Source: Stenotrophomonas sp. 57 (GTDB lineage Bacteria; Pseudomonadota; Gammaproteobacteria; Xanthomonadales; Xanthomonadaceae). Taken from it: a DNA stretch of 64,000 nt. The notes beneath the pieces are model-generated. The model was given only the letters and a program-made list of their open reading frames with translations, was not told the origin of the DNA and searched no databases. Made by a program: the position numbers and the translations under genes. Location of the stretch: positions 804,001 through 868,000 of the forward strand of contig NZ_CP127407.1 of NCBI RefSeq assembly GCF_030291075.1. The letters run 5' to 3'. This document shows, piece by piece, positions 1 to 64,000 of the stretch. Each line of letters opens with the position of its first letter. Within the stretch, counting starts at the first letter, position 1.

Positions 1-87
1 GCGCCTGCTGGCGCCGCCTGTCTGTATTGTGGGGACAAATGCGGCCGGAATCGACTCCTGCCGATTCCGGGCCGGTGCTGCGGGGGC

Positions 88-1050
88 TCAGCGGTTCAGC
101 GCAGGGCCGGGCAGGGCCGCAGCCTCGTCGGTGGCAGTGAGCGCATCGAGCGTGAACAGCGCCTGCGGCAGGCGCTTGAACTGGTCGGCCAGCTCCATCA
201 GGAACTCGTTCATGGCCGAACTGCGGCGCCAGATCATGGCGATACGCCGGCTGGGACGGCCTTCGCCGGTGAAATCAAGCAGGCGGATGTTGTTCGAGCG
301 CGGCACTGGCGGCTGCACGGAGAGGCTGGGCAGCAGGGTGATGCCGACGTCGGCGGCGACCATCTGGCGCAGGGTTTCCAGGCTGGTGGCGCGGAACTCG
401 GACTTCTCGTTGGCGCCGAACAGGCGGCAGACTTCCAGCGCCTGGTCGCGCAGGCAATGCCCGTCTTCCAGCAGCAGCAGCTTCTGCGTGGCCAGTTCCT
501 GCACGTCCAGGTGTTCGCGACGGGCCAGCGGGTGGCGCCCGGACACCGCCAGCAGGAATGGCTCCTCGAACAGGAACTCGGCGTGCAGCTGATCGTCGAT
601 CACCGGCAGGGCCAGCAGCGCAGCATCGAGCTTGCCTTCGCGCAGGCGGTCCAGCAGCACATCGCTCTTTTCCTCGACCAGCAGCAGTTCCAGCTCCGGG
701 AAACGCTCGCGGATGCGCGGGATCACATGCGGCAGCAGGTAGGGGCCCAGGGTCGGGAAGATCCCCAGGCGCACCGTACCGGCTTCCGGATCGCGGCTGC
801 GCCGTGCCGCTTCCTTCAGCTGTTCCACTTCGGACACGATCACCCGTGCCCGCGCGGCTGCTTCCTGCCCGGCCGGGGTCAGCATCACCTTGCGCGGCGC
901 GCGTTCCACCAGCGGCAGGCCCAGCTCTTCTTCCAGCTTGCGGATCTGCGTGGACAGCGTGGGCTGGCTGACGAAGCAGGAGGCGGCAGCCCGACCGAAA
1001 TGCTTGTGGTCGGCCAGGGCTACCAGGTACTTCAGATCACGTAGGTTCAT
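88..1050 (-). CDS. oxyR: OxyR, LysR-family peroxide-sensing regulator
   Basis: A 320-residue LysR-family regulator. The N-terminal winged helix-turn-helix covers about residues 1-60 (FGRAAASCFVSQPTLSTQIR is the recognition region) and the periplasmic-binding-like sensor domain follows. Two cysteines fall at positions 199 and 208 in the context DGHCLRDQALEVCRL. These are exactly the canonical peroxidatic and resolving cysteines of OxyR, whose disulfide switches the protein to its activating form on hydrogen peroxide. The gene is the last of three on the minus strand, 85 nt after ahpF, so it is probably at least partly cotranscribed with ahpC-ahpF, as in xanthomonads. The ATG at 1050 gives the standard OxyR N-terminus. 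Identity is near certain; the regulon is inferred. Confidence 0.97.
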   Translation of the reverse strand: MNLRDLKYLVALADHKHFGRAAASCFVSQPTLSTQIRKLEEELGLPLVERAPRKVMLTPAGQEAAARARVIVSEVEQLKEAARRSRDPEAGTVRLGIFPTLGPYLLPHVIPRIRERFPELELLLVEEKSDVLLDRLREGKLDAALLALPVIDDQLHAEFLFEEPFLLAVSGRHPLARREHLDVQELATQKLLLLEDGHCLRDQALEVCRLFGANEKSEFRATSLETLRQMVAADVGITLLPSLSVQPPVPRSNNIRLLDFTGEGRPSRRIAMIWRRSSAMNEFLMELADQFKRLPQALFTLDALTATDEAAALPGPALNR

Positions 1051-1135
1051 CCTTACACCCCAGGGGTAACGGACCGGCTGACGGCGTGGTTACCCGACAG
1101 GCAGACAAGGTTCCCGGTGATCTGGGAACGGTGGA

Positions 1136-2728
1136 TCAGGCCGCTTCAGCAACGGCACCGCTGCTGTTGCTTACCGACGAGCGGATCAGGTGGTCGAACG
1201 CGCTCAGTGCGGCGGTCGAGCCGGCGCCCATGGCGATGATGATCTGCTTGTAGGGCACCGTCGTGCAATCGCCGGCGGCAAAAACGCCCGGCAGGCTGGT
1301 CTGGCCGCGGTCGTCGATGACGATCTCGCCACGCGGCGACAGCGCCACGGTGTCCTTCAGCCATTCGGTGTTGGGCAGCAGGCCGATCTGCACGAAAATG
1401 CCTTCCAGCTCGACGCGGTGGGCATCGCCACCGACGCGGTCCTTGTAGACCAGGCCGGTGACCTTGCTGCCATCGCCCAGTACCTCGGTGGTCTGCGCAC
1501 TGGTCAGCACGGTGACGTTGCCCAGGCTGCGCAGCTTCTTCTGCAGCACTTCATCGGCGCGCAGGCTGGAATCGAATTCCAGCAGGGTCACATGCGACAC
1601 GATGCCCGCCAGATCGATGGCCGCTTCCACGCCGGAGTTGCCGCCGCCGATGACTGCCACGCGCTTGCCCTTGAACAGCGGGCCATCGCAGTGCGGGCAG
1701 TAGGCCACGCCCTTGTTGCGGTACTGGTCTTCGCCCGGCACGTTCATCTGCCGCCAGCGCGCGCCGGTGGACAGGATCACCGAGCGCGACTTCAGTACCG
1801 CGCCGTTCTCCAGCTGCACCTGCACCAGGCCGTCTTCGCCGGCCGGCACCAGCGCACTGGCGCGCTGCAGGTTCATGATGTCCACCTCGTACTCGCGCAC
1901 GTGCTGTTCCAGCGCCGTGGCCAGCTTCGGGCCCTCGGTCTCCTTCACCGAAATGAAGTTCTCGATGGCCATGGTGTCCAGTACCTGGCCACCGAAACGC
2001 TCGGCGGCGATGCCGGTGCGGATGCCCTTGCGTGCGGCATAGATCGCCGCTGCAGCGCCGGCCGGGCCACCGCCCACCACCAGCACGTCGAAGGCATCCT
2101 TGGCGGCGATCTTCTCGGCATCGCGCTTGCTGGCATTGGTATCCAGCTTGGCCACGATCTGCTCGAGGGTCATGCGGCCCTGGTCGAAGACTTCACCGTT
2201 GAGGTACACGGTCGGCACCGACATGATCTCGCGCTTCTCGACTTCGTCCTGGAACAGGGCACCGTCGATGGCCACGTGCTGGATGCGCGGGTTGAGCACT
2301 GCGGCCAGGTTCAGCGCCTGCACCACGTCCGGGCAGTTCTGGCAGGACAGCGAGAAATAGGTTTCGAACCGGTACTCACCTTCCAGATTCTGCACCTGCT
2401 CGATCAGTTCGGCGGTGGCCTTGGACGGATGACCGCCGACCTGCAGCAGCGCCAGCACCAGCGAGGTGAACTCGTGGCCCATCGGCAGGCCGGCGAAGGT
2501 CAGGTGGATGTCCTGGCCCGGGGTGCCCAGGTCGAACGAGGGCACGCGGCCCTGACCGTCGCGCAGCACCTGCAGCGAGATCTTGTCCGACAGGCTTTCC
2601 AGGGTCTGCAGCAGTTCCAGCATTTCCTGCGACTTGGCCCCATCGTCGGCGTGCGCGGTGATCTGGATCGGGCGGGTCACGCGCTCCAGATAGGTCTTCA
2701 GCTGCGACTGCAGGTTGGCGTCCAACAT
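1136..2728 (-). CDS. ahpF: Alkyl hydroperoxide reductase subunit F
   Basis: A 530-residue cytoplasmic flavoprotein that passes electrons from NADH to the peroxiredoxin AhpC. The N-terminal half is the tandem thioredoxin-like domain with a CxxC at residues 129-132 (SCQNCPD). The C-terminal half is thioredoxin-reductase-like: an FAD dinucleotide site VVGGGPAG near 217-224, the redox CPHC at 344-347 and an NAD site [10 protein letters not shown] after it. Length and cysteine spacing match the enterobacterial protein. It lies 225 nt downstream of ahpC on the same strand, and a 19-bp-arm inverted repeat in that gap may set the AhpC:AhpF ratio. The ATG at 2728 is preceded by an AGGAGATGA-type ribosome site. 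Confidence 0.98.
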
Positions 2729-2801
2729 CGGGTCATCTCCTGGCTTCAGGCAAACAGGGGGCGTGGCACCGCTGTAGAAGGTAGCGGACCAGCAGGGGGT
2801 A

Positions 2802-2880
2802 GGGGTGAACCCAAGACAGCGACCGTGGAAGGGGCTGGCTGGCCAAGGCTGGCGCGCGTTGGCTGTCTTGGGTTCACCCC
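2802..2880. repeat. Long perfect inverted repeat between ahpC and ahpF
   Basis: Arms 2802-2820 and 2862-2880 are perfect reverse complements over 19 bp (ggggtgaacccaagacagc). They enclose a 41-nt GC-rich loop. The structure lies in the 225-bp gap between the ahpC stop and the ahpF start. In the transcript it would be a very stable hairpin that could attenuate read-through into ahpF or protect the 3' end of ahpC mRNA. No U-tract follows on either strand, so a plain intrinsic terminator is not supported. Confidence 0.8.
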
Positions 2881-2953
2881 CACGCCGGCGGGGGGACCGG
2901 CACGGGGATGAAGGGCGCGCCGTGACGTGGGGCCACGGCAGGCCGGTACTGCG

Positions 2954-3517
2954 TTAGATCTTGCCGACCAGGTCCAGCGACGGGGTCAGGGTCTTCTCGC
3001 CTTCCTTCCACTTGGCCGGGCAGACCTGGTTCGGGTTGGCGGCGGTGAACTGGGCAGCCTTCAGCTTGCGCAGGGTCTCGGACACGTCACGGGCGATCTC
3101 GTTGGAGTGGATCTCCAGGGTCTTGATCACGCCTTCCGGGTTGATGATGAAGGTGCCGCGCAGGGCCAGGCCTTCTTCCGGAATGTGCACGCCGAAGGCG
3201 TTGGTCAGCTGGTGGGTCGGGTCGCCGACCAGCGGGAACTGGGCCTTGCCGACGGCCGGCGAGGTTTCGTGCCACACCTTGTGCGAGAAGTGGGTGTCGG
3301 TGGTGACGATGTAGACCTCGGCGCCAGCCTTCTTGAACTCGGCGTAATGGTCAGCTGCGTCTTCGATCTCGGTCGGGCAGTTGAAGGTGAAGGCGGCCGG
3401 CATGAAGATCAGGACGGACCACTGGCCCTTCAGGCTGGCATCGGAAACCTTGATGAACTCGCCATTGTGATAAGCGTTGGCTTCGAACGGCTGGATCTGG
3501 GTGTTGATCAGGGACAT
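2954..3517 (-). CDS. ahpC: Alkyl hydroperoxide reductase subunit C (peroxiredoxin)
   Basis: A 187-residue typical 2-Cys peroxiredoxin of the Prx1/AhpC class that reduces hydrogen peroxide and organic hydroperoxides in the cytoplasm and is recycled by AhpF. The peroxidatic cysteine is Cys47 in FTFNCPTE, and the resolving cysteine is Cys166 in NQVCPAKW near the C-terminus. Length and spacing equal the E. coli protein. The usual Val before the peroxidatic Cys is Asn here. It is the first gene of the ahpC-ahpF-oxyR block. A candidate OxyR site lies about 90 bp upstream of the ATG, and an AGAGGAAAA ribosome site precedes the start. Confidence 0.98.
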   Translation of the reverse strand: MSLINTQIQPFEANAYHNGEFIKVSDASLKGQWSVLIFMPAAFTFNCPTEIEDAADHYAEFKKAGAEVYIVTTDTHFSHKVWHETSPAVGKAQFPLVGDPTHQLTNAFGVHIPEEGLALRGTFIINPEGVIKTLEIHSNEIARDVSETLRKLKAAQFTAANPNQVCPAKWKEGEKTLTPSLDLVGKI

Positions 3518-3605
3518 CGTTTTTCCTCTGGTGAAGGGGAGTGGGTGAATCGACAGGAGCTAGGTTACCGACTCGCTGGCGATAAGAACAATCCATTGAT
3601 TGCAT

Positions 3606-3629
3606 CTATTTGATAGATAGAGTCTATCA
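3606..3629 (-). promoter_or_regulatory. Candidate OxyR operator upstream of ahpC
   Basis: An inverted repeat tgataga-5-tctatca (3611-3629) contains ATAG-N7-CTAT at 3613-3627. This is the tetranucleotide spacing of one half of the known OxyR consensus (ATAG-N7-CTAT repeated). A further CTAT sits just upstream at 3606-3609. The site lies 90-110 bp before the ahpC start codon, and the oxyR gene is in the same cluster. I did not find a second perfect half-site or a clear sigma-70 promoter beside it. Confidence 0.6.
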
Positions 3630-3770
3630 AGGGGTCATGAGCCGGCACTGAACCTTGCTGCTTCCATCCTGCAACTGCCTGTATGACAAGGAAAATTCTT
3701 CCCGGCAGGTGAACGCGGCCGATAGCCCGTCCTTATTCCGTTTGCCAGAACCTGAACGGATTCCGGCGTT

Positions 3771-3862
3771 GTAGAGCCGAGCCTACGCTCGGTTGCGGAT
3801 CTGTAGAGCCGAGCCCACGCTCGGCTGTCCCAGAAGCAGCCGAGCATGGGCTCGGCTCTACA
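3771..3862. repeat. Cluster of three SMAG/REP palindromes
   Basis: Three GTAG-headed palindromes of about 22-25 bp occur together: 3771-3792 and 3803-3826 read gtagagccgagc..., and 3837-3862 is the same element inverted, ending ...ctctac. They fill the second half of the 353-bp gap between ahpC and prmC (3518-3870); its first half holds the OxyR-like site and otherwise nothing I recognise. Elements of this type are the abundant SMAG REP sequences of S. maltophilia. The last one ends only 9 nt before the prmC start codon, so it lies in the prmC leader. Confidence 0.8.
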
Positions 3863-3870
3863 ATTGCGGA

Positions 3871-4728
3871 ATGTCTGTCAAAACCGAATCCTCCCTACGC
3901 CAGGTCGTGGCCGACGCCAGTGCCCGCCTGGGCGGCATCGACGCCCGCCATGAGGCCGAACTGCTGCTGCTGCACGTGCTGGACCGCCCGCGCAGCTGGC
4001 TGTTCGCGCACGCCACCGATCCGCTGGCTGATGCCGAACAGGCTGCCTTCGACGCGTTGCTGGCCCGCCGCGTGGCCGGTGAGCCGGTGGCTTACCTGAC
4101 TGGCCGCCGCGGCTTCTGGACCCTCGATCTGGAGGTGGACCCCTTCACCCTCATCCCGCGCCCGGAAACCGAGTTGCTGGTGGAGCTGGCGCTGGAGCGC
4201 CTGCCGCTGGAGCGTGACCTGCAGGTGGCCGACCTCGGCACCGGCAGCGGCGCGATCGCGCTGGCGCTGGCCAGCGAACGGCCGCAGGCGCAGGTGCTGG
4301 CCACCGATGCCAGCCCGGGCGCGCTGGCCGTGGCCGCGCGCAATGCCGCCCGTCATGAACTGGGCAACGTCCGTTTCGCCGAGGGCGGGCACGACTGGTA
4401 TGCGCCGTTGCAGGGGGCGCGTTTCGACCTGATTGCCAGCAACCCGCCGTACATCGCCAGCGATGACCCGCACCTGCAGCAGGGCGACCTGCGCTTCGAG
4501 CCGTCCACCGCACTGGCGTCCGGCCTGGATGGGCTGGATGACATCCGCCGCATCGTCGACGGCGGCCGGGCGCATCTGCTGCCCGGTGGCTGGTTGCTGA
4601 TCGAGCATGGCTGGGACCAGGGCGAGGCGATCCGCGCGCTGTTCGACGCCGCCGGTTTTGCCGACGTGCAGACCGTGCAGGACCTGGAGCAGCGCGACCG
4701 CATCACCCTGGGCCGGCGTCCGGCCTAG
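3871..4728 (+). CDS. prmC: Release factor glutamine methyltransferase PrmC
   Basis: A 285-residue S-adenosylmethionine-dependent methyltransferase that N5-methylates the glutamine of the GGQ motif in release factors RF1 and RF2. The N-terminal helical substrate domain runs to about residue 90. It is followed by the SAM-binding loop [10 protein letters not shown] (121-130) and the catalytic NPPYIAS motif (191-197), which is diagnostic for N5-glutamine methyltransferases. The ATG at 3871 begins a typical PrmC N-terminus; in-frame codons upstream run through the REP palindromes and are not expected to be translated. In enterobacteria prmC follows hemA-prfA. Here prfA-hemA lie about 26 kb away on the other strand, so the pair is uncoupled. 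Confidence 0.95.
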
Positions 4729-4776
4729 AATGGAGGTTCTCCTGCCCCGGCAGGGCATCACCCTGGAGCTGCAAGC

Positions 4777-5718
4777 ATGCGTACGCTGTACCCCGCCATC
4801 ACCCCCTACGACGTCGGCACCCTGAAGGTCGATGACCGCCACACGCTGTACTTCGAACAGTGCGGCAACCCGGATGGCAAGCCGGTGGTGATGCTGCACG
4901 GTGGCCCGGGCGGCGGCTGCAGCGACAAGATGCGCCAGTTCCACGACCCGTCGAAGTACCGCATCATCCTGTTCGACCAGCGTGGTGCCGGCCGTTCCAC
5001 CCCGCACGCGGACCTGGTGGACAACACCACCTGGGACCTCGTTGCCGATATCGAAAAGCTGCGCGAGCACCTGAAGGTGGATCGCTGGCAGGTATTCGGC
5101 GGCAGCTGGGGTTCGACCCTGGCGCTGGCCTATGCAGAAACCCACCCGCAGCGCGTGACCGAGCTGGTGCTGCGCGGCATCTTCATGCTGCGCCGCTGGG
5201 AACTGGAATGGTTCTATCAGGAAGGTGCCAACCGCCTGTTCCCGGATGCCTGGGAGCACTACCTGAAGCCGATCCCGTCGGTGGAGCGTCATGACCTGAT
5301 CTCGGCCTTCCACCGCCGGCTGACCAGCGACGACGAAACCACCCGCCTGGAAGCGGCCAAGGCCTGGGCGGTGTGGGAAGGCGCGACCAGCTTCCTGCAC
5401 GTCGATGACGACTTCATCAACAGCCACGAAGACCCGCACTTCGCGCTGGCCTTCGCCCGCATCGAGAACCACTACTTCGTCAACGGTGGCTTCTTCGAGG
5501 TGGAAGACCAGCTGCTGCGCGACGCGCACCGCATTGCCGACATTCCGGGCGTGATCGTGCACGGTCGCTACGACGTGGTCTGCCCGCTGGCCAACGCCTG
5601 GGACCTGACCAAGGTGTGGCCGAAGGCGAAGCTGGAAATCACCCCGGCCTCGGGCCACTCGGCGTTCGAAGCCGAGAACGTGGACGCACTGGTACGCGCC
5701 ACCGATAGCTTTGCTTGA
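4777..5718 (+). CDS. pip: Prolyl iminopeptidase (alpha/beta hydrolase, S33)
   Basis: A 313-residue serine peptidase that removes N-terminal proline from peptides. Visible motifs are the oxyanion segment HGGPGGG (41-47), the family signature DQRGAGRS (67-74), and the nucleophile elbow GGSWGS with Ser110. A late HGRYDVVCP carries the acid Asp and ASGHSAFE carries the catalytic His. Length and motifs match bacterial proline iminopeptidases, including the Xanthomonas enzyme of known structure. There is no signal peptide, so it is cytoplasmic. It lies 48 nt after prmC on the same strand and may be cotranscribed with it. A GGAG site precedes the ATG at 4777. Confidence 0.95.
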   Translation: MRTLYPAITPYDVGTLKVDDRHTLYFEQCGNPDGKPVVMLHGGPGGGCSDKMRQFHDPSKYRIILFDQRGAGRSTPHADLVDNTTWDLVADIEKLREHLKVDRWQVFGGSWGSTLALAYAETHPQRVTELVLRGIFMLRRWELEWFYQEGANRLFPDAWEHYLKPIPSVERHDLISAFHRRLTSDDETTRLEAAKAWAVWEGATSFLHVDDDFINSHEDPHFALAFARIENHYFVNGGFFEVEDQLLRDAHRIADIPGVIVHGRYDVVCPLANAWDLTKVWPKAKLEITPASGHSAFEAENVDALVRATDSFA

Positions 5719-5724
5719 TCGGGA

Positions 5725-5800
5725 GTGCCGGCCGCTGGCCGGCGACGCCAGGGTCGACGCCAGGGTCAGATCCCTTTCCCGAGGAAAGGGATCTGACCCC
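5725..5800. repeat. Composite repeat: REP-like palindrome, 12-bp tandem repeat and gggtcagatccctttcc hairpin
   Basis: Immediately after pip are three structures. A palindrome gccggcc-gct-ggccggc lies at 5727-5743. A 12-bp direct repeat gacgccagggtc is present twice (5744-5755, 5756-5767). A hairpin has 17-bp perfect arms gggtcagatccctttcc (5763-5779) and its complement (5783-5799) with a 3-nt loop. Related hairpins occur after pntB (18926) and ilvE (21375), so this is an interspersed family found at gene 3' ends. It sits between convergent pip and a LysR gene and could act as a bidirectional terminator. Confidence 0.8.
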
Positions 5801-5817
5801 GGCCCGAATGCACCGAT

Positions 5818-6702
5818 CTACCAGTTACCGGCCAGCAACGCGTCAGCCAGCACCTGCAGCTTCGGCGAGTGCTGCCGCGAGGGCGGATAGATCAACGACA
5901 ACGCAAGGCTGCGGCCTTCATACGGCTGCAGCACGCGCTGCAGCCGGCCATCGGCCAGCGCGTCGGCCACGGCGAAATCCATGACCTGCACGATACCGAT
6001 GCCGGCGATGGCCGCTTCCACCAGTGGATCACCGCTGTCGAACACCATCCGCGTCGGCGGCGTGACTTCCCGCAACTGGCCGTCCTGCAGGAACTGCCAG
6101 TCGACCACGCGGCCACTGCGCAGGTTGCGCACGGCCAGGCAGGCGTGGTCCCGCAGCGCGGCGACATCGACCGGCGCGCCGCAGCGGGCCAGGTAGTCCG
6201 GACTGGCCACGGTCACCCAGCGCAGCGGCCGCAAGGGCCGCGCAACAATGCGCTGGTCGGCAATCACGCCGGTGCGCAGCGCTGCATCGAAGCCTTCCTC
6301 GACCAGATCGACCAGGCGGTCGCTCAGCACCGCTTCCACCTGCAACTGCGGATGCTGCTGCAGCAGCGGCGCCAGCATCGGCACCAGCACCTTGCGCCCG
6401 AACATCGACGGCGCGCTGATCTTCAATGTGCCCGAGGGCGTGCAGGGTCGGTCGGCCAGCTGGCGCTCGGCATCGTCGAGGCCAGCCAGCAGCGGCATCA
6501 CCTGTTCGACGAACTGGCGGCCATCCGGGGTCAGCGCCACGTTGCGGGTGTTCCGCTGCAGCAGCTTCACCCCCAGCGTCGCCTCCAGCCGGCCGATCGC
6601 GCGCGACAGCCCGGATTGGCTCAGGCCGAGCTGGCCGGCGGCCACCGTGAAGCTGCGCGCTTCTGCCACCTGCACCAGCATGCGCACCGCATTGAGGTCC
6701 AT
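5818..6702 (-). CDS. LysR-family transcriptional regulator
   Basis: A 294-residue LTTR of the LTTR_8/CrgA-like group. The N-terminal HTH (about residues 1-60; LGLSQSGLSRAIGRLE is the recognition region) is followed by a substrate-binding domain. The ATG at 6702 is chosen because GGAG lies 5 nt upstream and the protein then begins MDLNAVRM, the usual LysR start; other in-frame ATGs exist at 6717 and 6729. It is divergent from an MFS exporter with about 100 bp between them, so it probably controls that transporter and itself. The inducer is unknown. Confidence 0.9.
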   Translation of the reverse strand: MDLNAVRMLVQVAEARSFTVAAGQLGLSQSGLSRAIGRLEATLGVKLLQRNTRNVALTPDGRQFVEQVMPLLAGLDDAERQLADRPCTPSGTLKISAPSMFGRKVLVPMLAPLLQQHPQLQVEAVLSDRLVDLVEEGFDAALRTGVIADQRIVARPLRPLRWVTVASPDYLARCGAPVDVAALRDHACLAVRNLRSGRVVDWQFLQDGQLREVTPPTRMVFDSGDPLVEAAIAGIGIVQVMDFAVADALADGRLQRVLQPYEGRSLALSLIYPPSRQHSPKLQVLADALLAGNW

Positions 6703-6754
6703 CGAGGCTCCATTCATGCGAAAAATCATGACAGATATGGGCGGCAAGGGCTTT

Positions 6755-6774
6755 ATTGAATTGTCCGCATCAAT
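6755..6774. promoter_or_regulatory. Candidate LysR operator in the divergent promoter region
   Basis: ATTGA-N10-TCAAT (6755-6774) is an interrupted palindrome containing the LTTR-type T-N11-A pattern. It is centred between the divergent LysR and MFS genes, where LTTR binding sites normally lie. No other symmetric element in this 100-bp gap is as clear. This is a pattern match only. Confidence 0.45.
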
Positions 6775-6808
6775 GAGACTGCGCTCCCCCCATCGCTCCA
6801 ACCCACCG

Positions 6809-8227
6809 ATGCCTCCCCTCAACTATCCACGCTGGGCGCTGACCCTGTTGGCCACCGCGCAGCTGATCATCGCGCTGGACGCCACCATCATCTTCGTCGC
6901 CCTGCATGACATGGGCCGCGCGCTGCAGATCAACGCGCAGCAACTGCAGTGGGTGGTCAGCGCCTATACCGTCGCTTTCGGCGGCAGCCTGCTGCTGGGT
7001 GGCCGCGCCGCCGATCTGATCGGTCGCCGCCGTTTCTACCGGCTGGGCATGCTGCTGTTCGCACTGGCCTCGCTGCTTGGTGCGCTGGCGCCGAATGCGA
7101 TCCTGCTGATCATCGCGCGTGCCGCACAGGGCGTCGGTGCGGCGCTGCTGTTCCCGGCCACGCTGGCATTGATCAACACGTTGTACGCCGAAGGCCCGGT
7201 GCGCAACCGCGCACTGGCGATCTGGAGCATGGCCAGCGCGGTCGGCCTGGCGCTGGGCACGCTGCTCGGCGGCGTGCTGACCCAGGCGTTCGGCTGGCCG
7301 GCGGTGCTGGCGGTGATCGTGCCGCTGGCCACCGCATGTGCGGTCGCTGCCGGTGCGTGGTTGCCGGGCGATGGCCCACGGGTGCAGGGGCGTTCATTCG
7401 ACCTGGCCGGCTGCCTCACCGTCACCGCCGGCGGCAGCCTGCTGGTCACCACCCTGGTGCAGGGGCCGGAGTGGGGCTGGGCGGCACCGGCCACGATGCT
7501 CTGCCTGCTGCTTTCAGCGGTACTGCTGACCGTGTTCGTGCAGATCGAGAAGCGCAGCCGTGACCCGCTGATGCAGTTCGCGCTGCTGCGCCTGCCCGGC
7601 CTGCGTGCGGCACTCGGCCTGACCTTCGCCTTCATGAGCAGCTACGGCGTGCAGTACTACTTTCTGGCGCTCTACTTCCAGGATGGCTATGGCTGGAGCC
7701 CGCTGCAGGCTGGCATGGCCTTCCTGCTGCCGACCTTGGTGTGCACCTTCGGCATCCGTATTGCCGAGCGCATGCTGCGGCGTCGTTCACCACGGCAGGT
7801 GCTGGCCTGGGGCTTCGCCGCCGGTGCCATCGGCATCGCTGCGGTGGCGCTGGCGATGCCGCATGGCGCTGGTTACTGGCCGCTGCTGCCGGGCATCGTG
7901 GTGCTCAGCGTCGGCCAGGGCATGAGCTGGACAGCGATGTGGATCGTGGCCGGTCAGGGCGTGCCGGGACCGCAGCAGGGTGTCGCGTCCGGCATGGCCG
8001 CCACCGCCCAGCAGATCGGCGGCGCGCTGGGACTGGCGGTGCTGGTGATGGTGGCCAACGCCGCGCGCGGCACGCAGGCAGCAACCAGTGCCGATGCCCT
8101 GCAGGGCATGGTCAATGCCCAGTACGGCGCCGCGCTGTTCGCCGCGCTCGGCGTGGTCATCGCGCTGGGCCTGCGCCCGGCGCCGGTAGACTCGGCTGCC
8201 ACTACCTGCCTGGGCACCGACGCATGA
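6809..8227 (+). CDS. MFS drug-efflux-type transporter (DHA2 family)
   Basis: A 472-residue polytopic inner-membrane protein with hydrophobic segments throughout, consistent with the 14-helix DHA2 (EmrB/QacA) group. The N-terminal LDATIIFVAL resembles the DHA2 motif D1, and the loop between TM2 and TM3 has LGGRAADLIGRRRFYRLG, the MFS motif A. TM5 carries the proline/glycine-rich antiporter-type segment. The protein is expected to be a proton-coupled exporter of small toxic compounds; the substrate cannot be read from sequence. The ATG at 6809 gives MPPLNYPRWAL; an alternative in-frame ATG lies at 6773. The stop overlaps the next gene by 4 nt (ATGA). Confidence 0.88.
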   Translation: MPPLNYPRWALTLLATAQLIIALDATIIFVALHDMGRALQINAQQLQWVVSAYTVAFGGSLLLGGRAADLIGRRRFYRLGMLLFALASLLGALAPNAILLIIARAAQGVGAALLFPATLALINTLYAEGPVRNRALAIWSMASAVGLALGTLLGGVLTQAFGWPAVLAVIVPLATACAVAAGAWLPGDGPRVQGRSFDLAGCLTVTAGGSLLVTTLVQGPEWGWAAPATMLCLLLSAVLLTVFVQIEKRSRDPLMQFALLRLPGLRAALGLTFAFMSSYGVQYYFLALYFQDGYGWSPLQAGMAFLLPTLVCTFGIRIAERMLRRRSPRQVLAWGFAAGAIGIAAVALAMPHGAGYWPLLPGIVVLSVGQGMSWTAMWIVAGQGVPGPQQGVASGMAATAQQIGGALGLAVLVMVANAARGTQAATSADALQGMVNAQYGAALFAALGVVIALGLRPAPVDSAATTCLGTDA

Positions 8228-8895
8228 TCGAACTGCTGGACCTGCAACAGACCCTGCATGCCTTCGCAGCCTGCAACGATGATGATGAGGTGTACGGCTC
8301 CTTCGGTTGGGTGCACGCCACCGAGGGCGACCTGCTGCAGGCACGCTTCTGGTTGCCACCCGATGAGGATGCCGCCTTCGATGAGGACAGCGAGGTCCCG
8401 GCTGAGGCACGCGCGCTGGGCCTGGGCGCGTTCCTGGAACCTGCGACGTTTGCGGATGTGCTCGACGTGCAGAAGCGGCAGCGCCCGTTGTCTTCGTTGC
8501 GGGACTACGCGCAGGCGCTGGCGTACTACGCCGAGTACGACGCGTTCCGGCAGGTCGAAGGCATCGACGAGGTGCTGGGCGAAGCGGAAGCTGCGGAACA
8601 GGCGGCTGCGCGCGAGGCGGGAGTGGGGACAGGCATCTTCGCGTCCTTCGATCTGGCATTGAACGCGTGCCCGGAGGCGCAGGTCAAAGCGGCGGCCCAA
8701 CGCGTGGCGCGCCTGCTGGAGATTCCGGTGAGCGATGCATTGGCGCGCTGCCGCGCGTTACCGCTGCTGCTGGGTGAAGCGCTGGATCGTCGCCGCGCGC
8801 AGGCGATCAAGGATGACTTCGCCGACATCGGCGCGACGCTGCAGGTGCGTGGCTACAAGCCGTTCCCGTGGATGGACGCGCCCGCATTGCCTTGA
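8224..8895 (+). CDS. Conserved hypothetical acidic protein
   Basis: A 223-residue soluble protein with no signal peptide or membrane segment; I do not recognise a family with confidence. The first 110 residues are acidic (LPPDEDAAFDEDSEVP). They contain a segment of the kind DVLDVQKRQRP...DYAQALAYYAEYDAF that recurs in small uncharacterised bacterial proteins. The C-terminal part (about 140-223) looks like a separate small helical domain with alternating basic and acidic helices. The ATG overlaps the MFS stop codon (ATGA), so it is translationally coupled to the exporter gene. No function is proposed. Confidence 0.75.
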   Translation: MIELLDLQQTLHAFAACNDDDEVYGSFGWVHATEGDLLQARFWLPPDEDAAFDEDSEVPAEARALGLGAFLEPATFADVLDVQKRQRPLSSLRDYAQALAYYAEYDAFRQVEGIDEVLGEAEAAEQAAAREAGVGTGIFASFDLALNACPEAQVKAAAQRVARLLEIPVSDALARCRALPLLLGEALDRRRAQAIKDDFADIGATLQVRGYKPFPWMDAPALP

Positions 8896-8904
8896 GCAAC
8901 ACCC

Positions 8905-8921
8905 TCCACGCAGGGCGTGGA
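8905..8921. repeat. tccacgc-type short palindrome
   Basis: tccacgc-agg-gcgtgga, with 7-bp perfect arms, lies between the convergent hypothetical gene and the FGase-like gene. The same palindrome with different loops recurs at 18979-18997 and 27303-27321, so it is a second short interspersed family distinct from the GTAG elements. Confidence 0.65.
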
Positions 8922-8927
8922 TGACGT

Positions 8928-9725
8928 TCAACCGAACGCCAGCAACTGCGGCTGCAGCGCGCTGAAAATCCGCGCCAGCCGCTCCGCCCAGGCCTGCTGC
9001 CCGGCCACGTCGGCGATCAGGTCCTGGCGGATCTCCAGCTCCACGTGCACCAGGCCACGGCCTTCGCCGTGCACCGGTACCGCGTAATCGCTGGTGCTGC
9101 TGACCGAATACGGCTCGTTGTCACCCACCACCAGGTCGCCCTCGTCGCGCAGCGCCTGCAGCAGGGCATGGGCAAAACGCGTGTCCTGGTGGTACAGCAC
9201 GCCGGCGTGCCACGGCCGCTGCACGCCGTTCATCACCGGTGTGAAGCTGTGCATCATCACCAGCAGGGTCGGGCGGCCGGCATCACGGCGTGTATCAAGC
9301 TCGGCGTCGATGCGCGCGTGGTACGGCGCATGGATCGCCTCGATGCGTTGCTGCCGCTGCGCCACTGACAGCCCGGCATTGGCTGGCACCACGGTGTGGT
9401 CGCTCACTTCCGGAATCAGCGTTGGCGAGGCCAGCGGGCGGTTGCAGTCGATCAGCAGCCGCGAATAGGTCTGTTCGATCGCCCAGGCATCCAGTCGTTC
9501 GGCCAGTGCACGGGTGGTGCCGGCAATGCCGATGTCCCAGCCGATATGGCGGTCCAGTTCGGTCTGCGGCAAGCCCAGGCCTGCGAGGACGCGCGGCACC
9601 CGCTGGCCGGCATGGTCGGCCAGCAGCAGGAACGGCGAGGCGCCCTGCGGCCGGTGGATCGTGTGGATCGCCGGGTCGTCTGCGCCGAGCAGGGCCGGCA
9701 GCGCGTGCAGGTCGGCGTCAGCCAC
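8928..9725 (-). CDS. N-formylglutamate amidohydrolase family protein
   Basis: A 265-residue protein of the N-formylglutamate amidohydrolase (FGase, HutG-like) fold. Visible family features are LLLADHAGQRVP near residues 33-44, HIGWDIG about 60-66, LLIDCNRP about 90-97 and the late VHVELEIRQDL segment. The His/Glu residues in these motifs are the zinc-site candidates. No other hut genes are nearby, so a histidine-degradation role is doubtful; many standalone members are uncharacterised hydrolases. It is the last gene of a four-gene overlapping operon and starts with GTG at 9725, overlapping the Nudix gene by 8 nt. Confidence 0.8.
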   Translation of the reverse strand: MADADLHALPALLGADDPAIHTIHRPQGASPFLLLADHAGQRVPRVLAGLGLPQTELDRHIGWDIGIAGTTRALAERLDAWAIEQTYSRLLIDCNRPLASPTLIPEVSDHTVVPANAGLSVAQRQQRIEAIHAPYHARIDAELDTRRDAGRPTLLVMMHSFTPVMNGVQRPWHAGVLYHQDTRFAHALLQALRDEGDLVVGDNEPYSVSSTSDYAVPVHGEGRGLVHVELEIRQDLIADVAGQQAWAERLARIFSALQPQLLAFG

Positions 9726-10272
9726 GCGGGCGTCCGTCCAGGTGGTGCTCGATCATCCACAGCCCGGCCCAGAGCTTGGCGTCCAGCTCGTAGCCTTCGC
9801 CCATCTTCTGCACCAGCCAGGCTGCGGCTTCGCTGCGCGGAATCTCGTGCACGGTGATGTCTTCGCTGTCATCACCACCGCCCTCGCCGACACGGCGCAG
9901 GCCGGTGGCGCGCACGAAGGCGATCTTCTCGCTGCTGGCGCCAGAGGACGTCGGGCCGATCATCAGCACTTCAGCGTGATCGGCGGTCCAGCCGGTTTCT
10001 TCCTCCAGCTCGCGCACCGCCGAGACTTCGATCGACTCGCCGGCGTGGATGTCGCCGACCAGGCCGGCCGGCATCTCGATGGTGGGGGCCTGCAGCGGCA
10101 CGCGGAACTGCTCGACGAACAGCACCTTGTCCTCGGGGGTGACGGCGATGATGATCGCGGCCAGGCCACCGGCATGGGTACGTTCGCTGTATTCCCAGGT
10201 GCCGCGCACCAGCATGCGCTGGTACTTGCCTTCATAGACGACACGCGGGGCTTCGGTGTTGCGCTGGCTCAT
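9718..10272 (-). CDS. Nudix hydrolase (ADP-ribose pyrophosphatase-like)
   Basis: A 184-residue Nudix protein. The complete Nudix box G-x5-E-x7-REUxEExGU is present: GDIHAGESIEVSAV followed by RELEEETGW, roughly residues 70-92. Before it lies the FVEQFRVPLQAPTIEMPAG strand typical of the ADP-ribose/NDP-sugar pyrophosphatase subgroup (NudF/YffH-like). The expected reaction is Mg-dependent cleavage of a nucleoside diphosphate linked to another moiety, probably a housecleaning role. The ATG at 10272 overlaps the stop of the upstream exonuclease-like gene by 4 nt, giving translational coupling; longer upstream extensions would run into that gene. Confidence 0.88.
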   Translation of the reverse strand: MSQRNTEAPRVVYEGKYQRMLVRGTWEYSERTHAGGLAAIIIAVTPEDKVLFVEQFRVPLQAPTIEMPAGLVGDIHAGESIEVSAVRELEEETGWTADHAEVLMIGPTSSGASSEKIAFVRATGLRRVGEGGGDDSEDITVHEIPRSEAAAWLVQKMGEGYELDAKLWAGLWMIEHHLDGRPRG

Positions 10273-11204
10273 GCGGGCTCGCTGTGGGTGGGAAGAATAT
10301 CGGGCACGCCAGCGGCATCGAACAGCCGGCGGCGGGTCATCGGGCCGAAGCGCAGGGTCTGGCACAGGCCGCCGAGCAGCTCGGGATCGGCGGTCTGGCG
10401 CAGCAGGCCGGGTTGGCTGCCTTCCAGCGGCGCGTCCAGCGCGATGGTGGTCAGCTGGCGCCAGAGCAGGGCGTGCTCGCGCTGCTCGCGCAGGCGCACG
10501 GCCATCTGGGCGGCGCCACGCAGGCGCAGGAACGGCACTTCATCCAGTCGCTCGTACAGCACGTCCATGCTGCCGAAATGGGCCAGCAGCACGGCAGCGG
10601 ACTTGCTGCCGACGCCACTGACACCGGGAATGTTGTCCACCGCGTCGCCACACAGCGCCAGGTAATCGGCGATCTGGTGCGCATGCACGCCGTGTCGCGG
10701 CTTCACCCCGGCCACGTCCCAGCGCTGGTTGCGTGCGTAGTCCCACTGTTCGTCGTGGTCGAGCAGCAGCTGCGAGAGGTCCTTGTCGGCGGAGATGATC
10801 ACGCCGCGATGGCTGCCACGATGCACGTGCAGTGCGCTGCCGATCAGATCGTCGGCCTCGTACTCGTGGTGCGCAAGCACCGCCAGGCCCAACGCCGCGC
10901 ACAGCGCCTTGCAGTGCACGAACTGGCGCTTGAGCGCCTCCGGCGCCGGGTCGCGGTTGGCCTTGTAGGCCGGATACAGTCGGTGGCGGAAGCCGCTGTC
11001 CAGCGCTTCGTCGAAGGCAATGGCGATGTGCCGCGGGCGCTCGCGCTCGAGCAGGTCCAGCAGGAAGCGGGCGAAGCCGTGCACCGCGTTGGTCGGCCAG
11101 CCCTGCGCGTCCTGGAACTGGTCCGGCAGCGAGTGCCAGGCGCGGAACACGTAGATGCTGGCGTCGACCAGGTACAGCGAGGGCGGCGCTGCCGGCAGGG
11201 TCAT
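10269..11204 (-). CDS. 5'-3' exonuclease domain protein (PolA N-domain/Xni-like)
   Basis: A 311-residue standalone 5'-3' exonuclease (FEN superfamily). Metal-binding acidic clusters are visible: LVDASIYVFRA near residue 12, IAFDEALDSGFRHRLYPAYKANR near 60-83, HEYEADDLIGS near 112-122 and IISADKDLSQLL near 135-147. A helix-hairpin-helix region follows with ALCGDAVDNIPGVSGVGSKSA. It resembles the 5' nuclease domain of DNA polymerase I and the E. coli Xni protein, a flap endonuclease. Its stop and start overlap neighbours by 4 nt (ATGA) on both sides. The physiological role is inferred: Okazaki-fragment or repair flap processing, redundant with PolA. Confidence 0.87.
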   Translation of the reverse strand: MTLPAAPPSLYLVDASIYVFRAWHSLPDQFQDAQGWPTNAVHGFARFLLDLLERERPRHIAIAFDEALDSGFRHRLYPAYKANRDPAPEALKRQFVHCKALCAALGLAVLAHHEYEADDLIGSALHVHRGSHRGVIISADKDLSQLLLDHDEQWDYARNQRWDVAGVKPRHGVHAHQIADYLALCGDAVDNIPGVSGVGSKSAAVLLAHFGSMDVLYERLDEVPFLRLRGAAQMAVRLREQREHALLWRQLTTIALDAPLEGSQPGLLRQTADPELLGGLCQTLRFGPMTRRRLFDAAGVPDILPTHSEPA

Positions 11205-11803
11205 GCCGGCGGCGTCCAGTCGCGCAGCAGGGCCGCCGGATCGGGGCGCTCGCGTTCGGGGACGGCGGCCTTCGGCGTGCCGATATGGATGAAACCGGCA
11301 ATGCCTTCGCCCTCGGACAGCCCCAGATAGGCCTGCACGGCCGGATCGAAGGCCATCCAGGCGGTCAGCCACTGCGCGCCGAAGCCCAAGGCCTGAGCGG
11401 CCTGCAGCAGCGCGAAGCAGACGCAGCCGGCGGTCATCAGCTGTTCCTGTTCGGGCACCTTCGGGTCCGGTCGCGGGCTGGCCACCACCACGATCACCAG
11501 CGGCGCATGGCTGAAGCGCTGGCGGTCCTTCTCGAACACCGCCTCGCCGGCCTGCGGGTCACGCTGGCGGCTGCGCTGGGCCAGGAAGTCGCCCAGAGTG
11601 TGACGTGCATCGCCGGCAATCTTCAGGAAGCGGAACGGTACGCGCTTGCCGTGGTCGGGAACACGCACTGCGGAGGCGAGCATCCGCTGCAGGGTGGCCG
11701 GATCCGGGCCGGGCTCGGCCAGCTGCCGCGAAGGCACGGAGCGGCGGGCATCCAGGGCGAGCAGGGCAGCGGGGTCGGGCATGGTGTCTGAACCAGTCAT
11801 CAC
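11201..11803 (-). CDS. Nitroreductase family protein (YdjA-like)
   Basis: A 200-residue FMN-dependent nitroreductase-fold protein of the small YdjA subgroup. Features are the N-terminal RRSVPSRQL (FMN phosphate contact), VRVPDHGKRVPFRFLKI, and LGFGAQWLTAWM in the middle, then a C-terminal GFIHIGTP strand. The expected activity is NAD(P)H-dependent reduction of small electrophiles; the natural substrate is unknown. It is the first gene of the operon leading to the exonuclease, Nudix and FGase-like genes. The open frame starts with GTG at 11803 followed at once by ATG at 11800. No Shine-Dalgarno lies upstream, and a TATAAT box is 9-10 nt away. Confidence 0.85.
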   Translation of the reverse strand: MMTGSDTMPDPAALLALDARRSVPSRQLAEPGPDPATLQRMLASAVRVPDHGKRVPFRFLKIAGDARHTLGDFLAQRSRQRDPQAGEAVFEKDRQRFSHAPLVIVVVASPRPDPKVPEQEQLMTAGCVCFALLQAAQALGFGAQWLTAWMAFDPAVQAYLGLSEGEGIAGFIHIGTPKAAVPERERPDPAALLRDWTPPA

Positions 11804-11812
11804 GGAGGTTTG

Positions 11813-11818
11813 ATTATA
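11813..11818 (-). promoter_or_regulatory. Candidate -10 box of a leaderless operon
   Basis: On the minus strand a perfect TATAAT lies 9 nt before the GTG/ATG start of the nitroreductase gene. A transcript starting about 7 nt downstream would have only 2-6 nt before the start codon, a leaderless mRNA. No good -35 hexamer is found at 16-18 bp spacing, so the call is tentative. Confidence 0.4.
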
Positions 11819-12034
11819 GTCGGGGTGGTCAAAGACGCCGTCTGTGTCGCGTCTGGCCTCTGAATATCAAACTGTGATGAACGTCATGCCACTGGCGGGA
11901 AACGGGCAGCCGCTTCCCCTCGCCTCGCAGGCCTTGCACGGCTTACGATATCTACCTTGCCGGGCCGCCGGTCATGAGGTTTGAAGTGAGGACTGTTTCA
12001 CTGTCCGTGACGGGCTGGCCGGCCTACCATCGAC

Positions 12035-12058
12035 GTACCGGTACATGGGGTGTACCGG
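12035..12058. promoter_or_regulatory. Palindromic site upstream of the DUF1631 gene
   Basis: Within the 310-bp gap 11804-12113, a 10-bp palindrome gtaccggtac (12035-12044) overlaps a longer inverted repeat, ccggtac-7-gtaccgg (12038-12044 and 12052-12058). The site ends 55 bp before the DUF1631 start codon and could be an operator or an RNA hairpin. The rest of the gap shows no gene, RNA or recognisable repeat beyond the TATAAT box near its left end. Confidence 0.45.
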
Positions 12059-12113
12059 CCGTCGCGATGTCCATGATGCCTGCCGTACCAGAGAAGGTGG
12101 GGAGCCTTCCCGA

Positions 12114-14438
12114 ATGATGAGCGCGCCCACACCGTTGGGATCGCCGGGCCGTGACCCGGCCCAGCTCCAGCTTGCCCGGGACATGGTCCTGCCCGCGCTG
12201 TGCCAGGCCTTCGGGGCGGCACTGGCGCGCTTCGACGATGCCCTGTTCGACCGGGCCGGCAATGCCGGTTCGTCGCAGCTGCTGTTCCTGGACGCGATGC
12301 GTGAACTGCGCCGCCGCCGCGAGGAGATCGCCGCCGCCTTTGCCGGCCACCTGCAGCGCGCCTGGGAAGCCTTGGCCAGTGGTGAGCCGCTGTCCGCGGA
12401 AACCACGCTGTCCGGCCCGGCCGAGGATGGCCTCAGCCTGCTGGCCGAACACGTACTGGAATCGCGGCTGGCGGTGCGCAATTTCGCCACCGTGCTGTTG
12501 CGCGACTTCAAGCCGGTACTGGCGCGGCTGGATCGTCGCCTGGGCCGCTTGATCGGCGGCGCCGAACTGGATGCCGACCACAACCCGATCAGCCCCGAGC
12601 ATCTGGGCGTGGCCATCCACGAAGCCTTCGCTGGTTGTGAACTGGCCCCGGAAGTGCACCTGGTGCTGATCAAGCTGTGCGAACGCGACCTGCGCGCGCC
12701 GGTCGGCCGCATCTACGAGAAGCTGGACGAGCAACTGGCCGCGGCCGGTGTCATGTCGCAGACGGGAGCGCCGCGGCGTCCGCTGTCGGCCGCGCCCGAC
12801 CCGCGCATGGCGTCGGTCCTGGACGATCTGGTGGAGCAGCGCCCCGGCGCGGGCTTCGACGGCGACTTCGGTGATGACGAACAGGCCGCGCCGGCCTGGG
12901 CGCAGCGTTTCGCCGCGCGCTGGTCCGAACGCCGTGGCCACATGCAGCAGCATCTGCCCGGAGACGACGGTGGTGGTGGCGAGGCCTACGCGGGCCAGCA
13001 GCAGGGCATGCTGCTGGAGGCGCTGCACGAACTGCTGCAGCAGACCCGGCATGTGCGCGAGGACGCGACCTCGGCCGCGCAGGTGGCGATCGGCCAGCAG
13101 CGTCCGCTCAGCCAGCGCGAGATGATGTCGGTGCTGTCGCTGCTGCAGGCCACGCCCAGTGCGACCCTGCGTGCGGCGATCGGCGAGGACGGCGAATCGC
13201 TGGCCCAACGGCTGAAGAGTGAGGTGCTGTCCAGCGCCACCCGCCTCGGTGTCGACCCGGGCCAGACCCGGCTGGACCCGCAGGACGAGGACGCGATCGA
13301 TCTGGTCGGCATGCTGTTCGACGTGATGCTGGACGAGCGTGAACTGGAAGGCCGCTCGAGGGAGCTGATCGGCCGCCTGGTGGTGCCGTTCGTCAAGGTG
13401 GCGATGCTCGACCGCCGCATGTTCGTGCAGAAGACCCATCCGGCGCGCAAGCTGCTCAACTCGCTGGCCGAGGCCTGCGAAGGCAACACCGGCGAAAGCC
13501 AGGCCGAGCGCATGCTGATGGCCAAGGTCGAGGAGATCATCGAGCGCCTGGTGGCCGAGTTCAACGAGAACCTGGCGATCTTCCTGACGCTGGAAGAAGA
13601 ATTCCGCGAGTTCCTGGTGCAGCATCGCCGCCGCGTGGAAATCGCCGAGCGTCGCGCCGCCGAAACGCAGCGTGGCCAGGAGAAACTGGAAATGGCCCGC
13701 ACCCGCGCCGGCGCCGAACTGGACCGCCGCATTGGTGATGCCAGCCTGCCGCCGGCCATCGCCGAATTCCTGCGCCAGCCGTGGCAGCACCACCTGACCC
13801 TGGCGCTGCTGCGCGAGGGCGAGGAGGGCGCGTCGGTGGCCGAGGCCCTGAGCCTGGGCGACGGTCTGCTGGAGGAAGTGGCCGAGGCCCGCCGCCAGAT
13901 CGTCGGCAAGCCGTGGCTGCAGGCCTGGCAGCCGGTGCTGGCCAAGGTGTTCGCCAGCGTGGGCGTGCATGGCGACGCCGCCTCCGGCGCCATCGATGCC
14001 TTGCACGACACCCTGCAGGGCATCGCCGAGTCGCGTCCGGAACTGCAGCGTGCGCTGCCGGAGCTGCCGCAGGTCGCACTGCCGGCGCCGCCGGTGGCCG
14101 AATCGCCGGCGGTGGAACTGAGTGGGCAGATCGACGCCGATGATTTCGACAACGCCGATGCGGATCGCTTCCGCCGCATGGAGATCGGCAACTGGCTGGA
14201 CTTCGTCGACAAGGACGGCAAGGTGCAGGCCGGCAAGTTGTCCTGGGTCAGCCCGATCTCCTCGCGCCTGCTGTTCGTCAATCGTCGTGGCGTGCGCTTC
14301 TGCGTGGCCTCGCCGGAAGAGCTGGCGGTGATGGTGCGGCTGGGCCGGCTGCGCGCCCATGTGGATGACGGCGCCTTCGACAGCGCCATGCAGGGCGTGA
14401 TCGATCGGCTGGACCCGGGCAGCGCCACCCTGCACTGA
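12114..14438 (+). CDS. DUF1631 family protein
   Basis: A 774-residue cytoplasmic protein of the DUF1631 family, common in Xanthomonadaceae and pseudomonads and sometimes mislabelled thymidine phosphorylase. It is largely helical and charged. An alanine-rich N-terminal half includes a linker at about 215-300 with many Pro/Gly/Asp. A long helical part EEIIERLVAEFNENL...AERRAAETQ follows at about 470-530. The C-terminal 100 residues (FRRMEIGNWLDFVDKDGKVQAGKLSWVS...) form a beta-rich PilZ-like module. No clear RxxxR/DxSxxG c-di-GMP signature is visible. The ATG at 12114 (or 12117) has GGAG 9 nt upstream. No function is established from sequence. Confidence 0.85.
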   Translation: MMSAPTPLGSPGRDPAQLQLARDMVLPALCQAFGAALARFDDALFDRAGNAGSSQLLFLDAMRELRRRREEIAAAFAGHLQRAWEALASGEPLSAETTLSGPAEDGLSLLAEHVLESRLAVRNFATVLLRDFKPVLARLDRRLGRLIGGAELDADHNPISPEHLGVAIHEAFAGCELAPEVHLVLIKLCERDLRAPVGRIYEKLDEQLAAAGVMSQTGAPRRPLSAAPDPRMASVLDDLVEQRPGAGFDGDFGDDEQAAPAWAQRFAARWSERRGHMQQHLPGDDGGGGEAYAGQQQGMLLEALHELLQQTRHVREDATSAAQVAIGQQRPLSQREMMSVLSLLQATPSATLRAAIGEDGESLAQRLKSEVLSSATRLGVDPGQTRLDPQDEDAIDLVGMLFDVMLDERELEGRSRELIGRLVVPFVKVAMLDRRMFVQKTHPARKLLNSLAEACEGNTGESQAERMLMAKVEEIIERLVAEFNENLAIFLTLEEEFREFLVQHRRRVEIAERRAAETQRGQEKLEMARTRAGAELDRRIGDASLPPAIAEFLRQPWQHHLTLALLREGEEGASVAEALSLGDGLLEEVAEARRQIVGKPWLQAWQPVLAKVFASVGVHGDAASGAIDALHDTLQGIAESRPELQRALPELPQVALPAPPVAESPAVELSGQIDADDFDNADADRFRRMEIGNWLDFVDKDGKVQAGKLSWVSPISSRLLFVNRRGVRFCVASPEELAVMVRLGRLRAHVDDGAFDSAMQGVIDRLDPGSATLH

Positions 14439-14489
14439 GCGGAGCCGCCTGCTAGGATCGGGAAAACTCACCGATCAGCGGGGACCTGC

Positions 14490-15569
14490 ATGGCCGTGGC
14501 GTTGCTGGGGATCAAGGAGACCGCGCCGGGCGAACGGCGCGTGGCACTGACGCCGGAAACCGCGCACAAGCTCGGTGCCCTGGGCATCACTGTGTGGTAC
14601 GAGCCCGGCGCCGGACTGGCCGCGGGTTTCACCGATGCCGCCTATGACGATGCCGGTGCCCGCGCCTTTGATGCCGCCCGCTGGGCCGAGATCGACATCC
14701 TGCTGTGCGTGCAGGCGCCCCCGGCGACGGTGCTGCAGCAGCTCAAGCCGGGGGCCACCGTGGTTGGCCTGTTGACCCCTGCCAGTGATGTTGCCCTGGC
14801 GGCACTGGCTGCCGATGATCGCCTGCACCTGTTCCCGCTGCAGCAGCTGCCGCGCACCACCCGTGCGCAGGCGATGGACGTGCTCAGTTCGCAGGCCGGC
14901 ATGGCCGGCTACAAGGCGGCGCTGATCGCTGCCGAACGCGCACCCCGTTTCTTCCCGATGCTGACCACTGCGGCTGGCACCGTGCGACCGGCCAAGGTGC
15001 TGGTGATCGGTGCGGGCGTGGCGGGCCTGCAGGCCATTGCCACCGCCCGACGTCTTGGCGCACAGGTGGAAGGCTTCGACGTGCGTCCGGAAACCCGTGA
15101 GCAGATCCAGTCACTGGGCGCGCGCTTCCTCGACCTGGGCGTCAGTGCGGCGGGCGAGGGTGGCTATGCGCGTGCGCTGACCGACGAGGAACGCGCCGAG
15201 CAGCAGCGGCGGCTGGCCGACCACCTGCGCGGCGTGGATGTGGTGATCTGCACCGCTGCGGTACCGGGTCGCCCGGCCCCGACCATCGTCACTGCGGCGA
15301 TGGTGGAAGGCATGGCCACCGGCAGCGTGATCGTGGATCTGGCCGCCGAGAGCGGCGGCAATTGCGCGCTGACCCAGCCGGGGCAATGCATCGAACACCA
15401 GGGCGTGACCATTGACGGCCCGCTGGGCCTGGCCAGTCGCGGCGCGACCCAGGCCAGCGAGATGTATGCGCGCAACCTGCTGAACTTCGTCGCGCTGTTC
15501 GTGCGCGAGGGGCAGCTGGCGTTCGACTGGGACGACGAGCTGCTGGCGAAGACGCGCTGGCAGGCGTGA
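14490..15569 (+). CDS. pntAA: NAD(P) transhydrogenase subunit alpha part 1 (domain I)
   Basis: A 359-residue soluble NAD(H)-binding component of the proton-translocating transhydrogenase. The N-terminus carries IKETAPGERRVALTPE, the alanine dehydrogenase/PNT signature. The Rossmann region has VLVIGAGVAGLQAIATARRLGA near 170-191, followed by VVICTAAVPGRPAP. It belongs to the three-subunit arrangement (alpha1, alpha2, beta). The partner genes lie 1.6 kb downstream on the same strand but are separated by three minus-strand genes, so pntAA must have its own promoter and terminator. Start ATG at 14490. Confidence 0.93.
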   Translation: MAVALLGIKETAPGERRVALTPETAHKLGALGITVWYEPGAGLAAGFTDAAYDDAGARAFDAARWAEIDILLCVQAPPATVLQQLKPGATVVGLLTPASDVALAALAADDRLHLFPLQQLPRTTRAQAMDVLSSQAGMAGYKAALIAAERAPRFFPMLTTAAGTVRPAKVLVIGAGVAGLQAIATARRLGAQVEGFDVRPETREQIQSLGARFLDLGVSAAGEGGYARALTDEERAEQQRRLADHLRGVDVVICTAAVPGRPAPTIVTAAMVEGMATGSVIVDLAAESGGNCALTQPGQCIEHQGVTIDGPLGLASRGATQASEMYARNLLNFVALFVREGQLAFDWDDELLAKTRWQA

Positions 15570-15585
15570 ACCTGATATGCCTCCT

Positions 15586-15653
15586 GTAGAGCCGATCCCA
15601 TGCTCGGCTTGCGCAGGCGCGATAAAGCAGCCGAGCTTGGGCTCGGCTCTACA
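15586..15653. repeat. Inverted pair of SMAG/REP palindromes
   Basis: gtagagccgatcccatgctcggct (15586-15609) and the inverted partner agccgagcttgggctcggctctac (15629-15652) lie between the convergent pntAA and DUF3106 genes. Together they could fold into one larger hairpin and terminate transcription from both sides. Confidence 0.78.
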
Positions 15654-15671
15654 AAGGGTTGAACGCTGCCT

Positions 15672-16133
15672 TTACCTCGGCTTCGCCGGCGGCGGGTTGT
15701 CGCGCACCCAGTCCTTGCGCTGTTCCGGTGTCATCTGCGACCAGCGTTCGCGCAGGGCTTCGCGCTGCGCTGGCGGCATGTTGCGCATCTGCCCGAACAG
15801 GGCACGTGCCTGCTCGCGCTGCTCCGGGCTCATGTGCTCGAAGCGGCGCAGGCCACGGCGGGCCTTGTCGCGTTCCTCCGGGCTCATCGACTGCCAGCGC
15901 TGGCCATGCGAGAGCATGCGCTGGCGCTGGCCGGCATCGGCACTGTTCCAGCGGTCGCGCAGTGGCGCCAGCAGCGATTCACGCTGGGCTTCGCTCAGTT
16001 GTTCCCACGCCGGCAGCGGCGCAGCCGGTGCAGGGCGTGCGGCCGGCGCAGGGGCCGCGCTCTGCGCCAGCGCCGGAACGGCCGGCAGCAGCGACAGGGT
16101 CAACAGCAGCGGCAGGAGATTGGATCGGGGCAT
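15672..16133 (-). CDS. DUF3106 family exported protein
   Basis: A 153-residue protein with a signal peptide (about residues 1-23, LLPLLLTLSLLPAVPALAQS), then an Ala/Pro linker and repeats of the form MSPEERDKARRGLRRFEHMSPEQREQA. This amphipathic, Arg/Gln/Glu-rich helical pattern defines DUF3106 and recalls periplasmic CpxP/Spy-type chaperone-like helices. It is the last gene of a sigma factor, small membrane protein, DUF3106 trio. Similar trios occur in other beta- and gammaproteobacteria, which supports a shared envelope-related role; that role is inference. Confidence 0.85.
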   Translation of the reverse strand: MPRSNLLPLLLTLSLLPAVPALAQSAAPAPAARPAPAAPLPAWEQLSEAQRESLLAPLRDRWNSADAGQRQRMLSHGQRWQSMSPEERDKARRGLRRFEHMSPEQREQARALFGQMRNMPPAQREALRERWSQMTPEQRKDWVRDNPPPAKPR

Positions 16134-16136
16134 GGT

Positions 16137-16463
16137 TCACTCCATCGCCAGGTCGGTATCGCCCAGCCACAGGTACAGATCGGGATTTTCGTCGTAGAGC
16201 GCGCTGTTGTCTTCCACCGATGCCAGCACCGGCGCCGGCGAGGGCCCCGCCAGATTGCCATGGCCGCTGAACTGCAGGCCGACACCCAGTGCCACCACCA
16301 GCGAGCAGGCGCTGGCCAGCCACCACCGCAGGCGCCCGCGATGGGCTGCGCCGGCGCCGTGCCGGGCCTGGCGCAGCCGTGCCAGCGTGGCCGGCGACAC
16401 GGCCTGCAGCGACCGCGCGTGCAGGCTGCGCAGGATGTCATCGGAGGGCAGGGAGCGGTTCAC
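16137..16463 (-). CDS. Small single-pass membrane protein downstream of the sigma gene (DUF3619-like position)
   Basis: A 108-residue protein starting with GTG at 16463, which overlaps the sigma-factor stop (GTGA). It has a basic helical N-terminus of about 45 residues (SPATLARLRQARHG), one hydrophobic segment (WWLASACSLVVALGVGLQF, about 47-65) and an acidic C-terminal tail ending LYDENPDLYLWLGDTDLAME. This layout, an N-in helical domain plus one TM directly after an ECF-type sigma gene, is that of anti-sigma factors or of DUF3619 proteins. No zinc-binding anti-sigma motif is visible, so the function is a hypothesis. Confidence 0.7.
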   Translation of the reverse strand: MNRSLPSDDILRSLHARSLQAVSPATLARLRQARHGAGAAHRGRLRWWLASACSLVVALGVGLQFSGHGNLAGPSPAPVLASVEDNSALYDENPDLYLWLGDTDLAME

Positions 16464-17044
16464 AGGTGAGTCTCCAGGTAGTCCTGCAGCGCCTGCCGGG
16501 CGCGTGCCAGATGGGTTTTTACCGCGCCTTCGCTGCAGCCCATGGCGCGGGCGGTGGTGGCCCCGTCCAGGTCCTGCAGCACGCGCAGGGTGAAGGCTTC
16601 GCGCTGGCGGGCGGGCAGGGTACGCAGTGCCTGCACCAGCTGCTGGTACTGCTGGCGCTGTTCGTGCGCCTGCGCCGGGTCCGGGCCGGGATCGGCCCAG
16701 TCGATCTCGCCCCCGTCGGCGTCCTGGTTGTCGCGCCAGAACGGCAGGCGGAAGCGGCGCCGGCGCTGCAGGTCGATCACCCGCCGGCGCAGGATGCTCC
16801 AGAACAGCGGCGCCCATTCGGCGGCCGGCTTGTCGGCATAGTCCAGCATGCGCATCAACGCATCCTGCACCGCATCCAGGGCGTCGTCGCGCTGGCGCAG
16901 GCCGGCCTCGGCGAAGCGGAATGCGCGCGGGCCGACGCTGGCCAGGAACGCCTCCAGCGACGCCGGCAGGGCATCGGTCTCGGCGCTCGAGGGGACGGGG
17001 CTGCTCACCAGCACAGGGTACGGTTCCTCGCTCGGGGTCACCAT
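16460..17044 (-). CDS. ECF-type RNA polymerase sigma factor
   Basis: A 194-residue sigma-70 family protein. Region 2 is visible as AFRFAEAGLRQRDDALDAVQDALMRML, with the conserved D-A-x-D-A-V-Q-D pattern. Region 4 carries LRTLPARQREAFTLRVLQDLDGATTARAMGCSEGAVKTHLARARQAL. The ATG at 17044 is preferred over an in-frame TTG at 17050. GGAGG lies about 20 nt upstream of the ATG, so start choice is uncertain. It begins a three-gene minus-strand unit lying between pntAA and pntAB. Its target promoters are unknown. Confidence 0.88.
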   Translation of the reverse strand: MVTPSEEPYPVLVSSPVPSSAETDALPASLEAFLASVGPRAFRFAEAGLRQRDDALDAVQDALMRMLDYADKPAAEWAPLFWSILRRRVIDLQRRRRFRLPFWRDNQDADGGEIDWADPGPDPAQAHEQRQQYQQLVQALRTLPARQREAFTLRVLQDLDGATTARAMGCSEGAVKTHLARARQALQDYLETHL

Positions 17045-17142
17045 CGACAACGCGTGAGCGCGCCTCCGGTTGACCGTGGGCGCGCGCCGGGTTCAGCCCG
17101 TGGTTATGATGGGCCGACGAAGACAGAGCGGGAGCGTTGCCA

Positions 17143-17459
17143 GTGAGTGACGGGTTCGTAGCGCTGTACATCTTCATGCTGGCCGCCATCGCCGGCCACG
17201 TGATCATTTCGCGGGTGCCGGTGATCCTGCATACCCCGCTGATGTCGGGTTCCAACTTCATCCACGGCATCGTGCTGATCGGCGCGATGGTGGTGCTGGG
17301 GCACGCGCAGACGCCGCTGGAGAAGGCCCTGGGCTTCCTCGCCGTGGTGCTGGGCGCCGGCAACGCCGCCGGTGGCTACGTGGTCACCGCGCGCATGCTG
17401 GAAATGTTCAAGCCGAGCGCGCCCAAGGGTGGCAAGGACGAAACGAAGGAGCCGCAGGC

Positions 17460-17463
<4 letters not shown>
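17143..17463 (+). CDS. pntAB: NAD(P) transhydrogenase subunit alpha part 2 (membrane)
   Basis: A 106-residue inner-membrane subunit with three hydrophobic helices (VALYIFMLAAIAGHVIISR..., SNFIHGIVLIGAMVVL, LGFLAVVLGAGNAAGGYVV). It supplies part of the proton channel. GTG at 17143 is chosen because GGGAG lies 8 nt upstream; a TTG two codons earlier would leave almost no spacing. Its stop overlaps the pntB start. The soluble alpha1 gene is upstream beyond the sigma-factor trio. Confidence 0.92.
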
Positions 17464-18920
<1,457 letters not shown>

Positions 18921-18925
18921 GATCC

Positions 18926-18964
18926 GGGGTCGGATCCCTTTCCACAGGAAAGGGCTCTGACCCC
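18926..18964. repeat. ggggtcggatccctttcc-type hairpin after pntB
   Basis: Arms 18926-18943 and 18947-18964 are 18 bp with two mismatches and a 3-nt loop. It is the same interspersed family as 5763-5799 and 21375-21414, again directly after a gene 3' end. Confidence 0.75.
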
Positions 18965-18978
18965 ATATGCGCAGCCTC

Positions 18979-18997
18979 ATCCACGCGTGGCGTGGAT
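18979..18997. repeat. atccacg-type short palindrome
   Basis: atccacg-cgtgg-cgtggat with 7-bp perfect arms; it belongs to the family also seen at 8905 and 27303. It lies between the convergent pntB and the small membrane protein gene. Confidence 0.65.
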
Positions 18998-19035
18998 CTA
19001 CCCGGAAGGCACAACGCGCACGGGGGGCATCGCGC

Positions 19036-19455
19036 TCAGCGCGCCAGCCAGGCGCCCACGGCAACACCCACGGCCAGCCAGATCCATTCCATCGCGCCGT
19101 TGGCCAGGCTGATCAGGGTCCAGGCCAGGTGCGGGCCCATCCGCGTGGTGGCGTCCCACAGGTCCAGCCCGATCGAGCCGCCCATCCAGGCGCTGGCGAT
19201 GGTCCAGTTGGCCACGGCGGCCACCAGCAGGGTGCCGACCACGACCAGCGCAATGCGCAGCCGGCCCGGGCCCAGCGTACCCATGCGCAGCATGAACACC
19301 AGTTCCAGGGCGGTCAGAACCGCCATCCAGCCAACCTGCCGGCCGGTCATCAGCGCCAGCACCATCCAGGCAAGGGGAGCAACAAGCAGGCCCAGCAACA
19401 ACATGAGGGGCCAGAGCCAGGTGACGGTCCTGGCACGCGCGGCATTGGAGGACAT
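19036..19455 (-). CDS. Hypothetical four-helix membrane protein
   Basis: A 139-residue protein with four hydrophobic segments (about 15-37, 44-62, 70-92, 112-136) and no catalytic motif. The start ATG at 19455 has AGGGAG 6 nt upstream, giving MSSNAARARTVTWLW. An upstream in-frame extension would overlap the sufT promoter region and is rejected. Flanked by pntB (convergent) and sufT (divergent). I do not recognise the family. Confidence 0.7.
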   Translation of the reverse strand: MSSNAARARTVTWLWPLMLLLGLLVAPLAWMVLALMTGRQVGWMAVLTALELVFMLRMGTLGPGRLRIALVVVGTLLVAAVANWTIASAWMGGSIGLDLWDATTRMGPHLAWTLISLANGAMEWIWLAVGVAVGAWLAR

Positions 19456-19576
19456 CGAAGCTCCCTGAAGATCACCCACAGGATACTGTGGTTTGCCGCG
19501 GTGCACCGGCGGTGCCGGGGCGGCTGGGCTAGAATGCCGTCTTGCGTGGCCCGGCCACGGCCCCATATCGGTCCCC

Positions 19577-20128
19577 ATGTATTCCCGTAGCAGCGAACCT
19601 GTCCACTTCGAACGCGATTGCGAGGCCGTGATGGTCCCGCAGGGCGATACCGTGACCCTGCCCGCCGGCAGCTATGGGTACATCACCCAGGCGCTGGGCG
19701 GCAGCTATTCGGTGTTCGTCGAGGGCAACCTGTTCCGCATCGCCGGCAAGGACGGCGACGCCATCGGCAAGGAGGCACCGGCACCGCTGGAGCTGCCGGC
19801 CGATGCCACCGACGAACAGGTGGAACAGCTGGTGTGGCAGCAGCTGCGCACCTGCTTCGACCCGGAAATTCCGGTGAACATCGTCGAACTGGGCCTGGTC
19901 TACGAGGTCGAGATCAAGCACCTGGACGAAGGCCAGCGCGAGATCGACGTGAAGATGACCCTGACCGCACCGGGCTGCGGCATGGGTGACATCCTGGTCG
20001 ACGACGTGCGCAGCAAGCTTGAAATGATCCCGACGGTGGCCGAGGCCGACGTCGACCTGGTGTTCGACCCGCCGTGGAACCAGCACATGATGTCCGAGGC
20101 GGCCCGGCTCGAGACCGGCATGCTTTGA
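19577..20128 (+). CDS. sufT: Putative Fe-S cluster assembly protein SufT
   Basis: A 183-residue protein. The N-terminal 70 residues form the SufT-specific beta-rich domain (VPQGDTVTLPAGSYGYITQALGG). The C-terminal part is a MIP18/DUF59 domain with DPEIPVNIVELGLVYEVEI and LTAPGCGMGDILVDDV, including the conserved Cys in APGCGMG, the candidate Fe-S ligand. It is thought to help mature Fe-S proteins. No other suf gene is in the window. The start ATG at 19577 is the first Met compatible with the family N-terminus. Confidence 0.9.
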   Translation: MYSRSSEPVHFERDCEAVMVPQGDTVTLPAGSYGYITQALGGSYSVFVEGNLFRIAGKDGDAIGKEAPAPLELPADATDEQVEQLVWQQLRTCFDPEIPVNIVELGLVYEVEIKHLDEGQREIDVKMTLTAPGCGMGDILVDDVRSKLEMIPTVAEADVDLVFDPPWNQHMMSEAARLETGML

Positions 20129-20132
20129 CCCA

Positions 20133-20154
20133 GGGCCCGCAGTGACGCGGGCCC
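20133..20154. terminator. GC hairpin after sufT
   Basis: gggcccgc-agtgac-gcgggccc with 8-bp perfect arms (20133-20140, 20147-20154) begins 4 nt after the sufT stop and ends 33 nt before ilvE. There is no T-run, so it may only partly terminate and could also lie in the ilvE leader. Confidence 0.5.
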
Positions 20155-20187
20155 GGCACTACCCGCAACCAGAACAGGAATCCTCCG

Positions 20188-21282
20188 GTGTCCCAGTCCA
20201 TTCCCAGCTTCGCCGTCACCCGTTCGGACCACCCGCGCAGCGCTGAAGAGCGCGCCCAGATCCTGGAAAAGCCGGGCTTCGGCCTGCATTTCACCGATCA
20301 CATGGTGGAGGTACGCTGGGACAAGGACGCCGGCTGGCACAACGCCAACGTGCGTGCCTACGGCCCGCTGCAGCTGGACCCGGCCGCGGCCGTGCTGCAC
20401 TACGGCCAGGAAATCTTCGAAGGCATCAAGGCCTACCGCCATGCCGATGGCTCGATCTGGACCTTCCGCCCGGATGCCAACGGCCGTCGCCTGCAGCGTT
20501 CGGCACAGCGCCTGGCGCTGCCGGAACTGCCGGTGGAGATCTTCGTCGAATCGCTGAAGCAGCTGATCGCCGTGGACAGCGCCTGGGTGCCGTCGGCCGA
20601 TGAGTCGAGCCTGTACTTCCGTCCGTTCATGATCGGCGACGAAGCCTTCCTCGGCGTGCGCGGCGCACACAAGGCTGGCTACTACGTCATCGCCAGCCCG
20701 GCCGGCCCGTACTTCGCCAAGGGCGTTGCCCCGGTGTCGATCTGGCTGTCTACCGAATATGCGCGTGCGGCCAAGGGCGGCACCGGCGCGGCCAAGTGCG
20801 GTGGCAACTACGCCGCATCGCTGCTGCCGCAGCAGAAGGCGCAGGCGCAGGGCTGCTCGCAGGTGCTGTTCCTCGACCCGGTCGAAGGCAAGTACCTGGA
20901 AGAACTGGGCGGCATGAACGTGTTCCTGGTCTACAAGGACGGCACGCTGGTTACGCCGGAACTGTCGGGCAGCATCCTGGAAGGCATCACCCGCGAGAGC
21001 ATCCTGCAGCTGGCCCGCGACCGCGGCATGAAGGTCGAAGAGCGCAAGGTCACCATCGATGAGTGGAAGCAGGGCGTGGCCTCGGGCGATATCGCCGAAG
21101 TGTTCGCCTGCGGTACCGCCGCGGTGGTCACCCCGATCGGCCAGCTGAAGGGCGAGGGCTTCTCGGTCGGCGACATCAACGCCCCGGCCGGCGAAGTGAC
21201 CATGTCGCTGCGCAAAGAGCTGACCGACATCCAGTACGGCCGCCTGCCGGACCGCCATAACTGGCTGGTCAAGCTGGGCTGA
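20188..21282 (+). CDS. ilvE: Branched-chain amino acid aminotransferase (type II)
   Basis: A 364-residue fold-type IV PLP enzyme that transaminates valine, leucine and isoleucine with 2-oxoglutarate. It is of the longer, eukaryote-like type II group. YGQEIFEGIKAYR lies near 72-84, the PLP lysine is most likely Lys203 in AAKCGGNYAAS, and GGMNVFLVYKDG and FACGTAAVVTPIG are cofactor/substrate loops. The start is GTG at 20188 with AGGAATCC upstream. A single-gene unit with an intrinsic terminator 50 nt downstream. Confidence 0.95.
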   Translation: MSQSIPSFAVTRSDHPRSAEERAQILEKPGFGLHFTDHMVEVRWDKDAGWHNANVRAYGPLQLDPAAAVLHYGQEIFEGIKAYRHADGSIWTFRPDANGRRLQRSAQRLALPELPVEIFVESLKQLIAVDSAWVPSADESSLYFRPFMIGDEAFLGVRGAHKAGYYVIASPAGPYFAKGVAPVSIWLSTEYARAAKGGTGAAKCGGNYAASLLPQQKAQAQGCSQVLFLDPVEGKYLEELGGMNVFLVYKDGTLVTPELSGSILEGITRESILQLARDRGMKVEERKVTIDEWKQGVASGDIAEVFACGTAAVVTPIGQLKGEGFSVGDINAPAGEVTMSLRKELTDIQYGRLPDRHNWLVKLG

Positions 21283-21332
21283 TCGCCTGCGGTCAACTTT
21301 AGAGCCGCGCCCGCGCTCGGCTGATTGTCCGG

Positions 21333-21358
21333 AAAGCCCGTCCCCCGTGACGGGCTTT
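21333..21358 (+). terminator. Terminator of ilvE
   Basis: aaagcccgt at 21333-21341 pairs perfectly with acgggcttt at 21350-21358, ending in TTTCT. A degenerate REP-like palindrome (agagccgcgc...gctcggct, about 21301-21322) precedes it. Confidence 0.8.
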
Positions 21359-21374
21359 CTGCGTTATGGGCCTG

Positions 21375-21414
21375 GGGGTCAGATCCCTTTTCCATGGGAA
21401 AAGGATCTGGCCCC
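21375..21414. repeat. ggggtcagatcccttttcc-type hairpin downstream of ilvE
   Basis: Third copy of the ggggtcagatcccttt family: arms 21375-21393 and 21397-21414 with minor mismatches. The surrounding 452-bp gap (21283-21734) holds the ilvE terminator, this element, a hairpin gcggatc/gatccgc (21612-21633) and otherwise AT-richer sequence that is presumably the protease promoter region. I could not fix a promoter with confidence. Confidence 0.7.
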
Positions 21415-21734
21415 GAAACAGCGGACGCCGATGTCGGCAAAGTCATTCCGGGACACGTGAAGACCCAGTCAGGTCTGTGCAGGACACGAGAAAGTTCCTT
21501 CACCTTCACAAACCATTGACCCGAAAAGTCTCAGAACGAACATTTCATCTTGCTGAAAAGACGCTGAAAATCTTGTGGTGTCCGGTTTCGGCCATTAGCG
21601 TCATCTGCACGGCGGATCGTTAGGGGGATCCGCTGACTCACCGGACTTCGAACCTCGCCAATGCAAGCCAGCCCAGGGTTCGGGCCGGTGCTTCTGCCGA
21701 TTCCGGCATTCACACCACAAGAAAGGGAAATACG

Positions 21735-23474
21735 ATGTCCCAGGTAACGCAACCGCGTGTGCGTCGAGTGTGGGTGGTCCTTGGTGCGTCCGTTCTGTCA
21801 TCGCTGCTGCTGGCCACGCCTGCGCTGGCCGGTGAAGTCCAGCTCACCGGCCTGCAGTCCGCGCCGACGCACCAGCGTTTCATCGTGAAGTACCGCGACG
21901 GCAGCGCCGCCGTGGCCAACACCACCGCGTTGGCTTCGTCGCTGAAGACGGCCGCCGCTGGCCTGGCCAGCAGCCAGGGCCGCGCGCTGGGCCTGCAGGA
22001 GGTCCGCAAGCTGGCCGTCGGCCCGACCCTGGTCAGGACCGACCGTCCGCTCGACCAGGCCGAATCCGAACTGCTGATGCGCAAGCTGGCGGCCGACCCG
22101 AACGTGGAATACGTCGAAGTCGACCAGATCATGCGCGCGACGCTGACCCCGAACGACACCCGCTTCAGCGAGCAGTGGGGCTTCGGTACGTCCAACGCAG
22201 GCATCAACATCCAGCAGGCCTGGGACAAGTCCACCGGCACCGGCGTGGTGGTGGCGGTGATCGACACCGGCATCACCAACCATCCCGACCTCAACGCCAA
22301 CATCCTGCCCGGCTACGACTTCATCAGCGACGCCGCGATGGCGCGCGATGGTGGCGGCCGCGACAACAATCCGAACGATGAAGGCGACTGGTACGGCGCC
22401 AATGAGTGTGGCTCGGGCATCCCGGCCTCCAACTCCAGCTGGCACGGCACCCACGTTGCCGGCACCGTGGCGGCGGTGACCAACAACGCCAGCGGCGTCG
22501 CCGGCACCGCGTTCAACGCCAAGGTCGTGCCGGTGCGCGTGCTCGGCAAGTGCGGCGGTTACACCTCCGACATCGCTGATGCGATCGTGTGGGCGTCCGG
22601 TGGCACCGTCAGTGGCGTGCCGGCCAATGCCAATCCGGCCGAGGTCATCAACCTCTCGCTGGGTGGTGGCGGCAGCTGCTCGACCACCTACCAGAATGCG
22701 ATCAACGGGGCGGTCGGCCGTGGCACCACCGTGGTGGTCGCTGCCGGCAACAGCAACACCAACGTGTCCAGCTCGGTGCCGGCCAACTGCCCGAACGTGA
22801 TCGCGGTGGCCGCGACCACCTCGGCCGGTGCACGTGCCAGCTTCTCCAACTACGGCACCGGCATCGACATCTCGGCGCCGGGCCAGAGCATCCTGTCCAC
22901 CCTCAACACCGGCACCACCACGCCGGGCAGCGCGACCTACGCGTCGTACAACGGCACCTCGATGGCGGCGCCGCACGTGGCCGGCGTGGTCGCGCTGATG
23001 CAGTCGGTCGCCCCGAGCCCGCTGAGCCCGGCGCAGGTCGAGAGCATCATCAAGAGCACGGCACGTCCGCTGCCGGGCGCCTGCTCGGGCGGCTGCGGTG
23101 CCGGTATCATCGACGCCAATGCCGCGGTGGCTGCCGCGATCAACGGCGGTGGCACCAACCCGGGCGGCAACGTGCTGCAGAACAACGTGCCGGTGACCGG
23201 CCTGGGCGCCGCCACCGGTGCCGAGTTGAACTACACCGTTGCGGTTCCGGCCGGCAGCACCCAGCTGCGCGTGGCGATCAGTGGCGGCAGCGGTGATGCC
23301 GACCTGTACGTGCGCCAAGGCAGTGCCCCGACCGATACCACCTACACCTGCCGTCCGTACCTGAGCGGCAACAGCGAGACCTGCACCATCAACAGCCCGG
23401 CCGCAGGCACCTGGTATGTGCGGGTGAAGGCGTACAGCACCTTCTCGGGCCTGACCCTCAGCGCCCAGTACTGA
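21735..23474 (+). CDS. Secreted S8 (subtilisin-like) serine protease
   Basis: A 579-residue preproprotease. A Sec signal peptide covers about 1-33 (cleavage after TPALAG) and an I9-like propeptide about 34-135. The catalytic domain has Asp in VAVIDTGITNHPDL, His in WHGTHVAGTVAAV and Ser in NGTSMAAPHVAGVVALMQ. A PPC (prepeptidase C-terminal) domain covers the last 100 residues (YTVAVPAGSTQLRV, GDADLYVRQG). It resembles the StmPr family of extracellular proteases of S. maltophilia and the Xanthomonas secreted protease; which paralogue it is cannot be decided here. Export probably uses Sec and the type II system. GAAAGGGAAA precedes the ATG. Confidence 0.95.
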   Translation: MSQVTQPRVRRVWVVLGASVLSSLLLATPALAGEVQLTGLQSAPTHQRFIVKYRDGSAAVANTTALASSLKTAAAGLASSQGRALGLQEVRKLAVGPTLVRTDRPLDQAESELLMRKLAADPNVEYVEVDQIMRATLTPNDTRFSEQWGFGTSNAGINIQQAWDKSTGTGVVVAVIDTGITNHPDLNANILPGYDFISDAAMARDGGGRDNNPNDEGDWYGANECGSGIPASNSSWHGTHVAGTVAAVTNNASGVAGTAFNAKVVPVRVLGKCGGYTSDIADAIVWASGGTVSGVPANANPAEVINLSLGGGGSCSTTYQNAINGAVGRGTTVVVAAGNSNTNVSSSVPANCPNVIAVAATTSAGARASFSNYGTGIDISAPGQSILSTLNTGTTTPGSATYASYNGTSMAAPHVAGVVALMQSVAPSPLSPAQVESIIKSTARPLPGACSGGCGAGIIDANAAVAAAINGGGTNPGGNVLQNNVPVTGLGAATGAELNYTVAVPAGSTQLRVAISGGSGDADLYVRQGSAPTDTTYTCRPYLSGNSETCTINSPAAGTWYVRVKAYSTFSGLTLSAQY

Positions 23475-23496
23475 GCCCAAGTCCCTCTCCATGGGC

Positions 23497-23525
23497 ACGC
23501 CCCGGCTCAGGCCGGGGCGTTTTCT
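23497..23525 (+). terminator. Intrinsic terminator of the protease gene
   Basis: acgccccggc-tcag-gccggggcgt with 10-bp perfect arms (23497-23506, 23511-23520), followed by TTTCTC, 23 nt after the protease stop. Confidence 0.9.
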
Positions 23526-23594
23526 CATGGGGCCGGCAGTGGTACGTGCGGCCGCGCCATGGTGGGGTGCCGACCCTGGTCGGCACGCTGTTGC

Positions 23595-24089
23595 TCAGAC
23601 CGATTCGAAGCGGTTCGCGGCCACGTTCTTGCGCACGTGCTGCGGGTCGAAAATGCGGCCGTTCATGGCGATGTACACGCCGCTCGGCAGCGACTGCACC
23701 GCACCGATCGCGCAGCCGATGTTGAACTCGGCATCCGAACCCCGGAAGCGTGCCGGGCTCAGCGCGCCGGTCATCACGATGGTCTTGTCCGGAATCGTCG
23801 CCAGCACCTTGCCGGTCTGCACCATCGAATCGGTGCCGTGGGTGACCAGTACATGCCGGGTCGGCTGCGCGGCGATGGTGGCGCGGATCAGCTCGCGGTC
23901 TTCATCGTTGATGTGCAGCGAATCCTTGCGCAGGATCGGAATCACGTTGAAGCGGAACGTGACGCCCAGCTCGCGCAGGATCATGCCGATCTGGGGGTCG
24001 CCGATCTGGTAGTCCGACTTGTCGTCGAAGTAGATCTTGTCGATCGTGCCACCGGTGGTGACGACCAGGAGCTCTTCCATCATGTGCAT
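23595..24089 (-). CDS. Single-domain asparaginase-like protein
   Basis: A 164-residue protein corresponding only to the N-terminal domain of L-asparaginase. The nucleophile Thr motif TTGGTID (11-17), the second Thr motif HGTDSM (84-89) and the DK pair (Lys102) are all present. The C-terminal domain, which normally gives the dimer-partner residues and a length near 330, is absent, and the frame ends cleanly at 23595. Such short asparaginase-domain proteins are known as a separate group of uncertain activity, so this is probably not a broken gene. Three ATGs (24089, 24083, 24080) are possible starts with no strong ribosome site. No signal peptide. Confidence 0.8.
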   Translation of the reverse strand: MHMMEELLVVTTGGTIDKIYFDDKSDYQIGDPQIGMILRELGVTFRFNVIPILRKDSLHINDEDRELIRATIAAQPTRHVLVTHGTDSMVQTGKVLATIPDKTIVMTGALSPARFRGSDAEFNIGCAIGAVQSLPSGVYIAMNGRIFDPQHVRKNVAANRFESV

Positions 24090-24159
24090 GCGTGAAACCA
24101 GGACAGGTGCAGCGGCGCGGGGCCAGGAACACAGATGATACGGCCCGGCGGGCGCAGCG

Positions 24160-24495
24160 TCAGCGTCGCTTGCCGAAGCGGGCGCGCAGCCCGGGCAGGC
24201 TGGCGCTGAAGATCACCAGCAGCGCCAGCGCGATCTCGATCAATGCCAGCCAGCGCGTTTCCGGATGGCTCCAGGCGCTCATCACGCCATGGCTGAACCA
24301 GCCCAGCGCCAGCACCGAGGCCCAGAAGCCGGCCTTGCGCCAGCCCAGGCGCAGCGCACAGGCCAGCGCCAGCGGCGGCGCGGTGAACACCAGCTGGGTC
24401 GCCAGCCAGTGCTTGTCATTGATGAACCAACCGGCGAACAGCGCGGCCAGCCCCATCAGGGCCAGCAGCAGGACCGTGCGCGGCGCGCGGTTCAT
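24160..24495 (-). CDS. DUF2069 family membrane protein
   Basis: A 111-residue protein with four hydrophobic segments (TVLLLALMGLAALFAGWF, QLVFTAPPLALACAL, FWASVLALGWFSHGVM, WLALIEIALALLVIFSASL) and a basic C-terminus. It matches the small DUF2069 inner-membrane family. That gene often follows wrbA in this group, and here its ATG overlaps the wrbA stop (ATGA). Function unknown. Confidence 0.82.
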   Translation of the reverse strand: MNRAPRTVLLLALMGLAALFAGWFINDKHWLATQLVFTAPPLALACALRLGWRKAGFWASVLALGWFSHGVMSAWSHPETRWLALIEIALALLVIFSASLPGLRARFGKRR

Positions 24496-25085
24496 CGGGC
24501 CAACCGCTGCGCGATGTCGGCCACCCGGCGGCCCAGCGCGCGTGCCAGCACCGCCTCGTCGTCGGTCGGCTGCGGGTCGTCGGCGGCGCCGGCCACGTGG
24601 CTGGCGCCATAGGGCGTGCCGCCGCTGGTGGTGTGGCTCAGCGCCGGCTCGGTGAACGGGATGCCGACGATCACGCAGCCGTGATGCAGCAGCGGCACCT
24701 GCATCGACAGCAGGGTCGATTCCTGCCCGCCGTGCATCGAGGCGGTGGAGGTGAACACGCCGGCCGGTTTGCCGGACAGGGTGCCATTGACCCATTCAGC
24801 GCCCAGCCCATCCAGGAAGTGCTTCACCGGTGCGGCCATATTGCCGAAGCGGGTGGGGCTGCCGAGCAGCAGGCCCTGGCACTCGACCAGGTCCTGCACG
24901 CTCACGTAGGGAGCCCCATCGTCGGGCACAGGCGGCTGTGCGGTCTGGGTCACCGCGGCCACCGGCGGCACCGTGCGCAGCCGCGCGGTCATGCCCGGCA
25001 CTTCGCCGATGCCCCGCGCGATCTGGCGCGCCAGCCGTGCCACCGAACCGCCCCGGCTGTAGTACAGCACCAGAATCTCGCCCAT
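24492..25085 (-). CDS. wrbA: NAD(P)H:quinone oxidoreductase, WrbA family
   Basis: A 197-residue flavodoxin-fold protein that reduces quinones by two electrons with FMN. The FMN phosphate loop is LVLYYSRGGSVARLA (5-19). LLLGSPTRFGNMAAPVKHFLDG (about 76-97) and FTSTASMHGGQESTLL (about 112-127) are the diagnostic WrbA loops. The late segment HTTSGGTPYGASHVAG is also conserved. The ATG at 25085 is preferred; an ATG at 25115 would add ten residues. It is coupled to the DUF2069 gene and divergent from yihY. Confidence 0.9.
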   Translation of the reverse strand: MGEILVLYYSRGGSVARLARQIARGIGEVPGMTARLRTVPPVAAVTQTAQPPVPDDGAPYVSVQDLVECQGLLLGSPTRFGNMAAPVKHFLDGLGAEWVNGTLSGKPAGVFTSTASMHGGQESTLLSMQVPLLHHGCVIVGIPFTEPALSHTTSGGTPYGASHVAGAADDPQPTDDEAVLARALGRRVADIAQRLAR

Positions 25086-25162
25086 CGTGCCCGCTTCTCC
25101 TCGTCGTGTAGCCATCAGTATGGCTATCCTGCCAGCATTCCGCATCGGGTACCCTTCCACCG

Positions 25163-26437
25163 ATGGAACCTTTGGATACGCTCAACCTGTGGATGGAGCG
25201 CGCGCGGGATCGCGCACGGGCCATCAGTTTCGGCCGCTTCCTGTGGCATCGCTTCCTCGACGACCGCCTGTTCCAGGCAGCGGCGGCACTGGCCTACACC
25301 ACGGTGTTCGCGCTGGTGCCGCTGGCAATCGTGGTGTTCGGCGTGCTCTCGGCCTTTCCCGTCTTCGACCGCTGGAGCGACCAGCTCAGCGATTACGTCT
25401 TCTCCAACTTCGTGCCCAACGCCGCGCGCGCGGCCGAGGGCTACCTGCGGCAGTTCTCGGCCAGTGCCGGCCAGCTCACCGCTGCCGGCTTCATCGCGCT
25501 GGTGGTCTCGCTGCTGATCACCCTCAACAGTGTTGAAGAGACCTTCAACCAGATCTGGCGGGTCGGTTCGACCCGGCCCAAGCTGACCCGCTTCCTCGTC
25601 TACTGGACCGTCCTGACGCTGGGCGCGATGCTCGCCGCCGCGTCGCTGGCGGTATCGGCGCGGGTGTTCGCGATGCCCCTGTTCGGCACCCAGGAGGGCC
25701 GCTGGCTGGCCGAGCTGGCGCTGCGGCTGGCGCCGATCCTGATCGAGTTCGTCTGCATCACCCTGATGTTCCGGGTGGTGCCGCACCACACGGTGAAGTG
25801 GCGGCACGCGGTCCCCGGCGCCATCCTGGCGGCGGTGATCCTGGAACTGGTGAAGTGGGGCATCGGCGCCTACCTCGGCAGCTTCCAGTCCTACCAGAAG
25901 CTGTACGGCACGGTGGCGTTCGTGCCGATCCTGTTGCTGTGGATCTACCTGTGCTGGGTGGCGGTGCTGCTGGGCGCGTCGCTGTCATCGTCGATGGCGG
26001 CCTTCCGCTACCAGCCGGTGGAGCTGCGGCTGCCGCAGGGCTACGAGTTCTACGGCCTGCTGCGCCTGCTAGGCCGCTTCCACCATGCACGCTTGAAGGG
26101 CAGGGGCCTTGCCGATGATGAAATCCTGCGGCTGGAGCCGATGCTGACCGACTCCCTGCTGCATGACCTGGCCTGCAACCTGCAGGAGATCGGCCTGCTG
26201 CGCCGCGACGAGCGCGGCGAGTGGCTGCTGTCCCGCGACCTGGACCAGGTGAGCCTGGCTGACCTGTACGAATGCACCCAGCTGCGCATCCCGGTTGCCG
26301 AGCAGCACCTGCCGTACCGCGACGACAGCCTGGGCCGGGCCGCCCTGGCGGCACTGGACGACCTGCGACTGCCCCTGCGCGAACGCCTCAAGCGCAAGGT
26401 CAGCGATATCTATACCGATTCCGGAGACACGCCATGA
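25163..26437 (+). CDS. yihY: YihY/UPF0761 family inner-membrane protein
   Basis: A 424-residue protein with six hydrophobic helices in the first 290 residues. The family signature FQAAAALAYTTVFALVPL is at about 35-52, followed by FVPILLLWIYLCWVAVLLGASLS. A soluble helical C-terminal extension of about 130 residues contains a winged-helix-like segment (LACNLQEIGLLRRDERGEWLLSRD). The family was once called ribonuclease BN, but that name belongs to another protein and there is no nuclease motif here. The stop overlaps the start of the TlpA-like gene by 4 nt. Confidence 0.9.
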   Translation: MEPLDTLNLWMERARDRARAISFGRFLWHRFLDDRLFQAAAALAYTTVFALVPLAIVVFGVLSAFPVFDRWSDQLSDYVFSNFVPNAARAAEGYLRQFSASAGQLTAAGFIALVVSLLITLNSVEETFNQIWRVGSTRPKLTRFLVYWTVLTLGAMLAAASLAVSARVFAMPLFGTQEGRWLAELALRLAPILIEFVCITLMFRVVPHHTVKWRHAVPGAILAAVILELVKWGIGAYLGSFQSYQKLYGTVAFVPILLLWIYLCWVAVLLGASLSSSMAAFRYQPVELRLPQGYEFYGLLRLLGRFHHARLKGRGLADDEILRLEPMLTDSLLHDLACNLQEIGLLRRDERGEWLLSRDLDQVSLADLYECTQLRIPVAEQHLPYRDDSLGRAALAALDDLRLPLRERLKRKVSDIYTDSGDTP

Positions 26438-27006
26438 CCCGCAAGACCCCGTTGCTGCTGCTCCCGCTGGCCCTGACGCTGGCCCTTGCCGCCTGCAAGC
26501 CGGCGCAGGAACCGACCCCGTCCAGCAGCCAGCCGCCGGCACAGGCACCGACGCCGGCCGCACCGGCCCCGGTCGAGGAAACCCCGGCAGAGCGCACCAC
26601 GGCCGAGTTCCCGACACTGAAGATGAAGGCGGTGGATGGCAGCGACTACGACCTGGCCGCGCACCGCGGCAAGTGGGTGGTGGTGAACTTCTGGGCGACC
26701 TGGTGCGCGCCGTGCCGCAAGGAGATGCCGGAGTTGTCGGCGCTGCATGCGATGCGCAGCAACATCGAAGTGGTCGGCCTGGCGTATGAGGACATCGAAG
26801 CGCCGGAGATGCAGGCATTCCTGACCAAGCATCCGGTGACCTATCCGATCGTGATCGTCGACCCGTTCGACCCGCCGGCTGATTTCGCCACGCCGCGCGG
26901 TCTGCCGCTGACGCACCTGCTGGACCCGCAGGGCAAGCTGGCGCACAGCTTCCTTGGCCCGGTGACTGCCGCCGACATCGAAAAGCAGATCGCTGCTGCC
27001 AAGTAG
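26434..27006 (+). CDS. TlpA/ResA-like thioredoxin-fold lipoprotein
   Basis: A 190-residue lipoprotein. The signal peptide ends in the lipobox LALAAC (Cys20 lipidated), a Pro/Ala-rich linker runs to about residue 55, and a thioredoxin fold follows with WATWCAPCRKEM. The redox pair is CAPC near residues 89-92. It is expected to reduce disulfides on the periplasmic side, for example in cytochrome c maturation or peroxide defence. The cis-Pro loop (ATPRGLPLTHLL) is present. It is coupled to yihY by an ATGA overlap. The stop codon lies 2 nt before a 530-bp inverted-repeat region. Confidence 0.88.
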   Translation: MTRKTPLLLLPLALTLALAACKPAQEPTPSSSQPPAQAPTPAAPAPVEETPAERTTAEFPTLKMKAVDGSDYDLAAHRGKWVVVNFWATWCAPCRKEMPELSALHAMRSNIEVVGLAYEDIEAPEMQAFLTKHPVTYPIVIVDPFDPPADFATPRGLPLTHLLDPQGKLAHSFLGPVTAADIEKQIAAAK

Positions 27007-27008
27007 TG

Positions 27009-27203
27009 GGTTGGTCGGCAGGGCCTGCGGCCCTGCACCCGCTACGAGCCAAGGCAACAGCTGAAGCAACAGCCGAAGCAACGGCGGGTTTCCTGAGAGA
27101 TGGCGGGGTGGGGCCGTTTGCGGGAGACGCCGTAAACCCGTCCCTGGGGGCTTGGCCGCGGCATCCATGCCGCGGACACTCCCGCCACCGGACCCACCCC
27201 GCC
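27009..27203 (+). repeat. Left copy of a structured inverted-repeat element
   Basis: About 195 bp. It begins with a 30-bp sequence (27009-27038, ggttggtcggcagggcctgc...) that is perfectly repeated in inverted orientation at 27508-27537. It continues with a caacagc/gaagcaac-rich stretch, a long imperfect stem (27102 onward pairing with the end near 27203) and an internal perfect palindrome ccgcggcat-cc-atgccgcgg (27156-27175). The right copy has the same order of parts with diverged sequence. No open frame is plausible. It may be a MITE-like or REP-derived element, or a structured RNA/terminator between convergent tlpA-like and ppk2. Confidence 0.8.
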
Positions 27204-27236
27204 TTCGAAAGATCTCCGCGATCTGCCCGCTCTTCT

Positions 27237-27260
27237 GTAGAGCCGAGCCATGCTCGGCTC
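27237..27260 (+). repeat. SMAG/REP palindrome inside the tlpA-ppk2 region
   Basis: gtagagccgagccatgctcggctc at 27237-27260, one GTAG-headed element. It lies in the centre between the two inverted copies of the larger element. Confidence 0.75.
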
Positions 27261-27302
27261 AGATCTCACAGATATCGAGATTTTCGATTTCGATTGGGAC
27301 TC

Positions 27303-27321
27303 ATCCACGCATGGCGTGGAT
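27303..27321. repeat. atccacgc-type short palindrome
   Basis: atccacgc-atg-gcgtggat with 8-bp perfect arms. Third member of this family in the window; central to the 530-bp region. Confidence 0.65.
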
Positions 27322-27347
27322 CCATCAGATCGTCGGAATCTGTCAGA

Positions 27348-27537
27348 GGTGGGGCGGTGTCGGAGTGCGGGGTGTCAGCCGCATGGATGCGGCTGCCAAG
27401 CCTACACGGACGTACTTGCGGCGTCCCCGCACTCCGACACCGCCCCGCCATCCCACGGAAATCCCGCTCTGGCTGTTGCTGTTGCCGTTGCTTGAAGGCT
27501 TCTGCAGGTGCAGGGCCGCAGGCCCTGCCGACCAACC
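27348..27537 (-). repeat. Right copy of the structured inverted-repeat element
   Basis: About 190 bp, homologous to 27009-27203 in reverse orientation. It carries a perfect 22-bp stem (27351-27372 with 27425-27446) that encloses a perfect palindrome cagccgcat-gg-atgcggctg (27376-27395), then the purine/pyrimidine caac repeat and the 30-bp terminal repeat (27508-27537). Compared with the left copy, the internal palindrome differs at two positions in each arm and both changes are compensated, so pairing is conserved. The last base of the element coincides with the ppk2 stop codon. Confidence 0.82.
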
Positions 27538-28319
27538 TATTCCTCGACCGGGAAGTCTTCGATCGGCTTCAGCACATCGTAGTGCTCGCGATGCAGCTTG
27601 CCCTTCAGCTTCGGCAGTTCCGGCAACGGTGCATCCACGCGCGTGTCCGGCAACCGGTCCAGCAGGTTGCGCACCAGGGTCAGCCGGCCCAGCCGCTGGT
27701 CGTTGAAATCCACCAGCGTCCACGGCGCCGCCTCACGATGGGTGGCGCGCAGCATCGCCTCGCGGGCCTCGGTGTAGGCGCTGTACTTGCTGCGCGACTT
27801 CAGGTCCACCGGCGACAGCTTCCAGCCTTTCAGTGGATCGACATGGCGTTCGCAGAAACGCTTCTCCTGCTGCTCCTGGTCCACGCACAGCCAGTACTTG
27901 AACAGCAGGATGCCGTCGTCCACCAGCAGTTGTTCGAACACCGGTGCCTGGCGCAGGAACTGCTGGTACTCGGTTTCGCTGCAGTAGCCCATCACCCGCT
28001 CAACGCCGGCGCGGTTGTACCAGCTGCGGTCCATCAGCACGATCTCGCCGGCGGCGGGAAGATGCGAGGCGTACCGCTGGAAGTACCACTGCGTGGCTTC
28101 GCGGTCGGTCGGCTTGGGCAAGGCCACGACCCGGCACTGGCGAGGGTTGAGGTGCTGGCTGATGGCCTGGATCGCGCCGCCCTTGCCCGCCGTGTCACGT
28201 CCTTCGAACAGCACCAGCAGGCGTTGCCCGCTATGCTGCACCCAGCGCGCCATCGCGGTCAGTTCCAGCTGCAGTGGCAGCAGCAGTTCGTCGTACGCCT
28301 TGCGCTTGAGCTTGGCCAT
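27537..28319 (-). CDS. ppk2: Polyphosphate kinase 2 family protein
   Basis: A 260-residue one-domain PPK2 enzyme that transfers phosphate between polyphosphate and nucleotides. Walker A is FEGRDTAGKGG (38-48). Walker B and lid are LMDRSWYNRAGVERVMGYC (95-113), and the VHVDPLKGWKLSPVD-like segment completes the class signature. The subclass (class I GDP-preferring, II or III) cannot be fixed from motifs alone. The ATG at 28319 is used; GTG at 28325 is also in frame. Neither has a good ribosome site. Convergent with the TlpA-like gene, separated by the inverted-repeat region. Confidence 0.9.
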   Translation of the reverse strand: MAKLKRKAYDELLLPLQLELTAMARWVQHSGQRLLVLFEGRDTAGKGGAIQAISQHLNPRQCRVVALPKPTDREATQWYFQRYASHLPAAGEIVLMDRSWYNRAGVERVMGYCSETEYQQFLRQAPVFEQLLVDDGILLFKYWLCVDQEQQEKRFCERHVDPLKGWKLSPVDLKSRSKYSAYTEAREAMLRATHREAAPWTLVDFNDQRLGRLTLVRNLLDRLPDTRVDAPLPELPKLKGKLHREHYDVLKPIEDFPVEE

Positions 28320-28385
28320 CGTCACACCACGCGGGAAGGAAGCCCAAGCCTAGCGCAGGGATCGCTCAGGCGATGTCGACGCCGG

Positions 28386-28470
28386 GTAGGGTCGACTGCT
28401 GGTCGACGATCGCGCGCAGCGCGGGGTTTCTGCTTCTTGCCAACAGCAGTCGACTGACAGTCGACTCTAC
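28386..28470. repeat. Inverted pair of gtcgac-type SMAG/REP palindromes
   Basis: gtagggtcgactgctggtcgac (28386-28407) and the inverted gcagtcgactgacagtcgactctac (about 28446-28470). This is a different stem sequence from the ccgagc type, but with the same GTAG head and opposed arrangement. It lies between the OGT-like gene and ppk2. Confidence 0.75.
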
Positions 28471-28494
28471 CCAGTCGACATCACCCAGCCGACA

Positions 28495-30207
28495 TTACCC
28501 AGCCGGTTCGGTTGTTCCGCGCCATCCGTGCTCGCGCGCCAGCTCCTGCACCAACGCCGACAGATCACCGGCAAACCCGCCCATGTCGAACAGTCCGCTG
28601 CCCTCGCGTGCCTGCGCCAGTTCAGCACGCAGCGCGGCCAGCGCTGCCGGGTCGTTGCCCAGTGCACGGGCAGTGGCGATGAACGCGGCATCGTCGGCGA
28701 CGTTCATCCGCGCCAGGCCCAGATGATGGTTGAGGCTGCCGGCCACGCGCGCGGCGAAGGTGTCGCCGGGGCAGGTCAGTACCGGGCAGCCGGCCCACAG
28801 CGCATCGGAGGCGGTGGTGTGGGCGTTGTACGGATGCGTGTCCAGGAACAGGTCGGCCAGCCGATAACGGGCCAGGTACTGCGGATGCGGCAGCTTGGCC
28901 ATGAACACCAGCCGCGTTGGATCCAGGCCTGCGGCCTGCGCGGCCGCACGCAGGCGCGCATCGGCCTGTCCGGGCCCGGACAGCAGCCACAGCACGCTGT
29001 CGGGTACCGCCTGCAGGATCGCGAAGGCGCGGCCCATGCTGCGCGGATTGAGCTTGTAGCTGTTGTTGAAACAGCAGAACACCACGCCCTGCGCGGGCAG
29101 GCCGCAGTCGGCGCGGGTCGGCGCCGGCTCCAGTACGCGCGTGTTGTCCGATGGCTGGAAGGCGCGCGGCAGTCGCAGCACGCGTTCGCTGTAGTGCGGT
29201 TCCAGGGTCGGTGGCAGCGCAAACGCATCGCCCACCACCGCATCCATCCACGGCGCGCCCGACGTGCCCGGGTAGGCCAGCCAGTTCAACTGCAGCGGGG
29301 CCGGGCGCATCGCCAGCACTTCCGGCGTGCCGCCACCGCCCCAGCCACGCAGGTCGAACAACAGATCGATGCCCTGTGCGCGGATGCGTGCGGCGGTGTC
29401 GGCGTGGCGCAGGCCGGCCACATCATGCAGCTGCGTCGCTGCCTGCAGGCGCTGGCGGATGCGGCTGCCGTCAGCGCGGTTCAGTGCGAACAGATGCAGT
29501 TGCAGCGCCGGATCGTGGCGCAGCTGCTCGAACAGGGCCACGGTCAGCAGCCCGGTCGGATGCGCGCCGAATCCATTGGACAGGAAGCCGACGCGCAGCG
29601 GGCCACGCGCACGCACCGATACCGGCGGCAACGGGCGTACCGATGCGGCGACCGCGGCGGCGCGTGCGCGTGCGCACGCCAGCTGTTCGGCGGCGCTGGC
29701 ATCCTCGCTGAGGAAGGCGAACGGTTCGACCACGCCCTGTCCCGAGGCGAGTGCGCCGCGCACCTGTGCGGCCAGTTCGTCCAGGTCCTGCCAGTCACAC
29801 ACGCGGCGCTGCCAGGCCAGGCGCTGGGCGGCGATGTAGGGTTCGCTCGGCATCAGCGCATGGGCGCGTCGATACGCCGCCGACGCACCTTCGGCATCAT
29901 CGGCATCTTCCAGTGCGTGGCCCAGCCACAGCGCGATGCCGGGATGCTGCGGTGCCAGCGCCGAGGCCTGGCCGAGCAGCTTGGCCGCATCGCCATGCGC
30001 CCCGGCCATCCACGCCACGCGGCCCAGCCGCGCCAGTGCTTCGGGGTGGTTCGGGCGCAGCTGCAGCGCGCGCCGCGCGGCCTGTTCGCCGGCGGCGATG
30101 TCGCCGGCTTCCAGTTCCACGTCGGCCAGCATCACCCAGGCGACGAAGTCGTCCGGCTGGCGGGCAATCGCCTGCTGCAGGTGCTGTCGCTGCTGCCAGG
30201 CCGACAT
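28495..30207 (-). CDS. GT41 SPINDLY/OGT-like glycosyltransferase with TPR domain
   Basis: A 570-residue protein. TPR helices cover about 1-150 (e.g. AARRALQLRPNHPEALARLG), then a two-lobed GT-B catalytic region. The first lobe has LRVGFLSNGFGAHPTGLL with His216, equivalent to a catalytic-region His in the OGT family. The second lobe has FCCFNNSYKLNP, the donor-site segment, and LDTHPYNAHTTASDALWAGCPVLT, the UDP-contact motif. It matches the Xanthomonas campestris OGT homologue whose structure is known. The acceptor in bacteria is unclear. It starts 5 nt after the prfA stop and so is probably the third gene of hemA-prfA-OGT. Confidence 0.9.
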   Translation of the reverse strand: MSAWQQRQHLQQAIARQPDDFVAWVMLADVELEAGDIAAGEQAARRALQLRPNHPEALARLGRVAWMAGAHGDAAKLLGQASALAPQHPGIALWLGHALEDADDAEGASAAYRRAHALMPSEPYIAAQRLAWQRRVCDWQDLDELAAQVRGALASGQGVVEPFAFLSEDASAAEQLACARARAAAVAASVRPLPPVSVRARGPLRVGFLSNGFGAHPTGLLTVALFEQLRHDPALQLHLFALNRADGSRIRQRLQAATQLHDVAGLRHADTAARIRAQGIDLLFDLRGWGGGGTPEVLAMRPAPLQLNWLAYPGTSGAPWMDAVVGDAFALPPTLEPHYSERVLRLPRAFQPSDNTRVLEPAPTRADCGLPAQGVVFCCFNNSYKLNPRSMGRAFAILQAVPDSVLWLLSGPGQADARLRAAAQAAGLDPTRLVFMAKLPHPQYLARYRLADLFLDTHPYNAHTTASDALWAGCPVLTCPGDTFAARVAGSLNHHLGLARMNVADDAAFIATARALGNDPAALAALRAELAQAREGSGLFDMGGFAGDLSALVQELAREHGWRGTTEPAG

Positions 30208-30212
30208 CGTAC

Positions 30213-31295
30213 TCAGCCCGCCGACAGCTGGGCCAGGGCGTCGACCTGGTGCTCGTGGCTGAGCCGCTGCAGCAACGCGTCGAGGTCGCCGGCCAGGATG
30301 TTGGGCAGGTCGTACAGGGTCAGGCCTTCCACGCGGTGGTCGGTGATGCGGCCCTGCGGGAAGTTGTAGGTGCGGATGCGCTGGCTGCGGTCACCGCTGC
30401 CGACCTGCAGCCGGCGTGATTCGGCCTGCGCCGCATCCTGGCGCTGGCGCTCGGCATCAAGCAGCTGTGCCTTCAGGCGCTTCATCGCTTTGTCGCGGTT
30501 GGCGTGCTGGCTGCGCTCGGTCTGGCATTCCACCACCACGCCGGTGGGCACGTGAGTGATGCGGATGGCCGATTCGGTCTTGTTCACGTGCTGGCCACCG
30601 GCGCCGGAGGAGCGGAACGTATCCACCTTCAGGTCGGCCGGGTTGATGACGATGTCCTCGACCTCATCGGCTTCGGGAATGATCGCCACGGTGGCCGCCG
30701 AGGTATGGATGCGGCCCTGCGATTCGGTGGCCGGCACGCGCTGCACGCGGTGCGTGCCGGATTCGAACTTCAGGCGCGAGAACGCACCGCGGCCGACCAC
30801 GCGCGCCACCACTTCCTTGTAGCCGCCATGCTCACCGGGATTGTCCGATTCGATCTCGACCTTCCAGCCCTGGCGTTCGGCGTAGCGGGCATACATGCGG
30901 AACAGGTCGCCGGCGAAGATCGCCGCTTCGTCGCCGCCGGTACCGGCGCGCACTTCCAGGAAGAGGTTGCCGTCGTCGCGCGGGTCGCGCGGTACCAGCA
31001 GCAGCGCCAGTTCCTGTTCCAGCTCCTGCAGGCGGGCCTGGGCGGCAGCGATTTCCTCGTCGGCCAGCTCGCGCAGGTCGGGGTCGGCACGCATGCCTTC
31101 GGCGGCGGCCAGGTCGGCCTTGGCACGGGCTTCATCGGCCAGTGCGGTGGCAACCGGCTCAAGTTGGGCGAATTCGCGCGAAAGGTCGCGGAAACGGGTG
31201 TTGTCGGCGACCACGTCGGGTTCGGCGAGCAGGCGTTCCAGTTCTTCGCGGCGCTCGGCCAGCGCTTCCAGCTTACGGCGCAGGGTCGGCGTCAT
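30213..31295 (-). CDS. prfA: Peptide chain release factor 1
   Basis: A 360-residue class I release factor reading UAA and UAG. The codon-recognition tripeptide is PAT at 188-190 (the RF1 PxT motif) and the peptidyl-tRNA hydrolysis motif GGQ is at 233-235 in [12 protein letters not shown]. Gln235 is the PrmC methylation target. The full-length coiled N-terminal domain is present. Its ATG at 31295 lies inside the hemA gene (23-nt overlap), which implies translational coupling. Confidence 0.98.
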
Positions 31296-32556
31296 CGGGT
31301 CTCACGGGTGGGTGGCGGTAACCCGGCGTGGCCGGGAACAGGCGCTCGGCGGCGCGGGTCAGGTCGGCATCGCCGCTCAGCGCGGCGGCGCGCAGGGCAG
31401 CGGTCGGCGGGTGCAGCAATCGATTGGTCAGCCCGTGCGCCAGCAGTTCCAGCACTTCGTCGGCCGGCTTGCCGTTGGCCAGCTGCTGGCGCGCGCGCTC
31501 CAGCAGTTCGGCGCGGGTGGCTTCGCCGAACGCACGCAACTGCCGCAGCGGTGCCTGGTGGGCGCTGGCCTGCTGGGTCTCGACGAAGCGGGACACCTGC
31601 AGGTCGATGATCGCCTCGGCCTCGGCGGCGGCCTCGCGGCGGCCACGGCGGTTGTCTTCCACCGCGCGCTCCAGGTCGTCGACGGTGTAGAGGAAGGCGT
31701 CATTGAGCGTGCCGACCTCGGCCTCGATGTCGCGCGGCACGGCCAGGTCGAACAGCAGCATCGGCTTGTGCCGGCGCGCGCGCAGGGCCTTGGCCACCAT
31801 CTCGCGATGGATCACCGGTTCGCGCGCGGCGGTGGCCGAGAACACCACGTCGGCCTCGCCGAGGTGGCGGTCCAGCTCGGTCAGCGGCAGCGCCACGCCA
31901 CCATGTCGGCTGGCCAGCTCCTGGGCATGGGCGAGGGTACGGTTGGCGATCAGCAACCGCCGCACCTTGCCCTCGCTCAGGTGGCGTGCAGCCAGTTCGA
32001 TGGTCTCGCCGGCACCGACCAGCAGCACGGTGGAATCGTCCAGGCGCGCGAAGGCGTTCTGCGCCAGGCGCACTGCGGCCGAGGCCACCGAGACCGGGTT
32101 GGCGCCGACCTGGGTGTCGGTGCGCGCACGCTTGGCTACAGAGAACGTCTGCTGGAACAGCCGGTCCAGGCGCTGGCCGAGCAGGCCGTGGTCACGCGCG
32201 GTCGACCACGCATCCTTCACCTGGCCGAGGATCTGCGGCTCGCCCAGCACCATCGAATCCAGCCCGGTGGCGACCCGGAACAGGTGGCGCACGGCCTCGG
32301 CATCGGCATGCTGGTACAGGTAGCCCTGCAGGTCGCCGGCCTGGCTGTGCAGCCACTGGTCCAGCGCCTGCGCCGACTCGGCCACGGCGTACAGTTCGGT
32401 GCGGTTGCAGGTGGACAGCAGCACCGCCTCGGCGATCTGCGGGGTATCGCGCAGCGAACCGAGCGCGCGCGGCAACGCCTCACCGGCGAAGGCCGCGCGC
32501 TCGCGCAGCTCCACCGGTGCGGTCTGGTGATTCAGTCCGAGCACCCACAGGGTCAT
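31273..32556 (-). CDS. hemA: Glutamyl-tRNA reductase
   Basis: A 427-residue enzyme of the C5 pathway that reduces glutamyl-tRNA(Glu) to glutamate-1-semialdehyde with NADPH, the first committed step of tetrapyrrole synthesis. The catalytic cysteine is Cys50 in [11 protein letters not shown]. The NADPH domain has [17 protein letters not shown] near 175-191. A C-terminal helical dimerisation domain is present. Start ATG at 32556. It is divergent from the TPR protein gene over a 54-bp gap and is followed by prfA with overlapping ends. Confidence 0.98.
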
Positions 32557-32610
32557 TGTTCAGTTGCTTGCGATAAGCTGCTGGCCATTGGACGACATTT
32601 TAAGGCCCCG

Positions 32611-34305
32611 ATGCCGACGATGCCCGCATTGATTCGCATCCCCAGTGTTCTGCTGCTGTCCCTGGCCTGTTCCCAGGCCCTGGCGGCGGTGCCGGCCAAG
32701 GCCCCTGTGCGGGCGCCGGCCACTGAGGAACTGGCGCTGGAACCGGTGATGGCCGGTGAATTCGCCCTGCAGGCCGGCAAGCTGGCCGAGGCTGCGCGCT
32801 GGTACCTGCAGGCGGCCCAGCAGACCGACGGCGATGCCGGCCTGGCCGAACGTGCCACCCGCATTTCCATGCTGGCCAACGACGATGCCAGCGCCGCCAA
32901 GGGCCTGGCCCTGTGGCAGCAGCGCGCACCGAGCTCGTTGACGATGCGCAGCGCCGCTGCTGCGCTGGCCATGCGCCAGGGCGATGTGAAGGCCGCGCGT
33001 GGCGATCTGCAGGCCCTGCTGGCCGACCCGGATGAACGTGGCTGGAAGTTCGCCCTGGCCGCGCTGATTGGCGGTGGCCGCGACCCGGCAGTACCGGCGC
33101 AGGTGCTGGGTGAGCTGGTCGATGCCAACGCCATTCCGCCGAAGATCGAGGCCTGGCAGGAGTTCGGCCGCCTTGCCCTGCGCATGGACAAGCCCGAACT
33201 GGCGCGGCGCATGATCGATGAAGTGGTCAAGCGTTTCCCTGAAGAACCGCGCGTGGCACTGCTGCGCGCCAGCCAGCTGCAGCAGGCTGGCGAGACCGAC
33301 AAGGCGCTGTCGCTGCTGCATGACGTCGAGCCGAAGACGCGCCAGGATCCGGAACTGCGCAACGCGGTGGCCATCGCCTACGACAGCCTGGGGCAGCCGG
33401 CCGCGGCCGAACGCGTACTGGCCTTCGGCCCGCAGGACGTACAGACCTGGGGCATGCGCGCCTCGCTGCTGGCCAAGCAGGGCGACAAGGCCGCGCTCTC
33501 CAATCTCTACAACGAACTTTCCCGGCAGGCGGCCAAGCCTGACCCGGCACAGCGCCTGCTGCTGGGCAAGATCGCCGAATACCTGAAGCGTTACCCCGAG
33601 GCCGTGCAGTGGTACCACAGCGTGCCCGGTGGCGATGAGCTGAGCGAGGCGCGCCTGCGCGCGGCCAATGCCCAGGCGCTGGCCGGGCGCCTGTCGCAGG
33701 CATTGGATGAAGTCCACGCGATCCAATCCGATGCGGTGGTCGACGACGACGTGCGTCGCGACGCCTACCTGCTGGAAGCCGAACTGCGCCAGCGCGCCGA
33801 CGACAGCGGCGGCGAACTGGATGCACTGGCCCGCGGCCTGGCCGCCTACCCGGATGACAACGGCCTGCTGTACGCCCGTGCACTCACCTGGGAGCGCCGT
33901 GACGACATCCCGCGCGCCGAGGCCGACCTGCGCAAGATCCTGGTGACTGACCCGGAGAACGTGCCGGCGCTGAACGCGCTGGGCTACACGCTGGCCGATC
34001 GCACCGGTCGCCTGCAGGAAGCATTGGAGCTGATCGACCGCGCGCGCGTGGCCGAACCGGACAACGCCGCCATCGTCGACAGCTATGGCTGGGTGCTGTA
34101 TCGCCTGGGTCGCAAGGAAGAGGCGCTGGTGCAGCTGCGCCGTGCCTGGACCCTGGCCAAGGACCCCGAGATCGCCGCCCATGTCGGCGAAGTGTTGTGG
34201 GTGCTGGGCAAGCATGACGAGGCGCGCCACTTCTTCGAGGAAGCGGCCAAGCTCGATCCCGAAAACCGCGCGCTGCTGCGCGCCCGCGAGAAATTCAATC
34301 CATGA
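32611..34305 (+). CDS. Exported tetratricopeptide repeat protein
   Basis: A 564-residue protein with a signal peptide (about 1-25, [13 protein letters not shown]) followed by TPR-like helical repeats to the end. The C-terminal repeats are clearest ([70 protein letters not shown]). This gene regularly precedes lolB in gammaproteobacteria. It is probably a periplasmic or outer-membrane-associated scaffold, but its partner is unknown. The ATG at 32611 is preferred, with ATG 32620 possible. The stop overlaps the lolB start (ATGA). Confidence 0.88.
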
Positions 34306-34961
34306 GTGTTTCCCTGATCCGGCCGCTGCTGTTGGCGGCCGCGACCCTGGCGGTGACCGCCTGCACCAGCGTGGGCACGCAGAAGACCCCTGCGCCGGCC
34401 GTGGTCGAGACCGTGTCTGCCGAAGCGGCACAGACCGAGGCCGCACGCGTGGCTGCGTTGCAGGCACAGTCGGACTGGACGTTCCAGGGCCGGGTCGCGG
34501 TCAGCAAGGGCAAGGACGGTGGCAGCGGCCGCATCGACTGGAAGCAGGAAGGCCGCCGCTACGTGGTCGAACTGAGTGCGCCGGTGACCCGGCAGAGCTG
34601 GAAGCTGACCGGCGATACCCATTCCGAAGCAGGTCGCTTGGAAGGGCTGGCTGGCGGGCCGCGCGATGGCGAGGATGCCCAGCAGCTGCTGCTGGAGGCG
34701 ACTGGCTGGGACATCCCGGTCAACCAGCTGCCGGAGTGGATCCGCGGCCTGGTAGCCGGCGATGCTGCCGGTCCGGAGAAGGTCGAGCGCGACGGTGAAG
34801 GCCGGCCGCGCCGCATGCAGCAGATGGGCTGGCAAGTGCAGTACCTGGACTGGTATCCCGCCGAGGCTGGGCGCCCGGCGCTGCCGCGCCGAATCGAGGC
34901 CAGCAAAGGCGACGCCAAGGTGCGCCTGCTGGTGGACCAGTGGGGGCAGGGCGGCCCATGA
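34302..34961 (+). CDS. lolB: Outer-membrane lipoprotein insertase LolB
   Basis: A 219-residue lipoprotein that receives lipoproteins from LolA and inserts them into the outer membrane. The signal peptide ends in the lipobox AVTAC with Cys21 as the lipidation site. The mature region shows the LolB beta features [24 protein letters not shown] and [14 protein letters not shown]. It is coupled by ATGA overlaps to the TPR gene upstream and to ispE downstream, the usual lolB-ispE pairing. Confidence 0.94.
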
Positions 34962-35827
34962 GTGGGGCAGCCGACGACGCGGGCTGGTCCTGGTGGCCGG
35001 CCCCGGCCAAGCTGAACCTGTTCCTGCACATCACCGGCCGCCGGGCCGACGGCTACCACGAGCTGCAGACCGTGTTCCGCCTGCTGGACTGGGGTGACCT
35101 CATTGGCCTGCGCCTGCGTGAAGATGGCCAGGTGCGCCGGCAGGGTGAGGGCCTGGCCGGCGTGGCCGAGGCGGATGACCTGGCGGTCCGCGCTGCGCGG
35201 CTTCTTAAAGATGCGGCCAATAGCGCGCAAGGCGCAGACATCATCGTCGAAAAGCATGTTTCGGCTGGCGGTGGCTTCGGTGGCGGGTCGTCCGATGCCG
35301 CCACCGTGCTGGTGGTGCTGAACCGGCTCTGGCGGGCGGGCCTGGACGAAGATGCCCTGGCCGCGCTGGGCCTGCGCCTGGGCGCGGATGTGCCGGTGTT
35401 CGTGCGCGGGCGCAATGCCTGGGCCGAAGGGGTGGGCGAGCGCCTGCAGCCGATCTTGCTGGAACCGGCCTGGTATGTGGTGGTTGAACCGGGCGTTCAT
35501 GTTCCCACCCCGGCCCTGTTCGCAGACCCGGATTTGACGCGCGACAGCCCAGTGGCGAAAATAGAGGACTTCGCTTCCGGGACCCTGGTCGGGAATGCGT
35601 TCGAACCGGTGCTGCGCCGCCGTGAGCCTGCCGTCGAGGCAGCGTTCGCCGCGTTGAGCGACATCGGCACGGCGCGGCTGACCGGTTCGGGAAGTGGTTG
35701 TTTCGTCGAGTTCGCATCGCAGTCTGCCGCAGAGCAGGGACGGTCGAAGTTGCCGAAGGAGTTGCGGGCAAGGGTGGCAGCGGGCGTTGCGCGTTCGCCA
35801 CTGCTGGATGCACTCGAGCAACACTGA
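34958..35827 (+). CDS. ispE: 4-diphosphocytidyl-2-C-methyl-D-erythritol kinase
   Basis: A 289-residue GHMP-family kinase of the non-mevalonate isoprenoid pathway. It phosphorylates the 2-hydroxyl of CDP-methylerythritol. [23 protein letters not shown] is the substrate region (15-37), the ATP loop is [15 protein letters not shown] (about 106-120), and a late [12 protein letters not shown] is GHMP motif 3. The ATG overlaps the lolB stop by 4 nt. A tRNA-Gln gene begins 11 nt after the stop. Confidence 0.97.
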
Positions 35828-35838
35828 TTCATCACTGC

Positions 35839-35915
35839 AGGGGCGTCGCCAAGAGGCCCAAGGCACCAGGTTTTGATCCTGGCATTCGTAGGTTCGAATC
35901 CTACCGCCCCTGCCA
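35839..35915 (+). tRNA. tRNA-Gln (anticodon TTG)
   Basis: A 77-nt cloverleaf. The acceptor stem aggggcg (35839-35845) pairs with cgcccct before discriminator G and an encoded CCA (35913-35915). The anticodon arm is ccagg-ttTTGat-cctgg, and the T arm gtagg-ttcgaat-cctac. It lies between ispE and prs, its conserved place in gammaproteobacteria, and may be processed from their transcript. Confidence 0.97.
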
Positions 35916-36051
35916 ATAGCGGCTGTGTCCGCGCCTTCCAGCGCATCGCCTGCGCGGGACGTGGAAACAACCGCGGTGTTGTCAGCAGCAAGGGTCCATC
36001 GGGTCCTTGCCGATCCCGGATCCCCGCCACTCGTCCCCGCCCGAGACAATC

Positions 36052-37014
36052 ATGATGCAAGAGTCCCCGAACCTGCTGGTCTTTTCCGGCAACGCCAACA
36101 AACGTCTGGCGCAGAACATCTGCAAGGAACTGGGGGTCCGCCCGGGCAAGGCGCTGGTCTCGCACTTCTCCGATGGCGAAGTGCAGGTGGAGATCGAAGA
36201 GAACGTCCGCAAGCAGGACGTGTTCGTGATCCAGCCGACCTGCGCGCCGAGCGCGGAAAACCTGATGGAACTTCTGGTGCTGATTGACGCGCTCAAGCGC
36301 GCATCGGTGGCCAGCGTCACCGCCGTGGTGCCGTACTTCGGCTACTCGCGCCAGGATCGCCGCATGCGTTCCTCGCGCGTGCCGATCACCGCCAAGCTGG
36401 CGGCGAAGATGTTCAGCACCGCTGGCGCTGATCGCGTGCTGACCGTCGACCTGCACGCCGACCAGATCCAGGGCTTCTTCGATATTCCGGTGGACAACGT
36501 GTATGCGTCCCCGCTGCTGCTGGCCGACATCTGGCGCGCCTACGGCACCGAGAACCTGATCGTTGTGTCGCCGGACGTCGGCGGCGTGGTCCGCGCCCGT
36601 GCGGTGGCCAAGCGCCTGGATGACGCCGACCTGGCGATCATCGACAAGCGCCGCCCGCGCGCCAACGTCTCCACCGTGATGAACATCATCGGTGACGTCG
36701 AAGGCAAGACCTGCGTGATGGTCGATGACATCGTCGATACCGCCGGCACCCTGTGCGCCGCTGCCGCTGCCCTGAAGGCGCGCGGTGCGCTCAAGGTCGC
36801 CGCCTACTGCACCCACGCGGTGCTGTCGGGCCCGGCGGTGGACAACATCACCAATTCCCAGCTCGACGAGCTGGTGGTGACCGACACCATCCCGCTGAAG
36901 GACGCAGCGCGGGTGTGCAGCAAGATCCGTCAGCTGAGCGTGGCGGAAATGCTGGCCGAAACGATGCGCCGCATCGCCTTCGGCGAGTCGGTCAGCTCGC
37001 TGTACGTCGACTGA
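36052..37014 (+). CDS. prs: Ribose-phosphate pyrophosphokinase
   Basis: A 320-residue PRPP synthetase that makes phosphoribosyl pyrophosphate from ribose 5-phosphate and ATP for nucleotide, histidine and tryptophan synthesis. ATP-site segments include [19 protein letters not shown], the metal-binding [17 protein letters not shown], and the PRPP loop [13 protein letters not shown]. The ATG at 36052 is used (a second lies at 36055). In-frame codons upstream to 36007 do not match the family N-terminus. Followed by rplY 110 nt later. Confidence 0.97.
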
Positions 37015-37124
37015 GTTTTTCGTCCCTGCCGGCAACGGCGGGGACATGCCCCGGGTGCTTCTGGTCGCGGAAGCATCTTCAACCGCCAGGCCGCAAGGCA
37101 GGGCAACAACCTGAGTAGTCGAAA

Positions 37125-37742
37125 ATGTCGAAGACCCATGAAATCAAGGTCACCAAGCGTGAACTGCAGCGTAAGGGTGCGAGCCGCCGCCTGCGTCACG
37201 CCGGTGTGATCCCGGCCATCGTGTACGGCGGCAACGCCGAGCCGGTCGCCATCAGCCTGGACCACAACGAAATCTGGCTGGCCCAGCAGAACGAGTGGTT
37301 CTATGCCTCGATCCTGGACCTGAACCTGGACGGCCAGGTGCAGAAGGTCCTGCTGCGTGACATGCAGCGCCATCCGTACAAGCAGCTGATCATGCACCTG
37401 GACTTCCAGCGCGTGAACGAGAACGAAGCCCTGACCGCTTCGGTCCCGCTGCACTTCATCAACGAAGACACCTCGCCGGCTGGCAAGGCTGCCGACGTCG
37501 TGGTCACCCACGAACTGAAGGAAGTGACCATCACCTGCCTGCCGAAGGACCTGCCGGAGTCGATCGAAGTCGACCTGGGCGAGCTGAAGGCCGGTGACGT
37601 GGTGTACCTGTCCAACATCAAGCTGCCGAAGGGCGTGGAAATCCCGGCCCTGGCGCTGGGCAAGGACCACGACGACGCCATCGTCACCGCCAAGGCCGGC
37701 AAGGCCGACGCGGCCGACGAAGAAGCGGCTGCCGCCGAGTAA
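37125..37742 (+). CDS. rplY: 50S ribosomal protein L25 (long Ctc form)
   Basis: A 205-residue bL25 protein. The N-terminal 5S-rRNA-binding domain (VTKRELQRKGASRRLRHAGVIPAIVYGG) is joined to the beta-rich Ctc/TL5 C-terminal domain. The form is longer than the 94-residue E. coli protein, and it ends in an acidic tail KADAADEEAAAAE. It binds 5S rRNA in the central protuberance. It lies in the conserved prs-rplY-pth-ychF run. A strong hairpin starts 8 nt after the stop. Confidence 0.97.
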   Translation: MSKTHEIKVTKRELQRKGASRRLRHAGVIPAIVYGGNAEPVAISLDHNEIWLAQQNEWFYASILDLNLDGQVQKVLLRDMQRHPYKQLIMHLDFQRVNENEALTASVPLHFINEDTSPAGKAADVVVTHELKEVTITCLPKDLPESIEVDLGELKAGDVVYLSNIKLPKGVEIPALALGKDHDDAIVTAKAGKADAADEEAAAAE

Positions 37743-37750
37743 TACCGCTA

Positions 37751-37776
37751 CGGTGCCTGCCTCCGGGCAGGCACCG
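37751..37776 (+). terminator. Strong hairpin between rplY and pth
   Basis: cggtgcctgcc-tccg-ggcaggcaccg with 11-bp perfect arms (37751-37761 and 37766-37776), followed by TATT. It ends 14 nt before the pth ATG and overlaps its leader. It may be a terminator, an attenuator lowering pth expression, or an RNA-processing hairpin. Confidence 0.7.
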
Positions 37777-37790
37777 TATTGGAAGGAGCC

Positions 37791-38369
37791 ATGGCAGGAC
37801 TGCGACTGATCGTCGGTCTGGGCAACCCCGGATCGGAACACGCCCGGACCCGGCACAATGCCGGGTTTCATTTCGTTGAGGCCCTGGCTGAAAAAGCCGG
37901 TGCACGATGGAATGTGGACAGCAAACTGTTCGGCGAGACCGCCAAGGTCGAGATTGCCGGGCAGACGGTGTGGCTGCTCAAGCCCGCCACCTTCATGAAT
38001 CTCAGTGGCAAGTCGGTCACCGCCGCGCAGCGGTTCTGGAAGATCGAACCGGAAGAAACCCTGCTGGCCCACGACGAACTGGACCTGGCGCCCGGCGTGG
38101 CGCGGCTGAAGTTCGACGGTGGCCACGGTGGCCAGAACGGCCTGCGTGACACCATCCGCCTGCTCGGTCACGGCAAGTTCCATCGCCTGCGCGTGGGCAT
38201 CGGCCATCCCGGCCACAAGGACCGCGTGGTGGGTTGGGTGCTCGGCCGCCCGTCCAAGGATGACGACGTGCTGATCGCACGCGCCATCGACGATGCGATC
38301 GACGTGATGCCGCTGGCGGTGCAGGGCGATTTCAGCGAAGCGATGAAGCGCCTGCACACGCCGAAATAA
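37791..38369 (+). CDS. pth: Peptidyl-tRNA hydrolase
   Basis: A 192-residue enzyme that releases tRNA from peptidyl-tRNA that drops off the ribosome. The active-site signature VGLGNPG contains Asn12, RHNAGF contains catalytic His22, and KPATFMNLSG and HDELDLAPG with the catalytic Asp follow. The ATG at 37791 is preferred over an in-frame TTG at 37779 because GGAAGGAG lies just upstream and family starts match. Between rplY and ychF as usual. Confidence 0.97.
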   Translation: MAGLRLIVGLGNPGSEHARTRHNAGFHFVEALAEKAGARWNVDSKLFGETAKVEIAGQTVWLLKPATFMNLSGKSVTAAQRFWKIEPEETLLAHDELDLAPGVARLKFDGGHGGQNGLRDTIRLLGHGKFHRLRVGIGHPGHKDRVVGWVLGRPSKDDDVLIARAIDDAIDVMPLAVQGDFSEAMKRLHTPK

Positions 38370-38389
38370 CCCGCTTTGGGTAGGTGCCA

Positions 38390-38405
38390 ACCGTGGTTGG
38401 CGCCG
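38390..38405 (+). repeat. GTAG-headed palindrome, gccaacc type
   Basis: gtag followed by gtgccaaccgtggttggc: a REP-like palindrome with a different stem sequence, located in the pth-ychF gap. The surrounding 122-bp gap has no other clear signal. Confidence 0.55.
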
Positions 38406-38491
38406 CTGTTGATCGACCACACCGAGATGGATTGGCCAAGCAGCGCGCGCGCTGTTTCACCAATCACTTTCACCCCAGAGAGCTGTCACCC

Positions 38492-39583
38492 ATGGGTATC
38501 AAATGCGGCATCGTCGGCCTGCCCAACGTCGGCAAGTCGACCCTGTTCAATGCGCTGACCAAGGCGGGTATCGCCGCGGCGAATTTCCCGTTCTGCACCA
38601 TCGAACCGAACGTCGGCATCGTGCCGGTGCCGGATCCGCGCCTGGGCGAACTGGCAGGGATCATCAACCCGCAGAAGGTCATTCCGACCGCGGTCGAGTT
38701 CGTCGACATCGCCGGCCTGGTGGCCGGTGCGGCCAGCGGTGAAGGCCTGGGCAACAAATTCCTGGCGCACATCCGCGAAGTCGATGCGATCACCCACGTG
38801 GTGCGCTGCTTCGAGCACGGCGACATCGTGCACGTGGCCGGCAAGGTCGACCCGATCTCGGACATCGAAACCATCGATACCGAACTGGCGCTGGCCGACC
38901 TGGACAGCGTCGAGAAGGCGCTGAACCGTGCCGAGCGTGCAGCCAAGGGCGGCGACAAGGACGCAGCGGCGCGCAAGCCGGTGCTGGCCAAGCTGCAGGC
39001 GGCGCTGTCGGATGGCAAGGCTGGCCGTTCGGTCGGCCTGGACGATGAAGAAAAGGCGCTGGTGCGTGACCTGTTCCTGCTGACCCTGAAGCCGGTGATG
39101 TACATCGCCAACGTGCTGGAAGATGGTTTCGAGAACAACCCGCACCTGGAAGCCGTGCGCGCGCATGCCGCCGCCGAAGGCGCGCAGGTGGTGCCGGTGT
39201 CGGCCGCCATCGAAGAGGAGCTGTCGCAGCTCGACGATGAGGACCGCGATACCTTCCTGGCCGATCTGGGGCTGAGCGAGCCGGGCCTGAACCGCGTGAT
39301 CAACGCGGCCTACAGCCTGCTGGGCCTGCAGACCTACTTCACCGCCGGCGTGAAGGAAGTCCGTGCGTGGACCGTGCGCAAGGGCGCTACCGCCCCGCAG
39401 GCCGCCGCGGTCATCCACACCGACTTCGAGAAGGGCTTCATCCGCGCCGAAACCATCGCGTACGACGACTTCATCAAGTACAAGGGCGAAGCCGGTGCCA
39501 AGGAAGCCGGTCGCCTGCGCCTGGAAGGCAAGGAATACCGCGTGCAGGAAGGCGACATCCTGCACTTCCGCTTCAACGTCTGA
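38492..39583 (+). CDS. ychF: Redox-regulated ATPase YchF (Obg family)
   Basis: A 363-residue P-loop NTPase. The P-loop is [14 protein letters not shown] (8-21) and switch II lies in [17 protein letters not shown]. The G4 motif reads NVLE instead of NKxD ([10 protein letters not shown]), which explains the ATP preference of YchF proteins. A coiled-coil insertion and a C-terminal TGS domain follow ([24 protein letters not shown]). It binds ribosomes and is linked to oxidative-stress control. Start ATG at 38492; frames upstream belong to the intergenic REP region. Confidence 0.96.
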
Positions 39584-39608
39584 TCCAGCGGTAGCGGATC
39601 GACCCTGG

Positions 39609-39631
39609 ACGCCCCGCCTTGTGCGGGGCGT
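39609..39631 (+). terminator. Intrinsic terminator of ychF
   Basis: acgccccgc-cttgt-gcggggcgt with 9-bp perfect arms, 26 nt after the ychF stop, followed by TCGCGTTTC. Confidence 0.75.
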
Positions 39632-39654
39632 TCGCGTTTCCGGCGCCGCGCTGG

Positions 39655-40078
39655 TGGCTGGTGAAAAATTGACCATGCATTGAAACGCTTGCGCGGCAAG
39701 CCTCGCGCACACTTGTCCACACCAAACCCCCACCACTTTCCACGCGCGGTGTGGAAAACCCCGTGTGCCGCTGTAGAGCCGAGCCCATGCATCGGCTGAT
39801 GCCGGCCGGCGCCGAGCATGGGCTCGGCTCTACGGCGCTTGTCCGCGAAGCGTGGACAAATATTCGCCACGCTTCCAAACGCCTGCGCGGCAATGCTCGC
39901 GCCCACTTGTCCACACCAAGTTCCCATCGCTCTCCACGTCTGGTGTGGAAAACAATCGAAGCGCATGGATAAAAAATCACCACGCCCGGAAATGCCTGTG
40001 GGACAACGATCGCGCCCACTTGTCCACACCTAGTTCCCATCGCTCTCCACGTCCGATGTGGAAAACCCGCGTGGCCCG
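39655..40078. repeat. Tandem array with DnaA-box-like nonamers
   Basis: Three diverged units of roughly 110-135 bp share the core gcgc(c/a)cacTTGTCCACAcc, then about 25 bp, then (g)gtgtggaaaac. The nonamer TTGTCCACA (39713-39721, 39907-39915, 40020-40028) differs from the DnaA box TTATCCACA at one position. In units 1 and 2 ccacacc(a) pairs with (t)ggtgtgg to form a hairpin. Another inverted repeat, ttgtccgc...gcgtggacaa, lies near 39839-39860. A SMAG pair is inserted between units 1 and 2. This fills most of the 632-bp gap 39584-40215 between ychF and the TonB-receptor gene. No gene is visible. Confidence 0.7.
39773..39833. repeat. Inverted SMAG/REP pair within the array
   Basis: gtagagccgagcccatgcatcggct at 39773-39797 and the inverted gccgagcatgggctcggctctac at 39811-39833. 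They separate units 1 and 2 of the surrounding tandem array, suggesting insertion after the array arose. Confidence 0.78.
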
Positions 40079-40158
40079 CTCTGGTAGTCGCCCACCTTGG
40101 CGGGGCGTGGCAGATCAGTGCCTACCAACGTGGGCATCTGGCAGAGCCAGGTTCCCCA

Positions 40159-40191
40159 ACGACAAGGCCCGCCAATGGCGGGCCTTGTCGT
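40159..40191 (-). terminator. Hairpin terminator of the TonB-receptor gene
   Basis: 15-bp perfect arms, 40159-40173 (acgacaaggcccgcc) and 40177-40191, with a 3-nt loop. It ends 24 nt beyond the receptor stop codon on the minus strand. A typical gene-end hairpin but with only a short T run. Confidence 0.7.
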
Positions 40192-40215
40192 CCACGTTCT
40201 GCAGTGCGGCGTGCC

Positions 40216-42954
40216 TTACAACGCGCTGCCACCAAACTTGTGGGTGTACTGCAGGTTGATGGTGCGGCCGACGCTGTCGAACCAGGACACGTCGTAGTAC
40301 GGGTAGGCGGTGTACGTGGCGTCTTTCGGCGGCATCTTGTTGAACACGTTGACCACTGCCAGCGACAGGCGCGAATGGTCGTCGAAGCGGTACTGCACCG
40401 AGGCGTTGTAGCGGTACGTCGCCTTCACGTACGGGCTGTCGCCGCTGTCCCAGTCGAACGACTGGTCGTAGTTGTCCGAAGTCGGCAGCTTGCCCAGGCG
40501 CGAGCCATAGACCGTGGCCGACCACGCGTCCTTCTCCCAGGTCACGCTCAGGCTGGTCTTGGTGCGCGGAATGTCGAAGCCGCTGTTGACCGCGAACTGG
40601 TCCAGGGTCGGATCGCCGGGGTAGCGCTGGAAATCGTGCTTCTTCACCCAGGTGTGGGTGCCGTTGAGGATGAAGTCGCCGATGCCGGTCTGCACGCGGT
40701 AGCGCAGGCCGACATCGATGCCGGAGGTCGACTCGCGGGCAACGTTGATCGGGGCCACGCGCACGCCATACAAGCGGCCGTCGCTGGTGCGGGTGATGCG
40801 GTCGAGTGCATCCACGCAGGTCGGCGAGTTGATGTCCGCGCTGCCGAGCCGGCAGTTCGCTTCATTGGCCAGGATCGTGCGCACGTCCATGTCCTGCACC
40901 TGCTTGCGCATGTCGATGTCGAACCAGTCCACCGAGAGGTCCAGGCCGATTGCCGGCGACCAGACAAAGCCGGCGCTCCACGAGGTGCTGGTTTCCGGGT
41001 CGAGCTGGCGGTTGCCGGTGCGGCTGCGGATCAGGTTGCGCTCGTAATCGGAACAGTCGCTGGCTTCCTCGAGGCGGCAGGTGTACAGGTCCTCGGCGCT
41101 GGTCTCGTCGTTGCCCGGTCCGGCAAACACATAGTGCAGGTCCGGTGCGCGGAATGCAGTGCCGTAGGAGCCGCGCACCAGCAGGGTATCGATCGGGCGC
41201 CATTCCAGGCCGCCGCTCCAGGTGGCCTTGCCGATGGTGTGGCCGGAATAGCGGTACTGGTCGTAGCGGCCGGCCACGCTCAGGTTGACCGTCTCGTGCA
41301 GCGGCATGCGCAGCTCGGCCGCCGTGGCCCAGCGGTTGCGCGAGCCGTTGCCGTCCGAATCCTTCCAGCTGTAGTAGTAGTACTGGGTAGCCAGCGGATC
41401 GGGATTCAGCGAGTACGCCTGCTGGCCCACTTCCACGGTCGCGGCGAAGCCGGCGTCACCGCCCGGCAGGCCGAACAGTGCCGAGTTGGTCAGGGTGAAC
41501 GCGGCCGTCTCGGTGCGCGACTTGGGCGAATAGGTGGTGCGTGCGGCGATCGAATCGTACTCGGCGCGGGTGAGCGGCCGGTACAGGCGTGACGGGTCCG
41601 CGTTGTAGATCGGGAAGCCATCATCATCCACGCCCAGCTGCGGGCCCAGGAACAGGTCATTGGCCTTGGCTGCGATGATCTGCGCCCAGCTGATCCGCGA
41701 CTGGTACTGCGAATGGCTCAATGCCGCTTCGTAATCCCAGTTGCCGGTCAGGTTGCCCTTGAAGCCGGTGGTCACGCTGAAGGTCTTCTGCGTGCTGCGC
41801 ACCATTGCATTGCGCAGTCCGCCCATTTCCTCGGGTGAGAACTGGCGCTGCCAGAATTCGATCTCGCCGGTGGCTTCATTGTTGAAGTAGCCCGACTCGT
41901 CACCGCTGGCGTCCATGCGGCCCCAGCTGGTGACGTCGCGCATCAGCGACATCGTGTGGTAACCCAGCTGCACGTCGGCGAACCATTGCTGGCCGTTGTC
42001 GAAGTCGTAGCTCAGCGAGGCGTAGCCATTGGCGCCGCGGCGCTTGCTGAGGATGGTGCCGTAGCCGATCGACGCTTCGCTGCCGCAGTAGTAGCCGTAC
42101 TTCGGCCGATAGGCATGGTAGGTGGTGCCCTGGTTCTGGCCGGCCAGCGCCTCGCAGGTGGCGGCGCCCGGGTCCAGGTAGTCATCGTTGTAATCGGTAC
42201 GCAGGTAGGCGCGGCGCGCGATGCGCGAGCCTTCGGTCGGCGCGTCCTGGGTCGAATCCTGGATGTCGCGCTCATACGCCCACAACGGCGTCTGCGACTG
42301 CAGCTCGACGCTGTACACGGCGTTGAAGTTGCCACGACTGAAACCGCTGGCCAGGCTCATGTCGAACGACTCGCCACCGCCTTCGCTGGTGGTGCCCATG
42401 CGCATGTCGATCGTGGTGCCGTCGGCCTTTTTCTTCAGGATGAAGTTGACCACGCCGGCGATCGCGTCCGAGCCGTAGATGGCCGAGGCACTGCCGGTCA
42501 GCACTTCGATGCGCTCGATCATTCCCAGCGGGATGTTGGAGACGTCGGTGAAGTTGCTGCGGCCCTTGAACGGCATCGGGAAGTCGGCGATGCGGCGGCC
42601 GTTGACCAGTACCAGCGTGTGGTTGGGGCCGAGGCCGCGCAGGTCCACCTGCTGGGCGCCCGGCGAGAAGTCGGCGCCACTGGAAGACTGCTGGCTCTGC
42701 GTCTCACCGCCGTTCTGGGTCATCGCGCGCAGCACGTCCGGCACGGTCGTAAAGCCGCTGGAGCGGATCTGCTCGGCGCTGATCACCGTGATCGGGGCAG
42801 GACCTTCCACCTGGGCGCGGGGAATGCGCGAACCGGTGACCTGCACCGCATCCAGTTGTTGAACCGAAGAGGAAGCCGGAGCCTGGGCCGCCGCGGAAGC
42901 AGCCACGCCCATCAACGCCAGCTGGATCGACCACGCCATCGCCTTTCTACGCAT
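40216..42954 (-). CDS. TonB-dependent outer-membrane receptor
   Basis: A 912-residue receptor. The signal peptide covers about 1-24. A TonB-box-like DAVQVTGSRI follows at about 34-43, then the plug domain (EQIRSSGFTTVPDVLRAM; VDLRGLGPNHTLVLVNGRRI) and a 22-strand barrel. Three cysteine pairs are visible in extracellular-loop regions (CEALAGQ/YYCGSE, CRLEEASDC, CRLGSADINSPTC). The chain ends INLQYTHKFGGSAL, with five residues after the terminal Phe. It is divergent from the cyanophycinase-like gene over 170 bp and is proposed to import its product or substrate. The substrate is not readable from the sequence. Start ATG 42954 chosen for the signal peptide. Confidence 0.93.
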   Translation of the reverse strand: MRRKAMAWSIQLALMGVAASAAAQAPASSSVQQLDAVQVTGSRIPRAQVEGPAPITVISAEQIRSSGFTTVPDVLRAMTQNGGETQSQQSSSGADFSPGAQQVDLRGLGPNHTLVLVNGRRIADFPMPFKGRSNFTDVSNIPLGMIERIEVLTGSASAIYGSDAIAGVVNFILKKKADGTTIDMRMGTTSEGGGESFDMSLASGFSRGNFNAVYSVELQSQTPLWAYERDIQDSTQDAPTEGSRIARRAYLRTDYNDDYLDPGAATCEALAGQNQGTTYHAYRPKYGYYCGSEASIGYGTILSKRRGANGYASLSYDFDNGQQWFADVQLGYHTMSLMRDVTSWGRMDASGDESGYFNNEATGEIEFWQRQFSPEEMGGLRNAMVRSTQKTFSVTTGFKGNLTGNWDYEAALSHSQYQSRISWAQIIAAKANDLFLGPQLGVDDDGFPIYNADPSRLYRPLTRAEYDSIAARTTYSPKSRTETAAFTLTNSALFGLPGGDAGFAATVEVGQQAYSLNPDPLATQYYYYSWKDSDGNGSRNRWATAAELRMPLHETVNLSVAGRYDQYRYSGHTIGKATWSGGLEWRPIDTLLVRGSYGTAFRAPDLHYVFAGPGNDETSAEDLYTCRLEEASDCSDYERNLIRSRTGNRQLDPETSTSWSAGFVWSPAIGLDLSVDWFDIDMRKQVQDMDVRTILANEANCRLGSADINSPTCVDALDRITRTSDGRLYGVRVAPINVARESTSGIDVGLRYRVQTGIGDFILNGTHTWVKKHDFQRYPGDPTLDQFAVNSGFDIPRTKTSLSVTWEKDAWSATVYGSRLGKLPTSDNYDQSFDWDSGDSPYVKATYRYNASVQYRFDDHSRLSLAVVNVFNKMPPKDATYTAYPYYDVSWFDSVGRTINLQYTHKFGGSAL

Positions 42955-43054
42955 GAGGAATTCTCGGTATTGAAGCCGGCCCGCAGAGGAGGAGCCCTGT
43001 CCCCCATTCAGATTTCCGGAATGGGCGCGCGCATTTAACGCCTTTTTCATGCCC

Positions 43055-43100
43055 TTGACTACTGGGTCCCTATCTGGCAAAGAGTGAAAACGCTTGCAAG
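43055..43100. promoter_or_regulatory. Divergent control region between receptor and cyanophycinase-like genes
   Basis: Within the 170-bp gap are TTGACT (43055-43060), a possible -35 for the rightward gene with only a weak -10 (CAAAGA at 43078), and the palindrome cttgcaag (43093-43100) just before the ribosome site. A shared regulator binding here is plausible but unproven. Confidence 0.35.
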
Positions 43101-43124
43101 TCGATTTTGTTCAGGGAGATCAAG

Positions 43125-44144
43125 ATGCGACGCCTCCACAGCCCCCTGCGCGGACCCTTTCTCTGGCTGGCACTGCTGGTCCTGGCCTGGCCGCTGGCGG
43201 CCGTTGCGCAGGATCTGCAGGGGCCGGGCCTTGCCTATTACGAAGTGGGTGACCTGGAGGCGCCGAGATCCGGCCCGCGCGCACCGGCGATGATGCTGAT
43301 GGGAGGCGGCGAATGGGTGCCCGAAGCCTTCCGGTGGTGGCTGAAGCAGGCCGGCAACGGCCGCGTGCTGATCCTGCGCGCCTCCGGCGGCGACGAACTT
43401 CAGGAGCGGCTCTATCACGAGATCGGCGGCACCACCGCGGTACAGACCCTGGTCTTCGACAGCCGCCGCGGCGCCGACGATCCTGCCGTGCTGCGCGTGG
43501 TTGCCGCGGCCGATGCCATCTTCATCGCCGGCGGCGACCAGTCGCGCTACATCCGCTTCTGGAAGGGCACCGCGCTCAACCGCGCGCTCAACGCGCATGT
43601 GCGCGCCGGCAAGCCGATTGCCGGTACCAGTGCTGGCCTGGCGATACTCGGTGGCTATGCCTACGGCGCGATGGATGGCGGCAGCATCACCTCTGCCGGT
43701 GCGCTGGCAGACCCGATGGGCAGTGCGGTGACCATGGACAGCGGCTTCCTGCAGATGCCCTACCTGCAGCGTGTGGTCACCGACACCCATTTCGACAAGC
43801 GTGACCGGCTCGGACGCCTGATCGTGTTCGTGGCGCGCGCCGCACAGGACAGTGGCGACCCCGACATCGTCGGCATCGGTGTCGATGAGGACACCGCGTT
43901 GTGCGTGGAGCCGGATGGCCAGGCCCAGGTCTACAGCGTCGACGGCGACGGCAAGGTCTGGGTGGTCAGCCCCGGCCGTGATGCCGACCGCCTGGTGGAG
44001 GGCGAGCCACTGCGCTTCCATGCCGTCCCGGTGACCGTGGTCGCCAGCGGCAGTCGCATGCGCCTGGATGACTTCCAGGCCGAGGCTGACTACCAGGCCG
44101 TGGCCGACGTCAGCGATGGCGAGATCGAAGTCATCCGCCAGTGA
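43125..44144 (+). CDS. Exported cyanophycinase-like peptidase (S51)
   Basis: A 339-residue protein with a signal peptide (about 1-29, WLALLVLAWPLAAVAQ). The S51/cyanophycinase residues are in place: IFIAGGDQSRYI with GGDQ at 136-139, the nucleophile Ser169 in AGTSAGLAILGG, and DTHFDKRDRLGRL with His222, the segment characteristic of cyanophycinases. The expected reaction is cleavage of cyanophycin (poly-Asp backbone with Arg side chains) to beta-Asp-Arg dipeptides, outside the cytoplasm. Other S51 enzymes cleave Asp-X dipeptides, so the substrate is inferred. ATG 43125 has AGGGAG upstream. A beta-aspartyl peptidase gene follows. Confidence 0.88.
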   Translation: MRRLHSPLRGPFLWLALLVLAWPLAAVAQDLQGPGLAYYEVGDLEAPRSGPRAPAMMLMGGGEWVPEAFRWWLKQAGNGRVLILRASGGDELQERLYHEIGGTTAVQTLVFDSRRGADDPAVLRVVAAADAIFIAGGDQSRYIRFWKGTALNRALNAHVRAGKPIAGTSAGLAILGGYAYGAMDGGSITSAGALADPMGSAVTMDSGFLQMPYLQRVVTDTHFDKRDRLGRLIVFVARAAQDSGDPDIVGIGVDEDTALCVEPDGQAQVYSVDGDGKVWVVSPGRDADRLVEGEPLRFHAVPVTVVASGSRMRLDDFQAEADYQAVADVSDGEIEVIRQ

Positions 44145-44176
44145 CCCGGCGATCCTGTGGTCACGCATGGGATGCT

Positions 44177-44243
44177 GTAGAGCCGAGCTCGCGCTCGGCT
44201 GCCTTTCAATCGAGGCATCAGCCGAGCATGCGCTCGGCCCTAC
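44177..44243. repeat. Inverted SMAG/REP pair
   Basis: gtagagccgagctcgcgctcggctg (44177-44201) and the inverted cagccgagcatgcgctcggccctac (44218-44242). They lie between the cyanophycinase-like and isoaspartyl peptidase genes and end 40 nt before the latter's ATG. They may reduce read-through between the two. Confidence 0.78.
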
Positions 44244-44282
44244 CATGATGCCTCCCTTGCCCACTTGCTGGAGACGTACCCG

Positions 44283-45299
44283 ATGAAACTGCGCCTGGCG
44301 CTGTCCGCGCTGCTGTCCCTGCCGTTGCTCGCCCAGGCCGCGCCGGCCACCGCGCCGATGCTGGTCATCCACGGTGGCGCCGGCGTCGAGCGCAAGGATC
44401 TGTCGCCGGCCGAAGAGAGGGCGGCACGCGACGCGCTGCGGGCGGCGCTGCTGAAGGGGCATGCCGAACTCGCCGCGGGTCGTCCGGCGCTCGCTGCGGT
44501 CACCGCAGCGATCACCGTGCTGGAGGACGATCCCACCTTCAACGCCGGCAAGGGTGCAGTGTTCACCCACGACGGTCGCAACGAGCTGGATGCGGCTCTC
44601 ATGGACGGCGCGAGCCAGGCGGCGGGCGCGGTCGCGGGCGTGCAGCGGGTGCGCAACCCGATCCTGCTGGCGCAGACCGTGATGCAGAAATCCAAGCACG
44701 TGATGATGGTCGGGCAGGGTGCCGAGGCATTTGCGGTGGAGCAGGGCATCACCCTGGTCGATCCGTCGTACTTCCGCACCGACAAGCGCTGGCAGCAGCT
44801 GCAGCGCGCGCTGAAGGAGGAGGCCAGCGGCCAGGCGCATGCCGACCTGGAGACCGCAAAGCACTTCGGCACCGTGGGTGCGGTCGCATTGGACGCGCAG
44901 GGGCATCTCGCGGCGGGCACCTCCACCGGAGGCATGACCAACAAGCGCTATGGGCGTGTGGGTGATTCGCCGATCATCGGCGCCGGTACCTGGGCTGACG
45001 CGCGCTGCGCGGTGTCTGGCACCGGCTGGGGCGAGTACTACATCCGTACTGCCGCCGCGCATGAGATCTGCGCGCGCATGCGCTACCAGGGGCAGACCCC
45101 GGAACAGGCCGGCAAGGGCGTGATCAACGAGACGATCCCGCAGATGGGCGGCGATGGCGGTGCGATCGTGCTTGCCGCAGACGGAAAAATGGCCACGCCG
45201 TTCAACACCCAGGGCATGTACCGGGGCTGGATCGGCGCCGACGGCGTCCCCCATGTCGCAATTTTCGCCAGCGAGACCCTGCCGGTCCCCGGGCAATAA
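44283..45299 (+). CDS. iaaA: Exported isoaspartyl peptidase / plant-type L-asparaginase
   Basis: A 338-residue Ntn-hydrolase precursor with a signal peptide (about 1-21, ALSALLSLPLLAQAA). It is cleaved autocatalytically before Thr197 in HFGTVGAVALD, which becomes the N-terminal nucleophile. TSTGGMTNKRYGRVGDSPIIGAGTWAD is the signature after it, and MLVIHGGAGV lies at the start of the alpha subunit. It hydrolyses beta-aspartyl dipeptides and asparagine in the periplasm. Placed behind a cyanophycinase-like enzyme, it would complete breakdown of beta-Asp-Arg to Asp and Arg. The symbol is by homology to E. coli iaaA. Start ATG 44283. Confidence 0.9.
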   Translation: MKLRLALSALLSLPLLAQAAPATAPMLVIHGGAGVERKDLSPAEERAARDALRAALLKGHAELAAGRPALAAVTAAITVLEDDPTFNAGKGAVFTHDGRNELDAALMDGASQAAGAVAGVQRVRNPILLAQTVMQKSKHVMMVGQGAEAFAVEQGITLVDPSYFRTDKRWQQLQRALKEEASGQAHADLETAKHFGTVGAVALDAQGHLAAGTSTGGMTNKRYGRVGDSPIIGAGTWADARCAVSGTGWGEYYIRTAAAHEICARMRYQGQTPEQAGKGVINETIPQMGGDGGAIVLAADGKMATPFNTQGMYRGWIGADGVPHVAIFASETLPVPGQ

Positions 45300-45351
45300 C
45301 CTTGCGTATCAATGGGTTTGCGACAACGTGTGAAAAAGATGGAAAAAAGCG

Positions 45352-45380
45352 TTGACACGCCCCCGTCCCATCAGCAGAAT
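45352..45380 (+). promoter_or_regulatory. Sigma-70 promoter of the tRNA-tuf operon
   Basis: Perfect -35 TTGACA (45352-45357), 17-bp spacer and -10 CAGAAT (45375-45380). It lies about 57 bp before tRNA-Tyr, matching a strong stable-RNA promoter. An A-rich stretch (tgaaaaagatggaaaaaagc) lies just upstream, like an UP element. Confidence 0.8.
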
Positions 45381-45436
45381 AAGCGGCTCACCACCACACA
45401 CCGCAACGCTTCGGCGGCAACGGGATGGGGTGGTAA

Positions 45437-45522
45437 GGAGGGATACCCAAGCGGCCAACGGGGGCAGACTGTAAATCTGCTGGCTTACGCCTTCGGTGGT
45501 TCGAATCCACCTCCCTCCACCA
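45437..45522 (+). tRNA. tRNA-Tyr (anticodon GTA)
   Basis: An 86-nt class II tRNA with a long variable arm. The acceptor ggaggga pairs with tccctcc, discriminator A and CCA are encoded (45520-45522), and the anticodon loop is gact-GTA-aatc. First of the tRNA cluster before tuf, as in the enterobacterial tyrU-glyT-thrT-tufB unit (a leading thrU is absent here). Confidence 0.97.
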
Positions 45523-45546
45523 GTTTCACGTTGTGACATTCCCGGC

Positions 45547-45620
<74 letters not shown>

Positions 45621-45631
45621 TTGAATGAACT

Positions 45632-45659
45632 TTGAATATTATCGAGTTCATGTCATAAT
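45632..45659 (+). promoter_or_regulatory. Possible second promoter before tRNA-Thr
   Basis: TTGAAT (45632-45637), 16 bp, CATAAT (45654-45659), in the AT-rich spacer between tRNA-Gly and tRNA-Thr. It could give extra transcripts of tRNA-Thr and tuf. Similar quality to average sigma-70 promoters; unproven. Confidence 0.45.
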
Positions 45660-45669
45660 GCAAAACTCG

Positions 45670-45745
<76 letters not shown>

Positions 45746-45786
45746 TCTTAAGCATCACCTCTCAGACGAATTCGAGATAAGCAGCC

Positions 45787-46977
<1,191 letters not shown>

Positions 46978-47079
46978 GCCTGCAGTACCGGTGGTTGCAT
47001 AGCGCCGCCGGTTACGCGAATGGCGGGCCGGGAACCTCGGTCCGCCTTCGCCGTCTAAGGGAAGGCAAGTTTTCAACGT

Positions 47080-47155
<76 letters not shown>

Positions 47156-47204
47156 TCTGCCCACCTTATCCAGCGGCCTGGGCCGCTAAAGCAGACACAG
47201 CCTG

Positions 47205-47618
47205 ATGAATAGCAAGATCGAACACTCCAAGGACACCTCCGCCAACGGTGGGGATATCGTCAAGTATGTCGCCGCATCGCTGCTGGTGCTGGCCGGTCTG
47301 TTCGTCTGGTTCTGGTTCTCCGCCGACTCCGGTCGCGCCGCCCAACTGGGCGCGTGGGCGGGTCAGCTGCGTGCGTTGGCGGTCGTGGTCGGTCTGGTTG
47401 GCGGTATCGGCGTGTTCATGCTGACCGGCAAGGGGCGCGACACCCGCGAATTCCTCTCCGAGTCGCGCTTTGAGCTGCGCAAGGTGGTCTGGCCGACGCG
47501 CCAGGAAGCCATCCGCATGACCTGGGTCGTGATCGTCGTGGTGCTCATCCTCAGCCTGCTGCTGGGTGGCTTCGACTTCCTGATCCAGAAACTGACTCAG
47601 TGGTTCCTGAGCCGCTAA
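47205..47618 (+). CDS. secE: Preprotein translocase subunit SecE
   Basis: A 137-residue essential SecYEG component in the three-helix proteobacterial form. Hydrophobic segments lie at about 19-38, 54-74 and 105-125. The conserved cytoplasmic hinge is [21 protein letters not shown] before the last helix. It is followed 10 nt later by nusG. Confidence 0.97.
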
Positions 47619-47628
47619 GGAGATTTGC

Positions 47629-48189
47629 ATGAAGCGTTGGTACGTCGTTCACGCCTATTCGGGCTTCGAGAAGTCGGTGGCGCAGGCTCTGCGCGATCGC
47701 ATCGTCCGTGACGGCATGGAAGAGCGCTTCGGCGACGTCCTGGTCCCGACCGAAGAAGTGGTCGAGATGCGCGCTGGGCAGAAGCGCCGCTCCGAGCGCA
47801 AGTTCTTCCCGGGTTACGTGCTGGTCCAGATCGAGACCCACGAAGAAGCGGGTATTCCGCGCATCGACAACGAAAGCTGGCATCTGGTCAAGGAAACCCC
47901 GCGCGTGATGGGCTTCATTGGCGGCACCGCCGACCGTCCGCTGCCGATCGCCGATTCCGAGGCCGAGGCCATCCTGAACCGCGTTCAGGAAGGTGTCGAG
48001 AAGCCGCGTCCGAAGGTGCTGTTCGAGCCGGGCCAGATGGTCCGTGTCACCGATGGCCCGTTCAACGATTTCAATGGCGTCGTCGAAGAAGTCAACTACG
48101 AGAAGAGCCGTCTGCGCGTCTCGGTGCTGATCTTCGGTCGTGCCACTCCGGTCGAACTCGAGTTCGGCCAGGTCGAAAAGGCCGTCTGA
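47629..48189 (+). CDS. nusG: Transcription termination/antitermination factor NusG
   Basis: A 186-residue factor. The N-terminal NGN domain ([24 protein letters not shown]) binds RNA polymerase. The C-terminal KOW domain ([25 protein letters not shown]) contacts Rho or ribosomal S10. AAGGAGA precedes the ATG. An intrinsic terminator follows 35 nt after the stop. Confidence 0.98.
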
Positions 48190-48196
48190 TCCCACT

Positions 48197-48220
48197 GTAG
48201 AGTCGAGCCATGCTCGACTC
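48197..48220 (+). repeat. SMAG/REP palindrome, gtcgagc type
   Basis: gtagagtcgagccatgctcgactc at 48197-48220, a single GTAG-headed element between the nusG stop and its terminator. Confidence 0.7.
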
Positions 48221-48224
48221 CGGA

Positions 48225-48253
48225 CGAGAAACCGGGCGTGGCCCGGTTTCTCG
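48225..48253 (+). terminator. Intrinsic terminator of secE-nusG
   Basis: cgagaaaccgggc-gtg-gcccggtttctcg with 13-bp perfect arms and a 3-nt loop, followed by CGTTTA. It separates nusG from the rplK promoter. Confidence 0.85.
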
Positions 48254-48293
48254 CGTTTACGTGCCGCTTCAGGCATGTGAAGAAAAAACCTGA

Positions 48294-48416
48294 TATAGTG
48301 CGCGGCTCCCCGCTGGGAAGCCAGCAGGACGAGGCCGCCGCAAGGTGGCCTTCAGCATGATTTCAAAACGCGATGCCGGGACGCGTGATTCCCGGTCCGA
48401 TGGGGAGCCTGTTGTC
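48294..48416 (+). promoter_or_regulatory. rplK promoter -10 box and leader with possible L1-binding structure
   Basis: TATAGT at 48294-48299 is a good -10 element; no clear -35 is visible. In the leader, ccggga/tcccgg arms (48376-48381, 48390-48395) form a stem flanked by gatg on the 5' side and gatgggg on the 3' side. In other bacteria L1 represses rplKA by binding a 23S-like structure here. The match is suggestive only. Confidence 0.45.
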
Positions 48417-48446
48417 GAAAGGCGCTAGCACCCGGAGAGCATACTC

Positions 48447-48875
48447 ATGGCAAAGAAAGTTGTCGGTTACATCAAGCTGCAGGTGAAGGCCGGTCAGGCC
48501 AACCCCTCGCCGCCGGTCGGTCCTGCGCTGGGTCAGCGCGGCCTGAACATCATGGAATTCTGCAAGGCGTTCAACGCTGCCACGCAGAAGCTCGAGCCGG
48601 GTCTGCCGGTTCCGGTGATCATCACGGCCTACTCGGACCGTACGTTCACCTTCATCACCAAGAGCACCCCGGCCACCACCCTGCTGAAGAAGGCCGCTGG
48701 CATCTCGTCGGGCTCCAAGCGCCCGAACACCGAGAAGGTCGGCAAGGTCACCCGTAAGCAGCTGGAAGAGATCGCCAAGGCGAAGGAACCGGATCTGACT
48801 GCCGCCGATCTGGACGCCGCCGTGCGTACCATCGCTGGCTCTGCCCGTTCCATGGGCCTCGTGGTGGAGGGTTAA
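48447..48875 (+). CDS. rplK: 50S ribosomal protein L11
   Basis: A 142-residue uL11. The N-terminal domain has the proline-rich [20 protein letters not shown], the thiostrepton/RelA-linked region. The C-terminal rRNA-binding domain is [25 protein letters not shown]. First gene of rplK-rplA; rplA starts 4 nt after its stop. Confidence 0.99.
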
Positions 48876-48879
48876 TAAG

Positions 48880-49578
48880 ATGGCACAGACCAAGCGTGAG
48901 AAGGCCATCAAGGCCGCCGTCGTTCCGGGCAAGGCATACGCCTTCGAGGACGCGATCAACATCCTGAAGAACGCCACCAAGGCCAAGTTCGTCGAGTCGA
49001 TCGACGTTGCTGTGCGCCTGGGCGTCGATGCGAAGAAGTCCGACCAGCAGGTCCGTGGCTCCACCGTGCTGCCGGCCGGTACCGGCAAGTCGGTCCGCGT
49101 CGCCGTGTTCGCTCCGGCCGGTGCCAAGGCTGACGAAGCCCTGGCCGCTGGCGCCGAAGCCGTCGGCATGGATGACCTGGCCGAGAAGATGCAGGCCGGC
49201 GATCTGAACTACGACGTCGTCATCGCGACCCCGGACGCCATGCGCGTCGTCGGTAAGCTGGGCACCGTGCTGGGCCCGCGCGGCCTGATGCCGAACCCGA
49301 AGGTCGGCACCGTTTCCCCGAACCCGGGTGAAGCCGTGAAGAACGCCAAGTCGGGTCAGGTCCGTTACCGCACCGACAAGGCCGGCATCATCCACTGCAC
49401 CATCGGCAAGGCCGACTTCGCCGAAGACGCGCTGAAGTCGAACCTGACCGCGCTGCTGCTGGACCTGATCAAGGCCAAGCCGGCCACCTCGAAGGGCACC
49501 TACCTGCAGAAGGTTTCGGTCAGCTCGACGATGGGCCCGGGCGTCACCGTCGACCAGTCGTCGCTGACCCTGAAGTAA
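48880..49578 (+). CDS. rplA: 50S ribosomal protein L1
   Basis: A 232-residue uL1, the L1-stalk protein and likely translational repressor of rplKA. Family segments include [33 protein letters not shown] and [11 protein letters not shown] near the C-terminus. Spacing from rplK implies coupling. Confidence 0.99.
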
Positions 49579-49963
49579 TTGTTTGAAGCGGTCACGGTGC
49601 CCTCGGGTGCCGTGGCCGTGACATTTGAAGGCATCGCTGGCAGTACATCGCCAGTGGTAGCCGTCAAAGACCGCAGGCGCGGTCGTGGCACTACCGGCGA
49701 CGGGCACGGAAGCTCGATCTGGCAAGGAGTCGCCGCCGGAGCAGTCACGAACGCTTAATCGATTCCCCGGAATCAACCTGCGTAGATGGTGCCCTTCTGG
49801 AGTTTTTCTGGTTCACGCATGTCTGGGATTTCCCTGATTGCCTCCAGGTCTGGAACGGCCCACCCCCCGGAACATCATCCCGATGTTCCCGGCGTCCAGG
49901 ACGGATGCCGCACAGGACCGCACACGGCAGGAGCCGTAAGCGGAGTTCAATAGGAGGAGTGCA
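49579..49963 (+). promoter_or_regulatory. rplJL leader region
   Basis: A 385-bp non-coding gap between rplA and rplJ. gtcacgg (49591-49597) pairs with ccgtgac (49616-49622) near its start. The remainder is long enough for the known L10(L12)4-binding leader that autoregulates rplJL in proteobacteria, but I could not verify the kink-turn structure by eye. GGAGGAG precedes the rplJ ATG. No open frame is convincing. Confidence 0.5.
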
Positions 49964-50500
49964 ATGGCTCTCAATCTGTCCCAGAAGCAAGAAGTAGTCG
50001 CCGAGCTGGCAGACGTCGCCGCCAAGGCCCACTCCTTGATCGCAGCCGAATACGCTGGCACCACGGTCGCCCAGATGACCGCGATGCGCAAGCAGGCTCG
50101 TGAAACCGGTGTTTTCTTGAAGGTTGTCAAGAACACCCTGGCTTCGCGCGCCGTTGAAGGCACCGAGTTCGCAGTCGCCCAGGACCAGATGGTTGGTCCG
50201 CTGCTGTACGCGTTCTCGCTCGAGGAGCCCGGCGCTGCCGGTCGCCTGATCAAGGAAGCCGCCAAGGGCAACGACAAGCTGAAGGCTAAGGTCGTCGCCA
50301 TCGGTGGCGAAGTGTTCCCGGCAAGCCACGTCGAAGTGCTGGCCTCGCTGCCGACCCGCGATCAGGCCCTGGCCATGCTGGCCCGCGTCCTGACCGAGCC
50401 GGTCACGATGTTTGCCCGCGCCATCAAGGCCGTTGGCGAGAAGCAGGGTGGTGGCGATGTCGCCGCCGACGCTGCCGAGCCGGCCGCCGAGACCGCCTGA
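49964..50500 (+). CDS. rplJ: 50S ribosomal protein L10
   Basis: A 178-residue uL10, base of the L7/L12 stalk. The N-terminal rRNA-binding domain ([19 protein letters not shown]...[14 protein letters not shown]) is followed by the C-terminal helix that carries L7/L12 dimers and an Ala-rich acidic tail. It likely represses its own mRNA as a complex with L7/L12. Confidence 0.99.
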
Positions 50501-50563
50501 GTTTCGACTTACCGTGGTTCCTGACGGAACCTCAACCCAGAAAATCATCCAAAGGTATTAATC

Positions 50564-50932
50564 ATGTCCCTTACCAACGAACAGATCGTCGACGCCATCG
50601 CCGAGAAGTCCCTGATGGAAGTGATGGAGCTGGTCAAGGCCATCGAAGAGAAGTTCGGCGTCTCCGCCGCTGCTCCGGTTGCCGTGGCTGCTGCCGCTGG
50701 CCCGGCCGCTGCTGTTGAAGAGCAGACCGAGTTCACCGTCACCCTGAAGTCGGCCGGCGACAAGAAGGTCGAAGTCATCAAGGCCGTCCGCGCCATCACC
50801 GGCCTGGGCCTGAAGGAAGCGAAGGACCTGGCCGAAGCCGGTGGCGTCCTGAAGGAAGGCGCTTCGAAGGAAGACGCCGAGAAGATGAAGAAGGACCTGG
50901 AAGCTGCTGGCGCGACTGTCGAAGTCAAGTAA
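50564..50932 (+). CDS. rplL: 50S ribosomal protein L7/L12
   Basis: A 122-residue bL12. The N-terminal dimerisation domain, Ala/Pro hinge ([19 protein letters not shown]) and C-terminal factor-binding domain ([24 protein letters not shown]) are all present. 63 nt after rplJ. Confidence 0.99.
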
Positions 50933-50974
50933 GCAGTTACCTTGCATCGTCACCGATTCACGGCGATGCAGCCA

Positions 50975-51002
50975 AGGCTGGGGGCGTAAGCCCCCGGCCT
51001 TT
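50975..51002 (+). terminator. Hairpin in the rplL-rpoB gap (attenuator-like)
   Basis: aggctgggggc-gtaa-gcccccggcct (50975-50985, 50990-51000) followed by TTGG. In E. coli a partial terminator here reduces read-through from r-protein genes into rpoBC; the position fits the same role. Confidence 0.6.
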
Positions 51003-51021
51003 GGTCGTTGTTGCGGTACTG

Positions 51022-51077
51022 GTAGGGTCGACTGTCAGTCGACTCCTGTGAAAGAAGTCGACTGACAGTCGGCCTTA
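51022..51077. repeat. Inverted gtcgac-type SMAG/REP pair
   Basis: gtagggtcgactgtcagtcgac (51022-51043) and the inverted gtcgactgacagtcggccttac (about 51056-51077), inside the rplL-rpoB gap. Same family as 28386-28470. Confidence 0.75.
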
Positions 51078-51176
51078 CCGTTTCAAAAGCAGCAAAAAGC
51101 CCAACACGGGCTGCAGTCAAACCCCGGCCGGCCAGCGCGGCGCGCGGCAGCAGGGGCGTGGTAGCAGACGAGTTGG

Positions 51177-51235
51177 CAGTTGGAAGTAGCGGGAGAAGGC
51201 GTGCTGGTGCCGGCAATACCAGCGACTTCCAACTG
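51177..51235 (+). promoter_or_regulatory. Long hairpin in the rpoB leader (RNase III-type position)
   Basis: cagttggaagt (51177-51187) pairs perfectly with acttccaactg (51225-51235). Inside it gctggt (51203-51208) pairs with accagc (51218-51223), giving an extended stem. In E. coli the rplL-rpoB intercistronic RNA is cut by RNase III, and this structure is a candidate equivalent. The 365-bp gap 50933-51297 holds only this, the upstream hairpin and the REP pair. Confidence 0.5.
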
Positions 51236-51297
51236 ACAATTTCAAGTTTCCTTCTGGGTCGTGGACGCACGGCCCGCACAACAAGGTGGAAGACCTC

Positions 51298-55452
<4,155 letters not shown>

Positions 55453-55460
55453 TCCATGCC

Positions 55461-55484
55461 GGCGCGGCGGTCCGCCGCCGCGCC
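55461..55484 (+). other. GC hairpin between rpoB and rpoC
   Basis: ggcgcggcgg-tccg-ccgccgcgcc (55461-55470, 55475-55484), a perfect 10-bp stem 8 nt after the rpoB stop. It has no T-run, so it is probably an mRNA-stability or processing element rather than a terminator. Confidence 0.6.
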
Positions 55485-55539
55485 GCTGGCAGTGAACTGA
55501 AAGCCCATCGACACAGCATTCCTCCTTCTGGAGAACACC

Positions 55540-59760
<4,221 letters not shown>

Positions 59761-59766
59761 AACACG

Positions 59767-59787
59767 GGTCCGGCCTCAGGCCGGACC
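59767..59787 (+). terminator. Hairpin after rpoC
   Basis: ggtccggcc-tca-ggccggacc with 9-bp perfect arms starts 7 nt past the rpoC stop. It lacks a T-tract but is well placed to end the rpoBC transcript before the str promoter. Confidence 0.6.
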
Positions 59788-59908
59788 ACCCGGGCGACCG
59801 GGGCAGGGCAGGGTGGGCCGTTCGCGGTTCACCCCGCCAACCTGAACGGGGTACATGGAGGCCCCCCAGTAACGTTCCGGGATCAGGAACGGGCTTGACA
59901 GAAGGCGT

Positions 59909-59938
59909 TTGACTGCTTTCCTGGCAGGTTGCTACAAT
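59909..59938 (+). promoter_or_regulatory. Promoter of the rpsL-rpsG-fusA-tuf (str) operon
   Basis: TTGACT (59909-59914), 18-bp spacer, TACAAT (59933-59938). A further TTGACA lies at 59895-59900, too far from this -10. It precedes rpsL by 91 bp. Confidence 0.7.
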
Positions 59939-59949
59939 CGTCTGTCTCA

Positions 59950-59971
59950 GCAGGCCAGAATTTTGGCCTGC
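59950..59971 (+). promoter_or_regulatory. Leader hairpin of the str operon
   Basis: gcaggcca (59950-59957) pairs with tggcctgc (59964-59971), followed by TTTAAC. It lies in the early rpsL leader, starting about 5 nt after the predicted transcript start. Its form resembles a short terminator or attenuator, or an r-protein leader motif. Confidence 0.6.
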
Positions 59972-60029
59972 TTTAACATTTCCGCATCTCTGGTCGGATT
60001 ATCCGGCCACCAATCAGAAGAACCTACTG

Positions 60030-60404
60030 ATGGCGACGATCAACCAGCTGGTCCGCAAGCCGCGGCAAGCGACCACCTACAAGAGTGCCTCGCCGGCGCT
60101 CGACAAGTGCCCGCAGCGCCGTGGCGTCTGCACCCGTGTCTACACCACCACTCCGAAGAAGCCGAACTCGGCTCTGCGCAAGGTTGCCAAGGTCCGCCTG
60201 ACCAACCAGGAAGAAGTGATTTCCTACATCGGTGGTGAAGGCCACAACCTGCAGGAGCACTCCGTGGTCCTGATCCGCGGCGGTCGCGTCAAGGACCTGC
60301 CGGGTGTGCGTTACCACACCGTTCGTGGCTCGCTCGACGCCGCCGGCGTTGCCAAGCGTCGCCAGGCCCGTTCCAAGTACGGCGCCAAGCGTCCGAAGGC
60401 ATAA
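60030..60404 (+). CDS. rpsL: 30S ribosomal protein S12
   Basis: A 124-residue uS12 of the decoding centre. The streptomycin-linked lysines are wild type: Lys43 in TTTPKKPNS and Lys88 in GGRVKDLPG. First gene of the str operon. Confidence 0.99.
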
Positions 60405-60416
60405 GGAGAGAGCACA

Positions 60417-60890
60417 ATGTCGCGTAAGGGTAATACTCCGCAGCGTTCCGTCCTGCCCGATCCGAAGCACGGAAGCGAAACCATCGCCCGTTTCATCAAC
60501 ATGGTCATGCAGAGCGGCAAGAAGTCCGTCGCCGAAAAGATCGTGTACGGCGCCATGGACGTGATCACCGAGAAGAACAGCAGCGCCAACGCCATTGAAC
60601 TGGTGCAGAAGGCTCTGGACAACGTCGCTCCGGCGGTCGAAGTCAAGTCGCGCCGCGTCGGTGGTGCCACCTACCAGGTGCCGGTCGAAGTGCGTTCGTC
60701 GCGCAAGATGGCCCTGGCCATGCGCTGGCTGATCGACTCCGCGCGCAAGCGTGGTGAGAACACCATGCCGAAGAAGCTGGCTGCTGAACTGATCGACGCC
60801 TCGGAAAACCGTGGCGGGGCCATCAAGAAGCGCGAAGAAACCCACCGCATGGCCGAAGCCAACAAGGCCTTCGCCCACTACCGCTGGTGA
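60417..60890 (+). CDS. rpsG: 30S ribosomal protein S7
   Basis: A 157-residue uS7 that nucleates assembly of the 30S head; in E. coli it is the translational repressor of the str operon. [20 protein letters not shown] is the N-terminus and [15 protein letters not shown] the C-terminus. AAGGAGAG precedes the ATG. It starts 12 nt after rpsL. Confidence 0.99.
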
Positions 60891-60916
60891 GTTTGACGGC
60901 CTTGTAAAACAGGCAG

Positions 60917-60992
60917 GGCAGCACCACTTCGGTGCGTGCTGCCTCGCGGTCCCAGAAAGACTGCGCCAATCCGAAGGCCGCCGAAAGGCGGC
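60917..60992 (+). promoter_or_regulatory. Two hairpins in the rpsG-fusA gap
   Basis: ggcagcac/gtgctgcc (60917-60924, 60936-60943) with an inner cacttcggtg stem, and gccgcc-gaaa-ggcggc with a GNRA tetraloop (60977-60992). In E. coli S7 represses translation through the rpsL-rpsG gap, so a role here is unknown; mRNA processing is possible. Confidence 0.5.
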
Positions 60993-61031
60993 GTTCGGCC
61001 ATCCGAAATCCAAGAAATCTGAGAGGCTCCC

Positions 61032-63173
<2,142 letters not shown>

Positions 63174-63225
63174 GCCTCGCTCGGCCTCTCTTGAAACCAC
63201 TTACGAACAATCAAGGTATAGAACA

Positions 63226-64000
63226 ATGGCAAAGGGTAAGTTCGAGCGCACCAAGCCGCACGTCAACGTCGGCACCATCGGTCACGTCGACCACGGCAAG
63301 ACCACGCTGACCGCTGCACTGACCAAGATCGGTGCCGAGCGCTTCGGTGGCGAGTTCAAGGATTACTCCTCGATCGACGCCGCTCCGGAAGAAAAGGCCC
63401 GTGGTATCACGATCTCGACCGCGCACGTCGAATACGAATCCCCGGTTCGTCACTACGCCCACGTCGATTGCCCGGGCCACGCTGACTACGTCAAGAACAT
63501 GATCACCGGTGCCGCCCAGATGGACGGCGCGATCCTGGTGTGCTCGGCCGCTGACGGCCCGATGCCGCAGACCCGCGAGCACATCCTGCTGTCGCGTCAG
63601 GTCGGCGTGCCGTACATCGTCGTGTTCCTGAACAAGGCCGACATGGTTGACGACGCCGAGCTGCTCGAGCTGGTCGAAATGGAAGTGCGCGAGCTGCTGA
63701 GCAAGTACGACTTCCCGGGCGACGACACCCCGATCATCGCCGGTTCGGCCCGTCTGGCGCTGGAAGGCGACCAGAGCGACATCGGCGTGCCGGCCATCCT
63801 GAAGCTGGTCGACGCCCTGGACAGCTGGATCCCGGAGCCGGAGCGTGCGATCGACAAGCCGTTCCTGATGCCGGTGGAAGACGTGTTCTCGATCTCGGGC
63901 CGCGGCACCGTGGTGACCGGTCGTATCGAGCGCGGCGTGATCAAGGTTGGCGACGAAATCGAAATCGTCGGCATCCGTCCGGTGCAGAAGACCACCGTGA
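63226..64000 (+). CDS. tuf: Elongation factor Tu (copy 2, cut by window end)
   Basis: The first 258 codons of a second EF-Tu gene, in the tufA position after fusA; the rest lies beyond the window. The visible protein is identical to copy 1 at 45787. I count seven synonymous third-position differences from copy 1 over 775 nt, six of them in the first 230 nt. The 5' flanks of the two copies are unrelated. Confidence 0.99.

Follow-up and report, generated by a model that had tools for sequence, protein, structure and literature searches.

The 530-bp gap between the TlpA-like gene and ppk2 of Stenotrophomonas sp. 57 is filled by a tail-to-tail pair of an old, many-copy folded DNA repeat, which occurs in many genera of one class, the Gammaproteobacteria. 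This element is ordinary in kind, being a repeat of a known type, but is new in its reach and anatomy. Sequence comparison indicates that its core is homologous to the YPAL/RU-2 repeat and to the Rfam family Ysr224, both from Yersinia, and membership of the YPAL family is very probable. Our best explanation, to which we would give an even chance, is that a YPAL-family element has settled at gene 3' ends and acts as an RNA with a predicted double CsrA/RsmA site. The analysis followed a sequence-only reading of a window of 64,000 nucleotides (the whole stretch of DNA analysed, positions 804,001 to 868,000 of contig NZ_CP127407.1), which knew no name for the element. The interpretation offered there was borne out in part: a mobile or structured element is supported, while a REP-derived origin, a terminator and pointwise compensation are not.

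The stop codons of the TlpA-like gene (27004-27006) and of ppk2 (27537-27539) bound the inverted pair, which runs from stop to stop (Table 1). The sequence-only reading had seen two inverted copies here with perfect ends of 30 bp, and as an observation this was correct. The ends are identical in inversion over 31 bp (27009-27039 and 27507-27537), a repeat search gives inverted arms of 41 nt at 90%, and the hexamer tracts, long stems and inner palindromes all lie where they had been placed. The 22-bp outer stem reported for the right copy is an unbroken run (27351-27372 with 27425-27446) inside a 25-nt stem at 96%, the diverged but paired stem of the left copy extends over 28 nt at 86%, and the inner palindromes of the two halves differ at two sites per arm, the partner base being matched each time. 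Absent from that reading were a second hairpin in each half, with a 5-nt bulge and a 6-nt loop, the central REP-like palindromes and the fact that both ends abut stop codons. The two copies are of different stem types (left T1, right T2) within one family. The fold energy of the region is -365.8 kcal/mol, against -228.6 (SD 7.1) for 100 shuffles (z = -19.3).

Table 1. Features of the inverted pair (window coordinates; CsrA/RsmA-type loops are predictions)
Feature	Position	Strand	Basis
Whole inverted-pair element between the two stop codons	27007..27537	.	sequence, repeat search, folding, blastn
Left half-unit	27009..27225	+ (model R1 orientation); most likely folding strand -	half-unit and profile searches
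Right half-unit	27328..27537	- (model R1 orientation); most likely folding strand +	half-unit, profile and covariance-model searches
Left end hairpin GCAGGGC..GCCCTGC	27018..27036	+	11 bp past TlpA-like stop codon; sequence reading
Right end hairpin	27510..27528	-	8 bp from ppk2 stop codon; sequence reading
Left hexamer tract, GCAACA/GAAGCA type	27054..27085	+	sequence reading
Right hexamer tract	27466..27497	-	sequence reading, repeat search
Left long stem, 5' arm, type T1 (partner 27179-27206)	27099..27126	+	repeat search, stem typing
Left long stem, 3' arm	27179..27206	+	repeat search
Left hairpin H2: GCC, 5-nt bulge GTAAA, CCC, loop GTCCCT, GGG, GGC	27129..27151	+	alignment, covariation
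Left hairpin H3 (inner palindrome of the sequence-only reading)	27156..27175	+	repeat search, covariation
CATGGATG, first CsrA/RsmA-type loop of left half (predicted)	27162..27169	-	motif
CAGGGACG, second CsrA/RsmA-type loop of left half (predicted)	27139..27146	-	motif
Right long stem arm, type T2 (partner 27425-27449)	27348..27372	-	repeat search, stem typing
Right long stem, other arm	27425..27449	-	repeat search
Right hairpin H3	27376..27395	-	repeat search
Right hairpin H2	27400..27422	-	alignment, covariation
CATGGATG, first CsrA/RsmA-type loop of right half (predicted)	27382..27389	+	motif
CACGGACG, second CsrA/RsmA-type loop of right half (predicted)	27405..27412	+	motif
Central spacer: GTAG-tagged REP 27237-27260, REP-like palindrome 27303-27321	27226..27327	.	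sequence reading

The spacers of paired units are a hot spot for other palindromic repeats, which vary from copy to copy and include GTAG-tagged REPs, GTGTCGACC..GGTCGACAC and GGGGTCAGATCCGTTTTCC.... Short ORFs also run through the element (e.g., 27266-27535 on the - strand) and might enter annotations as spurious hypothetical proteins.

A blastn search with the whole element found matches in 24 of 41 genomes, its own genome counted. Within that genome, where loci were collected by half-unit searches and then by an iterated profile over 54 fetched stretches, 53 of the 54 loci held at least one unit over 60 bits and the remaining locus fell just below; the unit is thus not peculiar to the focal gap. 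These 53 loci comprise 29 tail-to-tail pairs (+ then -), 23 single units and 1 other arrangement. The end hairpin, with up to 2 mismatches, occurs at 51 places genome-wide, of which 43 lie within fetched unit stretches; because 8 lie outside them, 53 loci is a lower bound. A generic terminator hairpin of the genome was ruled out by these few places. Genes were placed with a simple caller based on codon usage. Of the 42 outer ends that look towards a gene's 3' end, 40 are 2-16 bp away from its stop codon, with the remaining two at 360 and 380 bp; none of the 28 that look towards a 5' end comes closer than 24 bp. Of the 29 pairs, 9 are flanked by convergent, 17 by co-directional and 3 by divergent genes; the element is therefore not solely a convergent-gene device. 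Outside Stenotrophomonas, gene 3' ends are likewise preferred on either side of the unit (27:7 and 20:11 at up to 100 bp, from rough gene calls and with rows dropped where an ORF lay over the unit), and such rough calls give no clear preference of folding strand relative to gene strand there.

To our knowledge, the YPAL repeat has been described by that name in Yersinia only. De Gregorio et al. (2006) reportedly found it just behind stop codons and are said to have seen YPAL-bearing transcripts accumulate more. The likeness to the Stenotrophomonas unit is extensive: both are intergenic palindromic folds in tens of copies (about 168 bp for the Yersinia palindromic sequence, about 210 bp for the half-unit here), with the same two apical hairpins, a double CANGGAYG and orthologous sites both occupied and empty (here at the focal site), and 40-47 of 54 aligned core columns are identical in four Stenotrophomonas cores picked by hand. 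The RU-2 sequence given in Table 1b of PMC2759123 includes the core, with loops CAAGGATG and CATGGATG 24 nt apart. The Stenotrophomonas element differs in its tail-to-tail doubling, its end hairpin and hexamer tract and its stems, which are unrelated in sequence, and it is found in many more genera. Ysr224 (RF02770, a Yersinia sRNA) shares the H2-H3 core, and the left half aligns over its whole model, but at 29.9 bits (E up to 10) against a gathering score of 70; at the gathering threshold, Rfam gave no match in 18 loci. Several Ysr224 copies, 80-91% identical, are described for Y. ruckeri (PMC12112432), and another source lists Ysr224 among the most prevalent sRNAs (PMC9029176).

For the host family, a covariance model of the core (113 positions, from 43 core sequences) gave matches at E up to 1e-4 in 71 of 247 genomes, which span 16 of 54 genera; for the Gammaproteobacteria, the figures at the same cut-off are 63 of 369 genomes and 56 of 271 genera. 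These scans scored few candidates per genome, and copy numbers from them are lower bounds. In a phylum sample of 398 genomes, in which the number from other classes is not itemised, 25 had a match at E up to 1e-6, all of them in Gammaproteobacteria. Among the matches listed, a letter-pattern scan of named genomes returned Xanthomonas, Marinobacter, Rheinheimera and Shewanella, and also Moritella, Microbulbifer, Methylotuvimicrobium and Sodalis. RU-2 itself matched 17 plasmid records (Enterobacterales, 14 of them predicted conjugative) and 5 of 5,426 E. coli genomes. On two E. coli plasmids and one chromosome (L315-L317), an alcohol dehydrogenase gene is followed, about 60 bp on, by a YPAL copy with 75% identity to RU-2 that has broken transposase genes as neighbours. 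A phage or plasmid origin was considered and rejected, the left 122-bp core having no blastn match among 50,697 phage and 72,556 plasmid records.

Pairing within the core is kept despite turnover of stem sequence. In alignment A1 (43 cores), two-sided changes occur in 24 of 38 pairs and cover 265 cells, where shuffling gives 105.6 (SD 9.2). Alignment A2 consists of 94 rows returned by the model from 71 hand-chosen loci, mostly outside Stenotrophomonas; one place, L166, is present twice, once per strand, and 63 of the 94 contain the letter pattern that fetched part of them. Although its stems have little sequence in common, 94.0% of cells are paired; both sides vary in 36 of 38 pairs (93 distinct rows), and the covariation score is 0.816, against 0.180 for shuffled and at most 0.112 for slid alignments; A2 was fitted to the covariance model and leans towards it, but the gap to the shuffles is large. 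The covariation that had been suspected from two copies thus stands above background in many, on four of five measures. The fifth, further pair types, did not exceed shuffles in A2 (112 against 123.9) and is not counted as an excess in A1 (39 against 36.1). Conservation reaches beyond the loops, to the bulge and the junctions.

A folding strand tolerates G.T pairs, which on the opposite strand read A.C. In the model direction, isolated A.C outnumber isolated G.T by 70:20 in A2 (94 rows, p = 1e-7) and by 43:8 in A1 (43 rows, p = 7e-7), where a single column pair supplies 12 of 47 A.C cells; counted by locus, A.C prevail in 34 against 10 with 6 ties (A2) and in 27 against 2 with 2 ties (A1). The ratio is weaker, 22:9 (p = 0.03), in the 31 A2 rows without the fetch pattern, and a cruder count over 139 units, with the third stem type misaligned, gave 63 A.C against 48 G.T. 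From this excess, the folding strand is most likely opposite to the model and runs outward from the centre (- in the left half and + in the right). The asymmetry fits RNA and single-stranded DNA alike, and it is likely that one or other of these, on the strand given, has been under selection. The strand annotated by Rfam for Ysr224 is opposite to the one favoured by wobble pairs; this mismatch counts against our explanation, and the wobble result also suggests that Rfam may have placed Ysr224 on the wrong strand. Wobble pairs as a strand indicator for this element are new, as far as our literature searches reach.

On the folding strand, the loops of H2 and H3 are both C-ANGGAY-G hexaloops and would, as judged from their letters, belong to the ANGGAN hexaloops closed by C-G of CsrA/RsmA-binding RNA; the variable columns coincide with the free N of ANGGAN. 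At least two CANGGAYG occur on this strand in 123 of 139 Stenotrophomonas units (23 nt apart in 119 of the 123) and in 69 of 94 A2 rows (23 nt apart in 62 of the 69), against 0 of 139 and 1 of 94 on the opposite strand and 0 of 940 block-shuffled sequences. The 31 A2 rows without the pattern have the fixed H2 loop letters in 29-30 of 30, Y in 27 of 30 and two sites in 22. A bias of model R1 towards such loops is possible. As given in PMC7652899, the CsrA SELEX consensus is RUACARGGAUGU with mostly six-base loops, and RsmE-RNA structures have an ANGGAN loop. The same source states that most SELEX hairpins have four pairs or fewer and that longer stems may weaken CsrA binding; the H3 stems exceed four pairs, which counts against binding. 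Conservation of the bulge and junctions is also not explained by CsrA alone. Among well-assembled genomes, csrA was matched in 53 of 54 with the element and 227 of 260 without (p = 0.015), and among all 369 class genomes in 58 of 63 and 255 of 306 (p = 0.085), the five element-bearing genomes without a csrA match including one that is 98% complete; this co-occurrence is compatible with the CsrA idea and no more. That CsrA/RsmA binding is the selected function is a prediction from the loops, to which we would give slightly less than an even chance.

The literature searched contained no published link of YPAL or Ysr224 to CsrA, and a search by motif letters gave nothing relevant among the matches listed; the double hexaloop on the folding strand is new as far as these searches reach. 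Two AYGGAY loops are also found in TwoAYGGAY (Rfam RF01731), for which CsrA binding has been predicted from the loops (PMC4333381) and whose hosts include gammaproteobacteria (PMC2864571), but this model gave no match at E up to 10 in the tested stretches. CsrB, RsmY, RsmZ and RsmU, the last described as a 3'-UTR-derived RsmA-binding RNA of Xanthomonas (PMC7694677), are work-alikes with hairpin-presented GGA sites; these are single-locus RNAs, whereas the element here is a dispersed repeat.

We would picture the gap as a tail-to-tail pair of a YPAL-family structured element, mobile or formerly mobile, that settles directly 3' of stop codons. Besides its end hairpin and hexamer tract, each half has a core whose stem, a rod of about 24 bp, carries the two hairpins at its top; as RNA, the folding strand would present its two hexaloops 23 nt apart, and each half could hold one CsrA/RsmA dimer. 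A transcript passing through the pair from either gene would carry one half in the folding sense, in a 3' untranslated region or in read-through antisense RNA, with the predicted effect of tethering or soaking up RsmA and of protecting the RNA end. A broader proposal, which we put forward tentatively, is that these are class-wide mobile repeats built around a conserved double CsrA/RsmA site, whose tens of copies behind stop codons may scatter sites over 3' ends as a distributed sponge or tether, and that Stenotrophomonas copies swap apical hairpins while leaving the site intact.

The focal site was compared across 70 orthologous stretches, of which 60 had two flanks fit for use in a tree. The comparison of insertion sites between strains suggested in the sequence-only reading revealed both occupied and empty sites. 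Most members of the S. maltophilia clade carry the element there; more distant species often lack it and have a gap of 9-100 bp, or in some cases an unrelated longer gap, and sister pairs differ (G087 with and G088 without, G100 with and G065 without). These sites and the high copy number are also what would be expected of a selfish miniature transposon, in which single-stranded DNA would fold for excision and insertion, at terminator-like targets, by an enzyme encoded elsewhere, while the RNA is idle. YPAL is described as mobile, with target duplications of 3-26 bp and targets that span or adjoin dyad symmetry (PMC2229807), a strand-specific fold of single-stranded DNA would yield the same wobble asymmetry, and conserved positions outside the loops would be in keeping with a recognition site. 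However, no target-site duplication is evident by eye at the focal site, a single site, and a unit match over 20 bits is found in 42 of the 44 stretches fetched for 22 further sites of two relatives, indicating that the element would move rarely now. A selfish transposon also does not predict an ANGGAY hexaloop twice, and no autonomous partner came to light among the three Y1_Tnp loci and the enclosed genes described below. We regard this explanation as less likely than the one favoured above.

Candidates for a partner were rejected. Between distant unit pairs, L257 (units 1.5 kb apart) encloses an oxidoreductase and a DsbA-like gene, as named from reading translations, and the content of L072 is an IS3-type insertion inside a unit. 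Nor was an IS with the unit's ends seen, 43 of the 51 end-hairpin places being in fetched stretches and 8 outside. Long TIRs are reported beside two S. maltophilia transposase genes (PMC3733652). A RAYT/TIRtron origin was set aside, as the inverted repeats at the three Y1_Tnp loci that pass the Pfam cut-off are different ones and the unit is absent there, its best partial match being 37 nt at 78% (E 0.006). One of these RAYT-like genes (L031, L032 and L033; G000 4337304, 2767626 and 1028813) lies amid GTAG-tagged REPs, and two have their own inverted repeats of 24-26 bp. The REP-derived option of the sequence-only reading fails on these loci and on the lack of a GTAG end: the SMAG/REP sequences of S. 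maltophilia are likewise intergenic palindromes, and one lies inside the focal spacer, but they are short, the unit being far longer and not beside the RAYT-like genes found. The insertion in L072 (about 1575-2820) sits at the foot of hairpin H3, and in L046, L049 and L059 the corresponding position has a short footprint resembling TGATCTGGCCCCC or TGATCA, which looks as if an IS3-type element targets the hairpin and can leave.

It is also conceivable that the hairpins stop polymerase or block 3' exonucleases, as a bidirectional terminator or 3'-end stabiliser that needs no special protein. This would fit the closeness to stop codons, the high stability of the hairpins on either strand and the greater accumulation of transcripts attributed above to De Gregorio et al. 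However, no U-tract follows the end hairpin of the focal sequence, whichever direction is read, so that it does not qualify as a Rho-independent terminator, 20 of the 29 pairs lie between co-directional or divergent genes, and the conserved loops and wobble asymmetry would go unexplained. We consider such a role improbable; of the candidates listed in the sequence-only reading, a mobile hairpin element and/or a structured RNA stand, and the bidirectional terminator is not supported.

Stem types and inner palindromes are found in mixed combinations. When orthologous units are compared one to one, the stem types match in 36 of 47 (22.7 at random), the H2 types in 20 of 34 (15.1) and the H3 types in 10 of 31 (10.2), with 16 H3 and 13 H2 comparisons untypable and 6 units without a single partner. 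The inner hairpins thus change as whole paired modules at orthologous sites, which is new as far as our literature searches reach. This turnover suggests that the paired changes between the focal copies, read earlier as point compensation, are mainly due to whole-hairpin exchange between copies; the changes are indeed matched, but within Stenotrophomonas they look like exchange of modules. That exchange, with template-switch correction in palindromes, accounts for all matched changes with no selection for structure is highly improbable: the mixed combinations and the agreement figures fit it, but class-wide 36 of 38 pairs change on both sides and neither process alone would give a strand-specific wobble excess.

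In summary, one family unites a repeat named from Yersinia, an Rfam sRNA and the nameless intergenic hairpins of dozens of genera, and the family so unified gains a testable function in its predicted CsrA/RsmA site. If CsrA/RsmA binds, any model of the Csr/Rsm system would have to take account of the copy number and expression of these repeats, and the family would clearly exemplify a bacterial transposable element that spreads the binding site of a regulator.
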